From assembly GCF_002900095.1 (NCBI RefSeq), contig NZ_LLKN01000002.1:310001-374000 (forward strand): 64,000 nt of DNA, given 5' to 3'. The position numbers and the translations under genes are program-made. Numbering within the stretch: position 1 is the first letter of the stretch; each line of letters starts with the position of its first letter. The stretch is from Salegentibacter mishustinae. Its GTDB lineage: Bacteria > Bacteroidota > Bacteroidia > Flavobacteriales > Flavobacteriaceae. Positions 1 to 64,000 of the stretch are shown here, piece by piece. The notes under the pieces are model-generated. The model was not told where the DNA came from and did no database searches. It was given only the letters and a program-made list of their open reading frames with translations.

Positions 1-383
1 TGAATGTAAAATAATCATTGCTCTAAATTGAGTTTTTATTTTTATAAATAACGGCCGCCGGGAGAAAGCGCAAAAAAGGCTACTCCTCGTTAATTAAATT
101 AGGTTGAAAAATGGAATAATTATATGAAAATGATGGCGGTTTCATCTTTGTACTCACTAAGTGAGATTTTATAAGGCTGAATGAAAAATTTTCACGTCAA
201 GCTAGATAAACTTATTTCAGCTTCTATAATGTTAGATCCTGAAATAAGTTTAGGATAACGTTTTGGACAGCCTGATTATGTTTTTCAAATTAGTGTAGCC
301 TGCAAACTTCTTACAGGCATTTTAATAATGAACCGGCAAAGTTAAAGAATGATTTTTGTAATGAGAAACCTAAGGGGTTTAAC
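1..383. other. intergenic region upstream in the window, downstream of mgtE
   Basis: No convincing gene is seen. A weak hairpin with arms GCCTG/CAGGC lies at 298-318, followed by a short T/A tract. Another 5-bp hairpin (AAACC/GGTTT) sits at about 367-380 next to the mgtE stop and could help end the mgtE transcript. Neither is a textbook terminator. Confidence 0.5.
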
Positions 384-1733
384 TTAAAACCCAAGCACCA
401 ATTTAGAAATATAGAAAAAGAGAAAAATTCCGAAGATATCATTACTCGTGGTGATAAAAGGTCCCGTAGCAATGGCAGGGTCAATACCCTGTTTGTTTAA
501 AATGATGGGTACAAAAGTTCCCACCAAAGCGGCAACAATAATTACTGAAAGTAAAGAAGCAGCTATAGTTACACTTACCAATTGATCCTGACCTACAATT
601 AACCCAAATAAAATAACCAGGATTCCCAACGCGACTCCATTTATTAAACTAAGACCTACTTCCTTTACTAAACGCTGTAATAAGCTACCACGTAAATTAT
701 CATTCGCAAGTCCCTGAACAATTATGGCACTGGATTGAACACCTACATTTCCCGCCATCGCGGCGATTAAAGGCGTAAAAAAGAATAAAATCGGGAATTG
801 TTCGAGAGCCTCTTCAAAACCTTTCATAATATAAACACTGCCCAGGCCACCAAAAAGGCCCAGCACTAACCAAGGTAAGCGCGCTCTTGTTAATCTTAAC
901 AGACTATCATCGGCTTCTACATTTTCAGAGATACCCGAAGCCATTTGGTAATCTTTTTCGGCTTCTTCTTTTATAAAATCTACAATATCATCAATAGTAA
1001 TTCTTCCTACCAGGCGTCCCATTTCATCTACTACAGGGATAGCTTCAAGGTCATACTTTTGCATAATTCTAGCTACTTCATCGCCCTCGGTATGCACATT
1101 TACAAAGTCTACCTGCGGTATATACACATCGCTAATATTAGCGTGACTTGGCGCGGTAAGTAAATCTTTTAATGACAGTCGCCCTTTTAATTTATTTTTA
1201 CTATCAACTACATAGATAGAATGTACCCGGGTCACATTTTCGGCTTGCTCACGCATCTCTGTCATACAACCGGTCACACTCCAGCTCTCCTGTACTTTCA
1301 CCAGCTCTTTAGCCATAAGACCACCGGCAGAATCTTCATCATAACGAAGCAGCTCTACAATATTATCGGCGTGTTCCTCGTCTACGAGTTCTGCGATAAC
1401 GTTTTGCTGGCGTTCAGGAGAAAGTTCAGAAATAATATCGGCAGCATCATCGGTATCCATTTCTTCCAGCTCTTCGGCAATTTCTTTAGCCGAAAGGGTA
1501 TCTAAAATACGCTCCCGAACGCCTTCTTCCAGCTCCATTAAAGCTTCGGCTGTTTTCTGGCTGTCTAAAAGTTTAACCACATACGTGGCTTCTTCCAGAG
1601 AAAGTTCGGTTATAATTTCGGCAATATCAGCGTGGTGTACATCTTCGAGATGCAATAACAATTCCTCGTTATTCTCTTCGGCAACAAGAAATTTTATTTT
1701 CTCAATTAATTCACTGCTGATTTGAAATTGCAT
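384..1733 (-). CDS. mgtE: magnesium transporter MgtE
   Basis: This is an inner-membrane Mg2+ channel. The 449-residue protein has the full MgtE order: an acidic helical N-domain (about 1-130, rich in EL/EE/DA repeats), a pair of CBS domains (about 135-255), then a connecting helix and about five membrane helices (about 285-449). The membrane part contains the family stretch around [17 protein letters not shown] and ends at the C-terminus as usual. In the family the N and CBS domains bind Mg2+ and gate the pore. The start overlaps the 3' end of rsmA by 23 bases on the same strand, so the two genes are probably co-transcribed. Length and domains are complete and nothing looks broken. Confidence 0.93.
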
Positions 1734-2544
1734 AAGGCTGAATTTTAAGGGTCAAATCGATAAATTCCCGGAAACCTAGTTGTTCCGGGCGTTTTCCAAA
1801 TATAATATCTTCCCTTAGATTATCGGGTAAATCGAAACTTTTTAAACTATTTCGCAAGGTTTTTCTACGCTGCTGAAATGCTGTTTTTACGACTCTAAAA
1901 AACAGTTTTTCATCACAAGGTAGGCTAAAATCTTCCTTTCGGGTTAATCGCAATACTCCGCTATCTACTTTTGGCGGCGGATTAAATACTGAAGGTGGCA
2001 CGGTAAACAAATACTCGGCTTCATAAAAAGCCTGCACCAGTACCGAGAGGATTCCGTAGGTTTTATTGCCTTCTTTCTCACAAATTCGCTTAGCAACTTC
2101 CTTTTGAAACATTCCTGAAAATTCAGGAATTTGATGTTTTAACTCTAAAACCTTAAAAACAATTTGGGTTGAAATATTATAAGGAAAATTTCCAATAACC
2201 GCAAAAGCTTCATCTCGAAAAACCGTTCCCAGGTCGTATTTTAGAAAATCGTATTGATGAATTCTATCTTCAAGTTGTGGGTAATGCTCCTGAAGGTAAG
2301 TAACACTTTCTGTATCAATTTCAATTACGTGAACTTCAGCATCCTGTTTGAGAAGATATTTGGTTAAAACGCCCATTCCCGGGCCTATTTCCAAAACTTT
2401 ATTATAGCCTTTATAGCTAAGCGTTTCAGCTATGTCCTGCGCCACACTTTCATCGGTCAAAAAATGCTGGCCAAGGTGTTTTTTAGCTCTTACATCACCA
2501 TCCTGTGCCTGAGGTGTTTTACCTTTCTTTTTGTATTTCCCCAT
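1711..2544 (-). CDS. rsmA: 16S rRNA dimethyladenosine transferase RsmA (KsgA)
   Basis: RsmA dimethylates two adjacent adenosines near the 3' end of 16S rRNA during small-subunit maturation, using S-adenosylmethionine. The 277-residue protein shows the conserved N-terminal KKHLGQHFL segment (residues 21-29), the SAM-binding motif [11 protein letters not shown] (about 51-60), the catalytic NFPY motif (about 118-121) and the C-terminal helical domain around [12 protein letters not shown] lysine-rich extension precedes the catalytic domain. It overlaps mgtE downstream and follows DUF4286 by only 3 bases, giving a likely operon with the TPR gene. Confidence 0.95.
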
Positions 2545-2547
2545 AAA

Positions 2548-2856
2548 TTATTGTTCGCTAATTACTTGCATCTCGGTTCTAAAAGCGACGAATTTACCTT
2601 CAAAAACTTTACTTTTTCCTCTCATTCTATCAGCATCCTCTTCGTAATATTTCTCCAATTCAGCCTTACTTTCAGCTGTATATTGAACAGAATAGGTGAT
2701 GCCACCCATAGTTTCGGTGACCATTACACGCGTCATTAAAGCTTTTTTGAACTTCCCGGTATCCAACATCTCGGGAATATGTTCCTGTTTCATCCATTTT
2801 AACCACTCGTCGTGAATAGCTTCTTCTACATTTATGGTAACGTTGTATATGTACAT
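2548..2856 (-). CDS. DUF4286 family protein
   Basis: A 102-residue cytoplasmic protein starting MYIYNVTINVEE and containing HDEWLKWMKQEHIPEML. This is the pattern of the DUF4286 family common in Bacteroidota, probably a ferredoxin-like (dimeric alpha-beta barrel) fold. No catalytic residues can be named and its function is unknown. It lies between the TPR gene and rsmA with gaps of 9 and 3 bases, which places it in the same transcript. Confidence 0.8.
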   Translation of the reverse strand: MYIYNVTINVEEAIHDEWLKWMKQEHIPEMLDTGKFKKALMTRVMVTETMGGITYSVQYTAESKAELEKYYEEDADRMRGKSKVFEGKFVAFRTEMQVISEQ

Positions 2857-2865
2857 GTTGATTTT

Positions 2866-4656
2866 TTAAGGTGTTTCTTCGTAATCTCCTCTAAGCGCGC
2901 GGTACTTTTTGCGGGCTTCCACAAAATAAATACTGTCGGCAAAGTTAAAGATTATTTGCTCGTAATATTCTTTGGCTTTTTCAGGGTTTTCCAGCTCATT
3001 TGCATATAATTCTGCTAAATAATAATGGGCGTTATCAGCCAGAATATCAGCATTAAAATTCTCAATAATTGCAAGATAATTGTCCTCAGCCTTTTCCGGT
3101 TGTCCTGTTTCTTCAAATAGTTGAGCTTGCTTGAGCAAAGCTTCATCTTCTATTTTTTCGCCTTTATGAAGGTTTAAAATTTCTTCAAAAAGTTGAATTG
3201 CTTCTAAATTTTTCTCCTGAAAAGCCAGCAAATCGGCGCGAGCATATTTTTTAAGCGCAGTTTGAGTGGTATCTTCTATAGAATTATCTTCAATAAGCAA
3301 ACTCAGCTCCATCGCGTCATTAGCGATAAGTTGCGAAGTAGAAGATTTTAAAATATCGAGTTGCTGTTTGGCCCATTTAAAATCTCCTTTATAATAGCTG
3401 GTTTTAGCCACTTTAAAACGTGCATTTTGCGAAATTTGGTCGTTTTTTACCAAATTTTGAACCTGGGAATAATAAATAAGGGCTTCGTTAAATTTCTCCT
3501 GAAGCACTAAAATATCTGCAAGCGCCAGTTTAATCATCGCTTTATCAAAATCGCGATTAGCCTGCTCTGAAAGCCTTTTTAATAAGCCGATAGCTTCTTC
3601 CTGCTTATCCTGTTTAAAGGCCAGAAAATTGGCAAAATCTATTTGCAAAGCCAGGGTGTTGAGACCGGTTCCAAACTGCTCCAGCAGTTCAGCATATCTT
3701 TTTTCTACTTCTGCATAGTTTCTCTCATTTTCATTTTTCAGCTGTATTTTTAACAAAAACTGATTTCCTTGTAAAACCAAATTTTCTACAGGTGCTTCTT
3801 GAATTACGTATTCAACAATTTCTGTTGCAGCTTCAAAATCTGAAGCTTCCTTGGCCATAATTGCAAGGTTTAAAATGCTCTGTAAACTTTTATCACTTCT
3901 TCTATAAATAGCTTTTTCCTGCGAAAAGGCTTTTAAAAATTCCTCTTCCTGGGTAAAAAGCCAGCTGAGCATTTCGTTATAAAGCAACCTGGGATTTTTT
4001 TGCAGCTTAGTAAGCAATAACCTTCTGAAAATGGTATTGGCTTCACTTGAAGCATCTGCTGAGATATACTTGCCGAATTCTCGATTGGCGATTGGGAAAA
4101 AGTCGGGATTCGCTTCTATAAGTTCCAGGTAATTCTCAAACATAAGTTCGGTTTTACCCTGTTCCCCGTAAATTCTTGCCAGTTGCATATTAAAGTTTAG
4201 CTCATTATTTAGCTGCATTGCCTTTTCATAGGTTTCTGCAGCATATTTTAGCAAACTATATTTCTGAAAGGTTCTGGCTATGGAATAGGCGTAATTAGGA
4301 CGAGCGTCTACAGCGCTTAAGGCTTCTGCATAGAATTGCTCTGCTCTTTCTGTATTTTGCTGAAGTTCATAATTATGTCCCAACTCTATTAAAAGTGTTG
4401 GATTATTTGCTGAATTATTCAATTTCTGCCGAAGTAATTCTTCTGATCTTTTAAAATTCTCCAGTTGCTGATGACTTTGCACCACCCCGAAAAAATAGGA
4501 AGTATTCTGCGGATTTTCCTCTAGTAATTCCTCGTAGGTTTTAAGCGCTTTCTCAAATTCTCCCTGGTCGAAAAAATTACGCGCCAATACCTCAGATTGC
4601 GCAAGGGCACCTGAAATTGAGCAAATAAAAACGAGAAAAAATAAGACAGAGCGCAT
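2866..4656 (-). CDS. secreted tetratricopeptide repeat protein
   Basis: A 596-residue protein. It has an N-terminal signal peptide (about residues 1-19, ending ALAQ), and almost the whole remainder is TPR-like helical repeats (for example AEQFYAEALSAV, AAETYEKAMQLN and AIQLFEEILNLH). It is expected in the periplasm or on an outer-membrane face, acting as a scaffold for other proteins. No enzyme motif is visible. It begins a run of close-packed minus-strand genes reaching mgtE. Similar tetratricopeptide proteins are common in Flavobacteriia and their partners cannot be told from sequence. Confidence 0.85.
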   Translation of the reverse strand: MRSVLFFLVFICSISGALAQSEVLARNFFDQGEFEKALKTYEELLEENPQNTSYFFGVVQSHQQLENFKRSEELLRQKLNNSANNPTLLIELGHNYELQQNTERAEQFYAEALSAVDARPNYAYSIARTFQKYSLLKYAAETYEKAMQLNNELNFNMQLARIYGEQGKTELMFENYLELIEANPDFFPIANREFGKYISADASSEANTIFRRLLLTKLQKNPRLLYNEMLSWLFTQEEEFLKAFSQEKAIYRRSDKSLQSILNLAIMAKEASDFEAATEIVEYVIQEAPVENLVLQGNQFLLKIQLKNENERNYAEVEKRYAELLEQFGTGLNTLALQIDFANFLAFKQDKQEEAIGLLKRLSEQANRDFDKAMIKLALADILVLQEKFNEALIYYSQVQNLVKNDQISQNARFKVAKTSYYKGDFKWAKQQLDILKSSTSQLIANDAMELSLLIEDNSIEDTTQTALKKYARADLLAFQEKNLEAIQLFEEILNLHKGEKIEDEALLKQAQLFEETGQPEKAEDNYLAIIENFNADILADNAHYYLAELYANELENPEKAKEYYEQIIFNFADSIYFVEARKKYRALRGDYEETP

Positions 4657-4702
4657 CCTGTAAATATAAGGATTTGACCTGTGAATAATTATGTTTAGCC
4701 GC

Positions 4703-5974
4703 TTAATCTATAAGATCGAAACCTGTGTAAGGCACCAAGACATCAGGAACTTTAATTCCGTCTTCGGTTTGATAGTTCTCCAGAATTCCTGCAAGAACAC
4801 GCGGCAGGGCCAAAGCACTTCCATTAAGTGTGTGCACCAATTCCTTTTTTCCTTCCTTATTCTTATAGCGAAGTTTAAGTCGGTTAGCCTGGAAAGTTTC
4901 AAAATTTGAAACCGAGCTAATTTCCAACCAACGATCTTGTGCGGTAGAAAAAACCTCAAAATCGTAAGTAAGCGCTGAAGTAAAACCAAGATCACCACCA
5001 CAAAGCCTTAAAATTCGGTAAGGTAATTTTAGATCGGCCAGAATATCTTTAATATGCTCAACCATATTATCTAAAGCCGCATAAGAATCTTCAGGTTTTT
5101 CAATTCTTACCAGCTCCACTTTATCAAATTGATGTAAACGATTAAGTCCGCGAACGTGGGCGCCATAAGAACCTGCTTCCCGTCTAAAACATGGAGTGTA
5201 GCCGGTACATGCAATTGGAAAATCTTTATCGGTTAACAAACGGTCGCGATACATATTCGTCATAGGCACCTCGGCAGTTGGGATCATATAAAGATCATCG
5301 GCCGGGATGTGATACATTTGACCTTCTTTATCCGGTAATTGTCCCGTTCCTAAACCTGAAGCTTCATTGATCATTAAGGGTAATTGATATTCGGTATAAC
5401 CGGCATCAATAGCTTTATCTAAAAAATAAGTGATCAAAGCTCTTTGTAAACGTGCGCCTTTCCCTTTATACACAGGGAAACCTGCACCGGTTACTTTATT
5501 ACCCAGTTCAAAATCTATAATATCGTATTTCTTGGCAAGTTCCCAATGTGGAAGCGAACCTTCAGCAAGCACAGGTACATCCCCCTCTTTAAAGATCTCT
5601 TCGTTATCATCTTCGGAAGTTCCTGCAGGCACAGATTCGTGGGGAACGTTAGGAATAGTATAAAGCAAAGTTTCCAGTTTTGCTACAGTTTCAGAAAGCT
5701 CCTCTGAAAGTGCTTTAGAATCTTCCTTTAGATTCCCGGTTTTTTCTTTGATGAGATTGGCTTTTTGATGTTCACCATTTTTAAACATCATCCCAATTTC
5801 TTTGGAAAGCCTGTTAGATTCAGCTAAAATATCATCGAGTTTCACCTGGGTTGCCCGACGTTTTTCGTCTAACTGCAATACCTCCTCAAGAATACTTTCG
5901 GCTTCAAAATTTCGTTTTTTGAGTGCCTTAATGAATTCCTGCTTATTTTCCCTGATATTATTAACCTGTAACAT
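4703..5974 (-). CDS. serS: seryl-tRNA synthetase
   Basis: Class II aminoacyl-tRNA synthetase that charges tRNA-Ser (and tRNA-Sec where present) with serine. At 423 residues it is the normal length. The N-terminal antiparallel coiled-coil tRNA-binding arm covers about 1-110. The catalytic domain shows motif 2 (FRREAGSYG, then RGLNRLHQFDKVE) and motif 3 (NGSALALPRVLAGILENYQ near residue 390). A TAnnTTTG promoter element is present upstream. It reads as a single-copy housekeeping gene. Confidence 0.97.
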   Translation of the reverse strand: MLQVNNIRENKQEFIKALKKRNFEAESILEEVLQLDEKRRATQVKLDDILAESNRLSKEIGMMFKNGEHQKANLIKEKTGNLKEDSKALSEELSETVAKLETLLYTIPNVPHESVPAGTSEDDNEEIFKEGDVPVLAEGSLPHWELAKKYDIIDFELGNKVTGAGFPVYKGKGARLQRALITYFLDKAIDAGYTEYQLPLMINEASGLGTGQLPDKEGQMYHIPADDLYMIPTAEVPMTNMYRDRLLTDKDFPIACTGYTPCFRREAGSYGAHVRGLNRLHQFDKVELVRIEKPEDSYAALDNMVEHIKDILADLKLPYRILRLCGGDLGFTSALTYDFEVFSTAQDRWLEISSVSNFETFQANRLKLRYKNKEGKKELVHTLNGSALALPRVLAGILENYQTEDGIKVPDVLVPYTGFDLID

Positions 5975-6001
5975 AGCTTTCTATTTCCTAATTTGAAGCT
6001 G

Positions 6002-6009
6002 CAAATGTA
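6002..6009 (-). promoter_or_regulatory. TAnnTTTG -7 element upstream of serS
   Basis: Read on the minus strand the bases are TACATTTG, a match to the Bacteroidota -7 consensus, about 28 bases before the serS start codon. No clear TTG -33 element was assigned. Confidence 0.55.
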
Positions 6010-6028
6010 AGAAAAGCACTGAAGAATT

Positions 6029-7348
6029 CTAGTCTAATTTTGAAGGTAAAATCCAGTCGTGATGCTTAAAATGATGCCATTTTTCGGCGGCAAGATCTAC
6101 TTTTGGATCAATAAACGGCTCATAAGGACGACCGTTGATGCTTATTTTAGATTTCACAAACACCTGCACGTCTTTTCCTTTTTCGGCATAATCTTCCTTA
6201 AGATGCTGCGCAAACTGCCACATCATATCTGGCTTACTGGTTACAGATCGCATTTGCTTTCTAGTTAAATAGCGAGCTTTGTTCACGTGAATGGTATCGG
6301 TTGTTCCTTTTTCCACCACTTTAAAAGTGGTTTTTCCAGAACGGGAACGCAACATCATCCGCCAGCTTAGTCTATGCCCTTCTTCTGTCCAGAGTACATT
6401 ATCCTTAAAAAACCAGTGCCTAAGCGGTAAACCAATTTGGATAACGAACCAAAGCGCGAGAACCACAATTAGTGGTTTTTTATAGGAAGGCACTATAATT
6501 TCCCCTTTATCGTAATGTGGTTTTTTGTTCCGAAGAATGTATTTATTGATTTTTTCTGAAGGAAAAAAGAACAAACAAAAAGCCAGGGACAAATATGGAA
6601 AGATCCCAATATGAAAAATAAAACTATTAAAAAGATGAAAGAAAATGGCGAGGATAAAAGCCGGCATTCTTGTTCGTTTCCATAAAAGTGCAGGAATAAT
6701 TAATAAATCGAATATTAACCCGAAATACGTAATAACATACCTAACCCAGGTCTGCTGAAGTATTTCTCCTACCAACCAATAATCGGCTTTTCCGCGCATG
6801 AGCATAGCGGGTAAGGTACCGTCAAGCCAATCTGGGTATAACTTTGCAACTGATGCATAGGTATATACAATCCATAATTGCAGCACAATAAAAAGCCAGA
6901 CCCATTGCGGCATGGCAATTTTTCTAAATTCTGGGTTTTTCCAGGCGTCAATGGAGAGATATCGATGTGCGGGCAAAAAAAACATAATTCCGCATAACAG
7001 CATCAGCAAATAATAATGATTGTTATAGGAAGATTTTTGCATCAGGTAAACCGATGCCCACATTATGGTATAGCAAAATATACTGAAACGGTACTTAAAG
7101 CCCAGCATTACAAAAATGCCAAAAAGACCCATTAGTCCGTAGTAAAACAACATTCCATTACCCGGCAGCGGTTGCAAGAATTCAAAACCTATAAAATTAA
7201 AAGTAAAGTCGGGCTCAATGAGAGTTCTACGAATCCAACCGGTGAAAATTGCGCCAACGGCTTCAATGGTAATAAGCAAGCCAAAAATAATTCGGAAAGC
7301 AATAAGCGCCGAATTATCTACTTGCTTAAAAAGCCATTTATTGAGCAT
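6029..7348 (-). CDS. HTTM-domain membrane protein (gamma-carboxylase-like)
   Basis: A 439-residue integral membrane protein with several hydrophobic helices in the first 300 residues and a soluble C-terminal part. The pattern of helices, with the KSSYNNHYYLL stretch and a FFLPAHRYLSID segment, is typical of the HTTM family, the bacterial relatives of vitamin K-dependent gamma-carboxylase. In Bacteroidota these proteins are common and mostly uncharacterised, so carboxylation of glutamate is only a family analogy. It overlaps the 3' end of ribF by 11 bases, suggesting co-transcription. Confidence 0.85.
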   Translation of the reverse strand: MLNKWLFKQVDNSALIAFRIIFGLLITIEAVGAIFTGWIRRTLIEPDFTFNFIGFEFLQPLPGNGMLFYYGLMGLFGIFVMLGFKYRFSIFCYTIMWASVYLMQKSSYNNHYYLLMLLCGIMFFLPAHRYLSIDAWKNPEFRKIAMPQWVWLFIVLQLWIVYTYASVAKLYPDWLDGTLPAMLMRGKADYWLVGEILQQTWVRYVITYFGLIFDLLIIPALLWKRTRMPAFILAIFFHLFNSFIFHIGIFPYLSLAFCLFFFPSEKINKYILRNKKPHYDKGEIIVPSYKKPLIVVLALWFVIQIGLPLRHWFFKDNVLWTEEGHRLSWRMMLRSRSGKTTFKVVEKGTTDTIHVNKARYLTRKQMRSVTSKPDMMWQFAQHLKEDYAEKGKDVQVFVKSKISINGRPYEPFIDPKVDLAAEKWHHFKHHDWILPSKLD

Positions 7349-8282
7349 AATTATCTCTAATGTATTGCCTTGAAAAAGCTTCGTCCTGTTTCATTGCGAT
7401 TTTTAAAGCATTTACAGAATCAAATTTTTTCTCATCGCGAATCCTTACCAGCATTTCTATTTTTAGCTCGATGCCATAAAGATCCCTGTCCAGGTTAAAG
7501 AAATAAGTTTCTATGGTTTGGTCTTTTCCTCCCACCGTGGGATTGGTGCCAATATTCATCATTCCAAAGAAGCGTTCTCCTTTAATTTTAGAACACACAA
7601 CATACACCCCGTTTTTCGGAATTAACTTATAATCTTCTTCAATATTTAAATTAGCGGTAGGATAATTAAATTCTTTTCCCAATCCACGGCCTTTTACCAC
7701 CTTTCCGGTTAAGCAAAAAGGAGATTGCATATAACTATTAGCCTTTTCTACCCGCCCTTCTAGAAGCGCATTTCTAATTTTTGTAGAACTAACCGCGACC
7801 TGATCTACTTCTTGTTTGGTGATCTCTTCTACATCAAAACCATATTCTTCACCAAACTGTTTTAAGGTATTGATATCTGCGGTACGATTTCTACCAAAAC
7901 GATGATCGTAACCAATAATTACTTTTTTTGCTTTTAAACGATTTACCAGAATATCACGAACAAATTCTTGCGCGGTAAGTCTTGAAAATTGTTGGGTAAA
8001 AGGATGCACCACCAAATGATCTATCCCTGTTTTTTCAAGGATTTCGGTACGTTCTTCTATAGTATTTATAAGTTTTAACCCGCTTTCTTTTTGCAGAACC
8101 ATTCTTGGGTGCGGAAAAAAAGTAAAGATAACAGATTCAAGGTTTTCAATTTTGGCGGCATCTACCAGCCGTTTTATAATTTTTTGATGCCCGGCGTGAA
8201 CCCCGTCAAAAGTACCGATGGTGACTACGGTTTGTTTCTCACCTTTAAAAGCATTTGCTCCTTTATGTATTTTCAAGGCCAA
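7338..8282 (-). CDS. ribF: bifunctional riboflavin kinase / FAD synthetase
   Basis: Converts riboflavin to FMN and FMN to FAD with ATP. The N-terminal adenylyltransferase domain has the nucleotidyltransferase signature GTFDGVHAGHQ (about residues 23-33) and GYDHRFGRNR (about 120). The C-terminal riboflavin kinase domain shows GRGLGKEFNYPTANL (about 200) and IGTNPTVGG (about 245). The full length is 314 aa. It is followed by the HTTM gene (overlap of 11 bases) and preceded by pth with a 1-base gap, so the three genes probably form one operon. Confidence 0.96.
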   Translation of the reverse strand: MALKIHKGANAFKGEKQTVVTIGTFDGVHAGHQKIIKRLVDAAKIENLESVIFTFFPHPRMVLQKESGLKLINTIEERTEILEKTGIDHLVVHPFTQQFSRLTAQEFVRDILVNRLKAKKVIIGYDHRFGRNRTADINTLKQFGEEYGFDVEEITKQEVDQVAVSSTKIRNALLEGRVEKANSYMQSPFCLTGKVVKGRGLGKEFNYPTANLNIEEDYKLIPKNGVYVVCSKIKGERFFGMMNIGTNPTVGGKDQTIETYFFNLDRDLYGIELKIEMLVRIRDEKKFDSVNALKIAMKQDEAFSRQYIRDNYAQ

Positions 8283-8283
8283 C

Positions 8284-8913
8284 TTATTTTCCGTTAAATG
8301 AATTCATAGTATTTGAAACGCCTGCAGTGCCAAAAGATTTTACCAATTCGGCTGATTTCTGTAAACGTTCTGGCAATTCTTTTCTCTCTTCTTCTCCCCA
8401 TTCTCCTAAAACATAATCTACCTGCTGGCCTTTAGAAAACTCATCACTAATTCCAAATCTAAACCTATTGTATTTTGTGGTGTTTAAGGTATTTTGAATG
8501 TCTTTTAAGCCGTTATGGCCACCATCACTACCTTTGGTTTTTAGCCGAATAGTACCGAATGCTAAATTTAAATCATCTGTAATTACCAATAAATTCTGTA
8601 ATTCAATTTTCTCTTTTTGAAGCCAGTAGTTAACAGCCTTCCCGCTTAAATTCATATAAGTTGAAGGTTTTAGCATTATAAAGGTTCGGCCTTTAAACTT
8701 AAATGTAGCTATATCTCCTAATTTTTCTGTAGAAAAACTCACCTCTTCCTTTTCGGCTATATAATCTAATATTTTGAATCCAATATTGTGACGGGTGTTC
8801 TCATACTTAGGACCTGGATTTCCCAGTCCTACGATCAAAAATTTCTTCATGGGATCTTGTTCTTCTTCCTGGGGCTTTTTCTTACTGAGTATTTTTCCGA
8901 AGAAAGACAGCAT
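8284..8913 (-). CDS. pth: peptidyl-tRNA hydrolase
   Basis: Releases tRNA from peptidyl-tRNA that falls off the ribosome. The core begins MKKFLIVGLGNPGPKYENTR, with the conserved N and H of NTRHNIG, and contains LLVITDDLNL and the GGHNGLKD active-site loop. The 209-residue frame carries a 21-residue N-terminal extension (KKKPQEEE-rich) before the classical start at about 8850. I kept the longer frame because similar charged extensions occur in flavobacterial Pth as I recall it, but the internal Met is a fair alternative. It sits directly upstream of ribF. Confidence 0.93.
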   Translation of the reverse strand: MLSFFGKILSKKKPQEEEQDPMKKFLIVGLGNPGPKYENTRHNIGFKILDYIAEKEEVSFSTEKLGDIATFKFKGRTFIMLKPSTYMNLSGKAVNYWLQKEKIELQNLLVITDDLNLAFGTIRLKTKGSDGGHNGLKDIQNTLNTTKYNRFRFGISDEFSKGQQVDYVLGEWGEEERKELPERLQKSAELVKSFGTAGVSNTMNSFNGK

Positions 8914-9040
8914 AACAATTGTTTTGGTAAAGATAAAATTATTAGAATATCTAACTAAAAGTTTTTACCCGATAATCCAGATTTAAATGCTGAACTGGCT
9001 TCCCAGGTTGCTTGTTAAGATTTATTTTGAAAGACTTTTA

Positions 9041-9076
9041 AAACAAAAAAAGCACCCCCTTTGGGATGCTTTTAAA
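9041..9076 (-). terminator. Rho-independent terminator after rplY
   Basis: On the minus strand, arms AAGCATCCC and GGGGTGCTT form a stem and are followed by a T tract (the plus strand shows aaaacaaaaaaa). It lies 23 bases after the rplY stop. Confidence 0.85.
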
Positions 9077-9098
9077 TTTTTGTTGAAAAAAGAAAAGA

Positions 9099-9755
9099 TT
9101 AATTGTCTTCTCCTTCTTTAACTGCAGCAACATCATCTGTTTCAGTAGATGGTACTTCATCTGCTGGTACTTCGTCTTCATCTTCGTCGTCCTCAAGGGC
9201 AACAATGTTACGTGAAGTTCTAACCTGGCAAATTACTGTGTTGTCTGGATGCTGAATCTCGTAAGACTCGTCTGCAACTGCAGTAACATAAAGTTTTTGA
9301 CCAATTTTAAGTTTGGTTACATCTGCAGTAATATAATCTGGCAATTCGTTAGCCAAACCTCTTACTTTTAAACGACGTAGGTTGTAACGTAAAACACCAC
9401 CATTTTTAACCCCTCTCGCAACACCTTCGGTATGGATAGGAATTTCCATAGTGATTGGTTTATCCTCACTAATCTGGTAGAAATCTACGTGCAAAATAGC
9501 ATCGGTAACCGGGTGGAATTGGATATCCTGAAGAATAGCGTTAAACTTCTCGCCGTCTTCAAACTTAATTTCCACTGTATGCACATCTGGGGTGTACACA
9601 AGGTTATTAAACGAAATTTCTTCTGTTGCAAAGTGCAACGGCTTGGCATCTCCCCCGTATAATACGCAAGGAACCTGTCCAGCATTACGTAGGGCCTTCG
9701 TGGCTTTCTTTCCTACGCTTTCTCTTTTAGATCCGTTGATCGTAATTGATTTCAT
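9099..9755 (-). CDS. rplY: 50S ribosomal protein L25/Ctc
   Basis: Binds 5S rRNA in the large ribosomal subunit. This is the long Ctc/TL5 form at 218 residues: an L25 domain (about 1-92, starting [13 protein letters not shown]), a beta-rich C-terminal domain (about 95-185), and a very acidic tail ([13 protein letters not shown] and following). It has its own promoter element (TACTTTTG on the minus strand at 9776-9783) and a strong terminator, so it is likely monocistronic. It lies between prs and pth, an arrangement I associate with Flavobacteriia. Confidence 0.95.
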
Positions 9756-9775
9756 TGTTGAAAAATTTTAGGCTG

Positions 9776-9783
9776 CAAAAGTA
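9776..9783 (-). promoter_or_regulatory. TAnnTTTG -7 element upstream of rplY
   Basis: Minus-strand TACTTTTG, 20 bases before the rplY start codon, fits the Bacteroidota -7 consensus. Confidence 0.55.
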
Positions 9784-9892
9784 GCGCTTTTTTCCTTTCT
9801 ATAAAACCCTGACTTAAAATTCTTTAAAAAGAAAATTATAATTGAGAATTCAAGCTAAAAAACTGAATATTAACTATGAATAATGGGTTTGA

Positions 9893-10834
9893 TTACATAA
9901 TAAATTTAGAACTAATAGATTCATTGTTATGTACCCTATTCATAACATCGGCAAAAAGATTGGCACAGCTTACAACCTTAATTTTAGGACTATCTTGTTT
10001 TAAAGGAATAGAATCGGTAACAATTAATTCCTGAAGTTTTGATTTTTCAATTCGCTCGTAAGCCTCTCCAGAAAGTACTGGGTGCGTGCAAATAGCGCGT
10101 ACACTTTTAGCGCCACGCTCCATCATTACATCAGCAGCTTTAGTAAGTGTTCCGGCAGTATCTACCATATCATCTACCAAGACCACATTTTTTCCTTCTA
10201 CATTACCAATTAGTTCCATATGTGAAATCGTATTGGCTTTGGCTCTTTGTTTATAACAGATAACCACATCGCTTTCCAGGGCTTTGGAATAAGCATATGC
10301 CCGTTTAGAACCACCCATATCTGGTGATGCAATGGTTAAATTATCAAATCCTAATTTTCTTAAATGCGGAAGAAATATTGTAGAAGCAAATAAATGGTCT
10401 ACAGGTTTCTCAAAGAATCCCTGAATTTGATCGGCGTGCAAATCCATAGTAATAATCCTGGTTGCCCCGGCAGTTTCAAGAATACTTGCAATCATTTTTG
10501 CCGCGATTGGCACTCTAGGTTTATCCTTTCTATCCTGGCGCGCCCAACCAAAATACGGTAGCACGGCAGTAATATGCCTGGCTGATGCTCTTTTTGCAGC
10601 GTCCAGCATTAATAGCATTTCCATTAAATGATCTGATCCCGGATGGGTAGATCCTATAATAAAAACTCGAGATCCGCGAACCGATTCTTCAAAAGAAGGC
10701 TGAAATTCTCCATCACTATAAGTAGAGGTGATAACATTTCCTAATTTGGTACCGTAAGCAGCCGCTATTTTTGTAGCTAAAGCCTTACTCTGCGTACAGG
10801 AAAAAATTTTTGCTTCGGTAGTTGCTTCTGACAT
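9893..10834 (-). CDS. prs: ribose-phosphate pyrophosphokinase
   Basis: Makes PRPP from ribose 5-phosphate and ATP, feeding purine, pyrimidine, histidine and NAD synthesis. The 313-residue protein has SDGEFQPSFEESVRG near the N-terminus, FGWARQDRKDKPR (ATP/catalytic flexible region, about 95-107), and the PRPP-binding loop VVLVDDMVDTAGT (about 215-227). It is full length with nothing unusual. A TAAATTTG element at 10881-10888 lies about 47 bases upstream. Confidence 0.97.
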   Translation of the reverse strand: MSEATTEAKIFSCTQSKALATKIAAAYGTKLGNVITSTYSDGEFQPSFEESVRGSRVFIIGSTHPGSDHLMEMLLMLDAAKRASARHITAVLPYFGWARQDRKDKPRVPIAAKMIASILETAGATRIITMDLHADQIQGFFEKPVDHLFASTIFLPHLRKLGFDNLTIASPDMGGSKRAYAYSKALESDVVICYKQRAKANTISHMELIGNVEGKNVVLVDDMVDTAGTLTKAADVMMERGAKSVRAICTHPVLSGEAYERIEKSKLQELIVTDSIPLKQDSPKIKVVSCANLFADVMNRVHNNESISSKFIM

Positions 10835-10880
10835 TTTTGTGTTGTGTTTGAGTGTTTGTTGGGATTATGTTGTGTGGCCC

Positions 10881-10888
10881 CAAATTTA
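10881..10888 (-). promoter_or_regulatory. TAnnTTTG -7 element upstream of prs
   Basis: Minus-strand TAAATTTG upstream of prs, leaving a 5' leader of about 40 bases. Confidence 0.5.
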
Positions 10889-11080
10889 TAAATTTATTTC
10901 TTTCTGGACAGGCTTTAAAACAAGCTACTTCGTGTTAAAAAATAGGATTTTAGCATTAGCCGATTAAAGCGGGGAAAATTAAAGCAAATACCCGGGAAAT
11001 TTAAAGTTGTAATATTCGGAAGCTATGGATAAACCCGTATATGGTTTATTATCAGAAAAATATTAACTTTAAAAGAAAAA

Positions 11081-11614
11081 ATGATTCAACAGCAATATGC
11101 TTTAATTTTAATACCCTTTATTATGAGCAGTTTACTCATTTTCGACTTTAGTACTACAAATGACTGGTCGGGTTGGGAAGTAGAAAACGATGTGGTGATG
11201 GGAGGAAATTCTTCCAGCCAACTGGAACGCAGTCCTGAAGGCAATGCTGTTTTTAAAGGTACCGTTTCCCTGGAAAACAATGGAGGTTTTGCTTCATTGC
11301 AATACCATTTTCCTTCTAAAAACATCAAAAATTACACTAAAGCATTTATTAAAATAAAAGGAGACGGAAAGGAATATCAGTTCAGGGTGAAGTCTAATCT
11401 AAACGATAGAGCTTCCTATATCTACACTTTCAAAACTACAGGAGACTGGCAAACTGTGGAGATTCCATTAAATAAATTGACGCCAACCTTCAGAGGCCGA
11501 AAACTGGATATCCCTAACTTTCCTGGAGATGAAATTCAGGAAGTGCGGTTTTTAATTGGAAATAAAAGGGCTGAAGACTTCCGACTTATAATTGACAGGA
11601 TCGAGTTGAAGTAA
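11081..11614 (+). CDS. CIA30-family (NDUFAF1-like) beta-sandwich protein
   Basis: A 177-residue protein with a short hydrophobic N-terminus. It matches the CIA30/galactose-binding-like pattern: FDFSTTNDWSGWEVENDVVMGGNSSS, then GGFASLQYHF, then YIYTFKTTGDWQTVEIPL. The family is named for mitochondrial complex I assembly factor NDUFAF1. In bacteria its role is unclear, so involvement in complex I assembly is only analogy. It stands alone between prs (divergent) and the tRNA-Leu. Confidence 0.8.
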   Translation: MIQQQYALILIPFIMSSLLIFDFSTTNDWSGWEVENDVVMGGNSSSQLERSPEGNAVFKGTVSLENNGGFASLQYHFPSKNIKNYTKAFIKIKGDGKEYQFRVKSNLNDRASYIYTFKTTGDWQTVEIPLNKLTPTFRGRKLDIPNFPGDEIQEVRFLIGNKRAEDFRLIIDRIELK

Positions 11615-11763
11615 AATTTGATTAAACCGATAAATTAGCAACTTTAATCATTCCCAATAAGCTTTTAATAGCAGTAAAATAGTTTCAAAAAATTCATTTC
11701 AGCCTTCACCTTATCCCTTTCGAAAAAAAGCAAAAAAAAACGTGCGGAGTAGGTAAATTTTTA

Positions 11764-11771
11764 TAATTTTG
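11764..11771 (+). promoter_or_regulatory. promoter -7 element of the tRNA-Leu
   Basis: TAATTTTG matches TAnnTTTG and lies 10 bases before the predicted 5' end of the tRNA, the expected distance for a tRNA promoter. Confidence 0.65.
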
Positions 11772-11781
11772 CCGTCCACTT

Positions 11782-11863
11782 GCTCGAGTGGCGGAACTGG
11801 TAGACGCGCTGGATTCAAAATCCAGTAACTTCGGTTGTGCGGGTTCGATTCCCGCCTCGAGTA
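11782..11863 (+). tRNA. tRNA-Leu (anticodon CAA)
   Basis: An 82-nt class II tRNA. The acceptor arms are GCTCGAG and CTCGAGT (first pair G-U) with discriminator A. The anticodon stem ctgga/tccag encloses loop ttcaaaa, giving anticodon CAA for UUG codons. A short variable arm and the T arm GCGGG-TTCGATT-CCCGC follow. CCA is not encoded. Its 3' end is the integration site of the island (see the att repeats). Confidence 0.95.
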
Positions 11864-11866
11864 CTT
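11850..11866 (+). repeat. attL-like direct repeat at the tRNA-Leu 3' end
   Basis: tcccgcctcgagtactt here and tcccgcctcgagcactt at 49254-49270 differ at one base. The left copy completes the tRNA. The right copy lacks the rest of a tRNA. This is what a tyrosine recombinase leaves after insertion into a tRNA 3' end. Confidence 0.85.
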
Positions 11867-11886
11867 TTAACATATTAAATTCAATC

Positions 11887-11932
11887 AAAACCCCGTAAAC
11901 TGCACTGTTTACGGGGTTTTTCTTTTTTATTG
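11887..11932 (+). terminator. terminator after the tRNA-Leu
   Basis: A stem with arms AAAACCCCGTAAAC and GTTTACGGGGTTTT and a 6-nt loop is followed by a T-rich tract. It lies inside the island, so it is probably supplied by the element to terminate the tRNA transcript. Confidence 0.9.
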
Positions 11933-12101
11933 ATATCAAATAATATCATTTGAATAGGTATTAAAAGTGTCTCATTCGGTGGCACTTGACAAATTAAAAA
12001 AGGTGCGCCCGAATCGTCGTAAAGTACTGTTAAATAACATATTACAAATGAACTTATTAAATTTTTTAGGCTAAATTTATTTGATTTTAAAACCTAAAAA
12101 G

Positions 12102-13334
12102 ATGCAAGATTTATTTTCAGTATTGTTTTACGTAAGAAAAAGTAAGAATAAAAGTGCTACTCATGCTATGGTTTACCTCAGAATTACATATGAAGGTAAA
12201 CGAGCTGAAGCTAGTACAATGAGGAAAGTTAATCTTTCAAAATGGAACGCTAAGGCTAATAAAATGAGTGGTACTTCTGCTGAAGCCAAACAAGTAAATC
12301 GGAATCTTGATATCATTAAGAATCGCATCTATGAGATTTATCAGAAATTTTTAGAAAATGGCGAAGAAATAACAGCAGTAAACATTAAAGATGAGTTTCT
12401 CGGTAAAAACAAAGATGACAAAAGAATTCTCAAAATCTTCGAAGATCATAACCTACGAATGGAAAAACTGGTTGATAAAGATTATTCCTTTAGAACACTG
12501 CAACGCTACAAAACCACAAAAAAACATTTAACCAACTTTATATCATCCAGTTATAAAGCCGATGATTTTCGTGTAAAGGATATTGACATTAAATTCATCA
12601 ATAGTTTTATGTATTACCTCAAAACAGAACTTAACCATTCTCATAATTCGGCATTAAAATATTTAGCCTATTTGAAAAAAATTGTTCGAATTGCAGTTGC
12701 TAATGGATGGCTGGAAAAGGATCCTTTTTATAATTTCAAGCAAAAGCGTCAGGTTATTGACCGAGAGTTCTTGACTAAAGAGGAAATCATTAAAATAATG
12801 GAAAAAACTTTTACCATTCAAAGAATGGAACAAGTTAGGGATGCATTTCTGTTCTCTTGTTATACCGGGTGTTCTTATTCCGATATTAAAAAGCTAACTA
12901 AACAGAATATTATTAAAGGAATTGATGGCAGCCAATGGTTAAAGTTTAAAAGAACAAAAACCAGATCCTTAAGCAGCGTTCCTCTTTTAACAGTGCCGGA
13001 AGAGCTTATTAAAAAATATGAGGACTTTGATAATCCTAAAGGAACTTTGTTACCGGTACTATCAAACCAAAAAACGAATGGTTATTTAAAAGAAATAGCT
13101 GATTTATGTGAAATTCAAAAAAAACTAACATTTCATGTTGCCAGGCATACCTTTGCCACCACCGTAACCCTTTCAAATGGAGTACCAATAGAAAGCGTAA
13201 GCAAAATGCTTGGGCATAGATCTATAAAAATTACTCAACACTACGCAAAAGTATTAGATGAAAAATTAAGCGAGGATATGAATAATTTGAAAAACCGAAT
13301 GGCGGCTAGTGAAAATAAAAGAAAGCTTAAATAG
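12102..13334 (+). CDS. tyrosine recombinase (IntDOT-like integrase of the island)
   Basis: Catalyses site-specific integration and excision, here presumably at the tRNA-Leu end. It has an N-terminal arm-binding domain (about residues 1-95: FSVLFYVRKSK, then VYLRITYEGKRAEAST), a SAM-like core-binding domain (about 100-205) and a catalytic domain with HVARHTFA, LGHRSIKITQHY and the tyrosine in that last motif. At the position of the first catalytic Arg (normally TGLR) it has CYTGCSYSDI, without Arg. As I recall, CTnDOT-type Bacteroidota integrases share this feature. I chose the ATG at 12102 (410 aa). An upstream in-frame TTG at 12081 is possible. Together with the tRNA-end repeats this identifies the island's own integrase. 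Confidence 0.92.
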   Translation: MQDLFSVLFYVRKSKNKSATHAMVYLRITYEGKRAEASTMRKVNLSKWNAKANKMSGTSAEAKQVNRNLDIIKNRIYEIYQKFLENGEEITAVNIKDEFLGKNKDDKRILKIFEDHNLRMEKLVDKDYSFRTLQRYKTTKKHLTNFISSSYKADDFRVKDIDIKFINSFMYYLKTELNHSHNSALKYLAYLKKIVRIAVANGWLEKDPFYNFKQKRQVIDREFLTKEEIIKIMEKTFTIQRMEQVRDAFLFSCYTGCSYSDIKKLTKQNIIKGIDGSQWLKFKRTKTRSLSSVPLLTVPEELIKKYEDFDNPKGTLLPVLSNQKTNGYLKEIADLCEIQKKLTFHVARHTFATTVTLSNGVPIESVSKMLGHRSIKITQHYAKVLDEKLSEDMNNLKNRMAASENKRKLK

Positions 13335-13365
13335 CTGATTTTCTTCAAGCAACTGACTTCGAATT

Positions 13366-14283
13366 TCAATTTTCAATAATTCGTTCCGGGTAATCGGTAA
13401 TAATTCCATCTACGTTTAATTCAATCATTTTTTTAATGGCTTTGGGCTCATTTACTGTCCACGGAATTAATTTCATTTCCATACTTTTAATAGAATCAAC
13501 AAAAGCAGTGTCTTTTACCATTTCATAATGTGGGCTATAGATTTCTGGCTGGAAATCGAGTAAAGCCAGATTTTTTTCAATGCCCTCAGTATATATTAAA
13601 TAGGCAGTTTCCACTTCAGGATAACTTTTATGAATTTCATTTAAAATGTTCACATCAAAAGATTGTAAATTCATCTTTTGCTCAATATTCTTATTTTGGA
13701 TTACTTCCATCACAAGATTCACGAATTCTTCCGGGGCTGGTTGATAATTACCATATTTATCTTCTGAACTTTTTAATTCAATATTATAGCTCACAGGTTG
13801 CAAATTATTTTCTGCTATATAAGTTTCTACAGAATCTATAGCTTCCGATAGTAACGGCTTGTAGGTTTTTTGTTTTTGCTGATTTGGAAATAATCGATTC
13901 CCTTTAGAGCCCGAATCAAACTTTTTAATGCTATCGTAAGGCATCTTGTAAATATTAAAGCTTTCTTGCTTGTCTATGGAAATACTATCTCCTGAAGGGG
14001 TCAGGACATAAAGTGAATGCATAAATGGCTCGTGAGACACCACTACTTTTTTATCTTTAGAAATAACCACATCCAGTTCAATAACATCAACGCCCTTTTT
14101 TACCGCGCTGATAAAGGCGGGAATGGTATTTTCGGGAAAATTGCCCCTATCGCCACGATGGCCCTGCACCTGTACCTGGAGCTCTTCTTCATTTTTCTGA
14201 ATTTTCGCCCCTTCTTCCTGTTTATTCTTACAAGACAGGCTAATCAAAAGGAAGGCAAACAATACCGTTTTTATAATTTTCAT
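13366..14283 (-). CDS. glycerophosphodiester phosphodiesterase (lipoprotein)
   Basis: Hydrolyses glycerophosphodiesters to glycerol 3-phosphate and an alcohol. The GDPD TIM-barrel motifs are visible: GHRGDRGNFPENT (metal and catalytic His/Arg), VIELDVVISKD, VVSHEP, and near the C-terminus PWTVNEPKAIKKMI and GIITDYPE. The start at 14283 gives MKIIKTVLFAFLLISLSC, a lipoprotein signal with the Cys at residue 18. A longer frame from 14352 would place odd residues before it. It is the last gene of the susC-susD-phosphoesterase operon, so the substrate probably comes through that porin. Confidence 0.9.
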   Translation of the reverse strand: MKIIKTVLFAFLLISLSCKNKQEEGAKIQKNEEELQVQVQGHRGDRGNFPENTIPAFISAVKKGVDVIELDVVISKDKKVVVSHEPFMHSLYVLTPSGDSISIDKQESFNIYKMPYDSIKKFDSGSKGNRLFPNQQKQKTYKPLLSEAIDSVETYIAENNLQPVSYNIELKSSEDKYGNYQPAPEEFVNLVMEVIQNKNIEQKMNLQSFDVNILNEIHKSYPEVETAYLIYTEGIEKNLALLDFQPEIYSPHYEMVKDTAFVDSIKSMEMKLIPWTVNEPKAIKKMIELNVDGIITDYPERIIEN

Positions 14284-14368
14284 ATTCATAACTTTAAAAA
14301 AGGCCCACCCGTAAATATAGAGAACTGTGGGCAGGCCTAACAAACTAAACACTGGAATTAAAACTCAA

Positions 14369-15946
14369 CTATTTAATAGGTTTTGCAATGCGATAGCTGT
14401 CGCTTGCCATATGTACTTTACCGAACATATCAGTAGCTTTTATTTCTATGGTATGTTTCCCGGTCTCAAGATCCGTAGGAATATTTCCGCGCCACAAATG
14501 TTCACTTTTAATAGGATTAGAAGACCTCCTACCCGGCATTAGTTCTTCGGTTAGGTCCCATTCATAAACCATTTCCACATAAGACGGATCATATTCTTCC
14601 ATATACTGCATGTCCTTCCATTCCCCATTATCAATTCTATATAGGACTTTATCGCCCTCGGTTCCCATAAAAAAATTCACAAAAATTCCTGCTTTAGTTC
14701 TTCTGCCCTTAGCAACTACCTTAGGCGCAAAAACTTCCATTTGATAGTTGGCTGGTTTACCCGCAACCTTATAATCTATGTTATACTCGTTTCCATTGAA
14801 ATTTAAAAACGCATAACCTTTAGGAGTTCCATCTCTCATTGTTGAAATCGGAATATTATTTTCATCTAATTTTCCTGTATACCAGTCACCCGAAGTTGTA
14901 CCAACATTATAATGATGGTGTGGTTCAGCCTGCATCCATCCCTCTTCCTTTCCAAAGAAATCCTGGCGTTGTATATGCGTATGGGCTGAAAGCGAAAGGG
15001 TGTTAGGAAAGTCTTTTAAAAGTTCAAAAAGCCTTTCCCTGTCTTCATCTCTAAAAGTATCCACACCATCTGGTTCACTTAAGGGAATATGCATAGCAAG
15101 AACTACTAAATGGTCTTTAGGAACATGCTTTAAGTCATTTTCTATAAATTGAAACTGGTCCTCTCTAAAACCTCCCCAATAACCTTTACCATCCCGAGGG
15201 TCTGGATACAAGACATCATCTAAAACAAGAAAATGTACCTTTCCGTAGTTGAAAGCATAATTGGCAGGGCCAAAATGTGCTTCATAAGTTTCATCAGAAA
15301 GCGTATCGCTTTCCACATCGAAATTGATATCGTGGTTTCCCAGTAAATTATACCAGGGAATACCTACCTGCTTGACAGCTTTTATATAAGGATTAAAAAG
15401 ATCAAGATCATTACCTACCAAATCACCGAGACTTAATCCGAAAGGTACATTCTCTATACCTTCTACCTCTGCTACGATACCATCTGCAAAATAATCAACT
15501 TCCTGTTGGGAATATGGCTGCGGATCCCCAAAAACTAGTGAGGTAAAATCTTCTTTTTCATCGGAAGGAATTAAGGCAAAATCAATTGATTTAGGCAGTT
15601 TTCCGGTAGGTTCAACACCGGGAAATTCGAGATTTGGAGAACCTTCAGGTTTATGGATATAGAAAAATTGCGGCAAATTATCAGCATTTTTTGCCACACG
15701 ATATCCTGAAGGTTTGATTACCGAAATTATCATATCCTTACTAAGCGGTAATTCATATTTCCCTTTACTGTTAGTTAGTGTCACTTCTCTCCCATTGGTC
15801 AAGGCTACTTTCTCTATACCTTTTTCCCCGGAATCCATTTTCCCATTTTGATTGATATCTTCAAACACGGTGCCGGCAGCAAGATCTTGGGCTGAAACGG
15901 AAAATATTCCCAAAAGGCAAATGCCTGTAATTATAAATTTTATCAT
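14369..15946 (-). CDS. secreted calcineurin-like metallophosphoesterase
   Basis: A 525-residue protein with signal peptide (MIKFIITGICLLGIFSVSAQ). An N-terminal beta-sandwich (about 25-120, FEDINQNGKMDSGEKG) precedes the phosphoesterase domain: FGDPQPYS, LSLGDLVGNDLDLF, LLGNHDINF, VLAMHIPL and SLSAHTHIQR supply metal ligands. A C-terminal beta domain (about 400-525) follows. It is predicted to cut phosphomono- or diester bonds outside the inner membrane. It sits between susD (32-base gap) and GDPD, which points to stepwise release of phosphate or alcohols from an imported phosphodiester. The exact substrate cannot be told. Confidence 0.87.
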   Translation of the reverse strand: MIKFIITGICLLGIFSVSAQDLAAGTVFEDINQNGKMDSGEKGIEKVALTNGREVTLTNSKGKYELPLSKDMIISVIKPSGYRVAKNADNLPQFFYIHKPEGSPNLEFPGVEPTGKLPKSIDFALIPSDEKEDFTSLVFGDPQPYSQQEVDYFADGIVAEVEGIENVPFGLSLGDLVGNDLDLFNPYIKAVKQVGIPWYNLLGNHDINFDVESDTLSDETYEAHFGPANYAFNYGKVHFLVLDDVLYPDPRDGKGYWGGFREDQFQFIENDLKHVPKDHLVVLAMHIPLSEPDGVDTFRDEDRERLFELLKDFPNTLSLSAHTHIQRQDFFGKEEGWMQAEPHHHYNVGTTSGDWYTGKLDENNIPISTMRDGTPKGYAFLNFNGNEYNIDYKVAGKPANYQMEVFAPKVVAKGRRTKAGIFVNFFMGTEGDKVLYRIDNGEWKDMQYMEEYDPSYVEMVYEWDLTEELMPGRRSSNPIKSEHLWRGNIPTDLETGKHTIEIKATDMFGKVHMASDSYRIAKPIK

Positions 15947-15978
15947 CCTGTTTTTTATTTTAAAAATTCACTGATTTA

Positions 15979-17727
15979 TTACCAACCCGGGTTTTGCTCT
16001 AAATTGTCATTTAACTCAAGATCTTCCATCGGTATTGGGTAATAATAATCTCTATTTTCATCGAAGCTTCCGCCCTCGAATAAAAGCAGGTTTCCTGAAT
16101 TACCTTCTGTAAGGGGTCTTTCATTAATATTTATGGTGGAAGTTACTTCATCTGGCGCCCCGGAAGTATCTCCATCGTGAACATATACATCAAAATTGCC
16201 ATCATTATTAAAATCATGAGCACCTAATTCTGAAAAATATATACCCCTTATTGGTTTTTCAACTTTATTGCCTTCTTTCCATCTCATAAGATCATCCCAG
16301 CGCAGCCCTTCGTTTACCATCTCGACTCTTCGTTCACGACGAATTTCCAGGATCACCCCTTTGTTTGGTCCTTCAATATTCTCATAAAGGCTTTCCTGAT
16401 AAGGGTCGGGATTAGCATTCGCTTCCGCCATATTCAAATGTGGCAAACCTACACGATCACGTAATTTATTAATTGACATATCTAAATCGCCCTGTGTCAA
16501 TGTCCCAATTTCTGCCTTGGCCTCAGCATAAATTAACAATGCCTCTGCATATCGGAAAAGTATAACATCATTAAATGAACCACCCGAACCCCATTGCGGA
16601 CCTTTAGGAGGTAATCCTTTTATCACTCTGTAGCCTGTTCTGGTTATGTCTAAATCTACCGGCTCAGGATCCTGCGACCCATAGGTTGCAAAATCAGGTC
16701 CTGCTGTAGTTTGTGTCAACCTGGGATCCCGATTTTGCATCTCTTCATAAAAACTCAGTGTTTCATAGCCAGATTGATTGGTAAACGGTGTTCCGTCAGT
16801 CATTAAATAACTATTGACCAGTTCTTTTGTAAGCCCCCATCTTCCTTGGGTTGGTGCAGTCATCCTATAAGCCAGATCGTGTGTTCTTAATCCAAATTCA
16901 TAATCCACAGCTAAAATAGTTTCAGTGGTATTCTGATTTTCCATTGCAAACAGGTCTAGATATGCCTGCTCTTCACCGCCACTAGTATAAAGGGTGTAAG
17001 CGCCCGAATCCATCAATTCCTTTGCTGCAGATGAAGATTCTTCTATAAATCTTTCATAATCATCCAAGCCATGATATTTTCTAAATGTTCCTTCATGAAG
17101 AGCAATTCTAGCTTTTAATATAAGTGCCGTATATTTTGTTATACGATTTAATTCCTTTTCAGCCGGAATATTTTCAATGGCATAATCAATATCGGCCATA
17201 ATGGAATCCATTACTAATTCTCGTGAATCCCTTGCTTTAGTTAATAATTCTTCATCATCCTGATTTATCACTTCACTATACCATGGTACATCTCCAAACC
17301 TCTTTACTTTTTCGAAATAGAAGTAAGCCCTAAAAAATCGCGCTATTCCGGAGTATTTGGCTGTGGCGCCAGGATCATCTACCCTATCATAATTCTCTAA
17401 AAAATAGTTGATCCTTCTTAGATAGCCCCAGGACCATCCACCGCTACCCCTGTCTGTAGGGACAATACGTGCTCCTCTTAATCTTTCACCAGCACTTACC
17501 CCTAAAATATTGTCTGAGTCGGAATCATCTATATACACAGATTTTGTTGGGAGAACGGCATACAAATCATTCGTATATGCCTCTAAATCGGCACCTGTGT
17601 TGAAAAATTCTTCTGCAGTTACTGCATCACCAGGTGGTTGTTCGAGTATATCGGCCTCACAACCTGCAATTATAAACGGTGTGATCAGTAATACCAATAC
17701 TTGAATTATTCTTCGTGTTTTTTTCAT
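15979..17727 (-). CDS. susD: SusD/RagB-family outer-membrane nutrient-binding lipoprotein
   Basis: Surface lipoprotein that captures substrate for the SusC-like channel. At 582 aa it has a lipoprotein signal (LLITPFIIAGC, Cys at about 22), N-terminal TPR-like helices, and the typical C-terminal region with NDVILFRYAEALLIYAEAKA and RRERRVEMVNEGLRWDDLMRW. It follows the susC homologue by 63 bases. The name gives family membership only: the accompanying phosphoesterases suggest a phosphodiester ligand rather than starch. Confidence 0.93.
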   Translation of the reverse strand: MKKTRRIIQVLVLLITPFIIAGCEADILEQPPGDAVTAEEFFNTGADLEAYTNDLYAVLPTKSVYIDDSDSDNILGVSAGERLRGARIVPTDRGSGGWSWGYLRRINYFLENYDRVDDPGATAKYSGIARFFRAYFYFEKVKRFGDVPWYSEVINQDDEELLTKARDSRELVMDSIMADIDYAIENIPAEKELNRITKYTALILKARIALHEGTFRKYHGLDDYERFIEESSSAAKELMDSGAYTLYTSGGEEQAYLDLFAMENQNTTETILAVDYEFGLRTHDLAYRMTAPTQGRWGLTKELVNSYLMTDGTPFTNQSGYETLSFYEEMQNRDPRLTQTTAGPDFATYGSQDPEPVDLDITRTGYRVIKGLPPKGPQWGSGGSFNDVILFRYAEALLIYAEAKAEIGTLTQGDLDMSINKLRDRVGLPHLNMAEANANPDPYQESLYENIEGPNKGVILEIRRERRVEMVNEGLRWDDLMRWKEGNKVEKPIRGIYFSELGAHDFNNDGNFDVYVHDGDTSGAPDEVTSTININERPLTEGNSGNLLLFEGGSFDENRDYYYPIPMEDLELNDNLEQNPGW

Positions 17728-17790
17728 TTTTTTATATTTATCACTATTAGTGTATCTGTTTTTACAATCTTCTAAAATTTATAAAGCAAA

Positions 17791-20700
17791 TTATAGATTG
17801 ATTTGAATACCTGCAGAATAAGTCTTCCCCATTGGGTATAATTGTGTGTTTGTAGCAGATCTTCCACTCACACCATTTGGGTTAGAGTAACTAACATGTG
17901 CTCCTACCTCTTCGGGGTCTAGGTATTTAGTTAAACCTCCAAAAGTCCAGGTGAATATGTTCTCGCCGCTCACAAAAAAACGAAGTCTTTTAATATTAAT
18001 TTTCTTAGTAAGGGTGGGTGGAATGGTATAACCCACAGTAAGATTTTTAATCCTGAGATAGCCTATGTTTTCTAAAAAGTGGTCATTATAGTTATATGAC
18101 ATACGGCCATTACTTAAAGCGCTGTAGGCTCTTTGTCTCTGAGGGAATATTCTATTGGGATCGTTAGGTTGAGCCGGATCCCATACCTGATTTAAAAGAT
18201 CTTTTCTTATAAAAGATGTATATGGTCTATGAAATGTAGCCCAATATAAAGGACCGTTTGGGTACCAATCCTGTTTGGCGACTCCTTGTCCAATAACGTT
18301 CAGGTCAAAGTTTTTCCACGAAGCATTTATATTAAATCCGAATGGAAACTGTGGCATTGCATTACCAATAGGCACTAGATCTCCAGGGTCTTCAAGGGTA
18401 TTATTTCCATTATCAATACTACCATCCCCATCAGTATCTACATATCTAAGATCTCCCCCTCGCAAGCGGTTCCAATCACTATTTGATCCGTAATCAAGTA
18501 TCCCTCTATAAACTCTAAAGAGGTTATCTCTTCCATATTCATTTTGGAAGGCGGCGGCTTCTTCGTCTGATTGAAATTGACCATCTACCCGATAACCCCA
18601 TATTTCACCTATTTGCTGACCTTCCCAAAAGGTGCTTAATAAACCGTTTGGGTTATCAAATTTTGTAATTATAGCTTGGTTATTTGAAACATTGGCTTGT
18701 GCACTAAGGGCTAGTTTAGAACCTAACACATTAAATTCATCATTATAACCTAAGGTCGCCTCAAATCCTCTGTTCCGCATTGCTGCGTAATTTCTACGAG
18801 GTTCTGATGCACCAAAAACTGCGGGAAGCGGTTGTCCCGGTAGATACATATCCCGTGTATTACGTTCATACCATTCAACAGAGGCAGTTAGTTTATCCTC
18901 TAGAAATCCCATATCAACACCTACATTTGTTGATGTGATTTTTTCCCAGCCAATATTAGCCGGTAATGGAGAAGGTACTCTGGCATAATTACCCTGTTCT
19001 CCATCAAATAACCACGAGGTTCTACCCATTCCTATTAGTTGCCTGAAGGTATTTACCCCTACATTCTGATTCCCTAATTTACCATAGGATGCTTTAAGCT
19101 TTAATGAGGATATTGCGCTTTCTAATGGTGTCCAAAAATTTTCTTTATCAATTATCCAACCTGCGCCTACAGATGGAAAAAGCCCCCATCGGTTTTCTTC
19201 TGGGAAGCGCGATGAACCATCGTAACGCGCGTTAACTTCCAATATGTATTTGCCATCATAATCATAGTTAAATCGTCCAAAATAGCCTTGAATAGCCCAT
19301 TCTAATGTGGAACCTTCCATATCAAGCATTGTTGTTCCAAAAGCAATATTAGCTTTGTCCTGGGTGAGCAGGTCTTCAATTCTCATTCCCACTCTATCAC
19401 GGTCAAACTCCTCCTGGTTAAAACCGAGCATTAGCTTGAAATTATGCTTTTCTGCAATGTCCCTGGTATAGGTTCCATAAATGTTTATAGTAGTATAATT
19501 ATCCTTCCAGCGATACTCATTATGTCTATTTAATCCTTGCCCTTCTAACAACTCCAGCTTTTCACCAGCCAGATAACTAAATGGCTTATAGGAAAATGTG
19601 CGATCTGTCCGATCAATACTATAATTATAATTCATATTAAGTACTAATCCCTCGATTGGCTTAAGCTCTGCTCCAAGGGTATTAGTTAAATTTTCATACT
19701 GCCATTGCCGGTGTGCAGCGCCTTCTTTTAAGGCACCTAAACGTCCAACATATCCATTCCTGGTTCGACCAACACTTACACCATAGCCGTCAACGAAGGC
19801 AGGATGATTAGGAAAAAGATCACGCCATTTACTCACCCCAAATTCGTCACCCCAACCATTTTTAGTTCCTGCATATTGTTCATCATACCTACTACTAAAT
19901 CTGCTCAATGCATTTAACTTTAACCAGTTGTATGGAGTCGCACTCAGTTTAAGCTGTAGATTATAGCGTCTCATCTCAGCATCCTGGATATTTTGAATTT
20001 TTTCACGCTCATAGCTTCTTGCTGAGATAATACCGGTTAATTTATCAGAGCCACCAGAAACAGAGATATTATTTATTTGGTGTGACCTACGATCTTTAAA
20101 CAAGACATCATAGAAATCGGTATTTCCAAAAAACTTATAGGTGCCATCCGGTTGTTGCTCATAAAAAGGTTCTCTTTCACCATTACCAACTTGTTCGGCA
20201 ATTTCCCAATCATCATCTTCATAACATACATAACAACCGCTATGATATGAGCCAATTGCATCATCGACCCATCTTGCATAGGTAGCTGGATTAGTTACAA
20301 AGTCAGTACGAGCAATATTTGTAGTAAAACCAGTATTGTTAGAGTACTGAACATTAAATTCACCTGCCTCTCCAGATTTAGTAGTGATTAGCACCACTCC
20401 AAAAGAACCTCGTGCCCCATAAATTGCTGCCGCTCCAGCATCTTTTAAAACAGTTACACTTTCAATGTCATTTGGATTTATATTGGCAATATCCGCTTCT
20501 ATACCATCTACGATAATAAGAGGAGACCCTCCATTTATAGAATTAAAACCACGAATATTTATTTCGGGAGTTTCGGAAGGATCACCACCTGATGACGACC
20601 TAATATTCAAACCGGGTACAGTTCCCTGCAGAGAACTGGCTATATCTGCCGATGGTCGAGTTACAACGTCGCCAATCTCTGCGGTACTAACCGAATTAAC

Positions 20701-21108
20701 AACATTTTCTGATTTTTGAGTACCGTAACCCACAACCACAACTTCGTTGAGGCTTTCTGAATCCGGAACCATTGTTATTTCAAACGTGGATTGAGACTCA
20801 ACAGTAACTTCTTTTGACTTATATCCTAAAAAAGAAAAAACAAGAATTGCGTCCTGGTCCGGTACTCTTAAGGTAAACTCTCCATCAAAATTAGTGATTG
20901 TTCCTTTAGAAGATCCTTTAATTTGTACAGTTACTCCCGGCAAAGGCAATCCGGTTTCATCCAGAACTTTTCCTTGAATAGTTTGTTGAAAATCAACAGA
21001 TTCAAGGATTGTCCCCGGATTAAAATTGGAAGCAAAAGCTTCCGAGAAAATCAATAGAAAGCATATGACATATACTTTCTTTAAAAAAAATTGTATTTTT
21101 GTGTCCAT
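17791..21108 (-). CDS. susC: SusC/RagA-family TonB-linked outer-membrane transporter
   Basis: TonB-dependent channel that imports the substrate bound by SusD. It has 1105 residues: signal peptide (about 1-26), carboxypeptidase-regulatory-like domain (about 44-112, GKVLDETGLPLPGVTVQIKG), plug domain with NEVVVVGYGTQKS and PLIIVDGIEADIANINPNDI, and a long beta-barrel ending with an aromatic-rich strand (YSAGIQINL). It is intact and is the first gene of a four-gene operon with susD, metallophosphoesterase and GDPD. No TAnnTTTG element is obvious just upstream, and the leader contains a strong hairpin (21148-21174). Such pairs are often driven by ECF sigma factors. Confidence 0.95.
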   Translation of the reverse strand: MDTKIQFFLKKVYVICFLLIFSEAFASNFNPGTILESVDFQQTIQGKVLDETGLPLPGVTVQIKGSSKGTITNFDGEFTLRVPDQDAILVFSFLGYKSKEVTVESQSTFEITMVPDSESLNEVVVVGYGTQKSENVVNSVSTAEIGDVVTRPSADIASSLQGTVPGLNIRSSSGGDPSETPEINIRGFNSINGGSPLIIVDGIEADIANINPNDIESVTVLKDAGAAAIYGARGSFGVVLITTKSGEAGEFNVQYSNNTGFTTNIARTDFVTNPATYARWVDDAIGSYHSGCYVCYEDDDWEIAEQVGNGEREPFYEQQPDGTYKFFGNTDFYDVLFKDRRSHQINNISVSGGSDKLTGIISARSYEREKIQNIQDAEMRRYNLQLKLSATPYNWLKLNALSRFSSRYDEQYAGTKNGWGDEFGVSKWRDLFPNHPAFVDGYGVSVGRTRNGYVGRLGALKEGAAHRQWQYENLTNTLGAELKPIEGLVLNMNYNYSIDRTDRTFSYKPFSYLAGEKLELLEGQGLNRHNEYRWKDNYTTINIYGTYTRDIAEKHNFKLMLGFNQEEFDRDRVGMRIEDLLTQDKANIAFGTTMLDMEGSTLEWAIQGYFGRFNYDYDGKYILEVNARYDGSSRFPEENRWGLFPSVGAGWIIDKENFWTPLESAISSLKLKASYGKLGNQNVGVNTFRQLIGMGRTSWLFDGEQGNYARVPSPLPANIGWEKITSTNVGVDMGFLEDKLTASVEWYERNTRDMYLPGQPLPAVFGASEPRRNYAAMRNRGFEATLGYNDEFNVLGSKLALSAQANVSNNQAIITKFDNPNGLLSTFWEGQQIGEIWGYRVDGQFQSDEEAAAFQNEYGRDNLFRVYRGILDYGSNSDWNRLRGGDLRYVDTDGDGSIDNGNNTLEDPGDLVPIGNAMPQFPFGFNINASWKNFDLNVIGQGVAKQDWYPNGPLYWATFHRPYTSFIRKDLLNQVWDPAQPNDPNRIFPQRQRAYSALSNGRMSYNYNDHFLENIGYLRIKNLTVGYTIPPTLTKKINIKRLRFFVSGENIFTWTFGGLTKYLDPEEVGAHVSYSNPNGVSGRSATNTQLYPMGKTYSAGIQINL

Positions 21109-21147
21109 TACAAGTGGCTATAAATTAATTGTTTGTAGTCTTAATTA

Positions 21148-21183
21148 AGCCCATTCTGTTGCAGCAGAATGGGCTGTTTTTTT
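21148..21183 (+). terminator. strong hairpin in the susC upstream region, terminator-like on the plus strand
   Basis: Perfect 11-bp arms AGCCCATTCTG and CAGAATGGGCT with a 5-nt loop, followed on the plus strand by a T tract (GTTTTTTT). No plus-strand gene ends here. On the minus strand the same hairpin would lie in the susC leader, 40 bases before the ATG. It could stop antisense or read-through transcripts, or be a leader structure. Confidence 0.6.
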
Positions 21184-22069
21184 CGCTAATTCAAAGGCTT
21201 ATCTTTTCTTATAAATATTTATTTAGAGTTAGATTCTAATGTGTCTGATATTTGATTTCAAAACTATAAGTTGCTTTCTCCGCGAAGATTTTCTTATGTT
21301 TAAGTTTATATTAACTAAATTTTAAATTAGCCTAAAAAGGAGTGGCAGAAGATCTAAACAGTTTGTCCATTTTAGATTTATCTTTTTTGAAGGGTATAGC
21401 TCTTAAAAAAAGAATAGCTTAATACAAACTAATTTACTTTTTTCATCTTAAGCATTTTCCTTTTGCATTCCAGTTAAAACTTAGTGCAGCTCAGGATGAA
21501 TAAAAAGTGCTATGAATTTTATTTACTTCTTCCAGCGCCATCGCATTACCTTTTGATGACATTCATTTTCAAGTTTTGAAATTATAGAGGAGTTATAAAT
21601 AGCAAGGCGGTTTATGTACTCCGGTTAATTTCAAGGCTTGTTCCTTTAGCAGCAAAAAGTAATGCGGTGTAAGAAAGACTTTAAAAAACACTGAAATCCT
21701 GATCGGTAAATTTTAGTTACTACCAGGCGGACTTGAGTCAAAAAGCTTAAGCTATTGCATCAAATTTACCAATTCATTTTCAAAGCTTTTTGGCTCGTGT
21801 CCAAGACCATTTATAATGAACCTCTTTTATTGAAACAAAGCTTTTGCGGAGTGAAGATAAAAGTGGTGAATGGCTGAGGTAACACTATATAAATTAAACT
21901 ATAAATAATATGTTCTATATAGAACTTCGCATAATATCTTTAGATTGCTTTTCAGACAAGCTTAGCACCGAAGTTATATTGTATTAGTTCGAGAATTTAA
22001 GACTAAGTTAAAATGGAAAGGTTAGAGGATAATTTTTAATTTTACTCTCAATTCAAATCTGAATCATAG
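21184..22069. other. long gene-free region between susC and DoxX gene
   Basis: No open frame looks real. It holds copy A of a degenerate intergenic repeat (21515-21874) shared with 25985-26231 and, more distantly, 28768-29170. It should also contain the susC promoter. A weak resemblance of the plus strand near 21395 (GGTATAGCTCTTAA) to the candidate guide of the dCas12f locus was judged too poor to call. Confidence 0.6.
21515..21874 (+). repeat. degenerate intergenic repeat, copy A
   Basis: It shares long stretches with copy B, for example GCTTTTTGGCTCGTGTCCAA, then GACCATTTATAATGAACCTC, and the end GATAAAAGTGGTGAATGGC. Copy A has about 110 extra bases relative to B in its middle. Copy C at 28768 keeps the order CGGACTT, GTGTCCAAGACC, GCTTTTGCG but is much diverged. 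Confidence 0.8.
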
Positions 22070-22390
22070 ATGATAAAACAAATATTACTGATCTTACTAG
22101 GTATATTCTTCCTCCTAAATGGATTAAATCATTTTTTAAACTCAAAAATTTTAGAAGAATATGCTGAGAAAAGGAGCCTCCTAGCCTCAAAATTAATGAT
22201 CAAATTAAGTGGCATATTATTATGTTTTGGTGGAATAACTTTAATCTCAGGTTTTTATCTTCTGTATGGTATTATCGGGTTATGTATATTTTTACTTATT
22301 GCCTCTGTAACTATACATAAATTCTGGGGATTAGAGAACAGAGAGATCATGATGCTAGAATCCATGCATTTTGCAAAAAATTGGGCATAA
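22070..22390 (+). CDS. small DoxX-like membrane protein
   Basis: A 106-residue protein with about three or four hydrophobic helices, starting MIKQILLILLGIFFLLNGLNHF. This resembles the first helix of DoxX-family proteins (NGxxHF signature), with an HKFWGLE segment after the third helix. The usual DoxX length is somewhat greater, so it may be a short member. Its function is unknown. It is plus-strand and flanked by minus-strand genes. Confidence 0.65.
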   Translation: MIKQILLILLGIFFLLNGLNHFLNSKILEEYAEKRSLLASKLMIKLSGILLCFGGITLISGFYLLYGIIGLCIFLLIASVTIHKFWGLENREIMMLESMHFAKNWA

Positions 22391-22456
22391 TTTTTGAGCT
22401 CCTCTATATAGGTGATTCACTATTGAAGGTATAGAAAATCCTCTAAGAGAAATTAA

Positions 22457-23026
22457 TTATGCTACACTTTCCAATCTTCGGTCTGGAACAATCCACATAA
22501 CAGCCACGACTACAAAACAGGCTATTGAAATCCAGTAATTTAGAAACGCTGCGGGAATTGCAATTAAATAAATGATAATTGATAGATGTTCTTTAGCTCC
22601 TCGCTGTGTTAGCTTCCTTAAGGGAAAGTTTTCGTCGTGAAATTTAATTAACTGTATTTCCAATATCCAGTAAGCTATTGCTGCCATAAGTAATATAAAT
22701 CCATATAAAGCAATAGGTAAAGCTGCGGTATAATTCTCCCCTATCCAGCTGGTAGCAAAAGGAATTAATGATAACCAAAACAATAAATGTAAATTACCCC
22801 ATAAAATCTTCCCGTTAACTTTTTGGGTAACCTGTAACAAATGATGGTGATTATTCCAGTAGATTCCCAGGTAAATAAAGCTTAACAAATAACTTAGAAA
22901 TATGGGAAATGTTTCCAACAAGCTCTTTAAATCAGTTTCCTCAGGAGCTTTCATTTCCAAAACCATAATGGTGATCACAATAGCCAATACTCCATCACTA
23001 AAAGCTTCCAGTCTTCCGGTTTTCAT
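22457..23026 (-). CDS. TMEM175-family potassium channel-like protein
   Basis: A 189-residue, roughly six-helix membrane protein. The first helix carries the family signature RLEAFSDGVLAIVITIMVLE (FSD motif), and the third region has GIYWNNHHHLL. In characterised bacterial members these helices form a K+ channel. The start follows the pirin stop of its upstream neighbour by only 6 bases, so it may be co-transcribed with the two pirin genes. Confidence 0.87.
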   Translation of the reverse strand: MKTGRLEAFSDGVLAIVITIMVLEMKAPEETDLKSLLETFPIFLSYLLSFIYLGIYWNNHHHLLQVTQKVNGKILWGNLHLLFWLSLIPFATSWIGENYTAALPIALYGFILLMAAIAYWILEIQLIKFHDENFPLRKLTQRGAKEHLSIIIYLIAIPAAFLNYWISIACFVVVAVMWIVPDRRLESVA

Positions 23027-23032
23027 GAGTAA

Positions 23033-23902
23033 TTAATTTGGTAGTGGAACAAATTCAGTTTCTCCAGGCACTTTAGGAAAGTTTTGATTTTTCCAGTCTT
23101 CCCTGGCTTTAGCAATGATATTTTTATCAGAAGCTACAAAATTCCAATGGATGTGTCTTTCCTCTTTAAAAGGTTCTCCTCCCAGAATATAAATAGTTGT
23201 ATCCTTATCCATTTCAAATTCACATAGTTTATGATCTTTGGCAACCAAAATTTGTTTTGGTTCATAAGTATTCCCATCACTATTAATTTTGCCTTCCAGA
23301 ATATAGATACCTGATTCTCCGAAAAGATCAATACTTAGATTCAGTTTTCTTTTTTCACTACTTTTCAATTCCAGAAGAAATAATTTACTATATACGGGAA
23401 CAGGAGATTTTTTGCCGAAGCATTCCCCGGCAATTAATTTATAAGAAATTTTGTTTTCAGTCCACTGTGGAATTTCCTGTTTTTCGATATGACTAAAAGA
23501 AGGTTCTATATTTTCCAATTCTTTAGGAAGACCAACCCATATCTGTAGGCCATGTAAAGACTTTTCTTTGTCTCGTAATGAACCTGGGGTACGTTCGGAA
23601 TGCACGACTCCATTACCTGCTGTCATCCAATTAACAGCACCAGGGTTTATTTCTATCTCATTTCCTAAGCTATCACGATGCATGATTCTGCCCTCAAAGA
23701 GATAAGTGAGGGTAGATAGTCCAACATGCGGATGCGGGGGCACATCAAAGTTTTGGTCTTTTGTCATGCTAACCGGCCCCATATGATCTATGAATACAAA
23801 AGGGCCTATCATTCTTTTTTCGCGGAAAGGTAAAAGTCTACCTACAAGGAAATTTCCTATTTCGGCAGCTCTTTCAGGAACTATCATTTTTATATTAGAC
23901 AT
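23033..23902 (-). CDS. pirin-family bicupin protein (copy 1)
   Basis: A 289-residue bicupin. The N-terminal cupin has the pirin metal-ligand pattern VPPHPHVGLSTLTYLFEG, then HRDSLGN and NWMTAGNGVVHSER. Pirins are cytoplasmic metal-binding proteins, some with quercetin dioxygenase activity, others regulatory. The neighbouring second pirin (about 90 bases upstream) is only distantly similar, so this is an old paralogue pair and not a recent tandem copy. Confidence 0.9.
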   Translation of the reverse strand: MSNIKMIVPERAAEIGNFLVGRLLPFREKRMIGPFVFIDHMGPVSMTKDQNFDVPPHPHVGLSTLTYLFEGRIMHRDSLGNEIEINPGAVNWMTAGNGVVHSERTPGSLRDKEKSLHGLQIWVGLPKELENIEPSFSHIEKQEIPQWTENKISYKLIAGECFGKKSPVPVYSKLFLLELKSSEKRKLNLSIDLFGESGIYILEGKINSDGNTYEPKQILVAKDHKLCEFEMDKDTTIYILGGEPFKEERHIHWNFVASDKNIIAKAREDWKNQNFPKVPGETEFVPLPN

Positions 23903-23994
23903 AAAATATGAACTATGAAGTTGATATAATTAAATTAAAAGAAATTAGCCAGAACCATACATTCTGGCTAATTGAAAATACGATTTTACACTCA

Positions 23995-24873
23995 TTAATC
24001 TTCAAGGTAACCGAATTTTCCCATATTAAAATCATTGATAGCCTCCCTAATTTCCTGCTTAGTGTTCATTACAAATGGACCTTGAGCTGCGATAGGTTCG
24101 TTAATTGGCTCTCCACTTAAAATTAGAGCAACAGATTTTTCCAGGGCTTCAACAGTAAAAGATTCACCTTCATTCTCGAAAAGCACAAAATGATCTGTTA
24201 GTGCAATTTCTGAATCATTCACTTTTATGCTCCCCTCAATAACCAATACCCCGGTATTATAATGAGAAGGAAATGAGAAGCTTGCCTTAGCTTTTTCATT
24301 TAACCTGGCATTAAACATATGCAAGGGGGTAAATGTACTTGCCGGTCCTTTAGAGTCATTGTAGTTTCCAGCAATAACTTCTATAAGCCCTGCATCACCA
24401 GGTAATGAATGGATTGCCATTTCAGCTTGCGAAATTGCCTGGTATTTAGGTTTTGACATTTTATCCTTTGCCGGCAGGTTGACCCATAATTGAACCATTT
24501 GGAAGTCGCCACCTCTCTTACTAAATTCTGCCTCATGATATTCTTTATGAAGAACTCCCGAAGCGGCTGTCATCCATTGAACATCTCCTTCACCTATAAT
24601 TCCACCGCCACCACTACTATCATGATGTGCAACTTTGCCTTTGTAGGCAATAGTTACGGTTTCGAATCCCCGATGTGGATGTACGCCAACTCCCTTTGGT
24701 TTATCTGAGGGAGGAAAAGTAAATTTTGAATTGTAGTCCAACAATATAAAAGGACTCATTCGCTCCATATCCATTCTAAAACCACTAGGGATAAAGTTAT
24801 GGACCCTAAAGCCATCTCCTACAAAATGAGGATTGGGTGGGCTTGCAACTAATTCTATATTTTTAGTTTTCAT
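23995..24873 (-). CDS. pirin-family bicupin protein (copy 2)
   Basis: A 292-residue pirin with GVGVHPHRGFETVTIAYKG and VQWMTAASGVLHKEYHE, holding the His/Glu metal ligands of the N-terminal cupin. The C-terminal cupin is intact (VLVIEGSIKVNDSEI). It lies upstream of copy 1 on the same strand and downstream of a small GNAT and a Crp/Fnr regulator, suggesting a small stress-response cluster. Confidence 0.9.
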   Translation of the reverse strand: MKTKNIELVASPPNPHFVGDGFRVHNFIPSGFRMDMERMSPFILLDYNSKFTFPPSDKPKGVGVHPHRGFETVTIAYKGKVAHHDSSGGGGIIGEGDVQWMTAASGVLHKEYHEAEFSKRGGDFQMVQLWVNLPAKDKMSKPKYQAISQAEMAIHSLPGDAGLIEVIAGNYNDSKGPASTFTPLHMFNARLNEKAKASFSFPSHYNTGVLVIEGSIKVNDSEIALTDHFVLFENEGESFTVEALEKSVALILSGEPINEPIAAQGPFVMNTKQEIREAINDFNMGKFGYLED

Positions 24874-24915
24874 ATCATAAAATTTTAATTTGAAACAAAA
24901 TTCTTTTAATGCCTA

Positions 24916-25203
24916 TCAATTTTGATGCAACCTGGAAATAAACTGATATTCCGGATGCTTATCTATATACGATTTGATAAAAGGACAATATGGTTTTACT
25001 TCTAGTTGCTGTTTTTTAGCAAATTCTAAAACATTCCTGGCTAAAAAAGATCCTACTCCCTTCCCGCTTAATTCCTTTGGAACTTCAGTATGTATCAAAC
25101 TAATCACATCTTTGTGTAGTTTGTAATTTACAAAGGCAATTTGGTCATTCAGCTTGACTTCAAATCTATGATCAACGGTATTTTGGTATAAAGTATATGC
25201 CAT
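24916..25203 (-). CDS. small GNAT acetyltransferase-like protein
   Basis: A 95-residue protein of the short N-acetyltransferase family (NATD1/YidJ-like). The acetyl-CoA-binding stretch GKGVGSFLARNVLEFAKK and the C-terminal PYCPFIKSYIDKHPEY are visible. The substrate is unknown. The ATG at 25203 is the only sensible start. Confidence 0.85.
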   Translation of the reverse strand: MAYTLYQNTVDHRFEVKLNDQIAFVNYKLHKDVISLIHTEVPKELSGKGVGSFLARNVLEFAKKQQLEVKPYCPFIKSYIDKHPEYQFISRLHQN

Positions 25204-25274
25204 AATTTCTAATATTTACTACAAAGTTAGAAGCTAAGGTCCAAATAGCTCTTGATCTATGGTAAGAAGTAAAA

Positions 25275-25850
25275 TTAGGGTCTATCAGCCAGACCTTTGC
25301 GCACCCTGCTTAAACTTTCAGGGGTTATGCCAAGGTAAGAAGCCACCATCCACTGGGGTATCCTAAGTTGCAAGTCTGGATACAACTTAACGAATTCCAA
25401 ATATCTGGTTTTTGCGGAAGCACTGAGGAGCAGATTAATTCGTTGATTTAAATGGCGGATATGGTTATGTAGTAAAATTTCATTTTTCTCTCTGAAGCTA
25501 GGTGTTAGCTCTGCAATTTTATTTATGATCTTGTCATTAATAGGAATCAAATGAGAATTCTCAATAGTTTCAATATAAAATTTAGAGGGTTCCTTGAAGA
25601 ATACACTATCCCTATCACTGACCAGCCAGTTCTCTGATGCGAATTGTAGGATGTGCTCTTTTCCATTTTCAGAAAGGGAATATAAACGCAATAAGCCCTT
25701 TTCAACAAAGAAAGTATGATTGCATATTTCCCCCGGTTTTAGGAGAAAGGATCCTGCTGAAATTTTCTTGATCTCGGCTAATTCTTTGATATAGGCAAGG
25801 TCTGACTCCTGGACACCAAACTTTTCTATTAAGTACTGAGAAAAATTCAT
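25275..25850 (-). CDS. Crp/Fnr-family transcriptional regulator
   Basis: A 191-residue protein with an N-terminal cyclic-nucleotide-binding-like beta barrel (FLLKPGEICNHTFFVEKGLLRLYS) and a C-terminal helix-turn-helix (WMVASYLGITPESLSRVRKGL). It lacks the N-terminal cysteine cluster of FNR, so oxygen sensing by an iron-sulfur cluster is unlikely. It probably controls the adjacent GNAT-pirin-TMEM175 genes, by position only. Confidence 0.88.
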   Translation of the reverse strand: MNFSQYLIEKFGVQESDLAYIKELAEIKKISAGSFLLKPGEICNHTFFVEKGLLRLYSLSENGKEHILQFASENWLVSDRDSVFFKEPSKFYIETIENSHLIPINDKIINKIAELTPSFREKNEILLHNHIRHLNQRINLLLSASAKTRYLEFVKLYPDLQLRIPQWMVASYLGITPESLSRVRKGLADRP

Positions 25851-26511
25851 AGCATACCGTGTTGAAAGAGTTTATTCAAATTTATTAAGAAAATCAGATC
25901 AAAAAGGAAAAAGTGGGCATTCTTTCATATTTTCTATGGAATTTCTCCCGAAAAAATGTAGGCCATTGAAAATAGAACAAACTCAATGTTCATTAACTTC
26001 TTCCAGTGCTATCTAAACCAACTTTTGATACCTCTTATCTTCAAGCTTTGAAATCCTGATCGTTGAATTTTAGTTACTATCAAGCGGACTTGAGTTAAAA
26101 AGCTCAAACTAGAGAATCAAATTTACCTATTCATCTTAAAAGCTTTTTGGCTCGTGTCCAAGACCATTTATAATGAACCTCTTTTATTGAAACTAAGCTT
26201 TTGCGCAGTGTAGATAAAAGTGGTGAATGGCACTGTTAATTAAACTTTTCCGTGAAAAAATCACCGGTATCACTGGGCTGGAAACATTTTTCCGTGAAAA
26301 ATTATTTTCAAATTTTCCAGACTAAAATAATTTCACCTTATTTACCATCATAAAGCCCTAAAATTTACGAAAATGACTACCCAACACAGCGTAGCGTGTT
26401 ATCCTCTTGCTGTCATTTTCTATTATGGTTTAAAATTTTGATCTACCTAAATTATGGAATAGTTGTAACGATTCTTATGTTTTCATTACCTATCAATAAA
26501 TTAATCATTCC
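25851..26511. other. gene-free region upstream of the signal peptidase gene
   Basis: It holds copy B of the degenerate intergenic repeat (25985-26231) and an 18-bp imperfect palindrome (26383-26400) followed by CCTCTTGCT. That palindrome recurs at 28274-28291. Otherwise nothing is seen. Confidence 0.6.
25985..26231 (+). repeat. degenerate intergenic repeat, copy B
   Basis: It matches copy A over most of its length, including TTTTAGTTACTA, GCGGACTTGAGT, GCTTTTTGGCTCGTGTCCAA and GATAAAAGTGGTGAATGGC. It lacks about 110 bases found in the middle of A. Confidence 0.8.
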
Positions 26512-28110
26512 ATGACATTTTCTCAATGGTTTCTACTTTTCGTAGGAATTCAAGTGATCCATTTCTTAGGTACCTTTAAACTCTATAAAAAAGCAGGAAG
26601 AAAACCCTGGGAAGCAGCAATTCCTATTTATAATGCTGTGGTTTTAATGAAAATTATAAACAGGCCTTGGTGGTGGACTATTTTATTATTTATTCCAATT
26701 GTAAACCTTATAATGTTCCCTGTCCTTTGGGTGGAAACAGTTAGAAGTTTTGGGAAACATTCAAAATTAGACACATGGTTGGCAATATTAACCTTTGGGT
26801 TTTATATTTATTACCTCAATTATTTCCTGGATGTTTCCTATATAAACGACAGAAGCCTTAAACCAAGAACTTCCGTTGGTGAATGGGTTAGTTCTATTCT
26901 ATTCGGGATTATTGCGGCCACAATTGTGCACACTTACTTTATACAGCCATATACCATACCATCTTCATCCTTAGAAAAAACCTTATTAGTAGGTGATTTT
27001 TTATTGGTTAGTAAGATCAATTATGGAGCAAGGATACCTATGACTACCATTGCGGCGCCAATGGTTCATGATACTATCCCCGGCTTAGGTAAATCGTACC
27101 TTTTTAATGATGAGAAAGAGGAAAAAAATTCTTCCTGGATCAATAAATTTCAATTCCCATATTTGAGATTTCCCGGTTTTGAAAAAATTGAAAGAAATGA
27201 TTTAGTAGTGTTCAACCAGCCAGCGGATACTCTCTTGGATATGAATGATTTTAGTCCAGAGCGTAATTATTATAAGCCTGTCGATAAAAAAACCAATCTG
27301 GTAAAAAGGGCTGTTGGGGTACCTGGGGACACTTTAGAAATCAAGGAGGGATATATCTATATAAATGGTAAGCGAACAGTTTTACCCGATCGAGCAAAAC
27401 CTCAATATAACTTTTTTATAAATACTCAGGGACAAGCAATAGACCAAAACTTACTGAATAAAAGATATGGAGCTCGGGAAGGTTTGAAATATCCAACTGG
27501 AAAATTCGCATTAAATAAAGATGGAGGCTATTTGTTAACCCTTACCGATTCTGAAGCAAATTTGATCAGTAAAAATCCAGTGGTTAAAGACGTTAGAAAA
27601 CTATTAAGTAAACCGGGTGAACCTCAAAGTGTATTTCCATATATAGACACCTTATCCTGGAATTTGGATAACTACGGCCCTATTTATATTCCAAAGAAAG
27701 GCTCAACCGTCAAATTAAATAAAAGCAACTTACCTTTTTATAAAAGAATTATTAGCGAATATGAGGACAACCAGATACAAATAAAAAACGGTGAGATATT
27801 TATAAATGGTTTACAAACGGACGCTTATACATTTAAGCAGGATTATTACTGGATGATGGGTGATAACCGTCAGAATTCATTAGATGCCCGGAAATGGGGA
27901 TATGTTCCATTTGATCATGTAGTTGGTAAGCCTGTATTTATCTGGTTAAGCTTAAATAATATGGAGGAAGGATGGAATAAAATCAGATGGGATAGGATGT
28001 TTACCACAGTTGGAGGCGAAGGGAAACCACGGTCATATTTAGTATATTTTATTGTCTTACTATTAATAATTTTTGGTATTCAAAAAGTTTTAAAAAATAA
28101 ACGACATTAA
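26512..28110 (+). CDS. lepB: signal peptidase I (large Bacteroidota type)
   Basis: Membrane serine protease that removes signal peptides. At 532 aa it is about twice the E. coli core, as is usual in Bacteroidota. Several N-terminal hydrophobic helices (to about 145) precede the catalytic domain. The serine lies in IPSSSLEKTLLVGDF (Ser153) and the general-base lysine in NLVKRAVGVPGD (Lys265). YYWMMGDNRQNSLDARKWG is the conserved box after a large inserted domain. A C-terminal membrane helix ends the protein. It lies on the island, so it may be an extra copy beside a core lepB elsewhere. Confidence 0.92.
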   Translation: MTFSQWFLLFVGIQVIHFLGTFKLYKKAGRKPWEAAIPIYNAVVLMKIINRPWWWTILLFIPIVNLIMFPVLWVETVRSFGKHSKLDTWLAILTFGFYIYYLNYFLDVSYINDRSLKPRTSVGEWVSSILFGIIAATIVHTYFIQPYTIPSSSLEKTLLVGDFLLVSKINYGARIPMTTIAAPMVHDTIPGLGKSYLFNDEKEEKNSSWINKFQFPYLRFPGFEKIERNDLVVFNQPADTLLDMNDFSPERNYYKPVDKKTNLVKRAVGVPGDTLEIKEGYIYINGKRTVLPDRAKPQYNFFINTQGQAIDQNLLNKRYGAREGLKYPTGKFALNKDGGYLLTLTDSEANLISKNPVVKDVRKLLSKPGEPQSVFPYIDTLSWNLDNYGPIYIPKKGSTVKLNKSNLPFYKRIISEYEDNQIQIKNGEIFINGLQTDAYTFKQDYYWMMGDNRQNSLDARKWGYVPFDHVVGKPVFIWLSLNNMEEGWNKIRWDRMFTTVGGEGKPRSYLVYFIVLLLIIFGIQKVLKNKRH

Positions 28111-28138
28111 AGGAGTTAAAGCTAAACCTTCCTTTAAT
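28106..28138 (+). terminator. hairpin at the end of lepB
   Basis: Arms ATTAAAGGA and TCCTTTAAT begin at the lepB stop. The T tract (CTTTTTTA) is several bases further on, so efficiency is uncertain. Confidence 0.4.
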
Positions 28139-29204
28139 CCATTTGCTTTTTTAAAATTTGTCGCAAATAATCGCCTGTTTATAAGGCTTTCCAAGCCATT
28201 TGTCGCAAATTGATAAAAAACAATAGGTACCATATGAAATAAGTGTCTAAAAATGAGCAATTTACAAAATTGTAACACCGTGCAACGTGTTACCCTCTTG
28301 CTATTCGATTTCGTCCCGCAGGCGGGACAAAATTTTTCATACATGTTGGTTTGCACCAACTGCTTTTTTAAAAAAGGAATGAAGAAAAGTCCTATTCCTT
28401 TTTGAAGCATTTTATTATTTAGCGAAAGTCAAAACCGAAGAATTTCTGTAATGATATAAAACAGAAAATCAACACTTTAAAATACTGTTTCCGGGGTGTT
28501 TTTGAAAATGAAATTTTCGTATGATTTGGTGTATTTTGAATTAATTTGAGGTAAAAATTTCAATTTGTTTCAATTCAAGAATTTTGAAAACGCAGATTTT
28601 TGAATACGGAGACGAAAAACCATTTAAAAATTTCCAGTGTTGTCTTTAAAAAATATATCCAATTTTGGAATTAATAATCTACCCTTCATTGAATTAAGTT
28701 TTTTGAATTTTAAACATAGACTAAATCAAAGCTTTTTAAGGTTTTGAACTGAGGCTACCGCTTCCTTTTTTATTTACTTCCTATAGCGCCGTCAAATTAC
28801 CTTTTTTCGATGCATTTGTTTTACAACATCCTGGCCTGGTAAAGCGTATAAAAAGAGTAGGCAAAGCCGAATCGGCTTTATGCCGCTGTCCAGGAAAGGA
28901 TGTTGTTATTTGCATCCTAAAAAGGGGAGGGGCGTAAGGATGATATTTGCATATGGATCAGGAAAAACCACCACTTTGTGAGGAAGAAGGACCATGATCT
29001 GACCTCAACCTAGCGGACTTCATCGAAAAATTTTGAGAGGAATGAAGCGTTCCGATTTTTCATCGGGTTAGCGTAATGGAAGTCGCAATTTCTTCGATGG
29101 TGTCCAAGACCTTTGTAGAGAAGCGCTTTTCCCGGAATGAAGCTTTTGCGAAATGTAGTGGGAATGGGCTGAACGGGTTTGAATTATGCTGCCAATTGTA
29201 AAAG
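28139..29204. other. 1.1-kb gene-free region rich in hairpins and repeats
   Basis: It contains a direct repeat TTTGTCGCAAAT (28157 and 28199), the 18-bp palindrome also seen at 26383 (here 28274-28291), a GTCCCGC/GCGGGAC hairpin, a GTTGGT/ACCAAC hairpin, and copy C of the degenerate repeat (28768-29170). A minus-strand frame of 106 codons across 28090-28410 runs through these hairpins and is not a convincing gene. Confidence 0.6.
28768..29170 (+). repeat. degenerate intergenic repeat, copy C (diverged)
   Basis: Order and key words are shared with copies A and B: TATTTACTTC, AGCGCC, AGCGGACTT, GTGTCCAAGACC, AAGCTTTTGCG, then GGGAATGG. It includes a structured segment (CATCGAAAAAT and ATTTTTCATCG) absent from A and B. 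Confidence 0.55.
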
Positions 29205-30680
29205 CTACTCTATCAACTTTTTAATTTCAGCTAAGGAACCTGAATTCCCTTCGTAGATTATTTCAAAATCTTCATTTAATAAAATAAAAGTGGGATACTT
29301 CGTTATATTCATACCTGCAATTATGCTGCCTTTTCGATTATTGCTATTAATAAAAAAATGCTGCCAGGACATATCATTCTCCATACTGAATTCTTTCACG
29401 TCACTTATATTTTTGTCAAGAGCAAAACTCATTAGATTTACCTTTTCTGAAAATTCATTATGAAAATCCTTCAGTTCGGGAAGACCTTTAATACAAGGAG
29501 CACACCAGGTACCCCAAAAGTCAAGTAGCGTGTATGGCTTATTTTTATTGATAGACTCTAATAAGTTGACCTTTTTAGATTCTAATGTAAGTAAGTTGAA
29601 GTTATCAATCTTATCACCAATTCTATACCCGGTAAATTTCTCGGTATCAATATCTATCTTTTTCAGTGTAAGTTTGGCTAAATCTCCTGAAACACTTTCA
29701 ATTTCATAAAATTTATTGCCAGCCCGCAATGTATCTGAGATTGAATACAAAAAATTATCAGATTTTCTGCTTTTAGGATTTGTAATGGAGTTTGGTATTA
29801 TTTTTAATCGCATAAATTCTCCATACAATCCTTGAACTCCGAATGAATAATCCATATCGTTCAATTGATGCTCTCCCTTTTTGTAATCTATAAACTTCAG
29901 CATTACAGTATACTCATTCGTAGTATCATCTAATACATTATCTTCAAATAAATAAATGTGCGGATGCTTAGTTTCTGGATATATTTTGATGCCTCTTTTT
30001 AGACTATAAATTTCATCATTTAGAAAGACTTCATAAGGGAGATTTAGGACTGGAATATTTTCATTTTTTTCAATATGTTTTTTATTTCTATAATCTATCT
30101 GAAATTCTAGGGTTTCATCATTTGCAAAATTATTATCGTGATCCAGATCTGCTATTATTAGCTGTTTGTTCCCCCTAAAACCAGAAAAAATGTTTAACTG
30201 AAAATACAAAGTGTCTACTCTTGCAGATAAATTTTTTAATTCACTAGCTTCAAATGTTTCAAGTGCTTTGTCCTTTCTGATAAATCCATCTTCGTAAAGA
30301 TTTTGAATGAAAGGCTTTAATTGAAAATTTTTGGTAACTATTCTAAATGAGTCTACTGACGGTAATCCTTTAAATTTCTGTAGTTTTTTATCATAATATT
30401 CTGGATATTTTTTTTCTAAAGAATACACCGGTGTTTCTGAAAAAAGTGGTTCAAAACTAAATAGCTCATCAGATGTATTTTTAAGATCAATTACTATTTT
30501 ATTACTGTCCTTATCTTCAGATTCTGGGGTTTTTAAAGCTTCTTTACAGCTTACTAAAAGACTTAAAAAGATTATTAAAAAGAGAGACTTTTCAATTTTT
30601 CCTAATATGGCACCTATTGTTTTGATGTGCTTTGTAATTGGTTTTTTTTCCTGATTAGTCTTATAAGAGTGATAAGTCAA
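29205..30680 (-). CDS. TlpA-like thioredoxin-domain lipoprotein
   Basis: A 491-residue protein. A positively charged N-terminus leads to a lipoprotein signal (LIIFLSLLVSC, Cys near residue 46). A long middle region (about 60-350) has no recognised domain. A C-terminal TlpA/AhpC-type thioredoxin fold follows with FWGTWCAPCIKG (CxxC near residues 391-394), and LTKYPTFILL-type cis-Pro is seen as ITKYPTFILL. It is expected to act as a periplasmic thiol-disulfide reductase or chaperone. Its start faces the dCas12f guide region, about 350 bases away. Confidence 0.85.
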   Translation of the reverse strand: MTYHSYKTNQEKKPITKHIKTIGAILGKIEKSLFLIIFLSLLVSCKEALKTPESEDKDSNKIVIDLKNTSDELFSFEPLFSETPVYSLEKKYPEYYDKKLQKFKGLPSVDSFRIVTKNFQLKPFIQNLYEDGFIRKDKALETFEASELKNLSARVDTLYFQLNIFSGFRGNKQLIIADLDHDNNFANDETLEFQIDYRNKKHIEKNENIPVLNLPYEVFLNDEIYSLKRGIKIYPETKHPHIYLFEDNVLDDTTNEYTVMLKFIDYKKGEHQLNDMDYSFGVQGLYGEFMRLKIIPNSITNPKSRKSDNFLYSISDTLRAGNKFYEIESVSGDLAKLTLKKIDIDTEKFTGYRIGDKIDNFNLLTLESKKVNLLESINKNKPYTLLDFWGTWCAPCIKGLPELKDFHNEFSEKVNLMSFALDKNISDVKEFSMENDMSWQHFFINSNNRKGSIIAGMNITKYPTFILLNEDFEIIYEGNSGSLAEIKKLIE

Positions 30681-30924
30681 TAGTCTGTTTTTTTAAAATA
30701 AGTAAGAAATTTGGTTATGAACTCCTTATCAAGTTTCTTAAAGGTAATTTTAATTGCATTCGACTTTGTAAAATTTACTGTTCTTAAAAAATGAAATTGG
30801 ATAACCTTATTTAAAAATATCAAATTTTCGTCGAAGGAAGGCATTAAATTAGGGAATTCCTTACTAGCAATAGTAAGTGCTGATAGATTTTTAAGTTTTC
30901 AACTATGCTCGGCTTAAGATCTTT

Positions 30925-31020
30925 TTCTAATGAAATTAAGAGATACCCACGCGTTGTATATGCTAAGCGCATTTAGTGAGTGAAATGTTCAGCTCACCTT
31001 GCGGGTGTACAAGCACCCTC
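30925..31020 (-). ncRNA. candidate guide RNA scaffold of the dCas12f system
   Basis: Right after the dCas12f stop, the minus strand holds three consecutive hairpins: GGGTG/CACCC (31018-31003), GTGAG/CTCAC (30997-30976) and GCGC..GCG with a bulge (30970-30951). Together they are clearly GC-richer than the surroundings. The last hairpin contains GCATATACAAC, which resembles the 3' end of a Cas12f-type repeat. A guide would then read roughly GCGTGGGTATCTCTTAATTT from about 30953. The scaffold and position are seen directly. The exact ends, promoter and guide start are inference. A further hairpin (CTTACTA/TAGTAAG) lies at 30860-30877. Confidence 0.55.
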
Positions 31021-31029
31021 GAAAATATT

Positions 31030-32130
31030 TTAACCAATGATCAGTTCAATACCGGCTTTTTCGGCCTTGTATTTTATTTTGGTCATTAGATCATAATAGC
31101 CCCAGTTTCTTAGCACAAATGCTTCCTCTTTGGCGAGTTCAATTTTTTGCTCCTGGTCTACTAAAATGAGCGTTCCTGCCTGGTGTTTTACGCAGAAATC
31201 TATTAGTTCTCGGCTGTATACGTGCAGTCGCTGGTTCACATAATTGCGTTCCTTATCTTTAAACCTGGCTGCCGCTTTTGTTTTCCGTTTATGCCCATTA
31301 CCAGACCTGGCATACTTCACACCCTCCCGGGTTCTTCTTCTGGCGGCTTGTATAGCCAACCTCCGATATAGAAATTCTTCCCTGCTCCCTATGCTAAGCT
31401 TTGCCTTACCAATTTTCACTATAATTGGATACTCCAGGGACAACCTGGCTTCTGCAAACACCTCTGGCCTTAGTTGGTGTTTTTCTTTCTCCATTTCAAA
31501 GGCGGCCATCATAAAGATCTTACCATCTTTTAACTTGAGATAAGAAGTGCGCATTTTAATCTCGCCCTTTGTTAACTGGTGCATTAATTTCCATTTGTCA
31601 TTAAATGCTCTGCCGATATAGGTTTTTACCGGGATGGAAAAGAACCGAAAGCAAAAGGCACTTTTCTCAGGATTGAATTCCAGCCCACAAACACCCTCCA
31701 TGGTAAAGGGAAAGGCCATTTCTTTTTTGAAATTTTGCAGGGAACGCTCGCCTTTCCAGTATTCCTCCCGGTTTTTCTTAAAGGAACTTTGAATGATGCT
31801 ATTGAGTTGGGATAAAATGTTGGTGGGCATTTTCCCTTTATAGCGATCAGATACCAACCGGTAGGTGGTATTCATCCGCGACCGGTTAAAGATACCCAGT
31901 TCATCTTTTTTCTCGTCCACCAGCTTATACTTCACCCCTTCTGATAGATAGAAAAACTCCTGGATCATTTCCTGAACATATAGATGGGAAACGATAAGGT
32001 TCGCAGCTTTATGACAGCGGTAACGCCATTGGTACAGTTTACTTTTAGCCTCCTGGCGTTCTTCCTGGGTTGGCAGGTCGATCTCTAACCGGATACTACG
32101 GGTGAGTGTAATTGTGTCCTTTCCCATCAC
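31030..32130 (-). CDS. dcas12f: nuclease-dead Cas12f/TnpB-like RNA-guided protein
   Basis: A 366-residue TnpB/Cas12f homologue. N-terminal recognition region (1-215) has QWRYRCHKAANLI and IQSSFKKNREEYWKG. The RuvC half has the arginine-rich bridge region (255-300: RRLAIQAARRR, KDKERNYVNQRLHVYSRELI) and the family's final helix WGYYDLMTKIKYKAEKAGIEL. The RuvC-I Asp is replaced (IIVKIGKAK, Lys239). The RuvC-II Glu is replaced (TLILVDQ, Val324). The protein stops at GIELIIG, before the zinc ribbon and RuvC-III Asp. It therefore cannot cut DNA but may still bind RNA and DNA. The start is GTG at 32130 or ATG at 32127, overlapping the sigma gene stop (TAGTGATG). Translational coupling suggests a complex with that sigma factor. 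Confidence 0.85.
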   Translation of the reverse strand: MMGKDTITLTRSIRLEIDLPTQEERQEAKSKLYQWRYRCHKAANLIVSHLYVQEMIQEFFYLSEGVKYKLVDEKKDELGIFNRSRMNTTYRLVSDRYKGKMPTNILSQLNSIIQSSFKKNREEYWKGERSLQNFKKEMAFPFTMEGVCGLEFNPEKSAFCFRFFSIPVKTYIGRAFNDKWKLMHQLTKGEIKMRTSYLKLKDGKIFMMAAFEMEKEKHQLRPEVFAEARLSLEYPIIVKIGKAKLSIGSREEFLYRRLAIQAARRRTREGVKYARSGNGHKRKTKAAARFKDKERNYVNQRLHVYSRELIDFCVKHQAGTLILVDQEQKIELAKEEAFVLRNWGYYDLMTKIKYKAEKAGIELIIG

Positions 32131-32912
32131 TAAGCCGATTGTTGTTGTTCGTGTTTTAATTGCATCAGCTTATAGGCGGACATAAATTCCTGGTGCACTT
32201 CCTTTTCGGAAAGGTTCAATTCTTTGGCAATAGCTGCAAAGGAGTATTGTCTTTCCGTGCGCAGCTGCAAGACCTTTTCCTGTTCCTGGGTCATCTCCCT
32301 CTGAATCTTTACTGCCAGAACTGGTTTTGGTTTTGTTTCCTGAATACTCCGCTGGCAAATGATATTTTTAATATCCACGATAGCCTTTTTTACCTCGTTG
32401 CTGGTGTGGGTAATACTGGTTCCCATTAATTGACCAATAGCTTTATAGCGAAAATCATACTTTAAACAGAGTTCAATCAGGCGTCGTCTTTCAGGACTGA
32501 GTAAGGGTAAAACACGACTTATCCGGTCAAAAGCTTTTTGTTGAATCTCGTGATTTAATAAGTGCAGATCATCTTTTTCTGGATCATAACCGTGCAAATA
32601 CTCCTGGTAGTTTTCGAAACTTTCTAAGGAATTGACGGTTTTGAAAAATTTATTTTTAGGACGAACATAGTAGGTGTAGCATTCCCTCTTCATTACCATT
32701 CGTAGGAAATAGTAAATATGTTCGGGTCGTTCTATCCGATCCCTTTTCTCCCATAGTATTAGAAAGGTATCCTGCACCAGGGTTTCCACGGCAAAATCAT
32801 CATCCAGAATTTGCTTGCCCACCCAGAAGATATTGCGGTGGTACTTTGTATGGATAAACTCCAAGGCATCGGGATGTCCTTGTTGTAATAATTCAAAAAT
32901 ACGCTGTAACAT
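32130..32912 (-). CDS. ECF-type RNA polymerase sigma factor with extra C-terminal HTH, partner of dCas12f
   Basis: A 260-residue sigma-70-family protein. Region 2 is about 15-85 (ALEFIHTKYHRNIFWVGKQI, VQDTFLILWEKRD, MKRECYTYYVRPKN). Region 4 is about 130-190 (LPLLSPERRRLIELCLKYDF, then YKAIGQLMGTSITHTSNEVK). After that comes an additional segment (about 205-255) that again looks like a region 4-type HTH (MTQEQEKVLQLRTERQYSF, then AAIAKELNLSEKEVHQEF). Usual ECF factors stop near 180-200 residues, so the extension is unusual and could contact dCas12f. No anti-sigma gene is adjacent. The gene ends inside the dCas12f start, so the two are made together. Confidence 0.85.
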   Translation of the reverse strand: MLQRIFELLQQGHPDALEFIHTKYHRNIFWVGKQILDDDFAVETLVQDTFLILWEKRDRIERPEHIYYFLRMVMKRECYTYYVRPKNKFFKTVNSLESFENYQEYLHGYDPEKDDLHLLNHEIQQKAFDRISRVLPLLSPERRRLIELCLKYDFRYKAIGQLMGTSITHTSNEVKKAIVDIKNIICQRSIQETKPKPVLAVKIQREMTQEQEKVLQLRTERQYSFAAIAKELNLSEKEVHQEFMSAYKLMQLKHEQQQSA

Positions 32913-33071
32913 AAGCAGTCGCTTTTAAGTGGAGGTAACAACCTCAAGGTTTTAAATGGATTAGCTTAAGCGAATTCCTACAAGTTGTAAAGAGAAGGTA
33001 GCTTTGAAAGTAAGTCGAAAAAGAAAGGGCATGAGACTTAACTTATTGTATCAGAGGTACTGGTATACCAT

Positions 33072-33129
33072 GGAACGACAAGTAAGCTCACGCCCGGGTC
33101 GTGAGCATTACCACTTATCATCTCGTTCC
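33072..33129. other. long imperfect hairpin upstream of the sigma-dCas12f operon
   Basis: Outer arms GGAACGA/TCGTTCC, middle AAGT-AA/TTACCACTT with a 2-3 base bulge, and a perfect inner stem GCTCACG/CGTGAGC with loop CCCGGGT. It is preceded by palindrome TGGTATACCA (33061-33070). It could be a leader structure, a small RNA or an alternative guide scaffold. A 72-codon frame across it (33004-33222) is judged spurious. Confidence 0.55.
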
Positions 33130-33240
33130 TTAAAAATTACCAGTTTTCTGACACAAGATTCAAAGCGAATGCTTCTAATATTTTACTTAAAGAAGTTTCG
33201 CAAATATATTAATATGAGATAAATATATAAATAAAATATT

Positions 33241-33264
33241 TATGTTGTAATATATTCCAACATA
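33241..33264. promoter_or_regulatory. candidate operator upstream of the XRE gene
   Basis: Inverted repeat TATGTTG...CAACATA with a 10-base spacer, embedded in AT-rich sequence 44 bases before the XRE start codon. XRE proteins often bind such sites and repress themselves. Which protein binds here is inference. Confidence 0.4.
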
Positions 33265-33307
33265 ATTTGTAAAATATTTGATCATCTTAGTTGTAGATAG
33301 GGCTACA

Positions 33308-33562
33308 ATGCAGAACAAAAATTACAAAGAAGACTTTTTACTTAAGTTTGGAGAGAATTTCGGCAAGATTCGGCGGAGTAAAAGTTTAAGTTTTAGATCC
33401 TTATCGCAAAAATGCGATATAGATTATGCAGATCTAAACAAAATTGAAAGAGGAAAGAGAAATATTACGCTTACCACTATAATTGAGTTAGCAAGAGGAC
33501 TTGATATTCACGCTCGAGAATTATTTGATTTTAGCTTTACTCTAAAAGATTTGGAAAAATAA
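33308..33562 (+). CDS. XRE-family helix-turn-helix regulator
   Basis: A small DNA-binding protein (84 residues from the ATG at 33308; an in-frame TTG at 33278 would add ten residues). The HTH_3 core is FGENFGKIRRSKSLSFRSLS, then CDIDYADLNKIERGKRNITL and TTIIELARGLDI. It is divergent from the sigma-dCas12f operon and lies just before the cassette array. It may control either, but the sequence does not say which. Confidence 0.85.
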   Translation: MQNKNYKEDFLLKFGENFGKIRRSKSLSFRSLSQKCDIDYADLNKIERGKRNITLTTIIELARGLDIHARELFDFSFTLKDLEK

Positions 33563-33679
33563 TTTTCATATTTTAAATCCTACTATCCCTCTTTAAATTC
33601 TTCCTTAATCTACTTTAACACCAATAATTTATATTTAACAAAAACTGCGTTTATCCCGGTATATTTCTTATTAAATAAG

Positions 33680-33718
33680 TAAATTGTTCAGGATATAACG
33701 AGTTGGGCAGCATTTTAC
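33680..33718 (+). other. left boundary of the cassette array (possible attI-like site)
   Basis: The first cassette starts at GTTGGGC (33712-33718). The bases before it (GGATATAACGA) resemble the 3' arm of the array repeats (GATAACCGAGACC) but no full palindrome is present. This asymmetry is what an attI site would look like. No integrase gene adjoins it. Confidence 0.35.
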
Positions 33719-33722
33719 AGAT

Positions 33723-34289
33723 ATGAGTTTAAGAAGAATATTTCTGACTTTTTCACTAATCATTATTTTCAGTTGTCAAGAAAATGAGAAAACACAGAAA
33801 ATCGATATAGCAAAGGAGATTATGGGTTTGACTTCCAGTTCCGATCAAGAAGCATTTTTAGAAAGAATACATAAAACAGATCAAGATATTAGAAACGGAG
33901 AGAGTTCAGAAATTCTACTTAAATACGGAAAGAACTCAAAAGAATTGCAAAAGTTATATAGGAAAATGGATTCTGTAGATCAATTAAATTTGAAAAGAGT
34001 AGATCTTTACTTAAATACTTTTCAATATCCAGACAAGAAAAGGTTTTCTCACAGTGCTAATATCGCACCGTGGCTGGTAATTCACCATTCATCAGATATT
34101 AATACTAGAAATAAATACTTCCAAATTCTCAAAAAAGCTTATTTAGATAATGACATCAATTCAAATCAGTTCGAATTATATTTAGGAAGAACATACCAGC
34201 TAAAAACAGGAGATTACCCCACACAAGAAGGAGCATATAAATCAGAAGACAAAATTAACCGATTAATTAAAGAACTAAGTTTAGAGTAA
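33723..34289 (+). CDS. DUF6624-like lipoprotein (cassette 1)
   Basis: A 188-residue lipoprotein: signal MSLRRIFLTFSLIIIFSC with Cys at 18. The C-terminal half has WLVIHHSSDINTRNKYFQIL, LDNDINSNQFELYLGRTYQL and GDYPTQEGA. The order W..xxHS.....L.....L..R......PTQ resembles the DUF6624 family. Its function is unknown. It starts only 11 bases after the cassette's GTT start, and its stop is just before the array repeat, typical compact cassette packing. Confidence 0.7.
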   Translation: MSLRRIFLTFSLIIIFSCQENEKTQKIDIAKEIMGLTSSSDQEAFLERIHKTDQDIRNGESSEILLKYGKNSKELQKLYRKMDSVDQLNLKRVDLYLNTFQYPDKKRFSHSANIAPWLVIHHSSDINTRNKYFQILKKAYLDNDINSNQFELYLGRTYQLKTGDYPTQEGAYKSEDKINRLIKELSLE

Positions 34290-34298
34290 TAAAACGCA

Positions 34299-34431
34299 GC
34301 CCAACATCGGTTCATCGCAAATAACGGGTATAGCAAAAAAAGTGTAATTTTAGAAACCAGTAAAGAAAAGTGTTAATCCGACAAGTCCGCGTCCCTACTC
34401 CCGCAACTTGCGATAACCGCAACCGTTGTAC
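34299..34431 (+). repeat. attC-like repeat 1 (type II)
   Basis: Runs from GCCCAAC to GTTGTAC. Inner arms are CGGTTCATCGCAAATAACGGG and its near-complement ending in TTGCGATAACC. Cassette 1 start GTTGGGCAGC pairs with its end GCAGCCCAAC except at one position. Confidence 0.8.
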
Positions 34432-34483
34432 GCAAGCATTGACGAAGAAGGATTTAAGAAAATAATTAATAAAAAAAACAATT

Positions 34484-34969
34484 ATGAAATATTCAATTCT
34501 TACACTGATATTTTTCGCTCCATTATTTATAGCTGCCCAAAGTTCTGATTATAAAGTATCTTCCTATAAGACAGAAGGAACTAAGGCACCCAATACTCAT
34601 TACATTGGAGAAGCTTGGTTAAATCCTCTAATTCACGATGATGAAGAATTAGGTTACAACATTACCAAAGCAACCTTCAAAGCTAACTCAACTTTAGATT
34701 GGCACAAACACGGTTCTGTTCAAGTTTTAGTAATTGTAGATGGTGAAGCCTACTATCAAGAAAAGGGTAAAAAGCCTATAATTCTAAAAGAGGGAGATGT
34801 AATTAGATGCGAAAAAGAAACTGAGCATTGGCACTCATCTACTAAAGAATGTGATGTTACATATTTAGCATTCTATAGCGGAGAAAAACCAACAGAATGG
34901 ACAGAAGTCTTAACTCAGGACTATTACGATCAAGTTCCTAAAATGCTAGAAACTAAATCACAAAATTAA
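34484..34969 (+). CDS. secreted cupin-domain protein (cassette 2)
   Basis: A 161-residue protein with signal peptide (MKYSILTLIFFAPLFIAAQ) and a single cupin: FKANSTLDWHKHGSVQVLVI (His-x-His metal ligands), GEAYYQEKGKKPIIL, GDVIRCEKETEHWHSS (second motif His). Predicted periplasmic metal-binding beta barrel. Enzymatic or binding role is unknown. It is the only gene in its cassette, preceded by a leader of about 60 bases. Confidence 0.85.
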   Translation: MKYSILTLIFFAPLFIAAQSSDYKVSSYKTEGTKAPNTHYIGEAWLNPLIHDDEELGYNITKATFKANSTLDWHKHGSVQVLVIVDGEAYYQEKGKKPIILKEGDVIRCEKETEHWHSSTKECDVTYLAFYSGEKPTEWTEVLTQDYYDQVPKMLETKSQN

Positions 34970-35015
34970 AAAACATAAAAAATTTTAGACAAGATGATGG
35001 GAACGCAATGCCAGC

Positions 35016-35148
35016 GCACAACAACGGCTCATCGCAAATAACGGGTATTCAGGAAAAAGTGTAATTTTAGAAACCAAGAAAGAAAATAACTAATCCGACA
35101 AATCCGCGTCTTTACTCCCGCAACTTGCTATAGCCGAGACAGTTAGCC
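35016..35148 (+). repeat. attC-like repeat 2 (type II)
   Basis: Runs from GCACAAC to GTTAGCC. Cassette 2 start GTTGTACGC-AA-GCATTG matches the reverse complement of its end, GTTGTGCGC-TG-GCATTG. Confidence 0.8.
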
Positions 35149-35160
35149 ACAATTACCATA

Positions 35161-36198
35161 ATGAGCATAGAAATAACACTTTATACAAAGAAAGCAACAA
35201 AATCTAGTTTGATCAAATATTTACGAGATCACGATTTTTATAAAGTAAAACACTTCATAGACTCTTTTAATGATGAAAACAATCTTCATTATATGTGGTT
35301 CGGCTCAAAAAATAATGAATCAACTACTGGAGTAGAATCAACAATCATTAAAGTAGATAATGACTTAAAAAAACAGTTTAAATGCTCAGACTGGATTTTG
35401 CACACAAGAACAAAATCCAATGGAAGTTTTGAAGATAAAGCGAAACAAAACGAGATAATAAAAAGTGCTAGAAAGCAGTTCGGAGGAACATTTTATAATG
35501 ATGGATATGGAACAAACAGATATATTGACTTAAATGACTATCCGAGATTTCAACCTCACGAAAAAGCAATTTCTAATATAAGAGAGAATGCATTAGAAAA
35601 GCTATTTCAAATTACCAATAGTGTAGAGAATTACGAAAACTCGCTAAGCGATAATTTACAGAGTATTAATATTCCTGCATTGAAAGATTTACTGAAGACT
35701 AAAGATCCAAGCGTAACTTTATATAATAGTTTAATCCCATTTCTAGTATCGGTAATTGAGTATTTCTTCGGAGAAATTTTTATAGCAATTATAAGATATG
35801 ATCCCGTTGCGAAGGAATTAATTGCTAAAGAAAACTTTAAAATCGGAATTTCGGAAGTTGTGAAAATTGAAAATAAAGAAAAATCAATTGAGGAGAGCGT
35901 AGCTGAGAACTATAATTTTCAAAATCTCGATAGTATAAATAAAGTTTACAATAAGTTTGTTCAAATAGATATATTTTCAATTCTAAGTAAACGAAAAAAA
36001 GTTAACGGTAAAATTTTAAGAATTTTAAATAAGCTAGAGGATTTAATTAACTCACGACATAATATTATTCACAACTTGGAATTTAACTATGAATTGACAA
36101 AAAATGACTATCTAACTTATGTGAAAACCGTTGAAAAAATGGTTGAAATGATTGTTGATGAGCTAGAAAACCAAAGAAAATTAAATATCGAAAGGTAA
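35161..36198 (+). CDS. HEPN-domain protein, probable RNase / defence gene (cassette 3)
   Basis: A 345-residue protein. The C-terminal third is helical and carries LINSRHNIIHN, the R-x4-H motif of HEPN ribonucleases (about residues 299-304). It is preceded by LYNSLIPFLVSVIEYFFGEI, as in the RiboL-PSP-HEPN group. The N-terminal half (about 1-150) is unrecognised. HEPN proteins of this type often cleave RNA in abortive infection or toxin systems. No antitoxin-like partner is in the cassette. The start ATG is 19 bases after the cassette GTT. Confidence 0.65.
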   Translation: MSIEITLYTKKATKSSLIKYLRDHDFYKVKHFIDSFNDENNLHYMWFGSKNNESTTGVESTIIKVDNDLKKQFKCSDWILHTRTKSNGSFEDKAKQNEIIKSARKQFGGTFYNDGYGTNRYIDLNDYPRFQPHEKAISNIRENALEKLFQITNSVENYENSLSDNLQSINIPALKDLLKTKDPSVTLYNSLIPFLVSVIEYFFGEIFIAIIRYDPVAKELIAKENFKIGISEVVKIENKEKSIEESVAENYNFQNLDSINKVYNKFVQIDIFSILSKRKKVNGKILRILNKLEDLINSRHNIIHNLEFNYELTKNDYLTYVKTVEKMVEMIVDELENQRKLNIER

Positions 36199-36202
36199 CA
36201 GT

Positions 36203-36338
36203 GGCTAACAACGCATAACGCAAATGGCGGGTTTACCAGAAAAGAACTAATTTAGTTTACATAACAAACCAAATCGTTACGCCGACAAATCCGCATCTAA
36301 AAATCCGCGCCACTTGTCGTTATACGAGACCGTTGTGC
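36203..36338 (+). repeat. attC-like repeat 3 (type I)
   Basis: Runs from GGCTAAC to GTTGTGC. Inner arms CGCATAACGCAAATGGCG and CGCCACTTGTCGTTATACG. Cassette 3 start GTTAGCCAC-AA-TTACC against reverse complement of its end GTTAGCCAC-TG-TTACC. Confidence 0.85.
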
Positions 36339-36351
36339 GTAATTTAATTTT

Positions 36352-37287
36352 ATGAAAATATTGTTTTTAAAGAAACTGACATGGATATTAATAGTAGGAG
36401 TTTTATTCGCATCTATTCTTCCAAATATTATTTCTAATTATTGGTTTATTGACATATTTTCCAATTTCAAATTGCAATATTTAATAATATCAATCTTCCT
36501 ATTTCTCATATCTTTATTATTTTTTAATAAGAAAGTTTTAGCCTTAATATTACTAATTTCAACCATATTATGGAACGGCTATTTTATTGCTCCTTACTAT
36601 TTTAGTGATAATACTGCTCTTAAATCTAAAAAACAGGTCAAAATTTCAAGTATTAATTTGCTCTCAAGTAATTCAGAAATTGATTTAGTTCAAAATTATA
36701 TATTTGAAGAAGATCCAGATATTTTGATCCTAATGGAATTCACTCCAAATTGGCAATTCAAACTAAATCCAATAATTGACAATTATAAATATAAAAAATT
36801 AGTTCCGAGAAATGACAATTTTGGAATTGCTCTATTGAGCAAATATGAAATGAACAGTTCTATTGATTATTTCGAGCTTAATGACAAGCCTTCAATAGTT
36901 GCAGATCTAAATATTGGGAGTGATCAATTTTCATTGGTAGCTACACACCCAATTCCTCCTATAAATCAACATACGTTTGAAAATAGAAATAAACAACTTT
37001 CTAATATTTTGAACAAAAGATCTAAGTTTTCAGAAAGGTTGATTATTGCAGGAGATTTTAATACTTCATCATTCTCCAATCATTTTAGTAAACTTACAAA
37101 TGGAGATCTAAAAGATAGTAGAATTGGTTTTGGACTTTTACCAACTTGGCCGGCAAACTATCTAATGTTACAAACAACATTAGACCATTTCCTTATTTCG
37201 AAAAATTTAGAGGTGATAGAAAGATCAACCGGTAAGAATATAGGTTCTGACCATTTACCAATTAATATCATAATTGGAGTTAATTAA
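36352..37287 (+). CDS. membrane-anchored endonuclease/exonuclease/phosphatase family protein (cassette 4)
   Basis: A 311-residue protein with about three N-terminal membrane helices (about 10-95) and then an EEP domain: KISSINLLSSNSEI (Asn motif), ILMEFTPNW (catalytic Glu), VATHPIPP (His), LIIAGDFNTSSFS (GDFN), and GSDHLPINIII (final Asp-His). All usual catalytic motifs are present. Substrate could be a phospholipid, nucleic acid or other phosphodiester. The membrane anchor favours the periplasm or envelope. Confidence 0.87.
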   Translation: MKILFLKKLTWILIVGVLFASILPNIISNYWFIDIFSNFKLQYLIISIFLFLISLLFFNKKVLALILLISTILWNGYFIAPYYFSDNTALKSKKQVKISSINLLSSNSEIDLVQNYIFEEDPDILILMEFTPNWQFKLNPIIDNYKYKKLVPRNDNFGIALLSKYEMNSSIDYFELNDKPSIVADLNIGSDQFSLVATHPIPPINQHTFENRNKQLSNILNKRSKFSERLIIAGDFNTSSFSNHFSKLTNGDLKDSRIGFGLLPTWPANYLMLQTTLDHFLISKNLEVIERSTGKNIGSDHLPINIIIGVN

Positions 37288-37292
37288 ACTAC

Positions 37293-37428
37293 GCACAACA
37301 ACGTATAACGCAAATGGCGGGTTTCATAGAAAAGAAGTAAATTAGTTTCCATAAAAAACAAAATCATTAAGCCGACAAATTCGCATGCAAAACTCCGCGC
37401 CAATTGTCGTTATACGAGACCGTTGGCG
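37293..37428 (+). repeat. attC-like repeat 4 (type I)
   Basis: Runs from GCACAAC to GTTGGCG. Cassette 4 start GTTGTGCGT-AA-TTTAATT against reverse complement of end GTTGTGCGT-AG-TTTAATT, 17 positions with one mismatch. Confidence 0.85.
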
Positions 37429-37450
37429 ATAATTTTAACAAAGAAAACCT

Positions 37451-38842
37451 GTGAATAAAAAGAAGACAATAGATAGAATAGCAGAACTAATTGCAAGATT
37501 TAGAGCTGAAGTTGAAACTCTGAATAGTCAAAGCTTATATGATATAAATATTCACGCCGAAAATGTAATTATTCCAATTTTAAATTTTGTTTATGGCCTT
37601 AATTTAAAAAATGCCAATCTAGAAGAGAAAAATTACTCTGCGGTAGATTTAATTGATAAAGAAAATCGGGTTGCTATACAAGTAACATCTACAGCAAATT
37701 CAGAGAAAATAAAACATACTCTAGAACAATATAAAAAACATAAACAAAGAGATGAATTTGATTCATTATTGGTCTACATAATAACAAAAAAACAAAAATC
37801 ATATAATGATAAGAAGTTTGATGAAATTATCGATAGTGAATTTGAATTCAATTCATCGGAAAACATTCTAGACTTTGAAAATTTACTGTCTGAAATAAAT
37901 TCTTGGATTTCACTTCACAAGATTCAGGGCGTACTGGAATTATTTGAACAGGAATTTACCGATCAGAAACTTGAATATAGAAAACATATTTTAAAAAATA
38001 AGGATAAATTAACTAATGAAACCTTATATCCAAACCTTTTAGAAATTGAATTACCTGACAAAGTATTCGTTGGTAAAATTGGAATTAATAGAGATGAAAT
38101 AATTACTAAATCTTGGGAGACTAAATATAAATTGAAGAAAAGCGCTCCTGATAGAAGTGTACTTAATAGAGCTTTTGAACATTATAATATTCCATATTCT
38201 ACAGATTGGCACGTATTTGAAAAAAATATTATTTCATTTAAACAATTAGATAATAATTCTGAGCCCCTAAATAAATTAATAGAAATAGGTACGGTCGAAG
38301 AATTTTCAATAGATGAGTTTGCGGAAACAGGATATAAATATGAGCTTGCACTATCTAGATTAATTGATAATACAATTCAGGAGTTAGTCCATAAAAAAGA
38401 TATTCAATGGGTTCGTAAAGAAAGAATGTTCAGATTTCGACCACCAAAATTAATTAGATCAAGAAAGGTCCAATGGAAAAACAAAAAAACTGCAACTCGA
38501 ACAGTTGTGAAGGAGGTATGGAATAAGGATAGAACTCAAATTACTCATTTTCAACAATTATCTTTTAAAATTCAATCGTTTTTATCAGAAACAAGGTGGT
38601 TCTTAGCTATTACACCCACTTGGAGTTATACTTATAATGGTTACCAAGCTCATAAATTTGAGAGTGACTTAATTACACAAAAAAAGAAACTTGAATCAAA
38701 TAACGCGGTGTATCAGCACTTTATGTTCATATCTTATTGTTTAAACAATAAACTAAGTGAAGACGAAGAAGACTATAATCTAATAAACTTCAAAGAACCT
38801 TTCAAACTTGATCTAACATATAAAAGTCATTATGGAAATTAA
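37451..38842 (+). CDS. SMEK-APAZ protein, partner of short Argonaute (cassette 5)
   Basis: A 463-residue protein with GTG start. The N-terminal region (about 1-150) fits the SMEK domain: NIHAENVIIPILNFVYGLNL, then YSAVDLIDKENRVAIQVTST, whose D...QVT pattern is like a PD-(D/E)xK-type nuclease core. The remainder (about 190-463) is likely the APAZ region that pairs with a short Argonaute. It overlaps the next gene by 11 bases. In characterised short-pAgo systems the APAZ-bearing effector is triggered when Argonaute recognises invading nucleic acid, leading to cell death or dormancy. The effector activity here is inferred. Confidence 0.72.
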   Translation: MNKKKTIDRIAELIARFRAEVETLNSQSLYDINIHAENVIIPILNFVYGLNLKNANLEEKNYSAVDLIDKENRVAIQVTSTANSEKIKHTLEQYKKHKQRDEFDSLLVYIITKKQKSYNDKKFDEIIDSEFEFNSSENILDFENLLSEINSWISLHKIQGVLELFEQEFTDQKLEYRKHILKNKDKLTNETLYPNLLEIELPDKVFVGKIGINRDEIITKSWETKYKLKKSAPDRSVLNRAFEHYNIPYSTDWHVFEKNIISFKQLDNNSEPLNKLIEIGTVEEFSIDEFAETGYKYELALSRLIDNTIQELVHKKDIQWVRKERMFRFRPPKLIRSRKVQWKNKKTATRTVVKEVWNKDRTQITHFQQLSFKIQSFLSETRWFLAITPTWSYTYNGYQAHKFESDLITQKKKLESNNAVYQHFMFISYCLNNKLSEDEEDYNLINFKEPFKLDLTYKSHYGN

Positions 38843-40238
38843 ATTACTTGAAGAACCATTACTACAATTTCAGAATGGTGAACACGTATGTCCAAGAACA
38901 GGAATATTTCAATATGGTGTTGCAGATTTTGAAAAAGTGAGACCTGATAAAATAGTTTTGGGGTTTGTTGGAAACAGCGATAGTATTGGAAGTTTAATCA
39001 GTTGGATTAAATCTTGTAAAAGTCATATAGATCCCAAAAAAAGTAAGCAGCCCAATTTGTTTATGAATTTTCCAGGCTTCAATGAGAAAGTTGGCTTTAA
39101 AAGTGAGATTTCCTACGACGAAACATATGTTCGAAAAATCAACAATTCGATTTTTGAAAAAGTAAAAAAATCTTCTGAAGATATTAATGATTTAATTATT
39201 AAAGGAGTTGATTTGTTTCTTACAGAGATTAAATTTTTGGCAAAAAATAAGAATCCAGACGTAATATTATGCGTTTTAGACGAGAAATTCACTAATATGG
39301 TTTATGGTACCAAAACGGTGGAAATCGAAGAAGAAGATGATGATAATAGTCTTTCAATAGAAGTTAATTTTAGACGCTTACTAAAAGCAAAAGCCATGGA
39401 ATATAATATTCCAATTCAAATTGTTAGAGATAGAATTGTAGAGCCGTCTAAAGACATGCAAGATGAAGCCACAATAGCCTGGAATTTTTTTACGGCACTA
39501 TATTATAAAGCTTCAGGAACACCATGGGCTCTAAAAAAAGATTCGACAAGTAATACTTGTTTTGCAGGAATAAGCTTTTATAAGAGCAGAGATAAGCAAA
39601 CTACTCAAACTAGTGTTACTCAAATTTTCAACGAACAAGGTAATGGTGTAATTCTTAGAGGTACACCTGTTAAGGAAAGTAAAAAAGATAAACAACCGCA
39701 TTTATCGGAAAAGCAGGCATTTGATCTACTCTATAATTCTCTTAAAGAATACTATGAAGCTGTAAAAATTTATCCGCAACGGTTAGTTATACATAAAAGT
39801 TCAAATTATTCGGAAGATGAAATTGAAGGTTTTCAACAAGTTGCTGAAAAAATGAATATCAATTCATTAGATCTAGTTACGATAATGCCAACAAATTTTC
39901 GTTTATATAGAGAAGGTAATTATCCTCCATTTCGAGGTACGATGCTGAGTCTCGACAAACAAAGACACTTTTTATATACAAGAGGTTTTGTAGATTATTA
40001 CGGTACTTATCCAGGTAGATATATTCCAAGCCCAATAGAAATAAGACTTTTCTCCTATGATGAATCACCTGAACAAATTTGTAATGAAATTTTATCATTA
40101 ACAAAGATGAATTGGAACAATACACAGTTTGATAGAAAATTTCCTATTACAATAGATTGCAGTCGGAATGTTGGAGAAGTTTTAAAATATTTGAGTGATG
40201 ACCAAAAACCTCAGATTAAATATAGTTTCTATATGTAA
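38832..40238 (+). CDS. short prokaryotic Argonaute (MID-PIWI) (cassette 5)
   Basis: A 468-residue protein with the short-pAgo layout, MID then PIWI, and no N or PAZ domain. Recognisable stretches: YGVADFEKVRPDKIVLGFVG near the start, ALYYKASGTPWALKKDS and CFAGISFYKS (PIWI core), RLVIHKSSNYSEDEIEGF, and the C-terminal LSLTKMNWNNTQFDRKFPIT. I cannot identify a complete DEDX slicer tetrad, as expected for short pAgos, which act as guide-dependent sensors. It overlaps the SMEK-APAZ gene, so the two are one operon in a single cassette. Confidence 0.88.
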   Translation: MEIKLLEEPLLQFQNGEHVCPRTGIFQYGVADFEKVRPDKIVLGFVGNSDSIGSLISWIKSCKSHIDPKKSKQPNLFMNFPGFNEKVGFKSEISYDETYVRKINNSIFEKVKKSSEDINDLIIKGVDLFLTEIKFLAKNKNPDVILCVLDEKFTNMVYGTKTVEIEEEDDDNSLSIEVNFRRLLKAKAMEYNIPIQIVRDRIVEPSKDMQDEATIAWNFFTALYYKASGTPWALKKDSTSNTCFAGISFYKSRDKQTTQTSVTQIFNEQGNGVILRGTPVKESKKDKQPHLSEKQAFDLLYNSLKEYYEAVKIYPQRLVIHKSSNYSEDEIEGFQQVAEKMNINSLDLVTIMPTNFRLYREGNYPPFRGTMLSLDKQRHFLYTRGFVDYYGTYPGRYIPSPIEIRLFSYDESPEQICNEILSLTKMNWNNTQFDRKFPITIDCSRNVGEVLKYLSDDQKPQIKYSFYM

Positions 40239-40244
40239 AACTAT

Positions 40245-40378
40245 CGCCAACATCGGTTCACCGCAAATAACGGGTAATTGTAGAAAAAGTGTAATTTTAG
40301 AAACCAGGAAAGAAAATGGTTAAGCCGACAAGTCCGCGTCCCTACTCCCGTAACTTGCGGTAACCGTAACCGTTGGCA
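40245..40378 (+). repeat. attC-like repeat 5 (type II)
   Basis: Runs from CGCCAAC to GTTGGCA. Cassette 5 start GTTGGCGAT-AA-TTTTA against reverse complement of end GTTGGCGAT-AG-TTTTA. Confidence 0.85.
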
Positions 40379-40565
40379 ACAAGAACGATGATAATTCATT
40401 TTAAAAAGAATGTTTTGATTAACAAGAAAATCATTAAGACCTATTTTTTAATAAATTCACAAGCAACCAAACCAATTTTGATGCATCTTATATAAGAGGT
40501 GAAAAAAATCTAAAATTAATGAATAGAGAAAATTAGAAATTTATCAAATTTAAAATGGATGAATT

Positions 40566-41000
40566 ATGAGAAATATAGTTTTAATATTTAGCATTCTAAT
40601 AACCTTAGTTTCATGTAGCAAAAACGAAAAAGATAATCCAACTGACAATTCTATTAATGGGACTTGGCAACTAATTGGAAGAACTGCAAATAACGTTGAT
40701 GGATCACCAAACGATTGGGAGCAAGTTGAGAATGGCTATAAGATCACTTTTAACGAAGATTTCACTTATGAATCTGAAATAAGTCCAGCAAATTGTAATG
40801 AAATTGATAGTAGCATCTATTTAATTGAAAATGAATCTGAATTAAATATCATAGAAACTACTATTACATGCATCAATCCTGAAGTATTCTTTCAAAGTAC
40901 CCATTCATACAGTTTTGATAAAAATGGTCACTTAAATTTAAAACCTATAGAGCCAGGTTGTCCAGAAGGCTGTACTTTTAAGTTTAGGAAGATTGAATAA
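40566..41000 (+). CDS. lipocalin-like lipoprotein (cassette 6)
   Basis: A 144-residue lipoprotein: signal MRNIVLIFSILITLVSC (Cys 17), then NGTWQLIGRTANNVDGS and YKITFNEDFTYESEI, the beginning of the lipocalin-like pattern common in Bacteroidota lipoproteins. Four further Cys residues could form disulfides. Function is unknown. A long leader (about 190 bases) separates it from the cassette start. Confidence 0.7.
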   Translation: MRNIVLIFSILITLVSCSKNEKDNPTDNSINGTWQLIGRTANNVDGSPNDWEQVENGYKITFNEDFTYESEISPANCNEIDSSIYLIENESELNIIETTITCINPEVFFQSTHSYSFDKNGHLNLKPIEPGCPEGCTFKFRKIE

Positions 41001-41087
41001 TTACATTTTTTATAAACCAAACTCAAAAACAAATCTTGTTTGCCTGAAATTCGGTTTAATAAACAAGATTGGGAAAATCGTTCCGGT

Positions 41088-41204
41088 TGCCAACAACGGT
41101 TCACCGCAAATAAGCGGCAGCGTTAAAAATAAATTATTTAACTTAACCAACAAACCAAACCTAAGCCGACAAATCCGCGTCCCTTACTCCGCCAACTGGC
41201 GATA
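41088..41204 (+). repeat. attC-like repeat 6 (type III), interrupted by IS110 copy 1
   Basis: The left part runs from TGCCAAC to about GGCGATA. The 3' remainder ACCGAGACCGTTGTAT is found at 42550-42565 after the IS. Cassette 6 start GTTGGCAAC-AA-GAACGAT against reverse complement of its end GTTGGCAAC-CG-GAACGAT. Confidence 0.8.
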
Positions 41205-42549
41205 GGTACTGTGTTATAAAACAAATATTTTTGATTAAAGTTTTAGGAAGAAGTCAATGCTAAATTGCTTCTATCCTGTGCAGCAAGGACTTCGGTTCTT
41301 GCTGTCTTTTTTTGTTCATATTCCGGATCATAATTGATCTCATTCTTCCATAAGCTGTACATCAGTACTAATAACTTGCGCTCTACCGCCACCAAAGCAA
41401 TCATAGGTTTAGCCTTAGTAGGTTTCACGCGTTCATAGAACTTCTTCAATGTGGGATTACATCGAACAGCGGTCATCGCCGGCATATAAAGTGCCCGACG
41501 GATATTTTTATTCCCTTTCTTACTAATTCTGGTCTTGCCTTTATAAGCTCCAGATTCTTTCAGCACTACATCAAACCCTGCGTAACTCGTAAGTTGCTTG
41601 GCGTTGGTAAAACCAGTGAAACCTAAGGTTTCACCTACTACCGTAGCTGCAGACACAAAAGAGATTCCCGGAATACTTTCCAAATGCTTTATTCTACCCT
41701 TTAAATAAGAGCTGGCATTGATCAATTCCATCATCTCTTTCTCTATTTCCTCCAATTGCCTAGCAATCAATTTTAAGCGTTGTTTATAACGTCTTAATTC
41801 TCGTTTGTTGCTGTATACAGAATGTTCACTAGCATGAAGCCTATTCTTTTCTATTTGCTTCTCCTTTAACAAAAATGAACGTTCCCTACTAAGACCTTTT
41901 AATTCTCTTAAAATTGGATCAGGTGGTGTCCATAAAGGTAATGCTCGTTCACAGCCAAGCATAGCTAGCATACGGCTATCCAATGCATCAGTTTTGGATC
42001 TTTGGTCCAGACTTTGGGCATAACGCTTAACACGACCAGATTGCATCACGCTCACATTAAAACCAGCTTCATAGAGGTAGTACACAAAGGCTTCATGATA
42101 GATACCTGTAGATTCCATTACAATCCACAGATTCTCACGAGAGGCTACTTGCTTATCAAGCCATCGTATTAGTTTTTTAAATCCGGGAAGATCATTACTA
42201 ACTTCAAAAGGATCTTCAAACTCTTTTGTTAGGTTAACCGTTAGGCGGCAAAGACAGACGGCCAGATTATCTTTAGATACATCTACTCCCAAGGCTACTT
42301 TTAAAATGTGGTGCTCCATAATTGTTTAATTATAAACCCAATTCTCCATCACTTTTGCTCGTCTTTGATACGATCTCTAAAAAGGATCCAGGTACTGTTC
42401 AAGTTCTGAGAGAAAAATGGAAGGGTGGAATTTCTATCGCACGATATCATTAAATAAAATGTATCTACCGAAACCTCATTATCCCTTCCATTGGTTTAAT
42501 TATTAATTCCTATTTTTAGCTAAATTACCTCGATAAAGCTAACATACGA
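41205..42549 (-). mobile_element. IS110-family insertion sequence, copy 1
   Basis: About 1.35 kb holding one transposase (41243-42319). Edges were inferred from where repeat 6 breaks and resumes, so they are uncertain by a few bases. The 5' non-coding part (42320-42549, about 230 bases) is long enough for the bridge RNA known from IS110 elements. The 3' non-coding part is under 40 bases. No terminal inverted repeats are evident, as usual for this family. Confidence 0.75.
41243..42319 (-). CDS. IS110-family transposase (copy 1, intact)
   Basis: A 358-residue protein with an N-terminal DEDD RuvC-like domain (GVDVSKDNLAV Asp; VMESTGIYHE Glu; RSKTDALDSRMLA Asp pair) and a C-terminal Transposase_20 domain (LESIPGISFVSAATVVGE, then LTSYAGFDVVLKESG and the catalytic-Ser region). 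The frame is uninterrupted, so it may be active. In this family recombination is directed by a bridge RNA from the non-coding end. Confidence 0.93.
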   Translation of the reverse strand: MEHHILKVALGVDVSKDNLAVCLCRLTVNLTKEFEDPFEVSNDLPGFKKLIRWLDKQVASRENLWIVMESTGIYHEAFVYYLYEAGFNVSVMQSGRVKRYAQSLDQRSKTDALDSRMLAMLGCERALPLWTPPDPILRELKGLSRERSFLLKEKQIEKNRLHASEHSVYSNKRELRRYKQRLKLIARQLEEIEKEMMELINASSYLKGRIKHLESIPGISFVSAATVVGETLGFTGFTNAKQLTSYAGFDVVLKESGAYKGKTRISKKGNKNIRRALYMPAMTAVRCNPTLKKFYERVKPTKAKPMIALVAVERKLLVLMYSLWKNEINYDPEYEQKKTARTEVLAAQDRSNLALTSS

Positions 42550-42595
42550 ACCGAGACCGTTGTATGCAATTGTTCACAAAATTCCGCTGACTAAA

Positions 42596-43252
42596 ATGAG
42601 TGAATTAATAGAAAGATCTAATAGTATTAAATTTTATCACGATTGTGATTTTAATTTAGAGTCCACCTATTTTGATGCAAAAAAGAAACTTTTCGAATTA
42701 ACCTTCTCAATTAATCAAGCTAGTTATGATGTTCCAATTGAGCATGAAGAATGGAAAATAAAATGTGAAGAAACAATCGATTTTCGAGGTTTTAATAATA
42801 AAATTCTTTTGCCCTATATAAAAATAGAAATTATAGAAAAACATCCTTTACTCTTAGAATACCAAGAAGGCAAAACCGACTTTTTCATAAAAGATGCTCC
42901 TTTAAATTTGAATGAATTCTATGGAGAGATTAGTATGATTCTGGAAAAAGAGTTTGGTAATTGGATAAAACTTGATGATTTATTCTGGAATTTAGAAGAT
43001 TGTTTTACAAAGGATAAAGAGAAATATTTAGCGATATCTGATTCATTGCTTGAAACGGTTAAAACAATATGTGGTAAATATAATATCCACTATAGATCTG
43101 GAAAAAGGCAAACTGGGAAAGACCTGGGATTCTATAATAAACCAAACTCTAAATTATTAATTTTTGGAAATACTGATGTTTGTCCCAATCACTATAATTT
43201 CAAACAACATTATGTAATTGCAAAAAATTTCGAATTTGAAAGAATAAAATAA
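42596..43252 (+). CDS. hypothetical protein (cassette 7)
   Basis: A 218-residue protein from the ATG at 42596. A longer reading from a TTG at 42560 would begin inside the cassette's GTTGTAT core, so I reject that start. The sequence is mixed alpha-beta and acidic, with no signal, membrane helix or known motif that I recognise. Stretches include NLESTYFDAKKKLFELTFSI and LDDLFWNLEDCF. Sole gene of its cassette. Confidence 0.7.
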   Translation: MSELIERSNSIKFYHDCDFNLESTYFDAKKKLFELTFSINQASYDVPIEHEEWKIKCEETIDFRGFNNKILLPYIKIEIIEKHPLLLEYQEGKTDFFIKDAPLNLNEFYGEISMILEKEFGNWIKLDDLFWNLEDCFTKDKEKYLAISDSLLETVKTICGKYNIHYRSGKRQTGKDLGFYNKPNSKLLIFGNTDVCPNHYNFKQHYVIAKNFEFERIK

Positions 43253-43267
43253 ATCCAGAACAACAGC

Positions 43268-43400
43268 ATACAACATCGGTTCATCGCCAATAAGCGGCAC
43301 CGTTAGTAAGAAAATAATTAACTTGACCAACAACAAAATACTAAGCCGACAAATCCGCGTCCCTTACTCCGCCAACTGGCGATAACCGAGATCGTTAAAT
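43268..43400 (+). repeat. attC-like repeat 7 (type III), abutting IS110 copy 2
   Basis: Runs from ATACAAC to GTTAAAT. Cassette 7 start GTTGTATGC-AA-TTGTTC against reverse complement of end GTTGTATGC-TG-TTGTTC. The 3' edge is ambiguous because the IS begins at or just inside it. Confidence 0.8.
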
Positions 43401-44609
43401 CCAAGCTTTTTCTACTATTTCTCAGGCAGCAAATTTGTGTAGTTCCACATATGGGGTTCCCCTTTTAACCACCGCAAATACCCTGGATAAAAGCTTATTG
43501 CGTACATTGTTTAGTGCAATCATTTTTAATTTACCTTCTTCTCGCTTTTTCTTATAATAATGTCTCAATTCACTATCGTATTGAATGGCTGTACAGGCCG
43601 CCATACTAAGCAAGCTCTTCATTTGACGATCTCCCATTGGGTGGCATTTCCGTTTTTTATGAATACTACTTCCCGAACTATGGCCAAAGGGAGCCGTCCC
43701 ACAATAACTGGAGAATTGTCGCCAACTATCAAAACGTTTAAAATTATTGGTATGGTAGAGCAACTGGGCGCCTACAACCAAACCTATACCCTTTAAGGAA
43801 GTGATCAACTTATAATTTTGCGATAATGCTTCAGAAGTCTTGATAAGTGTTTTTAACTGCTTCTCTACTTTATTTATTTGAGATGTTAGATGAGTAATAG
43901 AACTAACAAGTGTCTTGCAACAGGTATCGGTAGAACTACTGCTTAGTAATTTCTTTAACTCTGACAGTGTGCTTTTCAATCCCGTACGATTACGTACCAA
44001 CTGATCACGCAAAGCAAGCAATCTGCCCACCTCTAATAGTTCATTATCTTTCAGCTCACTTGGAGAAAGTTCCTCTCGGTGAAGCCAACCATACCGAGCG
44101 ATCATTATCGCGTCTATCACATCATTCTTCTCTCTGATCACTCCGGAAGAACGTTTGATTACCACGGGAATTTCCTGCACATATACTTGTTTCTTTGAGG
44201 CTAAGTACATCGCTAACTTCAAGGAATAATGGCCGGTATTCTCAAAGCAGAAAAATACTCTTTGTCCCTTAACCTTAGCCTATTTAAGCAAAGCTTTATA
44301 ACCCGCTACGTCATTACTAAACTCACGGTGGGAACCACCATTGTGACTATAGGCATCTAACTTGTTTTTTGAAACATCAATTCCGATTACTTCTTGGTAA
44401 TTTTTCATATTTTTAAAAAATTATTGTTTGAAGGGCGCATTAACTAACTCCTTTAACGGGTCCATAAAAGACCTGGTATTCCAAATGGTTCTTGCTACCC
44501 GTATGAAGAATGGAGGACTCTTACGGATATTGGACCTGAAATCTAGAGACCGTTTTAGTTCTCCTCCTTCTTCATTTCAAAGGTATATTTATTAATAAGC
44601 GAAGTAAAG
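43391..44609 (-). mobile_element. IS110-family insertion sequence, copy 2 (different from copy 1)
   Basis: About 1.2 kb with one broken transposase. The left flank reads GATAACCGAG and the right flank GAGACCGTTGCCC, so the element sits in or directly beside the 3' arm of an attC-like repeat. About 200 bases of non-coding sequence lie 5' of the transposase start (44409-44609). Confidence 0.65.
43422..44408 (-). pseudogene. IS110-family transposase with in-frame stop (copy 2)
   Basis: Reading from the ATG at 44408 gives MKNYQEVIGIDVSKNKLDAY, the normal IS110 start with catalytic Asp. Codon 43 is TAG (44282-44280). The same frame continues to 43422 with FENTGHYSLKL, VIDAIMIARYG and the Transposase_20 region (LKGIGLVVGAQLLYH, FSSYCGTAPFGHSSGSS), 328 codons in total. 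The open part alone (43422-44222) lacks the first RuvC Asp. The stop probably inactivates it unless suppressed. Confidence 0.85.
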
Positions 44610-44622
44610 GAGACCGTTGCCC
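44610..44622 (+). repeat. attC-like 3' remnant right of IS110 copy 2
   Basis: GAGACCGTTGCCC is the conserved 3' end of the array repeats and begins cassette 8. The rest of the palindrome is missing or is the left part before the IS. Confidence 0.6.
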
Positions 44623-44647
44623 ACAATACACAAAATTCGAATAAAGA

Positions 44648-45292
44648 ATGAAAGTAGAAAATGCATATAATATCTGGGCTGACCAATACGATACGAACTC
44701 AAATAAAACCAGAGATTTAGATACTAAATCTACAATTGAAACATTGAGTAAACTTGAGTTCTCAAGCGTTATCGAGCTAGGTTGCGGAACAGGAAAGAAT
44801 ACAATTTTCCTAATAAAAAAAGCTGAGAAGATAATTGGTTTAGATTTTTCTCAAGAAATGTTGAATAAAGCGAAACTGAAAATTAATGATAAACGAGTTA
44901 AATTTCGGAAAGCAGATTTGACAACTGAATGGAAAATTGATAATGACTCTGCAGATTTAATAACCTGTAATTTAGTTCTTGAACATATTGAAGATTTGGA
45001 TTTTATTTTTTACCAGGCGAATAAAAAACTTAAAAACGGAGGAGCTTTTTTTATAAGTGAACTTCATCCTTTTAAACAATATTCTGGCAGTAAAGCAAAA
45101 TTTGAAACCGAAAACGGAACACAAGAATTAGAAACTTATGTTCATCATATTTCTGAATATTTAAACGTAGCGAGCGAAAACGGATTTGAATTGGTGGAAT
45201 TGAAAGAATGGTTTGACGAAGAAAATCAAATTGGAATTCCACGACTAATTGGAATAGTATTTAGAAAAAGTACTGTGGGCAACAACGTATAA
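44648..45292 (+). CDS. class I SAM-dependent methyltransferase (cassette 8)
   Basis: A 214-residue protein. It has motif I VIELGCGTGKNT (about 40-51), IIGLDFSQEML (motif II Asp), KFRKADLT, ADLITCNLVLEHIEDLD (motif IV region) and LKNGGAFFISELHP. It belongs to the UbiE/COQ5-like methyltransferase group, so a small-molecule substrate is likely, but it cannot be named. The final residues run into the cassette's terminal repeat. Confidence 0.88.
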   Translation: MKVENAYNIWADQYDTNSNKTRDLDTKSTIETLSKLEFSSVIELGCGTGKNTIFLIKKAEKIIGLDFSQEMLNKAKLKINDKRVKFRKADLTTEWKIDNDSADLITCNLVLEHIEDLDFIFYQANKKLKNGGAFFISELHPFKQYSGSKAKFETENGTQELETYVHHISEYLNVASENGFELVELKEWFDEENQIGIPRLIGIVFRKSTVGNNV

Positions 45293-45411
45293 CGCAAATG
45301 GCGGGTTTCGTAAAAAAACTAAATTAGTTTCCATAATAAACAAAAACGTTGGGCCGACAAATCCGCTTCCATAATTCCGCGCCACTTGTCGTTATACGAG
45401 ACCGTGGCCAA
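45277..45411 (+). repeat. attC-like repeat 8 (type I)
   Basis: Runs from GGGCAAC to GTGGCC. Cassette 8 start GTTGCCCAC-AA-TAC against reverse complement of end GTTGCCCAC-AG-TAC. The right core reads CCGTGGCC instead of CCGTTGTGGCC, a 3-base loss compared with what the next cassette's end predicts. Confidence 0.8.
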
Positions 45412-45438
45412 TACTTAAGAAAAATTAAAATATAAAAC

Positions 45439-47496
45439 ATGATTCCACATAGTTCCACCAACCTTCGAAATAGAGTGAATAAATTGTATTTGCCAAAAAC
45501 AAAAGCTCTCTATCCACTATTCGAAGTTATTAGTAATTCTATTCATGCAATTCAGGAAAGGAAGAATGAAATTGGGGATGATTTTAATGGTGAAATAATC
45601 ATTAAATCAATTAGAAATGGGGATGAAGAAACTTTAAAACAAATTAGTGACATAGAAGAATATCCTATAAACTCTTTTGAAATTACAGATAATGGAATTG
45701 GACTAAATGATGCAAATTTGAAATCATTTGCGGAATTTGATTCTGAGAAAAAAGCAGAAATTGGAGGAAAAGGTGTTGGAAGGCTAATTTGCTTAAAGGC
45801 CTTTAGTAAACTTGTTATCGAAAGCACTTATAAGCAAAATGGTCATTATAAAACAAGAACTTTCAATTATAAGAAGTCAAAGAATGGATTTGATGATTAC
45901 AAGGATGAATTAGCTGAACATAGCAATTTAGGAACTCAAGCTTTGCTTTCTAGTTACGATAGGAAATACGAAAAGTTTGTTCCAAAAAGTTTAATGGAGA
46001 TTGCCCGCCAGATTGTAACACATTTTCAACTTTATTTTATTCAAGGTTTCGAGCCAACTATTATTATTAAAAACCAGGACGAAACGGAAATCAATCTGAC
46101 TAAGCTTTTTAATAGAGAATTTGAAAAAGAAATTCTCCAAGACTCATTCGAAATCTCAAATCAAACTTTCAAGATATTTATATCAAAATCTCATAAGGCT
46201 CAAAGTCATAAAATACATTATTGTGCTCATGAGAGAAATGTTAAAGATGAAGGATTGTCTAAACATTTGGAAGATTTAAAATATCGGATTCGAAATGAAG
46301 AATATGAAGAAGGGTTTTATTTTCAAGTTTTCGTAGTAGGTGATTATTTAAATAAAAATGTAAATGAGGCAAGAACAAGTTTCAATTTTTCCACCGATGA
46401 AGATGACGAAGAATTGGACTTTGAAGAAATAACTCTTTCCAAAATTAGAAAGTCTACCATCCAAAGTATAGAAAATTTACTAAGTGAATTTTTACAAAAA
46501 GTAAGAAAAGATAAACTTGATGGCTATTTCCCAATAATAAAAGAAGAGTTTCCTAACTATTCCAGCGTTATAAATTATAACATGGAGAAAGTAAAGAAAT
46601 TACCTTTAGGGTTAAGTAAACATGAATTAGACTTAAAACTTTACGAAATTGAGAGCGAATGGAAAATGGAGGTGAAAAAAGAGGGAATAGATTTAATAAG
46701 CAAAGAAAAAGATATTACCCAATTAGATGATTATAAAAAGTTATATGATAAATTTCTAACTGAATTCAATGAAATTGGACAATCTGATCTTGCAAGATAT
46801 ATTGTACATAGAAGATCGGTAATAGATTTACTTGAAAGATTAATTGAACTAAACCATGAAGATAAATTTGCTAATGAGGATATTGTTCATAGTTTGTTTT
46901 TCCCAATTAAAGAAACAAGTGACACTGTAAGTGCAGAAAAACAAAATCTCTGGTTACTTGATGAAAGGCTAACTTTTAATTCTCTACTCGCTTCTGACAA
47001 ATTATTCAAACAAGTAGAAGACCTAAATTCTGATTCTGCCAAAAGAATGGATTTAATAGTAAAACAAGGGGAAGTTTTTGAAAATGCTACTCTTTTTTCT
47101 GAAAACAAATATCCATTTGAGTCATTTACTATTGTAGAATTCAAAAGACCAGAAAGAGATGATTATAAACAAGGAGATCGCAAAAAAGATCCTGTAAAAC
47201 AAGTTAGAACCTACATTCAAGAAATCGTTTCTGGTAAGGAGAAGATCAAAGGAAAAAGAGTTGAAGCTAATAGAAATACTCCGTTCTATTGCTATATTGT
47301 CGCTGATAAAACTCCTTCCTTAGAAGAAATTATGGAATATGAAAGTTTTATTCCTACTCCAGATGGTTTAGGATACTTTAGATTCTATCAAACAACCAAC
47401 TCCACTGCCTATATTGAAGTTTTACCTTTCCAAAAGATTCTTAAAGATGCTAGAAAACGAAATAAGATTCTATTTGACAGTTTAAAGCTTAGTTAA
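45439..47496 (+). CDS. GHKL ATPase with C-terminal nuclease-like region (cassette 9)
   Basis: A 685-residue protein. The N-terminal HSP90/MutL-type ATPase has FEVISNSIHAI (N box, Glu29 and Asn33), ITDNGIGLN (G1, Asp84) and GGKGVGRL (G2, about 109-116). A long helical middle with acidic stretches follows. Near residues 560-620, FTIVEFKRPERDDY followed by VRTYIQEIVSG and FYCYIVAD looks like the E-x-K core of a PD-(D/E)xK nuclease. The domain pair and its cassette neighbours suggest phage defence. I do not recognise a named system. Confidence 0.75.
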   Translation: MIPHSSTNLRNRVNKLYLPKTKALYPLFEVISNSIHAIQERKNEIGDDFNGEIIIKSIRNGDEETLKQISDIEEYPINSFEITDNGIGLNDANLKSFAEFDSEKKAEIGGKGVGRLICLKAFSKLVIESTYKQNGHYKTRTFNYKKSKNGFDDYKDELAEHSNLGTQALLSSYDRKYEKFVPKSLMEIARQIVTHFQLYFIQGFEPTIIIKNQDETEINLTKLFNREFEKEILQDSFEISNQTFKIFISKSHKAQSHKIHYCAHERNVKDEGLSKHLEDLKYRIRNEEYEEGFYFQVFVVGDYLNKNVNEARTSFNFSTDEDDEELDFEEITLSKIRKSTIQSIENLLSEFLQKVRKDKLDGYFPIIKEEFPNYSSVINYNMEKVKKLPLGLSKHELDLKLYEIESEWKMEVKKEGIDLISKEKDITQLDDYKKLYDKFLTEFNEIGQSDLARYIVHRRSVIDLLERLIELNHEDKFANEDIVHSLFFPIKETSDTVSAEKQNLWLLDERLTFNSLLASDKLFKQVEDLNSDSAKRMDLIVKQGEVFENATLFSENKYPFESFTIVEFKRPERDDYKQGDRKKDPVKQVRTYIQEIVSGKEKIKGKRVEANRNTPFYCYIVADKTPSLEEIMEYESFIPTPDGLGYFRFYQTTNSTAYIEVLPFQKILKDARKRNKILFDSLKLS

Positions 47497-47514
47497 AGTA
47501 CTGGCCACAACAAC

Positions 47515-47636
47515 GGTTCATCGCCAATAAGCGGCAGCGTTAGTAAGAAAATAATTAACTTGACCAACAAACCAATACCAAGCCGACAAATTCGTGTCCC
47601 TAACTCCGCCAACTGGCGATAGCGAAACCATTATAA
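47515..47636 (+). repeat. attC-like repeat 9 (type III)
   Basis: Runs from CCACAAC to ATTATAA. The reverse complement of the cassette 9 end is GTTGTGGCCAGTAC, and its start reads GTGGCCAATAC after the 3-base loss. The right core has drifted from GTT to ATT. Confidence 0.75.
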
Positions 47637-47707
47637 ACAATGGCTCCCCAAAATTTCTTAATATTTGGCAAAAAAATATTAACTTCAAAAAGAAATTAAA
47701 TTGAAAA

Positions 47708-48343
47708 TTGAATAAATTAATCTATAAATCAAAATGGTTTTTATTCAGTGCACTGAGTATAATAGTTGGGCTTTATCCCATTATATACTTTATTATTGAT
47801 AGACATTTCGGTTTACTATCTTCTAAAGATCAAGAATTGCTAAATGATATCACTTGGAATTATGCTTTTTACGGTCATATAATTTTAGGAGGATTAGCTT
47901 TATTAATTGGTTGGACTCAATTTAGTTCTAGAATTCGTCGAAATAAGGTATCACTTCATAGAAACATTGGAAAGTTATATATAATAGCTGTTTTAATAAG
48001 CGGACTATGTGGATTTTATATAGCACAATTTGCTACTGGTGGAGTATCAAATGTGATAGGATTTTCCTTAAGCGCAATTATCTGGTTAACAACAACTTTT
48101 TTAGCATATCGTTCAATTAAAAATCGTAAAATTCAATTACACAAAGAATTTATGATTTACAGTTACGCAGTTTGTTTTTCCGCTGTTACATTAAGAATTT
48201 GGCTTCCAATTTTAATATTAATAACTGGAGAATTCATTTCTGCTTATCTTATCGTAGGTTGGTTAAGTTGGGTTCCTAATTTATTTGCAGCTTACTTTAT
48301 CATTCTACGAGAAAGAAAAAAACTTAATATTCAAAATGTCTAA
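47708..48343 (+). CDS. DUF2306 family membrane protein (cassette 10)
   Basis: A 211-residue integral membrane protein with about six helices. Family features include WNYAFYGHIILGGLALLIGW (first conserved His), LHRNIGKLY, and LHKEFMIYSYAVCFSAVTLR. DUF2306 proteins are common in Bacteroidota and uncharacterised. The true start may be the TTG given here or a nearby alternative. The cassette start is poorly conserved. Confidence 0.78.
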   Translation: MNKLIYKSKWFLFSALSIIVGLYPIIYFIIDRHFGLLSSKDQELLNDITWNYAFYGHIILGGLALLIGWTQFSSRIRRNKVSLHRNIGKLYIIAVLISGLCGFYIAQFATGGVSNVIGFSLSAIIWLTTTFLAYRSIKNRKIQLHKEFMIYSYAVCFSAVTLRIWLPILILITGEFISAYLIVGWLSWVPNLFAAYFIILRERKKLNIQNV

Positions 48344-48371
48344 GAACATATGAGTTTATATTCGCCACATT

Positions 48372-48497
48372 TTTTAACAACGGTTTACCGCCAATATCCG
48401 GTACCGTTAGTAAGAAAATAATTAACTTGACCAACAAATCAATACTAAACTGATACTCCGCGTCCCTTACTCTGCTAACTGGCGATAATCATTAAAT
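48372..48497 (+). repeat. attC-like repeat 10 (decayed type III)
   Basis: The 5' arm TTTAACAACGGTTTACCGCC and 3' arm TGCTAACTGGCGATAATC are recognisable but the GTT and complementary core bases have drifted (ATTAAAT at the right edge). It is the last repeat of the array. Confidence 0.6.
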
Positions 48498-48593
48498 GCA
48501 AGCGTTTTAGAAAAATATGGGCTACTATAAAGGAGATATACAAGGTTGATTCTTTGAAAATAAAAGCGAAATTGCAATTCATTCAACATAAAT

Positions 48594-49046
48594 TTGAATG
48601 ATTTTATGATTAAACCTGGTCTAAATATTATAAAAGAAATAGCACAAGAACTCGATTGTGGAAATGAGTGCTATTTTAATCAAAAAACTAACGAATTAAT
48701 CTGTCTTCCTAATGCAGACTTAATGGCGACAGCTGGTGAAGATTATTATAAAGAAATGTTTAGGGAAGATTTTAAAAAAATAGAATCACAGAAAAAAGAT
48801 TTGATAAAATTTGAAGTTCTAGAAAGTTTTGAATCATTTAAAATAATGGAGGATTTCAAAAATCAGGTCGAGGATGATAAATTCGAGAGAGATTTAGAGC
48901 GAGCTTTGAATAGGAGGAAACCTTTTCAAAATTTCAAAAATTTAATTGACAATTCGGATTATCGAGAAAAATGGTTCCAGTTTAAACAAAAGGAGATTGA
49001 AAAAATAGTTATAAAAAATATAGAACGTAATAACACCGGCATATAA
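48594..49046 (+). CDS. UPF0158-like protein (last cassette, no closing repeat)
   Basis: A 150-residue protein. IKEIAQELDCGNECYFNQKT and NELICLPNADLM resemble the start of UPF0158 proteins, and a C-terminal YREKWFQFKQKEIEKI also fits. Function is unknown. It follows the decayed repeat but no repeat follows it, so the cassette's 3' end is lost or it belongs to the island backbone. Confidence 0.6.
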   Translation: MNDFMIKPGLNIIKEIAQELDCGNECYFNQKTNELICLPNADLMATAGEDYYKEMFREDFKKIESQKKDLIKFEVLESFESFKIMEDFKNQVEDDKFERDLERALNRRKPFQNFKNLIDNSDYREKWFQFKQKEIEKIVIKNIERNNTGI

Positions 49047-49253
49047 ATAGGATTTAACTAACATTTCAATAAATAGTTTGCTTCTCTCTAAACTCAAACC
49101 TTTTAATGCTTTCAACTCTTCAAAGAGGTTTTTTCATAGTTTAAGAATAAGATCATTTGTTAATATTAAGTTAAAGGTGTCAAATTAGGAGACACTCTAA
49201 AACAATCTATTCTAAACCCATTATAATTCCAGGCTACAAGAGATTCTAAGCAC
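49047..49253. other. gene-free right end of the island
   Basis: No gene is seen. GGTGTCAAATTAGGAGACAC (49166-49187 area) is an imperfect inverted repeat close to the right att. The reverse complement shares GTGTCTC with sequence near the left end (about 11968), possibly recombinase arm sites. Confidence 0.4.
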
Positions 49254-49270
49254 TCCCGCCTCGAGCACTT
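49254..49270 (+). repeat. attR-like direct repeat of the tRNA-Leu end
   Basis: tcccgcctcgagcactt, 16 of 17 positions identical to 11850-11866. It is followed at once by a terminator, as expected if it is the displaced original 3' end of the tRNA gene. Confidence 0.85.
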
Positions 49271-49308
49271 AAATCCCTGGAAATCAAAAGATTTTCAGGG
49301 ATTTTTTT
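49271..49308 (+). terminator. terminator after attR (original tRNA-Leu terminator)
   Basis: Arms AAATCCCTGGAAATC and GATTTTCAGGGATTT (one mismatch) followed by T7. Its position right behind the tRNA-end remnant suggests it once terminated the tRNA transcript. Confidence 0.85.
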
Positions 49309-49511
49309 ATTAAAAAGTTTCCCGAAAAATGAAACTTTTTACCTCCCTCACGCTCCCCTTTGCTGAATGTAATTTTCTAAATTAAAAATCATCAATGGCC
49401 TGGACCATCAGATCCGTAAATTTGAAGCAATTGAAAAAATTACTGTAACAAATACAAAAAAATCATACCAACAGATAATATTTATTTTTATCAATCTAAA
49501 ATAGCAATCTG

Positions 49512-50813
49512 ATGCCCAATAAAATCATCCTGTCGCTAATTTTTGTAGCCACAGTTTTACTGTCTTCCTGCCAAAAAGAAGACAATGTTCCACAAACCGA
49601 TTATTCCATAGAGTCCAATGATTATTTCCAAGTTATCAGCAATTATCCCAATGGCTGGATCAAAGAGGCAAAACATGAGGACTTCCAAGGATATCCTGAT
49701 GAGGAGTTCGAATATTATGAGAACGGAAACTTAAAATCGGCCAAAATATATTCCAGTACATATAAGCATTATTTATATATGGAAGTGAGCCGGAGTGAGG
49801 ACAATAAGCCGCTCTGGTCCAAGTATTACACCCGGGAAGGAGATCTTTGGTTTGAGACCGAATATGAGAATGGTTTGGCCTCACAGAAAAAAGTTTACAG
49901 CGAGAAAGGCACTTCAGTTTATAGTTATGAAAATGGCGACCTGATTTCCGTAGATTTTACCAGGGCCGATAATAGCGGGACAAGCTCTACTGTTTTCGAT
50001 AAAACTGCAGGAACCAGGACCGTTACGATTAAAAAAGATGGCGAGACCATTCTGGAAGAAGTGTATCCTTACACCGAAAGTACAGGCGCTACAATCCTAA
50101 CAAACAACCAGGTTCCGTTAGCTACTCCCTTTTCTAATACCGAAGGGAACTATCGTCAGTTAAATGAATCATTCTCTACCAGCCCTATCTGGAAGCACGA
50201 TGCAGATCCCATCGAAGAGGTAAATCCTTTTCGTTACTTTTTCGACCCTTTTCACGATCATTCAATCTTTGCTACTAAATTCGCAGTCAATACAGAACTG
50301 TACCAATCCATTATTGAACAGTATCCTGTTACCGAAGACGAAGTACTTGTTTTAAATCACAAATATAAAGAGGGTAAAAGTAGCTTCCTTCCTCCTTCTG
50401 AAGAGAGACGATCCCTTACTGAAGAAATGGAACAGGATCCTTCCCTTTTCGAATTGAAATACGGAAATGAATATGCAGAAGAAGTATATTACGGAAAAAT
50501 TATCTTTATGATAGGAGCATTACGTAATATGCCCACAGATGATAAAGCAACTAAGGAAATAAAAAAATTAGCCCATAAGAAAATGGATTTCATCCTGGAT
50601 GGAAAAGATCAGTTAACTGCCGAAGAACAGGAAATATTAGATAAAGTATGGTTTGAAGTAAAGTTTTTCTCTACCCTGAAATCTCATCGTAATGGAATTG
50701 TTTTAAATAACAATAACGACTTTAATGCGGTTATCCAGGAATATCAGGATTCAGAGTCTTCGATCATTCAACTGGAGTATGCAGCATTTGAACATATGTA
50801 TTCTGAAAATTAA
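49512..50813 (+). CDS. lipoprotein with YwqK-like repeats
   Basis: A 433-residue lipoprotein (signal to LLSSC, Cys about 20). The first third carries YwqK/MORN-like short repeats: EFEYYENGNLKSAKIYSS, LWFETEYENGLASQKKVYSE and SVYSYENGDLISVDF. The remainder (about 190-433) is an acidic region without a recognised domain. A strong terminator follows. Role unknown, probably at the cell surface or in the periplasm. Confidence 0.75.
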   Translation: MPNKIILSLIFVATVLLSSCQKEDNVPQTDYSIESNDYFQVISNYPNGWIKEAKHEDFQGYPDEEFEYYENGNLKSAKIYSSTYKHYLYMEVSRSEDNKPLWSKYYTREGDLWFETEYENGLASQKKVYSEKGTSVYSYENGDLISVDFTRADNSGTSSTVFDKTAGTRTVTIKKDGETILEEVYPYTESTGATILTNNQVPLATPFSNTEGNYRQLNESFSTSPIWKHDADPIEEVNPFRYFFDPFHDHSIFATKFAVNTELYQSIIEQYPVTEDEVLVLNHKYKEGKSSFLPPSEERRSLTEEMEQDPSLFELKYGNEYAEEVYYGKIIFMIGALRNMPTDDKATKEIKKLAHKKMDFILDGKDQLTAEEQEILDKVWFEVKFFSTLKSHRNGIVLNNNNDFNAVIQEYQDSESSIIQLEYAAFEHMYSEN

Positions 50814-50833
50814 AAATACATAGTTACAAGTAG

Positions 50834-50866
50834 AAAAAGTCACCTCTTAAAAAAGGTGACTTTTTT
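50834..50866 (+). terminator. terminator after the YwqK-like lipoprotein gene
   Basis: Arms AAAAAGTCACCT and AGGTGACTTTTTT enclose a short loop, and the descending arm runs into the T tract. Confidence 0.9.
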
Positions 50867-50942
50867 GTTTTAGCACAGACTTTAAAGGTTTGTAAAAACT
50901 ATAACTATTGCGAATATTCGGTAAAGGTTTTCTCACAACCTC

Positions 50943-51527
50943 TTATCCAGCCTGTCGCTCCAGCGCTAAATAATGAGTAGTATTTTCAGTGATTAATGGA
51001 ATCACACTAATCTCACATTTGTAAGGGGTCTGGTCCTTTTTGTAGTTAACCAAAACTTCTGTAAAAGGCTCTTCACGGGAGAGTTTTTGTCTTATTCGCT
51101 CTAAAACTGCTTTATCGGTTTCTTTTCCCTGTAAAAAATGCGGAGTTTTATTTACAGCGAACCTACTACTGTATCCAGTCATTTCGCTGAAACCTTCACT
51201 CACCCATTCTATCTTCGCTTCTTTATTAGTGAGTACTAAGGCATCAAAGGTTTTATCCTTAAATACAGCATCAATATCGTTTTTCCATTTAAACTTCTTC
51301 GCCAATTCCTTGAAGGAATTAATAGTATTCTGCTGCCGTAGAAAAGCCAATTGCCTTGCATAATAATCGTTATAAATATCCCAGCTACGAAGAGGCATCA
51401 GTTTGATTTCAGAAACCCTTATATCATCTTCAATTTCTCGATACTCTTCCATACTTAAAGAGGAAAGATAAATATCCAGAGATTGCATGTTCATTAAATT
51501 CTTCTTCATAATTTTTTCTTTTAGCAA
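50943..51527 (-). CDS. PAS-domain protein, LOV-like without the photoactive Cys
   Basis: A 194-residue protein. The C-terminal half (about 85-190) is a PAS fold: ALVLTNKEAKIEWVSEGFSE, MTGYSS, then TPHFLQGKETD, FTEVLVNYKKDQTPYKCEIS and VIPLI. The last motifs closely follow the LOV pattern N-C-R-F-L-Q-G, but the cysteine position reads T-P-H. The N-terminal part is helical. No output domain is present, so it may signal by binding a partner. An N-terminal alternative start at MKKNLMNMQS is possible. Confidence 0.8.
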   Translation of the reverse strand: MLKEKIMKKNLMNMQSLDIYLSSLSMEEYREIEDDIRVSEIKLMPLRSWDIYNDYYARQLAFLRQQNTINSFKELAKKFKWKNDIDAVFKDKTFDALVLTNKEAKIEWVSEGFSEMTGYSSRFAVNKTPHFLQGKETDKAVLERIRQKLSREEPFTEVLVNYKKDQTPYKCEISVIPLITENTTHYLALERQAG

Positions 51528-51902
51528 TAAACCGGTTACAATTCCGGATGGCTTAATTTTATTAAAAACAAAATCAGCCCCAGAAAGGCATTAAAAATTA
51601 ACCTAACAGGCAAAACTAACTAAAATCACGTTCAACATCGATTAAACCAACGTTAATGTTTGATTTTTTACAAAAAAAGTTAGACGTTGCATAAAGAAAA
51701 TTGGGTTTTTATGGATGATTGCGAATCAAAATGTATCTACTCATATTTAAAATTCAGCCTGAACATAAGCAGGAGAGTCCTTAATTTATTCTTGAAATTT
51801 CCTTGAAAAATATCTCTTTAGCAGGGCAAAAGGGAGCGCTCTAAAAGCCTTTGCAATTTTCTGAATAAGTTGTACTTTCGGGTTTTTCTAATAATTTTTT
51901 AT
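51528..51902. other. intergenic region between the PAS and HupE-like genes
   Basis: No gene is visible. It should hold promoters for the two divergent genes. TACTTTCG near 51873 is a near match to TAnnTTTG upstream of the HupE-like gene. Confidence 0.4.
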
Positions 51903-52493
51903 ATGTCTCAATTCTGGCTGTACTTTAGATTAGGTCTCGAACACGTTCTGGACTGGCAGGCTTACGACCATATTTTGTTTCTAATCGTTCTGGTTACCGC
52001 CTACACTTTTAGCAGCTGGAAACGAATTCTTTGGTTGGTGACTTTATTTACTATTGGCCATACCCTGGCTTTATTCCTTTCTGTTTATGGAATTGTTAAA
52101 GTAGATTCGGCCTGGGTAGAATTGCTAATTCCTGTTACAATAATTCTTACAGCTTTGTATAATATTATAACCGCCAGCAAGAAAGAACGTAACAAAAACC
52201 ATAATCCGCTGTATTTTACTACGGTATTTTTCGGTTTAATACACGGTCTTGGGTTTTCTACCTATTTTAAGATGGTTGCAGCAAATACCGAAAGTAAATT
52301 TTTACCGCTTCTGGAATTTGCTTTGGGAATAGAAACCGCACAGGTTATTGTAGTAATTGCTGTAATTATTCTTGGTTTTATTGCTCAAAACATCTTTTCG
52401 GTTTCTAAAAGAGACTGGATATTAGTAAGTTCAGCAATAGTTATTGGTATTATTTTACCAATTCTTCAGGAAAATTTTCAGGCTATTTTTTAA
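51903..52493 (+). CDS. HupE/UreJ-like membrane protein
   Basis: From the ATG at 51903 (196 aa; a start at 51870 would add eleven odd residues). Six or so hydrophobic helices, with LGLEHVLDWQAYDHILFLIV near the N-terminus and GLIHGLGFSTYFKM in the middle. These His-rich segments are typical of HupE/UreJ-type proteins that may carry nickel or cobalt. In Bacteroidota they often lack nearby hydrogenase or urease genes, as here. Confidence 0.85.
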   Translation: MSQFWLYFRLGLEHVLDWQAYDHILFLIVLVTAYTFSSWKRILWLVTLFTIGHTLALFLSVYGIVKVDSAWVELLIPVTIILTALYNIITASKKERNKNHNPLYFTTVFFGLIHGLGFSTYFKMVAANTESKFLPLLEFALGIETAQVIVVIAVIILGFIAQNIFSVSKRDWILVSSAIVIGIILPILQENFQAIF

Positions 52494-52517
52494 ATTAGGG
52501 AATTAATTTAAAAACTT

Positions 52518-52624
52518 CTGAGCAAGCTCACGAAGCATTGTTATTGGAAAATAAAATATCATCTGATTTCGAGGCATCCCGATGCTTCGAGATGGAGTAT
52601 TTAATCTTGATTATCAAGTAAAAA
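52518..52624 (+). repeat. intergenic repeat, copy 1
   Basis: Shares GAGCAAG, GATGCTTC and TTGATTATCAAGTAAAA-type sequence with 60376-60476. Contains an inverted repeat CGAGGCATC/GATGCTTCG. Confidence 0.6.
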
Positions 52625-52655
52625 ATCACATCTGCAAAGCCGGAAAATAGCGCTC

Positions 52656-53087
52656 ATGGATAAGAAAAAACAATTAAAATACGATAAAGCTTATTTGAGA
52701 ATTGCTCGTGAATGGAGTAAATTATCACAATGTAAAAGGAAGCAGGTTGGCGCAGTTATTGTGAAAGATAGAATGATAATTTCTGATGGTTTTAACGGCA
52801 CCCCTACAGGTTTTGAAAATTATTGTGAAGATGACGAAGGCTACACTAAATGGTATGTGCTACACGCTGAAGCCAATGCTATTTTAAAAGTTGCAGGCTC
52901 TACCCAATCCTGTAATGGCGCCACGCTATATATCACAATGTCTCCCTGTAAGGAATGCAGTAAATTAATTCACCAGGCAGGAATAACCAGGCTTGTTTAT
53001 CATATTGATTACAAAGATAATTCGGGACTCGAATTTCTTGAAAAGGCCGGAGTAGAACTTGAAATGATAAAGGATTTAGAAGATTGA
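52656..53087 (+). CDS. dCMP deaminase family protein
   Basis: A 143-residue zinc deaminase that converts dCMP to dUMP for dTTP synthesis. Zinc ligands are in VLHAEANAIL (His, catalytic Glu) and TMSPCKECSKLI (two Cys). SKLSQCKRKQVGAVIVKDRM and GFNGTPTGFENYCED are typical of the dCMP deaminase group. It overlaps the S41 protease start by a few bases. Confidence 0.92.
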   Translation: MDKKKQLKYDKAYLRIAREWSKLSQCKRKQVGAVIVKDRMIISDGFNGTPTGFENYCEDDEGYTKWYVLHAEANAILKVAGSTQSCNGATLYITMSPCKECSKLIHQAGITRLVYHIDYKDNSGLEFLEKAGVELEMIKDLED

Positions 53088-54673
53088 ATACCAGGCAAAA
53101 AATATTAATTCCAATTCTTCTCGCAACAGCTTGCGCCGCCGGCGTATTGCTTGGCGGAAAATTAGATTTTTCCTCTTCTGACACCCTATTTTCTTCCAAC
53201 CCAAAAAAACAAAAACTCAACCGACTTATAGACTACATAGATTATGAATATGTAGACGATGTGAATACCGATAGTATAGTAGATCTCACAGTAAACAGAA
53301 TCCTCGAAAATCTCGATCCGCATTCGGTATACATTCCTAAGGAAGAATACGCAGGAGTAGTAGAGAATATGCAGGGTGATTTTGTAGGAATTGGGGTTAG
53401 CTTTTATAATGTAAATGATACTGTTGTGGTGATCCAGGCCCTGGAAGGTGGCCCAAGCGAAGAAATAGGAATTCGCGGCGGCGACCGGATCCTTTATGCC
53501 GATGGCACACCTCTTTTCAACAATAATATTAGTAATGATTCTTTAACCAAACACCTTAAAGGAGAAGAAGATTCGCGGGTAACACTTAAGGTAAAAAGAA
53601 AGGGCATTAAAGACCTGCTAACTTTTAAGGTAAGAAGAGGTAGAGTTCCTCTAAAAAGTGTAGATGCCGCGTATATGTTATCGCCAGATGTTGGCTATAT
53701 TAAGGTGAACAGATTTTCTGAAACTACATATAAAGAATTTGAGAAAGCATTGAAGGATCTTAAGGCAAAAGGCGCTAACCAAATTGCTTTAGACCTTAGG
53801 GACAATCCGGGCGGCTACCTTTCTGAAGCTATTAAAATTGTAGATGAATTCCTGGAGGATGAAAAACTAATTCTATATACCAAAAATAAAAGTGGCGCAG
53901 TAGAAGAAACATTTTCAAAACGAAAAGGACTTTTAGAAAATGGCCATCTCTATGTGCTGATTAACGAAAATTCAGCTTCTGCCAGTGAAGTTGTGGCAGG
54001 TGCATTACAGGATAACGATCGCGGTACTATTGTAGGCCGAAGATCTTATGGTAAGGGCCTTGTGCAACGTGAAATGGAATTAGGCGATGGCAGTGCAGTT
54101 AGGTTAACCATTGCCCGTTATTATACCCCTACAGGCCGTTCTATCCAAAAGCCTTACGATAACGGAAACGAAAGCTATTTTAAAGATTATATGCGCCGTT
54201 ACAAAAATGGCGAACTCAACAGTGCCGACAGTATAAATGTAGATGATTCCCTTAGGTACGAAACTCCCGAAGGCAAAGTAGTTTATGGCGGCGGCGGAAT
54301 TATTCCCGATATCTTTATTCCACTTGATAGCGATAATGAAAGGAACAATATTAAACTCCTCTTACACGGCGGTTATATGAGTAGGTTTATCTTTAATGTG
54401 CTGGAAGAAAATCGTAGTTTTTACAACAATGTTAAGCGCGAGAATTTTGAGAGTGAAGTGGTTATTTCAGATGAGATGGTGCGGGATTTTGTTCGTTTTG
54501 TGGCAAGTGCGAATATTAGGCTGAATCTAAATAGTCAAAAAACACTTTTAAAACAATATTTAAAAGCAGTAATCGCCCAGCAGTTATACGGCACTACAGC
54601 TTTTGAGAAATTGATAAATGAAAATGACCCGGCTATTGAGAAAGTGCTTGAATTATCGAAAAAAATTGAATAA
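53084..54673 (+). CDS. S41-family C-terminal processing protease
   Basis: A 529-residue periplasmic serine protease. An N-terminal hydrophobic signal/anchor (about 5-25), a PDZ domain (about 90-175, VGIGVSFYNVNDTVVVI, GIRGGDRILYADG), then the catalytic domain with IALDLRDNPGGYLSEA, NENSASASEVVAGAL (Ser) and RRSYGKGLVQRE (Lys). The C-terminal helical region follows. The start codon is TTG at 53084, overlapping the dCMP deaminase stop (TTGA). Confidence 0.93.
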   Translation: MNTRQKILIPILLATACAAGVLLGGKLDFSSSDTLFSSNPKKQKLNRLIDYIDYEYVDDVNTDSIVDLTVNRILENLDPHSVYIPKEEYAGVVENMQGDFVGIGVSFYNVNDTVVVIQALEGGPSEEIGIRGGDRILYADGTPLFNNNISNDSLTKHLKGEEDSRVTLKVKRKGIKDLLTFKVRRGRVPLKSVDAAYMLSPDVGYIKVNRFSETTYKEFEKALKDLKAKGANQIALDLRDNPGGYLSEAIKIVDEFLEDEKLILYTKNKSGAVEETFSKRKGLLENGHLYVLINENSASASEVVAGALQDNDRGTIVGRRSYGKGLVQREMELGDGSAVRLTIARYYTPTGRSIQKPYDNGNESYFKDYMRRYKNGELNSADSINVDDSLRYETPEGKVVYGGGGIIPDIFIPLDSDNERNNIKLLLHGGYMSRFIFNVLEENRSFYNNVKRENFESEVVISDEMVRDFVRFVASANIRLNLNSQKTLLKQYLKAVIAQQLYGTTAFEKLINENDPAIEKVLELSKKIE

Positions 54674-54682
54674 ATTGCATCC

Positions 54683-54985
54683 GTGAGTGCGTTTCATGAA
54701 AATTTAATAATTTTTCTTACTGTTTCCCCGCTATTTTTCTTCATTGTAGCGGTGAGCTTTAGATTATTGGATAATAGTGCACTACTTTTTTTACAGAAAG
54801 AAATCCTTGTTACTTCCTCTAATGTTTCAGTGAATTGTATTAAAAGTCAGATTAAGATTACTGAGGATAAAGATTTTAGGAATAAATTAAAACTAGCCCT
54901 TCTTTACCGAAGATTACATCGCACCTGCCTAATTTTAATGGTTTTCTCTGTGCCCTTAATGGTAACGGGTTACTATATGCTATAG
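54683..54985 (+). CDS. small two-helix membrane protein
   Basis: A 100-residue protein with GTG start, a hydrophobic helix at about 8-30 and another at about 80-98, with a charged helical linker containing ALLYRRLHRTCL. It may relate to the DUF2721 type, but this is weak. It follows the S41 protease by 9 bases and so is probably co-transcribed. Function unknown. Confidence 0.6.
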   Translation: MSAFHENLIIFLTVSPLFFFIVAVSFRLLDNSALLFLQKEILVTSSNVSVNCIKSQIKITEDKDFRNKLKLALLYRRLHRTCLILMVFSVPLMVTGYYML

Positions 54986-55585
54986 TAATTTATCATGTAC
55001 TTTAGTGTGTTCCCCGGTCCATAAACTCAAGATATCTGTAGCCACACTAGCGCCACTTCCGCAGGCAATAGCGAATTGGCTTCTCCAACCGGCAAGACTA
55101 CCGGCAACATAAATACCCGGCTTCACCAAATGATCTTTGTTTTTCAGCTGAATACGCTCTTTAGAAACTTTCGCTTTTTGATGCGGAATCACTTCGTTTT
55201 CTAAGCCTTCTATTCTAAAAGGACTGTTATAACCGGTGGCTATTACTACAATTTCAGTTTCGTAGCTATTTTTATTGGTAACTACTCTGAAACCTTCGTC
55301 TAACTGAATAATCTCCTTAACTTTCTCTTTACCTATTTGCTCGATCTCAGGATATTGTTCTTCTAAATGCAACACACCTTCTTCCAAAATCTGCTTACCC
55401 GTAGTGCCCGGCACCACACCCAACGCATTATTAAGAAGCGCCGAGCTTAGGTGGGAAGCTTTTTGATGCATAATAATCCCTACCTTCTTATTAGAAACTA
55501 CGTTTTTCTGAATAGCAGAACCCAAAATAAGCGCGCAAGACATTCCGGCAGCACCACCTCCTATAATGAGAACGTTGAATTTCAT
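54980..55585 (-). CDS. short FAD-dependent oxidoreductase (thioredoxin reductase-like)
   Basis: A 201-residue flavoprotein. N-terminal dinucleotide-binding motif VLIIGGGAAGMSCALILG, a middle ATG motif (VVIATGYNSPF), and a C-terminal FAD motif GIYVAGSLAGWRSQFAIACGSG. It lacks the NADPH-binding domain and the CxxC of true thioredoxin reductases (about 310 aa), so it belongs to the small, single-domain class. It is convergent with the small membrane protein, overlapping by 6 bases. Confidence 0.82.
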   Translation of the reverse strand: MKFNVLIIGGGAAGMSCALILGSAIQKNVVSNKKVGIIMHQKASHLSSALLNNALGVVPGTTGKQILEEGVLHLEEQYPEIEQIGKEKVKEIIQLDEGFRVVTNKNSYETEIVVIATGYNSPFRIEGLENEVIPHQKAKVSKERIQLKNKDHLVKPGIYVAGSLAGWRSQFAIACGSGASVATDILSLWTGEHTKVHDKLL

Positions 55586-55586
55586 T

Positions 55587-55784
55587 TTAAGAATTATGCT
55601 TTTCGGCTATACTTCTTGAGGTTAATAAAATTCCCATAAGTATTATAAGACAAAGACCTCCAACTATTACAATCACAGCAGTACCGCTATCGCCTTTTAA
55701 AAGCGCATCAAAATTCAAAACGGTTGTACTGTAGCCAATAATAACTAAGGCTAAAAAAATTACGGTATAAATAAATAACTTCAT
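55587..55784 (-). CDS. small membrane protein (two helices)
   Basis: A 65-residue protein with hydrophobic helices at about 2-22 and 36-56. It lies between the flavoprotein gene (1-base gap) and marC (4-base overlap), which supports translation in one operon. No family is recognised. Confidence 0.65.
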   Translation of the reverse strand: MKLFIYTVIFLALVIIGYSTTVLNFDALLKGDSGTAVIVIVGGLCLIILMGILLTSRSIAEKHNS

Positions 55785-56362
55785 GTAAATAAACTCTGAA
55801 TATTAGTAGCAAATAATTTCACGGCAATAGCAAGCAAAATTACACCAAATACTTTCCTAATAACGCTAATGCCCTGGCTTCCTAAAACCTTCTCAATTTT
55901 ATTGGAAGATTTTAATACCATATACACAAAGATAATATTGATTAGTATAGCTACAATAATATTTATTGCTTCATATTCTGCCTGTAGCGATACTAGCGTA
56001 GTAAGTGTACCAGCACCGGCAATTAATGGGAACGCAAGCGGAACAATAGAAGCAGTTTCGGGCTCATCGTCTTTGTATAATGTAATTCCTAAAATCATTT
56101 CTAAAGCCAGGAAAAACAAGATAAATGCACCGGCTACCGCGAACGAATTTACATCTATCCCAATAAGATTTAAGATCTCCTTTCCTACAAATAGAAAAAC
56201 AATCATAATAATCCCGGCGACTACCGAAGCCTTTTCACTTTGAATATGCCCAACCTTTTTACGCAGGTCTATAATAATTGGGATATTTCCAATAATATCA
56301 ATTACCGCGAAAAGAATCATTCCGGCAGTAAAAATCTGTTTTGCGTTAAGTAATTCCCACAT
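55781..56362 (-). CDS. MarC-family membrane protein
   Basis: A 193-residue, six-helix integral membrane protein with FAVIDIIGNIPIIIDL, VDVNS-like segment IDVNSFAVAGAFILF, and PLAFPLIAGAGTLTTLVSL, all typical of the MarC family. Despite the name, its members are not clearly tied to drug resistance. First gene of a three-gene minus-strand operon. Confidence 0.9.
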   Translation of the reverse strand: MWELLNAKQIFTAGMILFAVIDIIGNIPIIIDLRKKVGHIQSEKASVVAGIIMIVFLFVGKEILNLIGIDVNSFAVAGAFILFFLALEMILGITLYKDDEPETASIVPLAFPLIAGAGTLTTLVSLQAEYEAINIIVAILINIIFVYMVLKSSNKIEKVLGSQGISVIRKVFGVILLAIAVKLFATNIQSLFT

Positions 56363-56484
56363 AGCTCCACTTTTAAAAAATTTTGCGCAAAAGTAATTTT
56401 TAAAAACAGAGTGTCAAGCAATTAGCAAGTAAAATTTTTATTAAAATTGAGCCAATTTTTTTTCAGTAAAAATGCTGATAAAAC

Positions 56485-56492
56485 TATATTTG
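56485..56492 (+). promoter_or_regulatory. TAnnTTTG -7 element upstream of the DUF3109 gene
   Basis: TATATTTG ends 4 bases before the start codon, so the message would be leaderless or nearly so if this element is used. Confidence 0.4.
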
Positions 56493-56496
56493 CCAC

Positions 56497-57060
56497 ATGT
56501 TTCAAATAGGAAAAACCATAGTTTCAGAAGAGATCTTAACCAAAGATTTTGTGTGTAACCTTTCAGCCTGTAAAGGTGCGTGCTGTGTAGACGGTGATGC
56601 CGGCGCCCCGGTAACGCCAGAAGAAAGGCAAATTCTAGACGATATCTATCCAAAAGTAAAACCTTATTTACGCCAAAAAGGAATAGATGCTATAGAGCAA
56701 CAAGGTACCTATATCACTACCGATCTTGATGAGATCGAAACTCCACTTATAGATGGAGCAGATTGCGCTTACGTAACTTTTGATGAAAAAGGTACCGCGC
56801 TTTGCGCAATTGAAGAAGCTTACAACCAGGGAGAAATCGATTTTAAAAAACCCATCTCCTGTCACTTATACCCAGTTCGCATTCAGGAATATTCAGAATT
56901 TGCTGCAGTAAATTATCACAAATGGCAAATTTGTGACGATGCTTGTAGCCTGGGCGCAGAGCTTCAGGTGCCGGTTTATAAATTCACCAAAGATGCACTT
57001 ATCAGGAAATTTGGCGAAGATTGGTATAATCAATTAGAAGAAGCCGCTAAGGAACTGTAA
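56497..57060 (+). CDS. DUF3109 family cysteine-rich protein
   Basis: A 187-residue protein with FVCNLSACKGACCVDGDAGA near the N-terminus, then DCAYVTF, ALCAIEEAY, ISCHLYPVR and QICDDAC. The many conserved Cys suggest metal or iron-sulfur binding, as in the related YkgJ-type zinc/iron-chelating proteins. Function unknown. Full length for the family. Confidence 0.88.
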   Translation: MFQIGKTIVSEEILTKDFVCNLSACKGACCVDGDAGAPVTPEERQILDDIYPKVKPYLRQKGIDAIEQQGTYITTDLDEIETPLIDGADCAYVTFDEKGTALCAIEEAYNQGEIDFKKPISCHLYPVRIQEYSEFAAVNYHKWQICDDACSLGAELQVPVYKFTKDALIRKFGEDWYNQLEEAAKEL

Positions 57061-57271
57061 GTCTGCCAGACAATTTTTATATTATTGATTTTCAGAATAG
57101 TATTTTTAATATTCTGAAATATTTTGTACCTTAAAATTTCAATTTATTGCTCCAAAAAGCCGGAAAATCCTCAAGCCGGTAGCTAAAACGCCCCCTACAT
57201 TTTTTAATTAATTCTGCCCCAACCTGTAATCTTAGGGTTTACAGTTTATTTATAATCTAAAATTCGAAATT

Positions 57272-58096
57272 ATGAAAAAGCTAATCTTGTTGGGATTCTC
57301 GCTTCTATTCTGTATTACCACTATGGAAGCACAATTTCTCAAAAAATTAAAAGAAAAAGTAGAGAAAAAGGTTGAACACGCGGTAACCGAAAATATTTCA
57401 AACAAAGCTGCTCGTGAAGCTGATAAATCCCTCAATAAAATGTGGGATACCAAGCTAAAAAACAGCCCGATTCCTATGGGTGCTAATAGAGTAGATATTA
57501 GCGAAGTCCCACAGTCTTATGATTTTAATTGGGAATACCAGTTAAATATGGAAACCAAAGACGGGAATATAGATATGACATACCTTCTAAAAGAAGACGC
57601 TCCTTATTTCGGGATGCGAATGCCTCAAGCCGAAGGTATGTTTATGGTTCTCGATATGAATAATAAGCTTAGTATAATGTATTTCTCTTCTGGAGAAAAT
57701 AACTTTATAACTGCCAGTAAGATAGATGATCTTATGAGTAGCGAAGAGGAAACCAATCCTTATAAGGACACAGAATTAAAGAAGATTGGCACCAAAACTA
57801 TTCTGGGTTATGAATGCCAGGGTTACGAAGCCGAAACCGAAGAACATAAGTTCACTTTCTATCTTACCCAGGAGGCACCAATTAGTTTTGCTAATATGTA
57901 TAGTGCCGAAAAAAGTAACATTCCAAAAGGCTGGAATGCCAACTGGCTGGAAGAAGGAGATGCCCTGATGATGGAAATGCAAATGGTAGACAAAAAGAAT
58001 GCTAACCGCAATGCGAATATGCGCTGTACCAGCCTGGAGAAAAAATCTTTCTCAATAAATAAAGATAACTATGCTTCTTTGGGTGCATCTAAGTAA
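57272..58096 (+). CDS. DUF4412-like secreted protein
   Basis: A 274-residue protein with signal peptide (MKKLILLGFSLLFCITTMEAQ), a charged helical stretch (KKLKEKVEKKVEHAV), then a beta-rich region with YDFNWEYQLNMETKDG, and KIGTKTILGYECQGYEAETE, the pattern of DUF4412. Probably an envelope protein. It heads a close group of three genes (gaps of 12 and 4 bases). Confidence 0.8.
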   Translation: MKKLILLGFSLLFCITTMEAQFLKKLKEKVEKKVEHAVTENISNKAAREADKSLNKMWDTKLKNSPIPMGANRVDISEVPQSYDFNWEYQLNMETKDGNIDMTYLLKEDAPYFGMRMPQAEGMFMVLDMNNKLSIMYFSSGENNFITASKIDDLMSSEEETNPYKDTELKKIGTKTILGYECQGYEAETEEHKFTFYLTQEAPISFANMYSAEKSNIPKGWNANWLEEGDALMMEMQMVDKKNANRNANMRCTSLEKKSFSINKDNYASLGASK

Positions 58097-58108
58097 TAAG
58101 TAAAGATC

Positions 58109-58462
58109 ATGGAAGATTCAAACACACATAGCAACGAGGCTAAAAGCACGTTCGATCCTAAAACTATAGCCATTATTGCTTACTTAACCGTAATTGGCCT
58201 GGTAGTGGCTTTTGTATTAAACAATGAGAAAAAAGATGAATTTGCAGCCTTTCACATAAAACAATCTCTTGGATTAGTAATAATTAGCCTGGGTCTTTTT
58301 ATTATAGGCATGATTCCTATTTTAGGTTGGATCTTAAGCTTCCTTGGATCAATCTTCCTATTGTATTTATGGATTATGGGATTAATTAATGCCATCAACC
58401 ATAAAACGAAATCGGTTCCAATCCTTGGGCATCAGTTTGAAAAATGGTTCGCAAATATTTAA
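58109..58462 (+). CDS. DUF4870-like small membrane protein
   Basis: A 117-residue membrane protein with three helices, FAAFHIKQSLGLVIISL being the family's typical conserved segment, then GMIPILGWILSFLGSIFLLY. Function unknown. Between DUF4412 and a secreted protein. Confidence 0.8.
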   Translation: MEDSNTHSNEAKSTFDPKTIAIIAYLTVIGLVVAFVLNNEKKDEFAAFHIKQSLGLVIISLGLFIIGMIPILGWILSFLGSIFLLYLWIMGLINAINHKTKSVPILGHQFEKWFANI

Positions 58463-58466
58463 AGCA

Positions 58467-59204
58467 ATGAAACCAACTAAGATAATCTTAATCGTTTGTT
58501 TGCTTTTCGGTTTTAATGTCCAATCTCAAGATCTAATCGAAGCCCGTTTAGATAATTGGGAACACGGAACAGTAGATTTGGGAATTATTGATTTTATTAC
58601 AGGAGAAGCCCAAAAATTTGGTAGTATTGATGAAGATGGTATCATAGAAATTAAACTTGAGACTAATTTTCTTCAAAAAATGAAAGATCAAATGGAGAAG
58701 GAACAGGAAAAGGCACCAAAAGGCTGGAAGGCTTCACTTAAGAACGTTTCAGGCACCTTTAACTGTTTTTCAGATGATCTTACTTACACAAATGAAGAAG
58801 CCAATTTAAGCAGTCTGCCAAAACTGCTTGTTGTGTATAGGGATAAGAAAGAAGTTTTAGGAGAGCTCATGGCTGCCTTTAACCAGCAGGTGGCCAATTA
58901 CTTCTTTTCTTATGGCGATTTAAATTGCGAAACCGGCAAGTATTTAGAATGGACTTATTTAGACGAACCCGCTAAGGTAGAAGGCACTTGCAGCACCACA
59001 AACTTTACCCAAATCCAGGATGAAAGTTTTGAGGCTACCAGGGATTATTCATTAGATTTGAAAGAAGGATGGAATCTTATAGAATATCAAATTACCGAGG
59101 TTTTTGAAGGAGCGGATGGGAAAGTACAACCAAAGACAACAAAAATTCAAAGTATAGAAAATATCCCTTCAGATATAAACTGGTATTTCTTACAAGAGCA
59201 ATAA
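58467..59204 (+). CDS. secreted protein of unknown function
   Basis: A 245-residue protein from the ATG at 58467, chosen because it gives a clear signal peptide (MKPTKIILIVCLLFGFNVQSQ). A longer frame from 58389 would overlap the previous gene and hide the signal. The mature part is mixed and acidic. A segment KEGWNLIEYQITEVFEGADG precedes the C-terminus. No family recognised. Confidence 0.7.
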   Translation: MKPTKIILIVCLLFGFNVQSQDLIEARLDNWEHGTVDLGIIDFITGEAQKFGSIDEDGIIEIKLETNFLQKMKDQMEKEQEKAPKGWKASLKNVSGTFNCFSDDLTYTNEEANLSSLPKLLVVYRDKKEVLGELMAAFNQQVANYFFSYGDLNCETGKYLEWTYLDEPAKVEGTCSTTNFTQIQDESFEATRDYSLDLKEGWNLIEYQITEVFEGADGKVQPKTTKIQSIENIPSDINWYFLQEQ

Positions 59205-59438
59205 TATTTCCCTTACTGGTGCTATTTTGAAATGCGTCTAAAGACTTAGTTTGATATTTTCAACATCCGCAATTCCAGAATATCGATGAACGGCAAAAAA
59301 ATAGGTTCAATGCACTAGTTTCAAGTATTTTATGTTGAAAACTTTGTTGAAATTTATTCCTATGATATTAAATAAACAATAATATTTTTTGATATTTGTT
59401 AGGGATTTTTTACTTAAATATCAATAATATCGTTTTTT

Positions 59439-60365
59439 ATGAATAGACAGGAACCCAGGCTTCGGGATAACAAGGATAGATTTGTAATATTTCCTGTTAA
59501 ACACAACGATATTTGGGATGCTTATAAAGCCATTGAAGCTAATTTTTGGACTTCCGCAGACGTAAATATCAATAAAGATCTAGAGAATTGGAAGGACCTA
59601 AATGAAGAAAAACGATTGTTCCTACACAAGGTAATTGGGTTAATTTTACATTCAGAACATAATTTGAATGGAAAAAGCACCAGGCAACTTGGCAAAAACA
59701 TCAAGCTTCCTGAGGCGAAGTCTTTTTTCGACTTACAATCGGTTATGGAAAATACCCATACAGAAACTTATGGTATTTTTTTAAACTCCTTTTTAAATTC
59801 CACAGAACAAGAACAAATATTTAAGGAAATCGAAGCTTTCCCTGCCACTGCAGCAAGAGAAGAATGGATTAAAAAATGGACCAATAGCGCCTCTTTCGCC
59901 AAAAAATTAGTTGCTGTTGCAACTGCAAAAAGTATTTTTTCTTATTCTAGTTTTGCAACTATTTTCTGGGTTAAAAACTGCGGGTTACTGCCCGGATTAA
60001 GCTATACCTACGAAATGATTTATCGCGATAAAGCGCTACACCGCGATTTTGTCACGCATTTATTTAGAGATCACTTATTAGAAGATATTTCAGATAAAAA
60101 AGTTCAGCAAATTATTGGTGAAGCCGTGGCTATTGAAAAAGAGGTTATTTTTAATTTCCTGCCTTTAGAATTAATTGGCTTAACTGCGAAAGCTTTAAAC
60201 GAATACCTGGATTATGAAAGTAACAGGCTGTTCACAGATCTAATGATGAATCGAAGCATAGAAGAAGAAAGCTTGAATAAGGAAACACTCCTGGAGCAAA
60301 GAGCACAAAAACTTTCTAAAAATACAAACAATACCTCTAATAAGATCAGTAAGAAAACTGATTAG
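59439..60365 (+). CDS. ribonucleotide reductase R2-like protein with altered metal site
   Basis: A 308-residue full-length relative of class I R2 subunits: RFVIFPVKHNDIW, NFWTSADVNINKD, MENTHTETYGIF, FATIFWVKNCGLLPGL and IYRDKALHRDF. By motif alignment, Glu104, His107, His201 and the radical Tyr111 remain. Three carboxylate ligands are changed: Asn43 (normally Asp), Lys164 (Glu) and Lys198 (Glu). The C-terminal tail lacks the usual NFFEKRVxEYQ Tyr segment. It therefore is not a normal di-metal R2. It could be a metal-free radical subunit, a regulator, or a storage-like paralogue. A dGTPase gene follows. No R1 gene is nearby. Confidence 0.82.
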   Translation: MNRQEPRLRDNKDRFVIFPVKHNDIWDAYKAIEANFWTSADVNINKDLENWKDLNEEKRLFLHKVIGLILHSEHNLNGKSTRQLGKNIKLPEAKSFFDLQSVMENTHTETYGIFLNSFLNSTEQEQIFKEIEAFPATAAREEWIKKWTNSASFAKKLVAVATAKSIFSYSSFATIFWVKNCGLLPGLSYTYEMIYRDKALHRDFVTHLFRDHLLEDISDKKVQQIIGEAVAIEKEVIFNFLPLELIGLTAKALNEYLDYESNRLFTDLMMNRSIEEESLNKETLLEQRAQKLSKNTNNTSNKISKKTD

Positions 60366-60375
60366 TAAACTACTT

Positions 60376-60476
60376 ATGAGCAAGTTCAGGATGCATTCTT
60401 AGAAATAATATTTTTCACCTGGGACTTCCCGATGCTTCTAAACAGAGTAATGAATCTCGATTATCGAGTAAAACTG
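60376..60476 (+). repeat. intergenic repeat, copy 2
   Basis: Related to 52518-52624: GAGCAAGTTCA, TCCCGATGCTTC, AATCTCGATTATCGAGTAAAA. Both copies lie between plus-strand genes. Confidence 0.6.
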
Positions 60477-60665
60477 AAACGAGCGCTATATTCCCCAATG
60501 TAGCGCAGTTTCAGTTTTTATTAGCAATCAGCTTAAATACCTTTTTTCTATTCCTTCTTTAGAAAAGTTTACTTTCAGCAAAAAAGCATCATTTAGCTTA
60601 TATTCTTAAGGCTTTTTCTATTTTTGAAGTGCTAATTATACTTCGGCACTAAATTGGATAAAATT

Positions 60666-62015
60666 ATGATGAATTGGGAGCAGCTCCTTTCTTTAAAACG
60701 TTTTGGAGACACAAATAAAAGGCTGAGAAAAGAACAAAACGAAACCCGTTTGGGTTTTGAAGTAGATTACGATCGTATTATTTTCTCTTCAGCTTTTAGA
60801 AGTTTACAGGACAAAACACAGGTGATCCCACTTTCAAAAACCGATTTTGTACATACCCGGTTAACACATAGCCTGGAAGTTTCTGTAGTAGGCAGATCTT
60901 TAGGCAGGCTTGCAGGGCAGAAAATCCTGGAAAAGCATCCACAACTGGAAAAAACCCACGCTTATAAAATGAATGATTTTGGTGCTATTGTAGCTGCTGC
61001 TGCACTTGCACACGATATTGGGAATCCTCCTTTTGGGCATTCGGGAGAAAAGGCGATTGGAGAATATTTTAGCCATGGAAACGGAAAACGTTTTAAAGAC
61101 GAACTTTCGGCAAAAGAGTACCAGGATCTTGTGAAATTTGAAGGGAATGCCAATGGTTTTAAAATTCTAACCCAGAATAAACCCGGAATTTCTGGTGGAC
61201 TTCGGCTTTCTTACGCTACCCTGGGTGCTTTTATTAAGTATCCAAAGGAATCACTTCCGCATAAACCCACAACTAATATCGCCGATAAAAAATTCGGGTT
61301 TTTCCAAACCGAAAAGGAAATCTTTGAAGAGGTAGCTACAGAACTTGGCCTTCTAAAAACCGGTAAAAATGGAGATATAAGTTATTACCGACACCCGTTA
61401 GCATTTTTAGTAGAAGCTGCAGATGATATTTGTTATACTATAATTGACTTTGAGGACGGAATAAACCTTGGGCTAATAGATGAAGATTATGCGCTGGAGT
61501 ATCTTATAAAATTGGTTAAAGACAATATAAACACCAGTAAATATAATAGCCTTACCAATACGGCCGATAGATTGAGCTACCTAAGAGCTTTAGCAATAAA
61601 CACTTTAATCACCGAGGCGGTAGAGACCTTCCTGGAAAACGAAGATTCAATTCTGGCAGGTAATTTTCACCACGGCTTATTAGATAAAAGCAAGTATGAA
61701 GCCCAAATAGACGATATTATTAAAATTAGTATTGAGAAGATCTACCAGAGCGAGGAAGTGATTAGCAAAGAAATTGCAGGTTATAAGATGCTTTCACACC
61801 TATTAGATACTTATACTGAAGCTTTACTTCCAGAAGAGGATCAGTACGACTCTAATTTTAATCAATTAGTATTAAAATCGGTTCCAAACCTGGCGGGGCT
61901 TCAGGAAAAGTCTGGTGTTTATAAGCGTTTATTGGAAATCTGTTCCCATACCGCTTCATTAACCGATGGTTTTACCGTAGCTTCTTTTGAAAAATATAAA
62001 GGGATTAAATTATAA
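60666..62015 (+). CDS. dgt: deoxyguanosinetriphosphate triphosphohydrolase
   Basis: Hydrolyses dGTP (and often other dNTPs) to the nucleoside and triphosphate. HD-domain motifs: VHTRLTHSLEVSVVGRSLG (first metal His), ALAHDIGNPPFGHSGE (HD), and FLVEAADDICYTIIDFEDG (final Asp). Bacteroidota dGTPases have this length of about 450 aa. I chose the ATG at 60666. A TTG at 60654 would add four residues. Its neighbour upstream is the R2-like gene, so both genes concern dNTP pools. Confidence 0.93.
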   Translation: MMNWEQLLSLKRFGDTNKRLRKEQNETRLGFEVDYDRIIFSSAFRSLQDKTQVIPLSKTDFVHTRLTHSLEVSVVGRSLGRLAGQKILEKHPQLEKTHAYKMNDFGAIVAAAALAHDIGNPPFGHSGEKAIGEYFSHGNGKRFKDELSAKEYQDLVKFEGNANGFKILTQNKPGISGGLRLSYATLGAFIKYPKESLPHKPTTNIADKKFGFFQTEKEIFEEVATELGLLKTGKNGDISYYRHPLAFLVEAADDICYTIIDFEDGINLGLIDEDYALEYLIKLVKDNINTSKYNSLTNTADRLSYLRALAINTLITEAVETFLENEDSILAGNFHHGLLDKSKYEAQIDDIIKISIEKIYQSEEVISKEIAGYKMLSHLLDTYTEALLPEEDQYDSNFNQLVLKSVPNLAGLQEKSGVYKRLLEICSHTASLTDGFTVASFEKYKGIKL

Positions 62016-62081
62016 GAAACTTTCCCTTGAAAAGAATGTCTTTGAGGCACTTCACATAAATTTTAATATCTTGATAAGAGA

Positions 62082-62104
62082 ATGCCGGCTTAGGCAGCCG
62101 GCAT
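62082..62104. terminator. bidirectional hairpin between dgt and the DUF3078 gene
   Basis: Arms ATGCCGGCT and AGCCGGCAT with a 5-nt loop lie between convergent genes. T tracts on either side are short (CTTTAAAATT on the plus strand), so strength is moderate. Confidence 0.6.
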
Positions 62105-62106
62105 CT

Positions 62107-63129
62107 TTAAAATTCGTAGACGAGGCCCACGCCAAGCATTTGTTTAAACTGAACCCTGGGCCCGGTTGTTTCCAATTCCCCGTCCCCATTAGTATCTTCT
62201 TTAAACTTTACATCGTCGTCGTATCGCAAGTGAGAACCAACATTGGCTTTTATAAAGTCGTTTACTTTTAAGTTCACATTTAGCTGCCATTCCACATCGA
62301 TATTTCCAAATTTGTTCAGGTAATCTGAATACAGACTCAACTGGTTATCCAGCTCAACATTTTCAAAAACTTCTTTTGAGAAATCGCTGGTGACCAGGAA
62401 TCCAAATTCTGTTCTCACTTTTTCTCCTTCTTCCACAATATTGCCAAGCGTATCCCGAACTGCACCGGTAACACCAAACATTCCTTCATTGGCCAACCTT
62501 TGGTCTAAAACAAAAGTTGATTTTTGGGTAACAGGAGAAATATATACTTTAAGATCTTCTACAGGATCTGAATATTCACTACCAATACCCAGAAATAGAT
62601 AGCCGGGAGCCATAAATTTAGAGATGGGACTATCGGCATCAGGATATTTGTACCCGTTAGTAAATTGGGTGTTAAAGTTAAATTTTGCGGAGTAAAACCA
62701 ATTGGAGATCGAATCTTTTCTATACCCGAAAGAAGAATTGAAACGCAATTCATCTTCAGTTTTTCTAAGTTCCTGGCCTTCCTGGGAGTTAATCCCGTAA
62801 CGCACTATTGCTTTATTCCGCCAATTGAGATCGTCCTTTTTATAATTTCTTTCCAGGTTACCATAAACTAATGCCGAAATTGAATTATTTCCCCCGGCAT
62901 TCCAGTTAACAAAAGCTACCTCACTAAGGTTCACTCCAACTTCGTTTTTCTCTGTCCAAAAAGTAACCACAACAGAGTCTACCTGGGTTTCAGGCGGTAC
63001 TACTTTAAGAGAATCTGAAGGTTTTATTGTATCGCTATAATTGTCAGGATAGTAATCTGAAATTGAATTTTTTGCGGTTAAATTTAAGTGAATTAAGCAA
63101 GCTAAAAGACATAAGGCTTTGATTTTCAT
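62107..63129 (-). CDS. DUF3078 outer-membrane-type protein
   Basis: A 340-residue protein with signal peptide (MKIKALCLLACLIHLNLTA) and a beta-rich body: VGVNLSEVAFVNWNAGGNNS, then RNKAIVRYGINSQ, and a final aromatic strand MLGVGLVYEF, the usual end of an outer-membrane barrel. DUF3078 is widespread in Bacteroidota with unknown role. It follows dxs on the same strand. Confidence 0.87.
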   Translation of the reverse strand: MKIKALCLLACLIHLNLTAKNSISDYYPDNYSDTIKPSDSLKVVPPETQVDSVVVTFWTEKNEVGVNLSEVAFVNWNAGGNNSISALVYGNLERNYKKDDLNWRNKAIVRYGINSQEGQELRKTEDELRFNSSFGYRKDSISNWFYSAKFNFNTQFTNGYKYPDADSPISKFMAPGYLFLGIGSEYSDPVEDLKVYISPVTQKSTFVLDQRLANEGMFGVTGAVRDTLGNIVEEGEKVRTEFGFLVTSDFSKEVFENVELDNQLSLYSDYLNKFGNIDVEWQLNVNLKVNDFIKANVGSHLRYDDDVKFKEDTNGDGELETTGPRVQFKQMLGVGLVYEF

Positions 63130-63160
63130 TAGTTAATTAAGATTTTTCGGAATTGCAAAA

Positions 63161-64000
63161 CTAAAGATTTTGAACAAGAGAGACTATCTCTTCCTCAATA
63201 TATTGAACGTTAATTTTTGCAATTTCTTGTAACTCATCTATATTTCCCTGCTCGATGAATTCATCTGGCAAACCTAAATTTCTAATTTTCGCCTTATAAT
63301 CGTATTTTGCGGCAAATTCTAAAACCGCAGAACCAAAACCTCCGGTCACTACGCCGTCTTCTAAAGTAATAATCGCTTTATATTTTTTGAATACAGAATG
63401 CAAAACCTCTTCATCTAGAGGTTTTACAAAACGCATATCATAATGGCCTATCATTTCGTTTTTTACCTTTTTTATAGCTTTGGTGGCGTTTTGCAACATA
63501 TTGCCAATACTTAATACAGCAATTCTATCTCCTTGCTGTAAGCAGCGGGCTTTTCCTATTTCTATTTCTTCAAAAGGGGTTTCCCACTCTTCTTGAACTC
63601 CTCTTCCTCTTGGATATCTTATTGCCATAGGAAGCTTTAAATCAAGCTGCGCGGTATATAACAAATTTCTTAGTTCAGTTTCATTACTTGGAGCTGCAAT
63701 AATAATATTTGGAATACACCTTAAATAGGCGATATCAAAAACACCGTGGTGTGTGGCGCCATCTTCTCCCACGAGTCCTGCCCTATCCAGACAAAAGACA
63801 ACAGGAAGTTTTTGCAATGCGACATCGTGAATTACCTGATCGTAGGCGCGCTGGAGGAAAGTAGAATAAATAGCACAAAAAACCACAAACCCCTGGGTAG
63901 CCATCCCTGCTGAAAGCGTAACTGCATGTTGTTCGGCTATCCCCACATCAAATGCTCTTTCAGGAAATGCCTGCATCATAAACTTCAAGGAGCTTCCTGT
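63161..64000 (-). CDS. dxs: 1-deoxy-D-xylulose-5-phosphate synthase, C-terminal part
   Basis: First enzyme of the MEP isoprenoid pathway, a thiamine diphosphate enzyme. The window ends inside the gene. The visible part, about 275 to 280 residues, begins near FPERAFDVGIAEQHAVTLSAG (transketolase pyrimidine domain) and continues with VFCLDRAGLVGEDGATHHGV (active-site loop) and the C-terminal transketolase domain (ITLEDGVVTGGFGSAVLEFA). The reading frame stays open to base 64000, so the gene is cut by the window edge and not truncated. Confidence 0.95.
   Translation of the reverse strand, partial: TGSSLKFMMQAFPERAFDVGIAEQHAVTLSAGMATQGFVVFCAIYSTFLQRAYDQVIHDVALQKLPVVFCLDRAGLVGEDGATHHGVFDIAYLRCIPNIIIAAPSNETELRNLLYTAQLDLKLPMAIRYPRGRGVQEEWETPFEEIEIGKARCLQQGDRIAVLSIGNMLQNATKAIKKVKNEMIGHYDMRFVKPLDEEVLHSVFKKYKAIITLEDGVVTGGFGSAVLEFAAKYDYKAKIRNLGLPDEFIEQGNIDELQEIAKINVQYIEEEIVSLVQNL

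What the first reader, a model, noticed from the sequence alone, without database searches (positions are those of the whole stretch)
31030..32912. Nuclease-dead Cas12f homologue coupled to an ECF sigma factor: a likely RNA-guided transcription system
Seen: the Cas12f/TnpB-like protein lacks the RuvC-I Asp (Lys239), lacks the RuvC-II Glu (Val324), and ends before RuvC-III and the zinc ribbon, yet keeps the bridge region and the W..YDLMTKIKYKAEKAGIEL helix. Its start overlaps the stop of a sigma factor gene (TAGTGATG). Known: I recall recent reports that dCas12f and sigma-E pairs in Bacteroidota activate promoters chosen by a guide RNA, often at SusCD loci. Inferred: this operon is such a system, carried on a mobile island that also holds a SusCD operon.
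Basis: partly seen in the sequence, partly recalled or inferred. Interest (0 to 1): 0.95.

Follow-up and report, generated by a model that had tools for sequence, protein, structure and literature searches.

The report
RNA-guided sigma factor gene switch
This stretch encodes a dead CRISPR-type protein, its sigma-factor partner and a guide RNA, a known kind of machine in which a small RNA chooses where RNA polymerase starts; relatives suggest that it aims at a conserved, self-terminating RNA leader in front of nutrient-uptake operons and of its own operon.

Summary
The host is a Salegentibacter. The protein and sigma factor match over their full length the dCas12f and RpoE of PDB 9n9c/9n9q, the latter titled 'RNA-guided transcription complex'. 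All of about 43 intact homologues have the sigma gene upstream, and dCas12f is under strong purifying selection (dN/dS 0.04-0.05). Most guides in relatives are variants of GCGTGGGCTCTCTTAT. About half of those tested match, at 13-15 of 16 positions, one site in a roughly 150-nt leader element absent from Rfam. That leader precedes SusC genes and sigma-dcas12f operons, beside a divergent HTH gene; this genome has two copies. It can form two competing folds, both supported by covariation, one a terminator-like hairpin whose 5' arm is the site. I infer that dCas12f-sigma starts transcription inside the leader and bypasses termination. Weak point: this strain's own guide matches its leaders only over a 7-nt seed plus a bulge. 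The SusCD operon in the window has no leader. New member of a known kind, with a possibly new target logic.

The parts
32130..32912 (-). ECF sigma factor gene (260 aa): sigma2, sigma4 and an extra C-terminal sigma4-like HTH
   Evidence: Pfam/NCBIfam sigma-70 hits; 9n9q chain C RpoE E 1.8e-89; AlphaFold domains, Foldseek top hit 9n9q_C
31030..32127 (-). nuclease-dead Cas12f gene (365 aa from the ATG)
   Evidence: 9n9c 'Nuclease-deactivated Cas12f' E 1.2e-163; catalytic residues lost in all homologues; dN/dS 0.04-0.05; Foldseek top hits 9n9m/9n9c
30953..31020 (-). guide RNA scaffold, three hairpins, ends GCATATACAAC
   Evidence: conserved after dcas12f in all loci; consensus fold with compensatory changes; covariance model R1 hit
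30937..30952 (-). guide, about 16 nt shown: GCGTGGGTATCTCTTA (true 3' end unknown)
   Evidence: variable segment directly after the scaffold; in relatives guide-site similarity ends after 16-18 nt
33016..33168 (-). structured leader element with two competing folds, upstream of the sigma-dcas12f operon
   Evidence: covariance model R2 hit, E 1.9e-35; 17 of 38 long-hairpin pairs with two-sided changes; alternative terminator fold
33078..33093 (-). target-like site in the own leader, GCGTGAGCTTACTTGT, preceded by G
   Evidence: same position as the guide-matching site of other leaders; match to the own guide is weak
33017..33046 (-). 3' arm of the terminator-like hairpin followed by a T-rich tract (CTTTCTTTTTC)
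   Evidence: alternative fold, 92.9% of cells paired; positions
33201..33208 (-). TATATTTG, Bacteroidota-type -7 box (TAnnTTTG) upstream of the leader
   Evidence: TAnnTTTG at a near-fixed distance in 56 of 61 leaders, 4% in shuffles
33308..33562 (+). divergent XRE/Cro-type HTH gene (84 aa) that accompanies the leader
   Evidence: Pfam HTH_3 E 7e-8; small HTH gene beside most leaders

Best explanation
An RNA-guided transcription operon. A nuclease-dead Cas12f and an ECF sigma factor, made from one operon, form a complex with the guide RNA encoded just downstream of dcas12f. The guide pairs with DNA beside a 5'-G motif, and the bound sigma factor recruits RNA polymerase there. The natural target of the family is a structured leader in front of SusC-type TonB-receptor operons and of the sigma-dcas12f operon itself. 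The leader has its own conserved promoter box and can end in a terminator-like hairpin. The guide covers the 5' arm of that hairpin, so an RNA started downstream of the R-loop could not form it and would read into susCD (activation) or sigma-dcas12f (positive feedback). Shown by computation: genes, homology to the solved complex, linkage, guide RNA, leader, both folds, guide-site match in relatives. Inferred: binding, transcription start, terminator bypass. For this strain the target is inferred from the family, since its own guide matches the site only over a 7-nt seed. Membership in the RNA-guided transcription family I hold at about 0.93; leader as the family's main target 0.8; terminator bypass as the mode 0.45.
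For: Full-length matches to 9n9c/9n9q; sigma upstream of dCas12f in all about 43 intact loci; dN/dS 0.04-0.05; conserved gRNA scaffold with compensatory changes, two strong copies in this genome, one per dCas12f. Leader: covariation of the long hairpin and of the terminator fold, near-equal energies, promoter box in 56 of 61. In the genus, 16 of 30 A-type guides match an own-genome leader at the same site with 13-15 of 16, while 18 other guides do not exceed shuffles; self matches 16/16 in L053 and L035, 15/16 in L049, L050, L052. Leaders in 18 of 19 family genomes with dCas12f against 51 of 378 without.
Against: The window's own guide does not match its leaders better than shuffles when aligned without gaps and no other target was found in the genome. 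The leader also occurs in about 51 genomes without dCas12f, so it has a function of its own. sigma-dcas12f operons often carry a leader, which builds in part of the co-occurrence. The second guide type (CCTTCCC) addresses something else; where its motif occurs upstream of other sigma operons it lies in a hairpin without a T-run. The window's T-tract is imperfect, and the simple terminator scan did not list this long-looped hairpin. No expression or binding data.
Confidence: 0.75

Rival explanations
1. Same machine, different target: this strain's two guides address other sites (elsewhere in the genome, or on a phage or plasmid), and the resemblance of the window guide to the leader is ancestral or partly decayed.
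For: Own guide fits its leaders only over 7 nt plus a bulge; the paralogue's guide TTTGTGCCCTATTATT has no leader match and no other site with up to 2 mismatches in the genome.
Against: The guide keeps the family seed GCGTGGG and the CTCTTA end; near relatives share its register, and one relative's leader carries an extra base in the same place. Searches with up to 3 mismatches found nearly only sites inside genes.
Confidence: 0.25
2. dCas12f bound in the leader acts as a roadblock (repressor) on the leader transcript rather than as an activator, in the manner of TldR proteins.
For: The site lies about 110 nt downstream of the leader's own promoter box, in the path of RNA polymerase.
Against: Every intact locus keeps the sigma gene, and the solved relative is an RNA polymerase-recruiting complex with this sigma.
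Confidence: 0.1
3. The gRNA acts on the leader RNA: its guide mimics the 5' terminator arm and pairs with the 3' arm, preventing termination (antitermination in trans).
For: The guide sequence equals the terminator's 5' arm, so it could pair with the 3' arm.
Against: Guides resemble the 5' arm more closely than the complement of the 3' arm (the best matches are nearly all on the + strand at the site); Cas12f relatives bind DNA; no role is left for the sigma factor.
Confidence: 0.05
4. A decaying IS605 TnpB remnant beside an unrelated sigma gene.
For: Weak matches to TnpB profiles.
Against: Low dN/dS, open frames of constant length across many genera, invariant sigma linkage, far closer match to 9n9c.
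Confidence: 0.01

Closest known systems
dCas12f-sigma-E RNA-guided transcription system (PDB 9n9c, 9n9m, 9n9o, 9n9q; recalled as the Flagellimonas taeanensis system)
   Same: Full-length homologous dCas12f and RpoE, guide RNA next to the operon, loss of the same catalytic residues
   Different: Sequence divergence (about two thirds identical dCas12f, just over half sigma); whether the leader, self-targeting and gRNA series were described there could not be checked
TldR (TnpB-like nuclease-dead repressors)
   Same: Nuclease-dead relatives of RNA-guided nucleases turned into RNA-guided regulators (PMC13418256)
   Different: Different lineage (this one is closest to Cas12f), fixed sigma partner, expected activation instead of repression
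Type V-F CRISPR-Cas12f nucleases
   Same: Shared ancestry and fold
   Different: Single gRNA unit instead of a CRISPR array, no catalytic site, no zinc ribbon

Membership tests
dCas12f-sigma-E RNA-guided transcription system | Full-length homology to the dCas12f of the solved complex, with the RuvC catalytic residues lost | tested here: met
   (E 1.2e-163)
dCas12f-sigma-E RNA-guided transcription system | Adjacent ECF sigma gene homologous to the sigma of the solved complex | tested here: met
dCas12f-sigma-E RNA-guided transcription system | Guide RNA encoded beside the operon | tested here: met
   (conserved structured scaffold; RNA binding itself not tested)
dCas12f-sigma-E RNA-guided transcription system | Guide matches a genomic target beside a 5'-G motif, upstream of a gene | tested here: inconclusive
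   Met in relatives; for the window's own guide only a 7-nt seed plus bulge. The 5'-G motif is recalled from memory.
dCas12f-sigma-E RNA-guided transcription system | dCas12f-dependent recruitment of sigma and RNA polymerase, with start sites set by distance from the R-loop | not testable with these tools
   needs ChIP-seq and 5'-end mapping
TldR | TnpB-derived RNA-guided repressor without a sigma partner | tested here: not met
   closest to dCas12f 9n9c, sigma always linked
CRISPR-Cas12f (type V-F) | Active RuvC nuclease and CRISPR array | tested here: not met
   No catalytic residues; single gRNA unit, only two strong scaffold copies in the genome

The most novel reading that the evidence does not exclude
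RNA-guided transcription used as an attenuator bypass: across Flavobacteriaceae, dCas12f-sigma complexes aim at the 5' terminator arm of a bistable leader RNA that stands in front of TonB-receptor operons (many in genomes without dCas12f) and of their own operon, so that guide-placed initiation skips termination and builds a positive feedback switch over surface nutrient receptors.
Probability: 0.45. Interest if true: 0.78.

Novelty: new member of a known kind. Interest (0 to 1): 0.62.

Why it matters
It ties a recently solved RNA-guided transcription machine to a concrete natural target class: a conserved two-state leader RNA in front of SusCD operons and of the machine's own genes. That gives testable predictions (binding site, start site relative to the hairpin, autoregulation) and a covariance model with which to find targets in many genomes. 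The leader, not in Rfam and present in about a sixth of the Flavobacteriaceae genomes sampled, is of interest in its own right.

Tried and rejected
Searched the own genome for the window guide (up to 3 mismatches): no convincing intergenic site; nearly all hits fall inside genes. Same for the second paralogue's guide. Looked for the target upstream of the window SusCD operon by reading the region and scanning the window with up to 5 mismatches of 20: none, and R2 finds no leader there. Looked for divergent dCas12f in leader-positive genomes counted as negative: one remnant, plus the known remnant genome G390 that was included. Sought a second att copy of the tRNA end in the window: none of 14 nt or more. 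AlphaFold of dCas12f with 18 sequences was poor (pLDDT 60), so it is used only as support. No match in plasmids. The primary papers are not in the library. Rejected: TnpB remnant; CRISPR locus.

Full report
What is there. On the minus strand, 32912-32130 encodes a 260-aa ECF sigma factor and 32127-31030 a 365-aa Cas12f-like protein; the junction is TAGTGATG. By sequence, the best solved relatives are 9n9c 'Nuclease-deactivated Cas12f' (E 1.2e-163, all 365 residues) and 9n9q chain C 'RpoE' (E 1.8e-89). Foldseek names 9n9c 'dCas12f-gRNA complex', 9n9m 'dCas12f-gRNA-DNA complex (partial R-Loop)' and 9n9q 'RNA-guided transcription complex', all released 2025-12-24. The RuvC-I Asp of an active Cas12f aligns with Arg229, the RuvC-II Glu lies in a short deletion, and the chain ends before RuvC-III and the zinc ribbon; 18 homologues share this.

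Relatives. Named relatives place the genome in Salegentibacter. The own genome has a second copy (67% identical, contig 1). Intact copies occur in 10 of 15 genus genomes, up to five per genome, with remnants only in two more, and this clade is found in 19 of 397 sampled family genomes. In every intact copy (about 43 distinct loci) the sigma gene lies upstream, adjacent in all but one, where about 150 nt with a gRNA-like unit intervene. dN/dS is 0.041-0.053 for dCas12f and 0.045-0.106 for sigma where dS could be estimated. The genes flanking the cassette differ between the three relatives whose flanks I listed, and no window neighbour is shared as a whole gene with the eleven loci compared, so only the cassette is shared.

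Guide RNA. Downstream of the dcas12f stop in all loci there is a conserved element of about 64-72 nt ending GCATATACAAC, followed by variable sequence. It folds into three hairpins; 5 of 17 consensus pairs show two-sided changes, and the window copy folds better than shuffles (z -3.1). Model R1 finds exactly two strong copies in this genome, one per dCas12f, and copies in the same 12 of 15 genus genomes that have dCas12f sequence. Several relatives carry two to four gRNAs in series, some following duplicated 3' ends of dcas12f. Of 78 distinct gRNAs, 47 have guides of one type (GCGTGGGCTCTCTTAT-like) by a simple rule, and a few of the rest are near variants of it; 16 are of a second type (CCTTCCC).

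Target. The A-type guide sequence occurs elsewhere in the genus about 470-640 nt upstream of SusC-type TonB receptor genes, and about 180-200 nt upstream of sigma-dcas12f operons. It sits inside a roughly 150-nt element, usually beside a small divergent HTH gene. The own genome has two such elements: window 33168-33016 and G000:C2:1288716-1288566 in front of a SusC-SusD-M16 peptidase operon. In the genus, 16 of 30 A-type guides match an own-genome leader at the site with 13-15 of 16, against about 10 expected from shuffles; the 18 other guides serve as negative controls and show no excess. In other genera, L053 and L035 match their own leader 16/16 and L049, L050 and L052 15/16, and similarity stops after 16-18 nt. 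The own guide, GCGTGGGTATCTCTTA, is the weak point: it shares the 7-nt seed and then fits only with one bulged base, and statistically it does not exceed shuffles. Its nearest relatives share that register. One relative's leader has an extra base in the same place (GGCGTGGGCTTTACTTA).

The leader. Aligned over 25 copies, a long hairpin has 38 pairs, 96.5% of cells paired and 17 pairs with two-sided changes, far above slid and shuffled controls. A competing fold pairs the site (5' arm) with ATAAGTTGAGTCTCCACGCC, followed by a T-run; 92.9% of cells pair and covariation exceeds the controls on most measures (one pair was entered one column off, which lowers the figure). The two folds are close in energy (window: -45.7 and -43.3 kcal/mol). 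A TAnnTTTG box stands at a near-fixed place upstream in 56 of 61 leaders against 4% in shuffles. No Rfam family matches at its gathering score. Leaders are found in 69 of 397 family genomes: 18 of 19 genomes with dCas12f and 51 of 378 without (Fisher p 4.5e-14, not corrected for relatedness). A profile search found no divergent dCas12f in those 51, apart from one short remnant. In genomes without dCas12f many leaders also precede TonB receptors with an HTH neighbour. The leader is thus an independent control element at which the dCas12f system is aimed. A caution: because sigma-dcas12f operons often carry a leader themselves, part of the co-occurrence is built in. Some sigma-dcas12f operons have other upstream regions.

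How it most likely works. Shown by computation: proteins, linkage, guide RNA, leader, folds, guide-site match in relatives. From memory, not verified here: the solved system starts transcription at a set distance from the R-loop, beside a minimal 5'-G motif. Inferred: dCas12f-gRNA-sigma opens the leader at the 5' terminator arm and starts RNA downstream of it, so the terminator cannot form and susCD, or sigma-dcas12f itself, is transcribed. For guides that begin GCGTGGG, the base just 5' of the site is G in nearly all leaders seen.

Verdict. A new member of a known kind. The possible new content is the target logic (leader bypass and autoregulation), which I could not compare with the primary papers because they are not in the library.

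Noticed in passing
L213 (IMGVR_UViG_3300031998_005371), 3004-4128: A viral contig encodes a 374-aa relative of this dCas12f (33% identical), a little upstream of a gene that looks like a phage portal, with no sigma gene recognised among the ORFs within 3 kb.
   Followed up: partly
G000:C1:318391-319479 (L002, L004): Second sigma-dcas12f-gRNA cassette in the same genome, with a different guide (TTTGTGCCCTATTATTTTG) and no target with up to 2 mismatches in the genome.
   Followed up: partly
L009, L010, L019 against L006: Sigma genes are about as close to the window's (83-87%) whether the linked dCas12f is 91% or about 70% identical, which suggests exchange of sigma and dCas12f halves between cassettes.
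   Followed up: no
L014, L029, L055, L056, L020: Two to four gRNAs in series after dcas12f, some following repeated copies of the dcas12f 3' end, so guides seem to multiply by tandem duplication.
   Followed up: partly
window 15979-21108: SusCD operon next to metallophosphoesterase-like and glycerophosphodiester phosphodiesterase-like genes, without the leader element upstream.
   Followed up: yes
window 11782-13334: tRNA-Leu next to a tyrosine integrase gene, as at the edge of an integrated element; no second copy of the tRNA end in the window.
   Followed up: partly
L039, L040, L046, L056, L063, upstream of sigma: A second kind of hairpin (GCCTTCCC...GGGAAGGC-like) upstream of other sigma-dcas12f operons resembles the second guide type CCTTCCC, again at the 5' arm of a hairpin.
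   Followed up: partly
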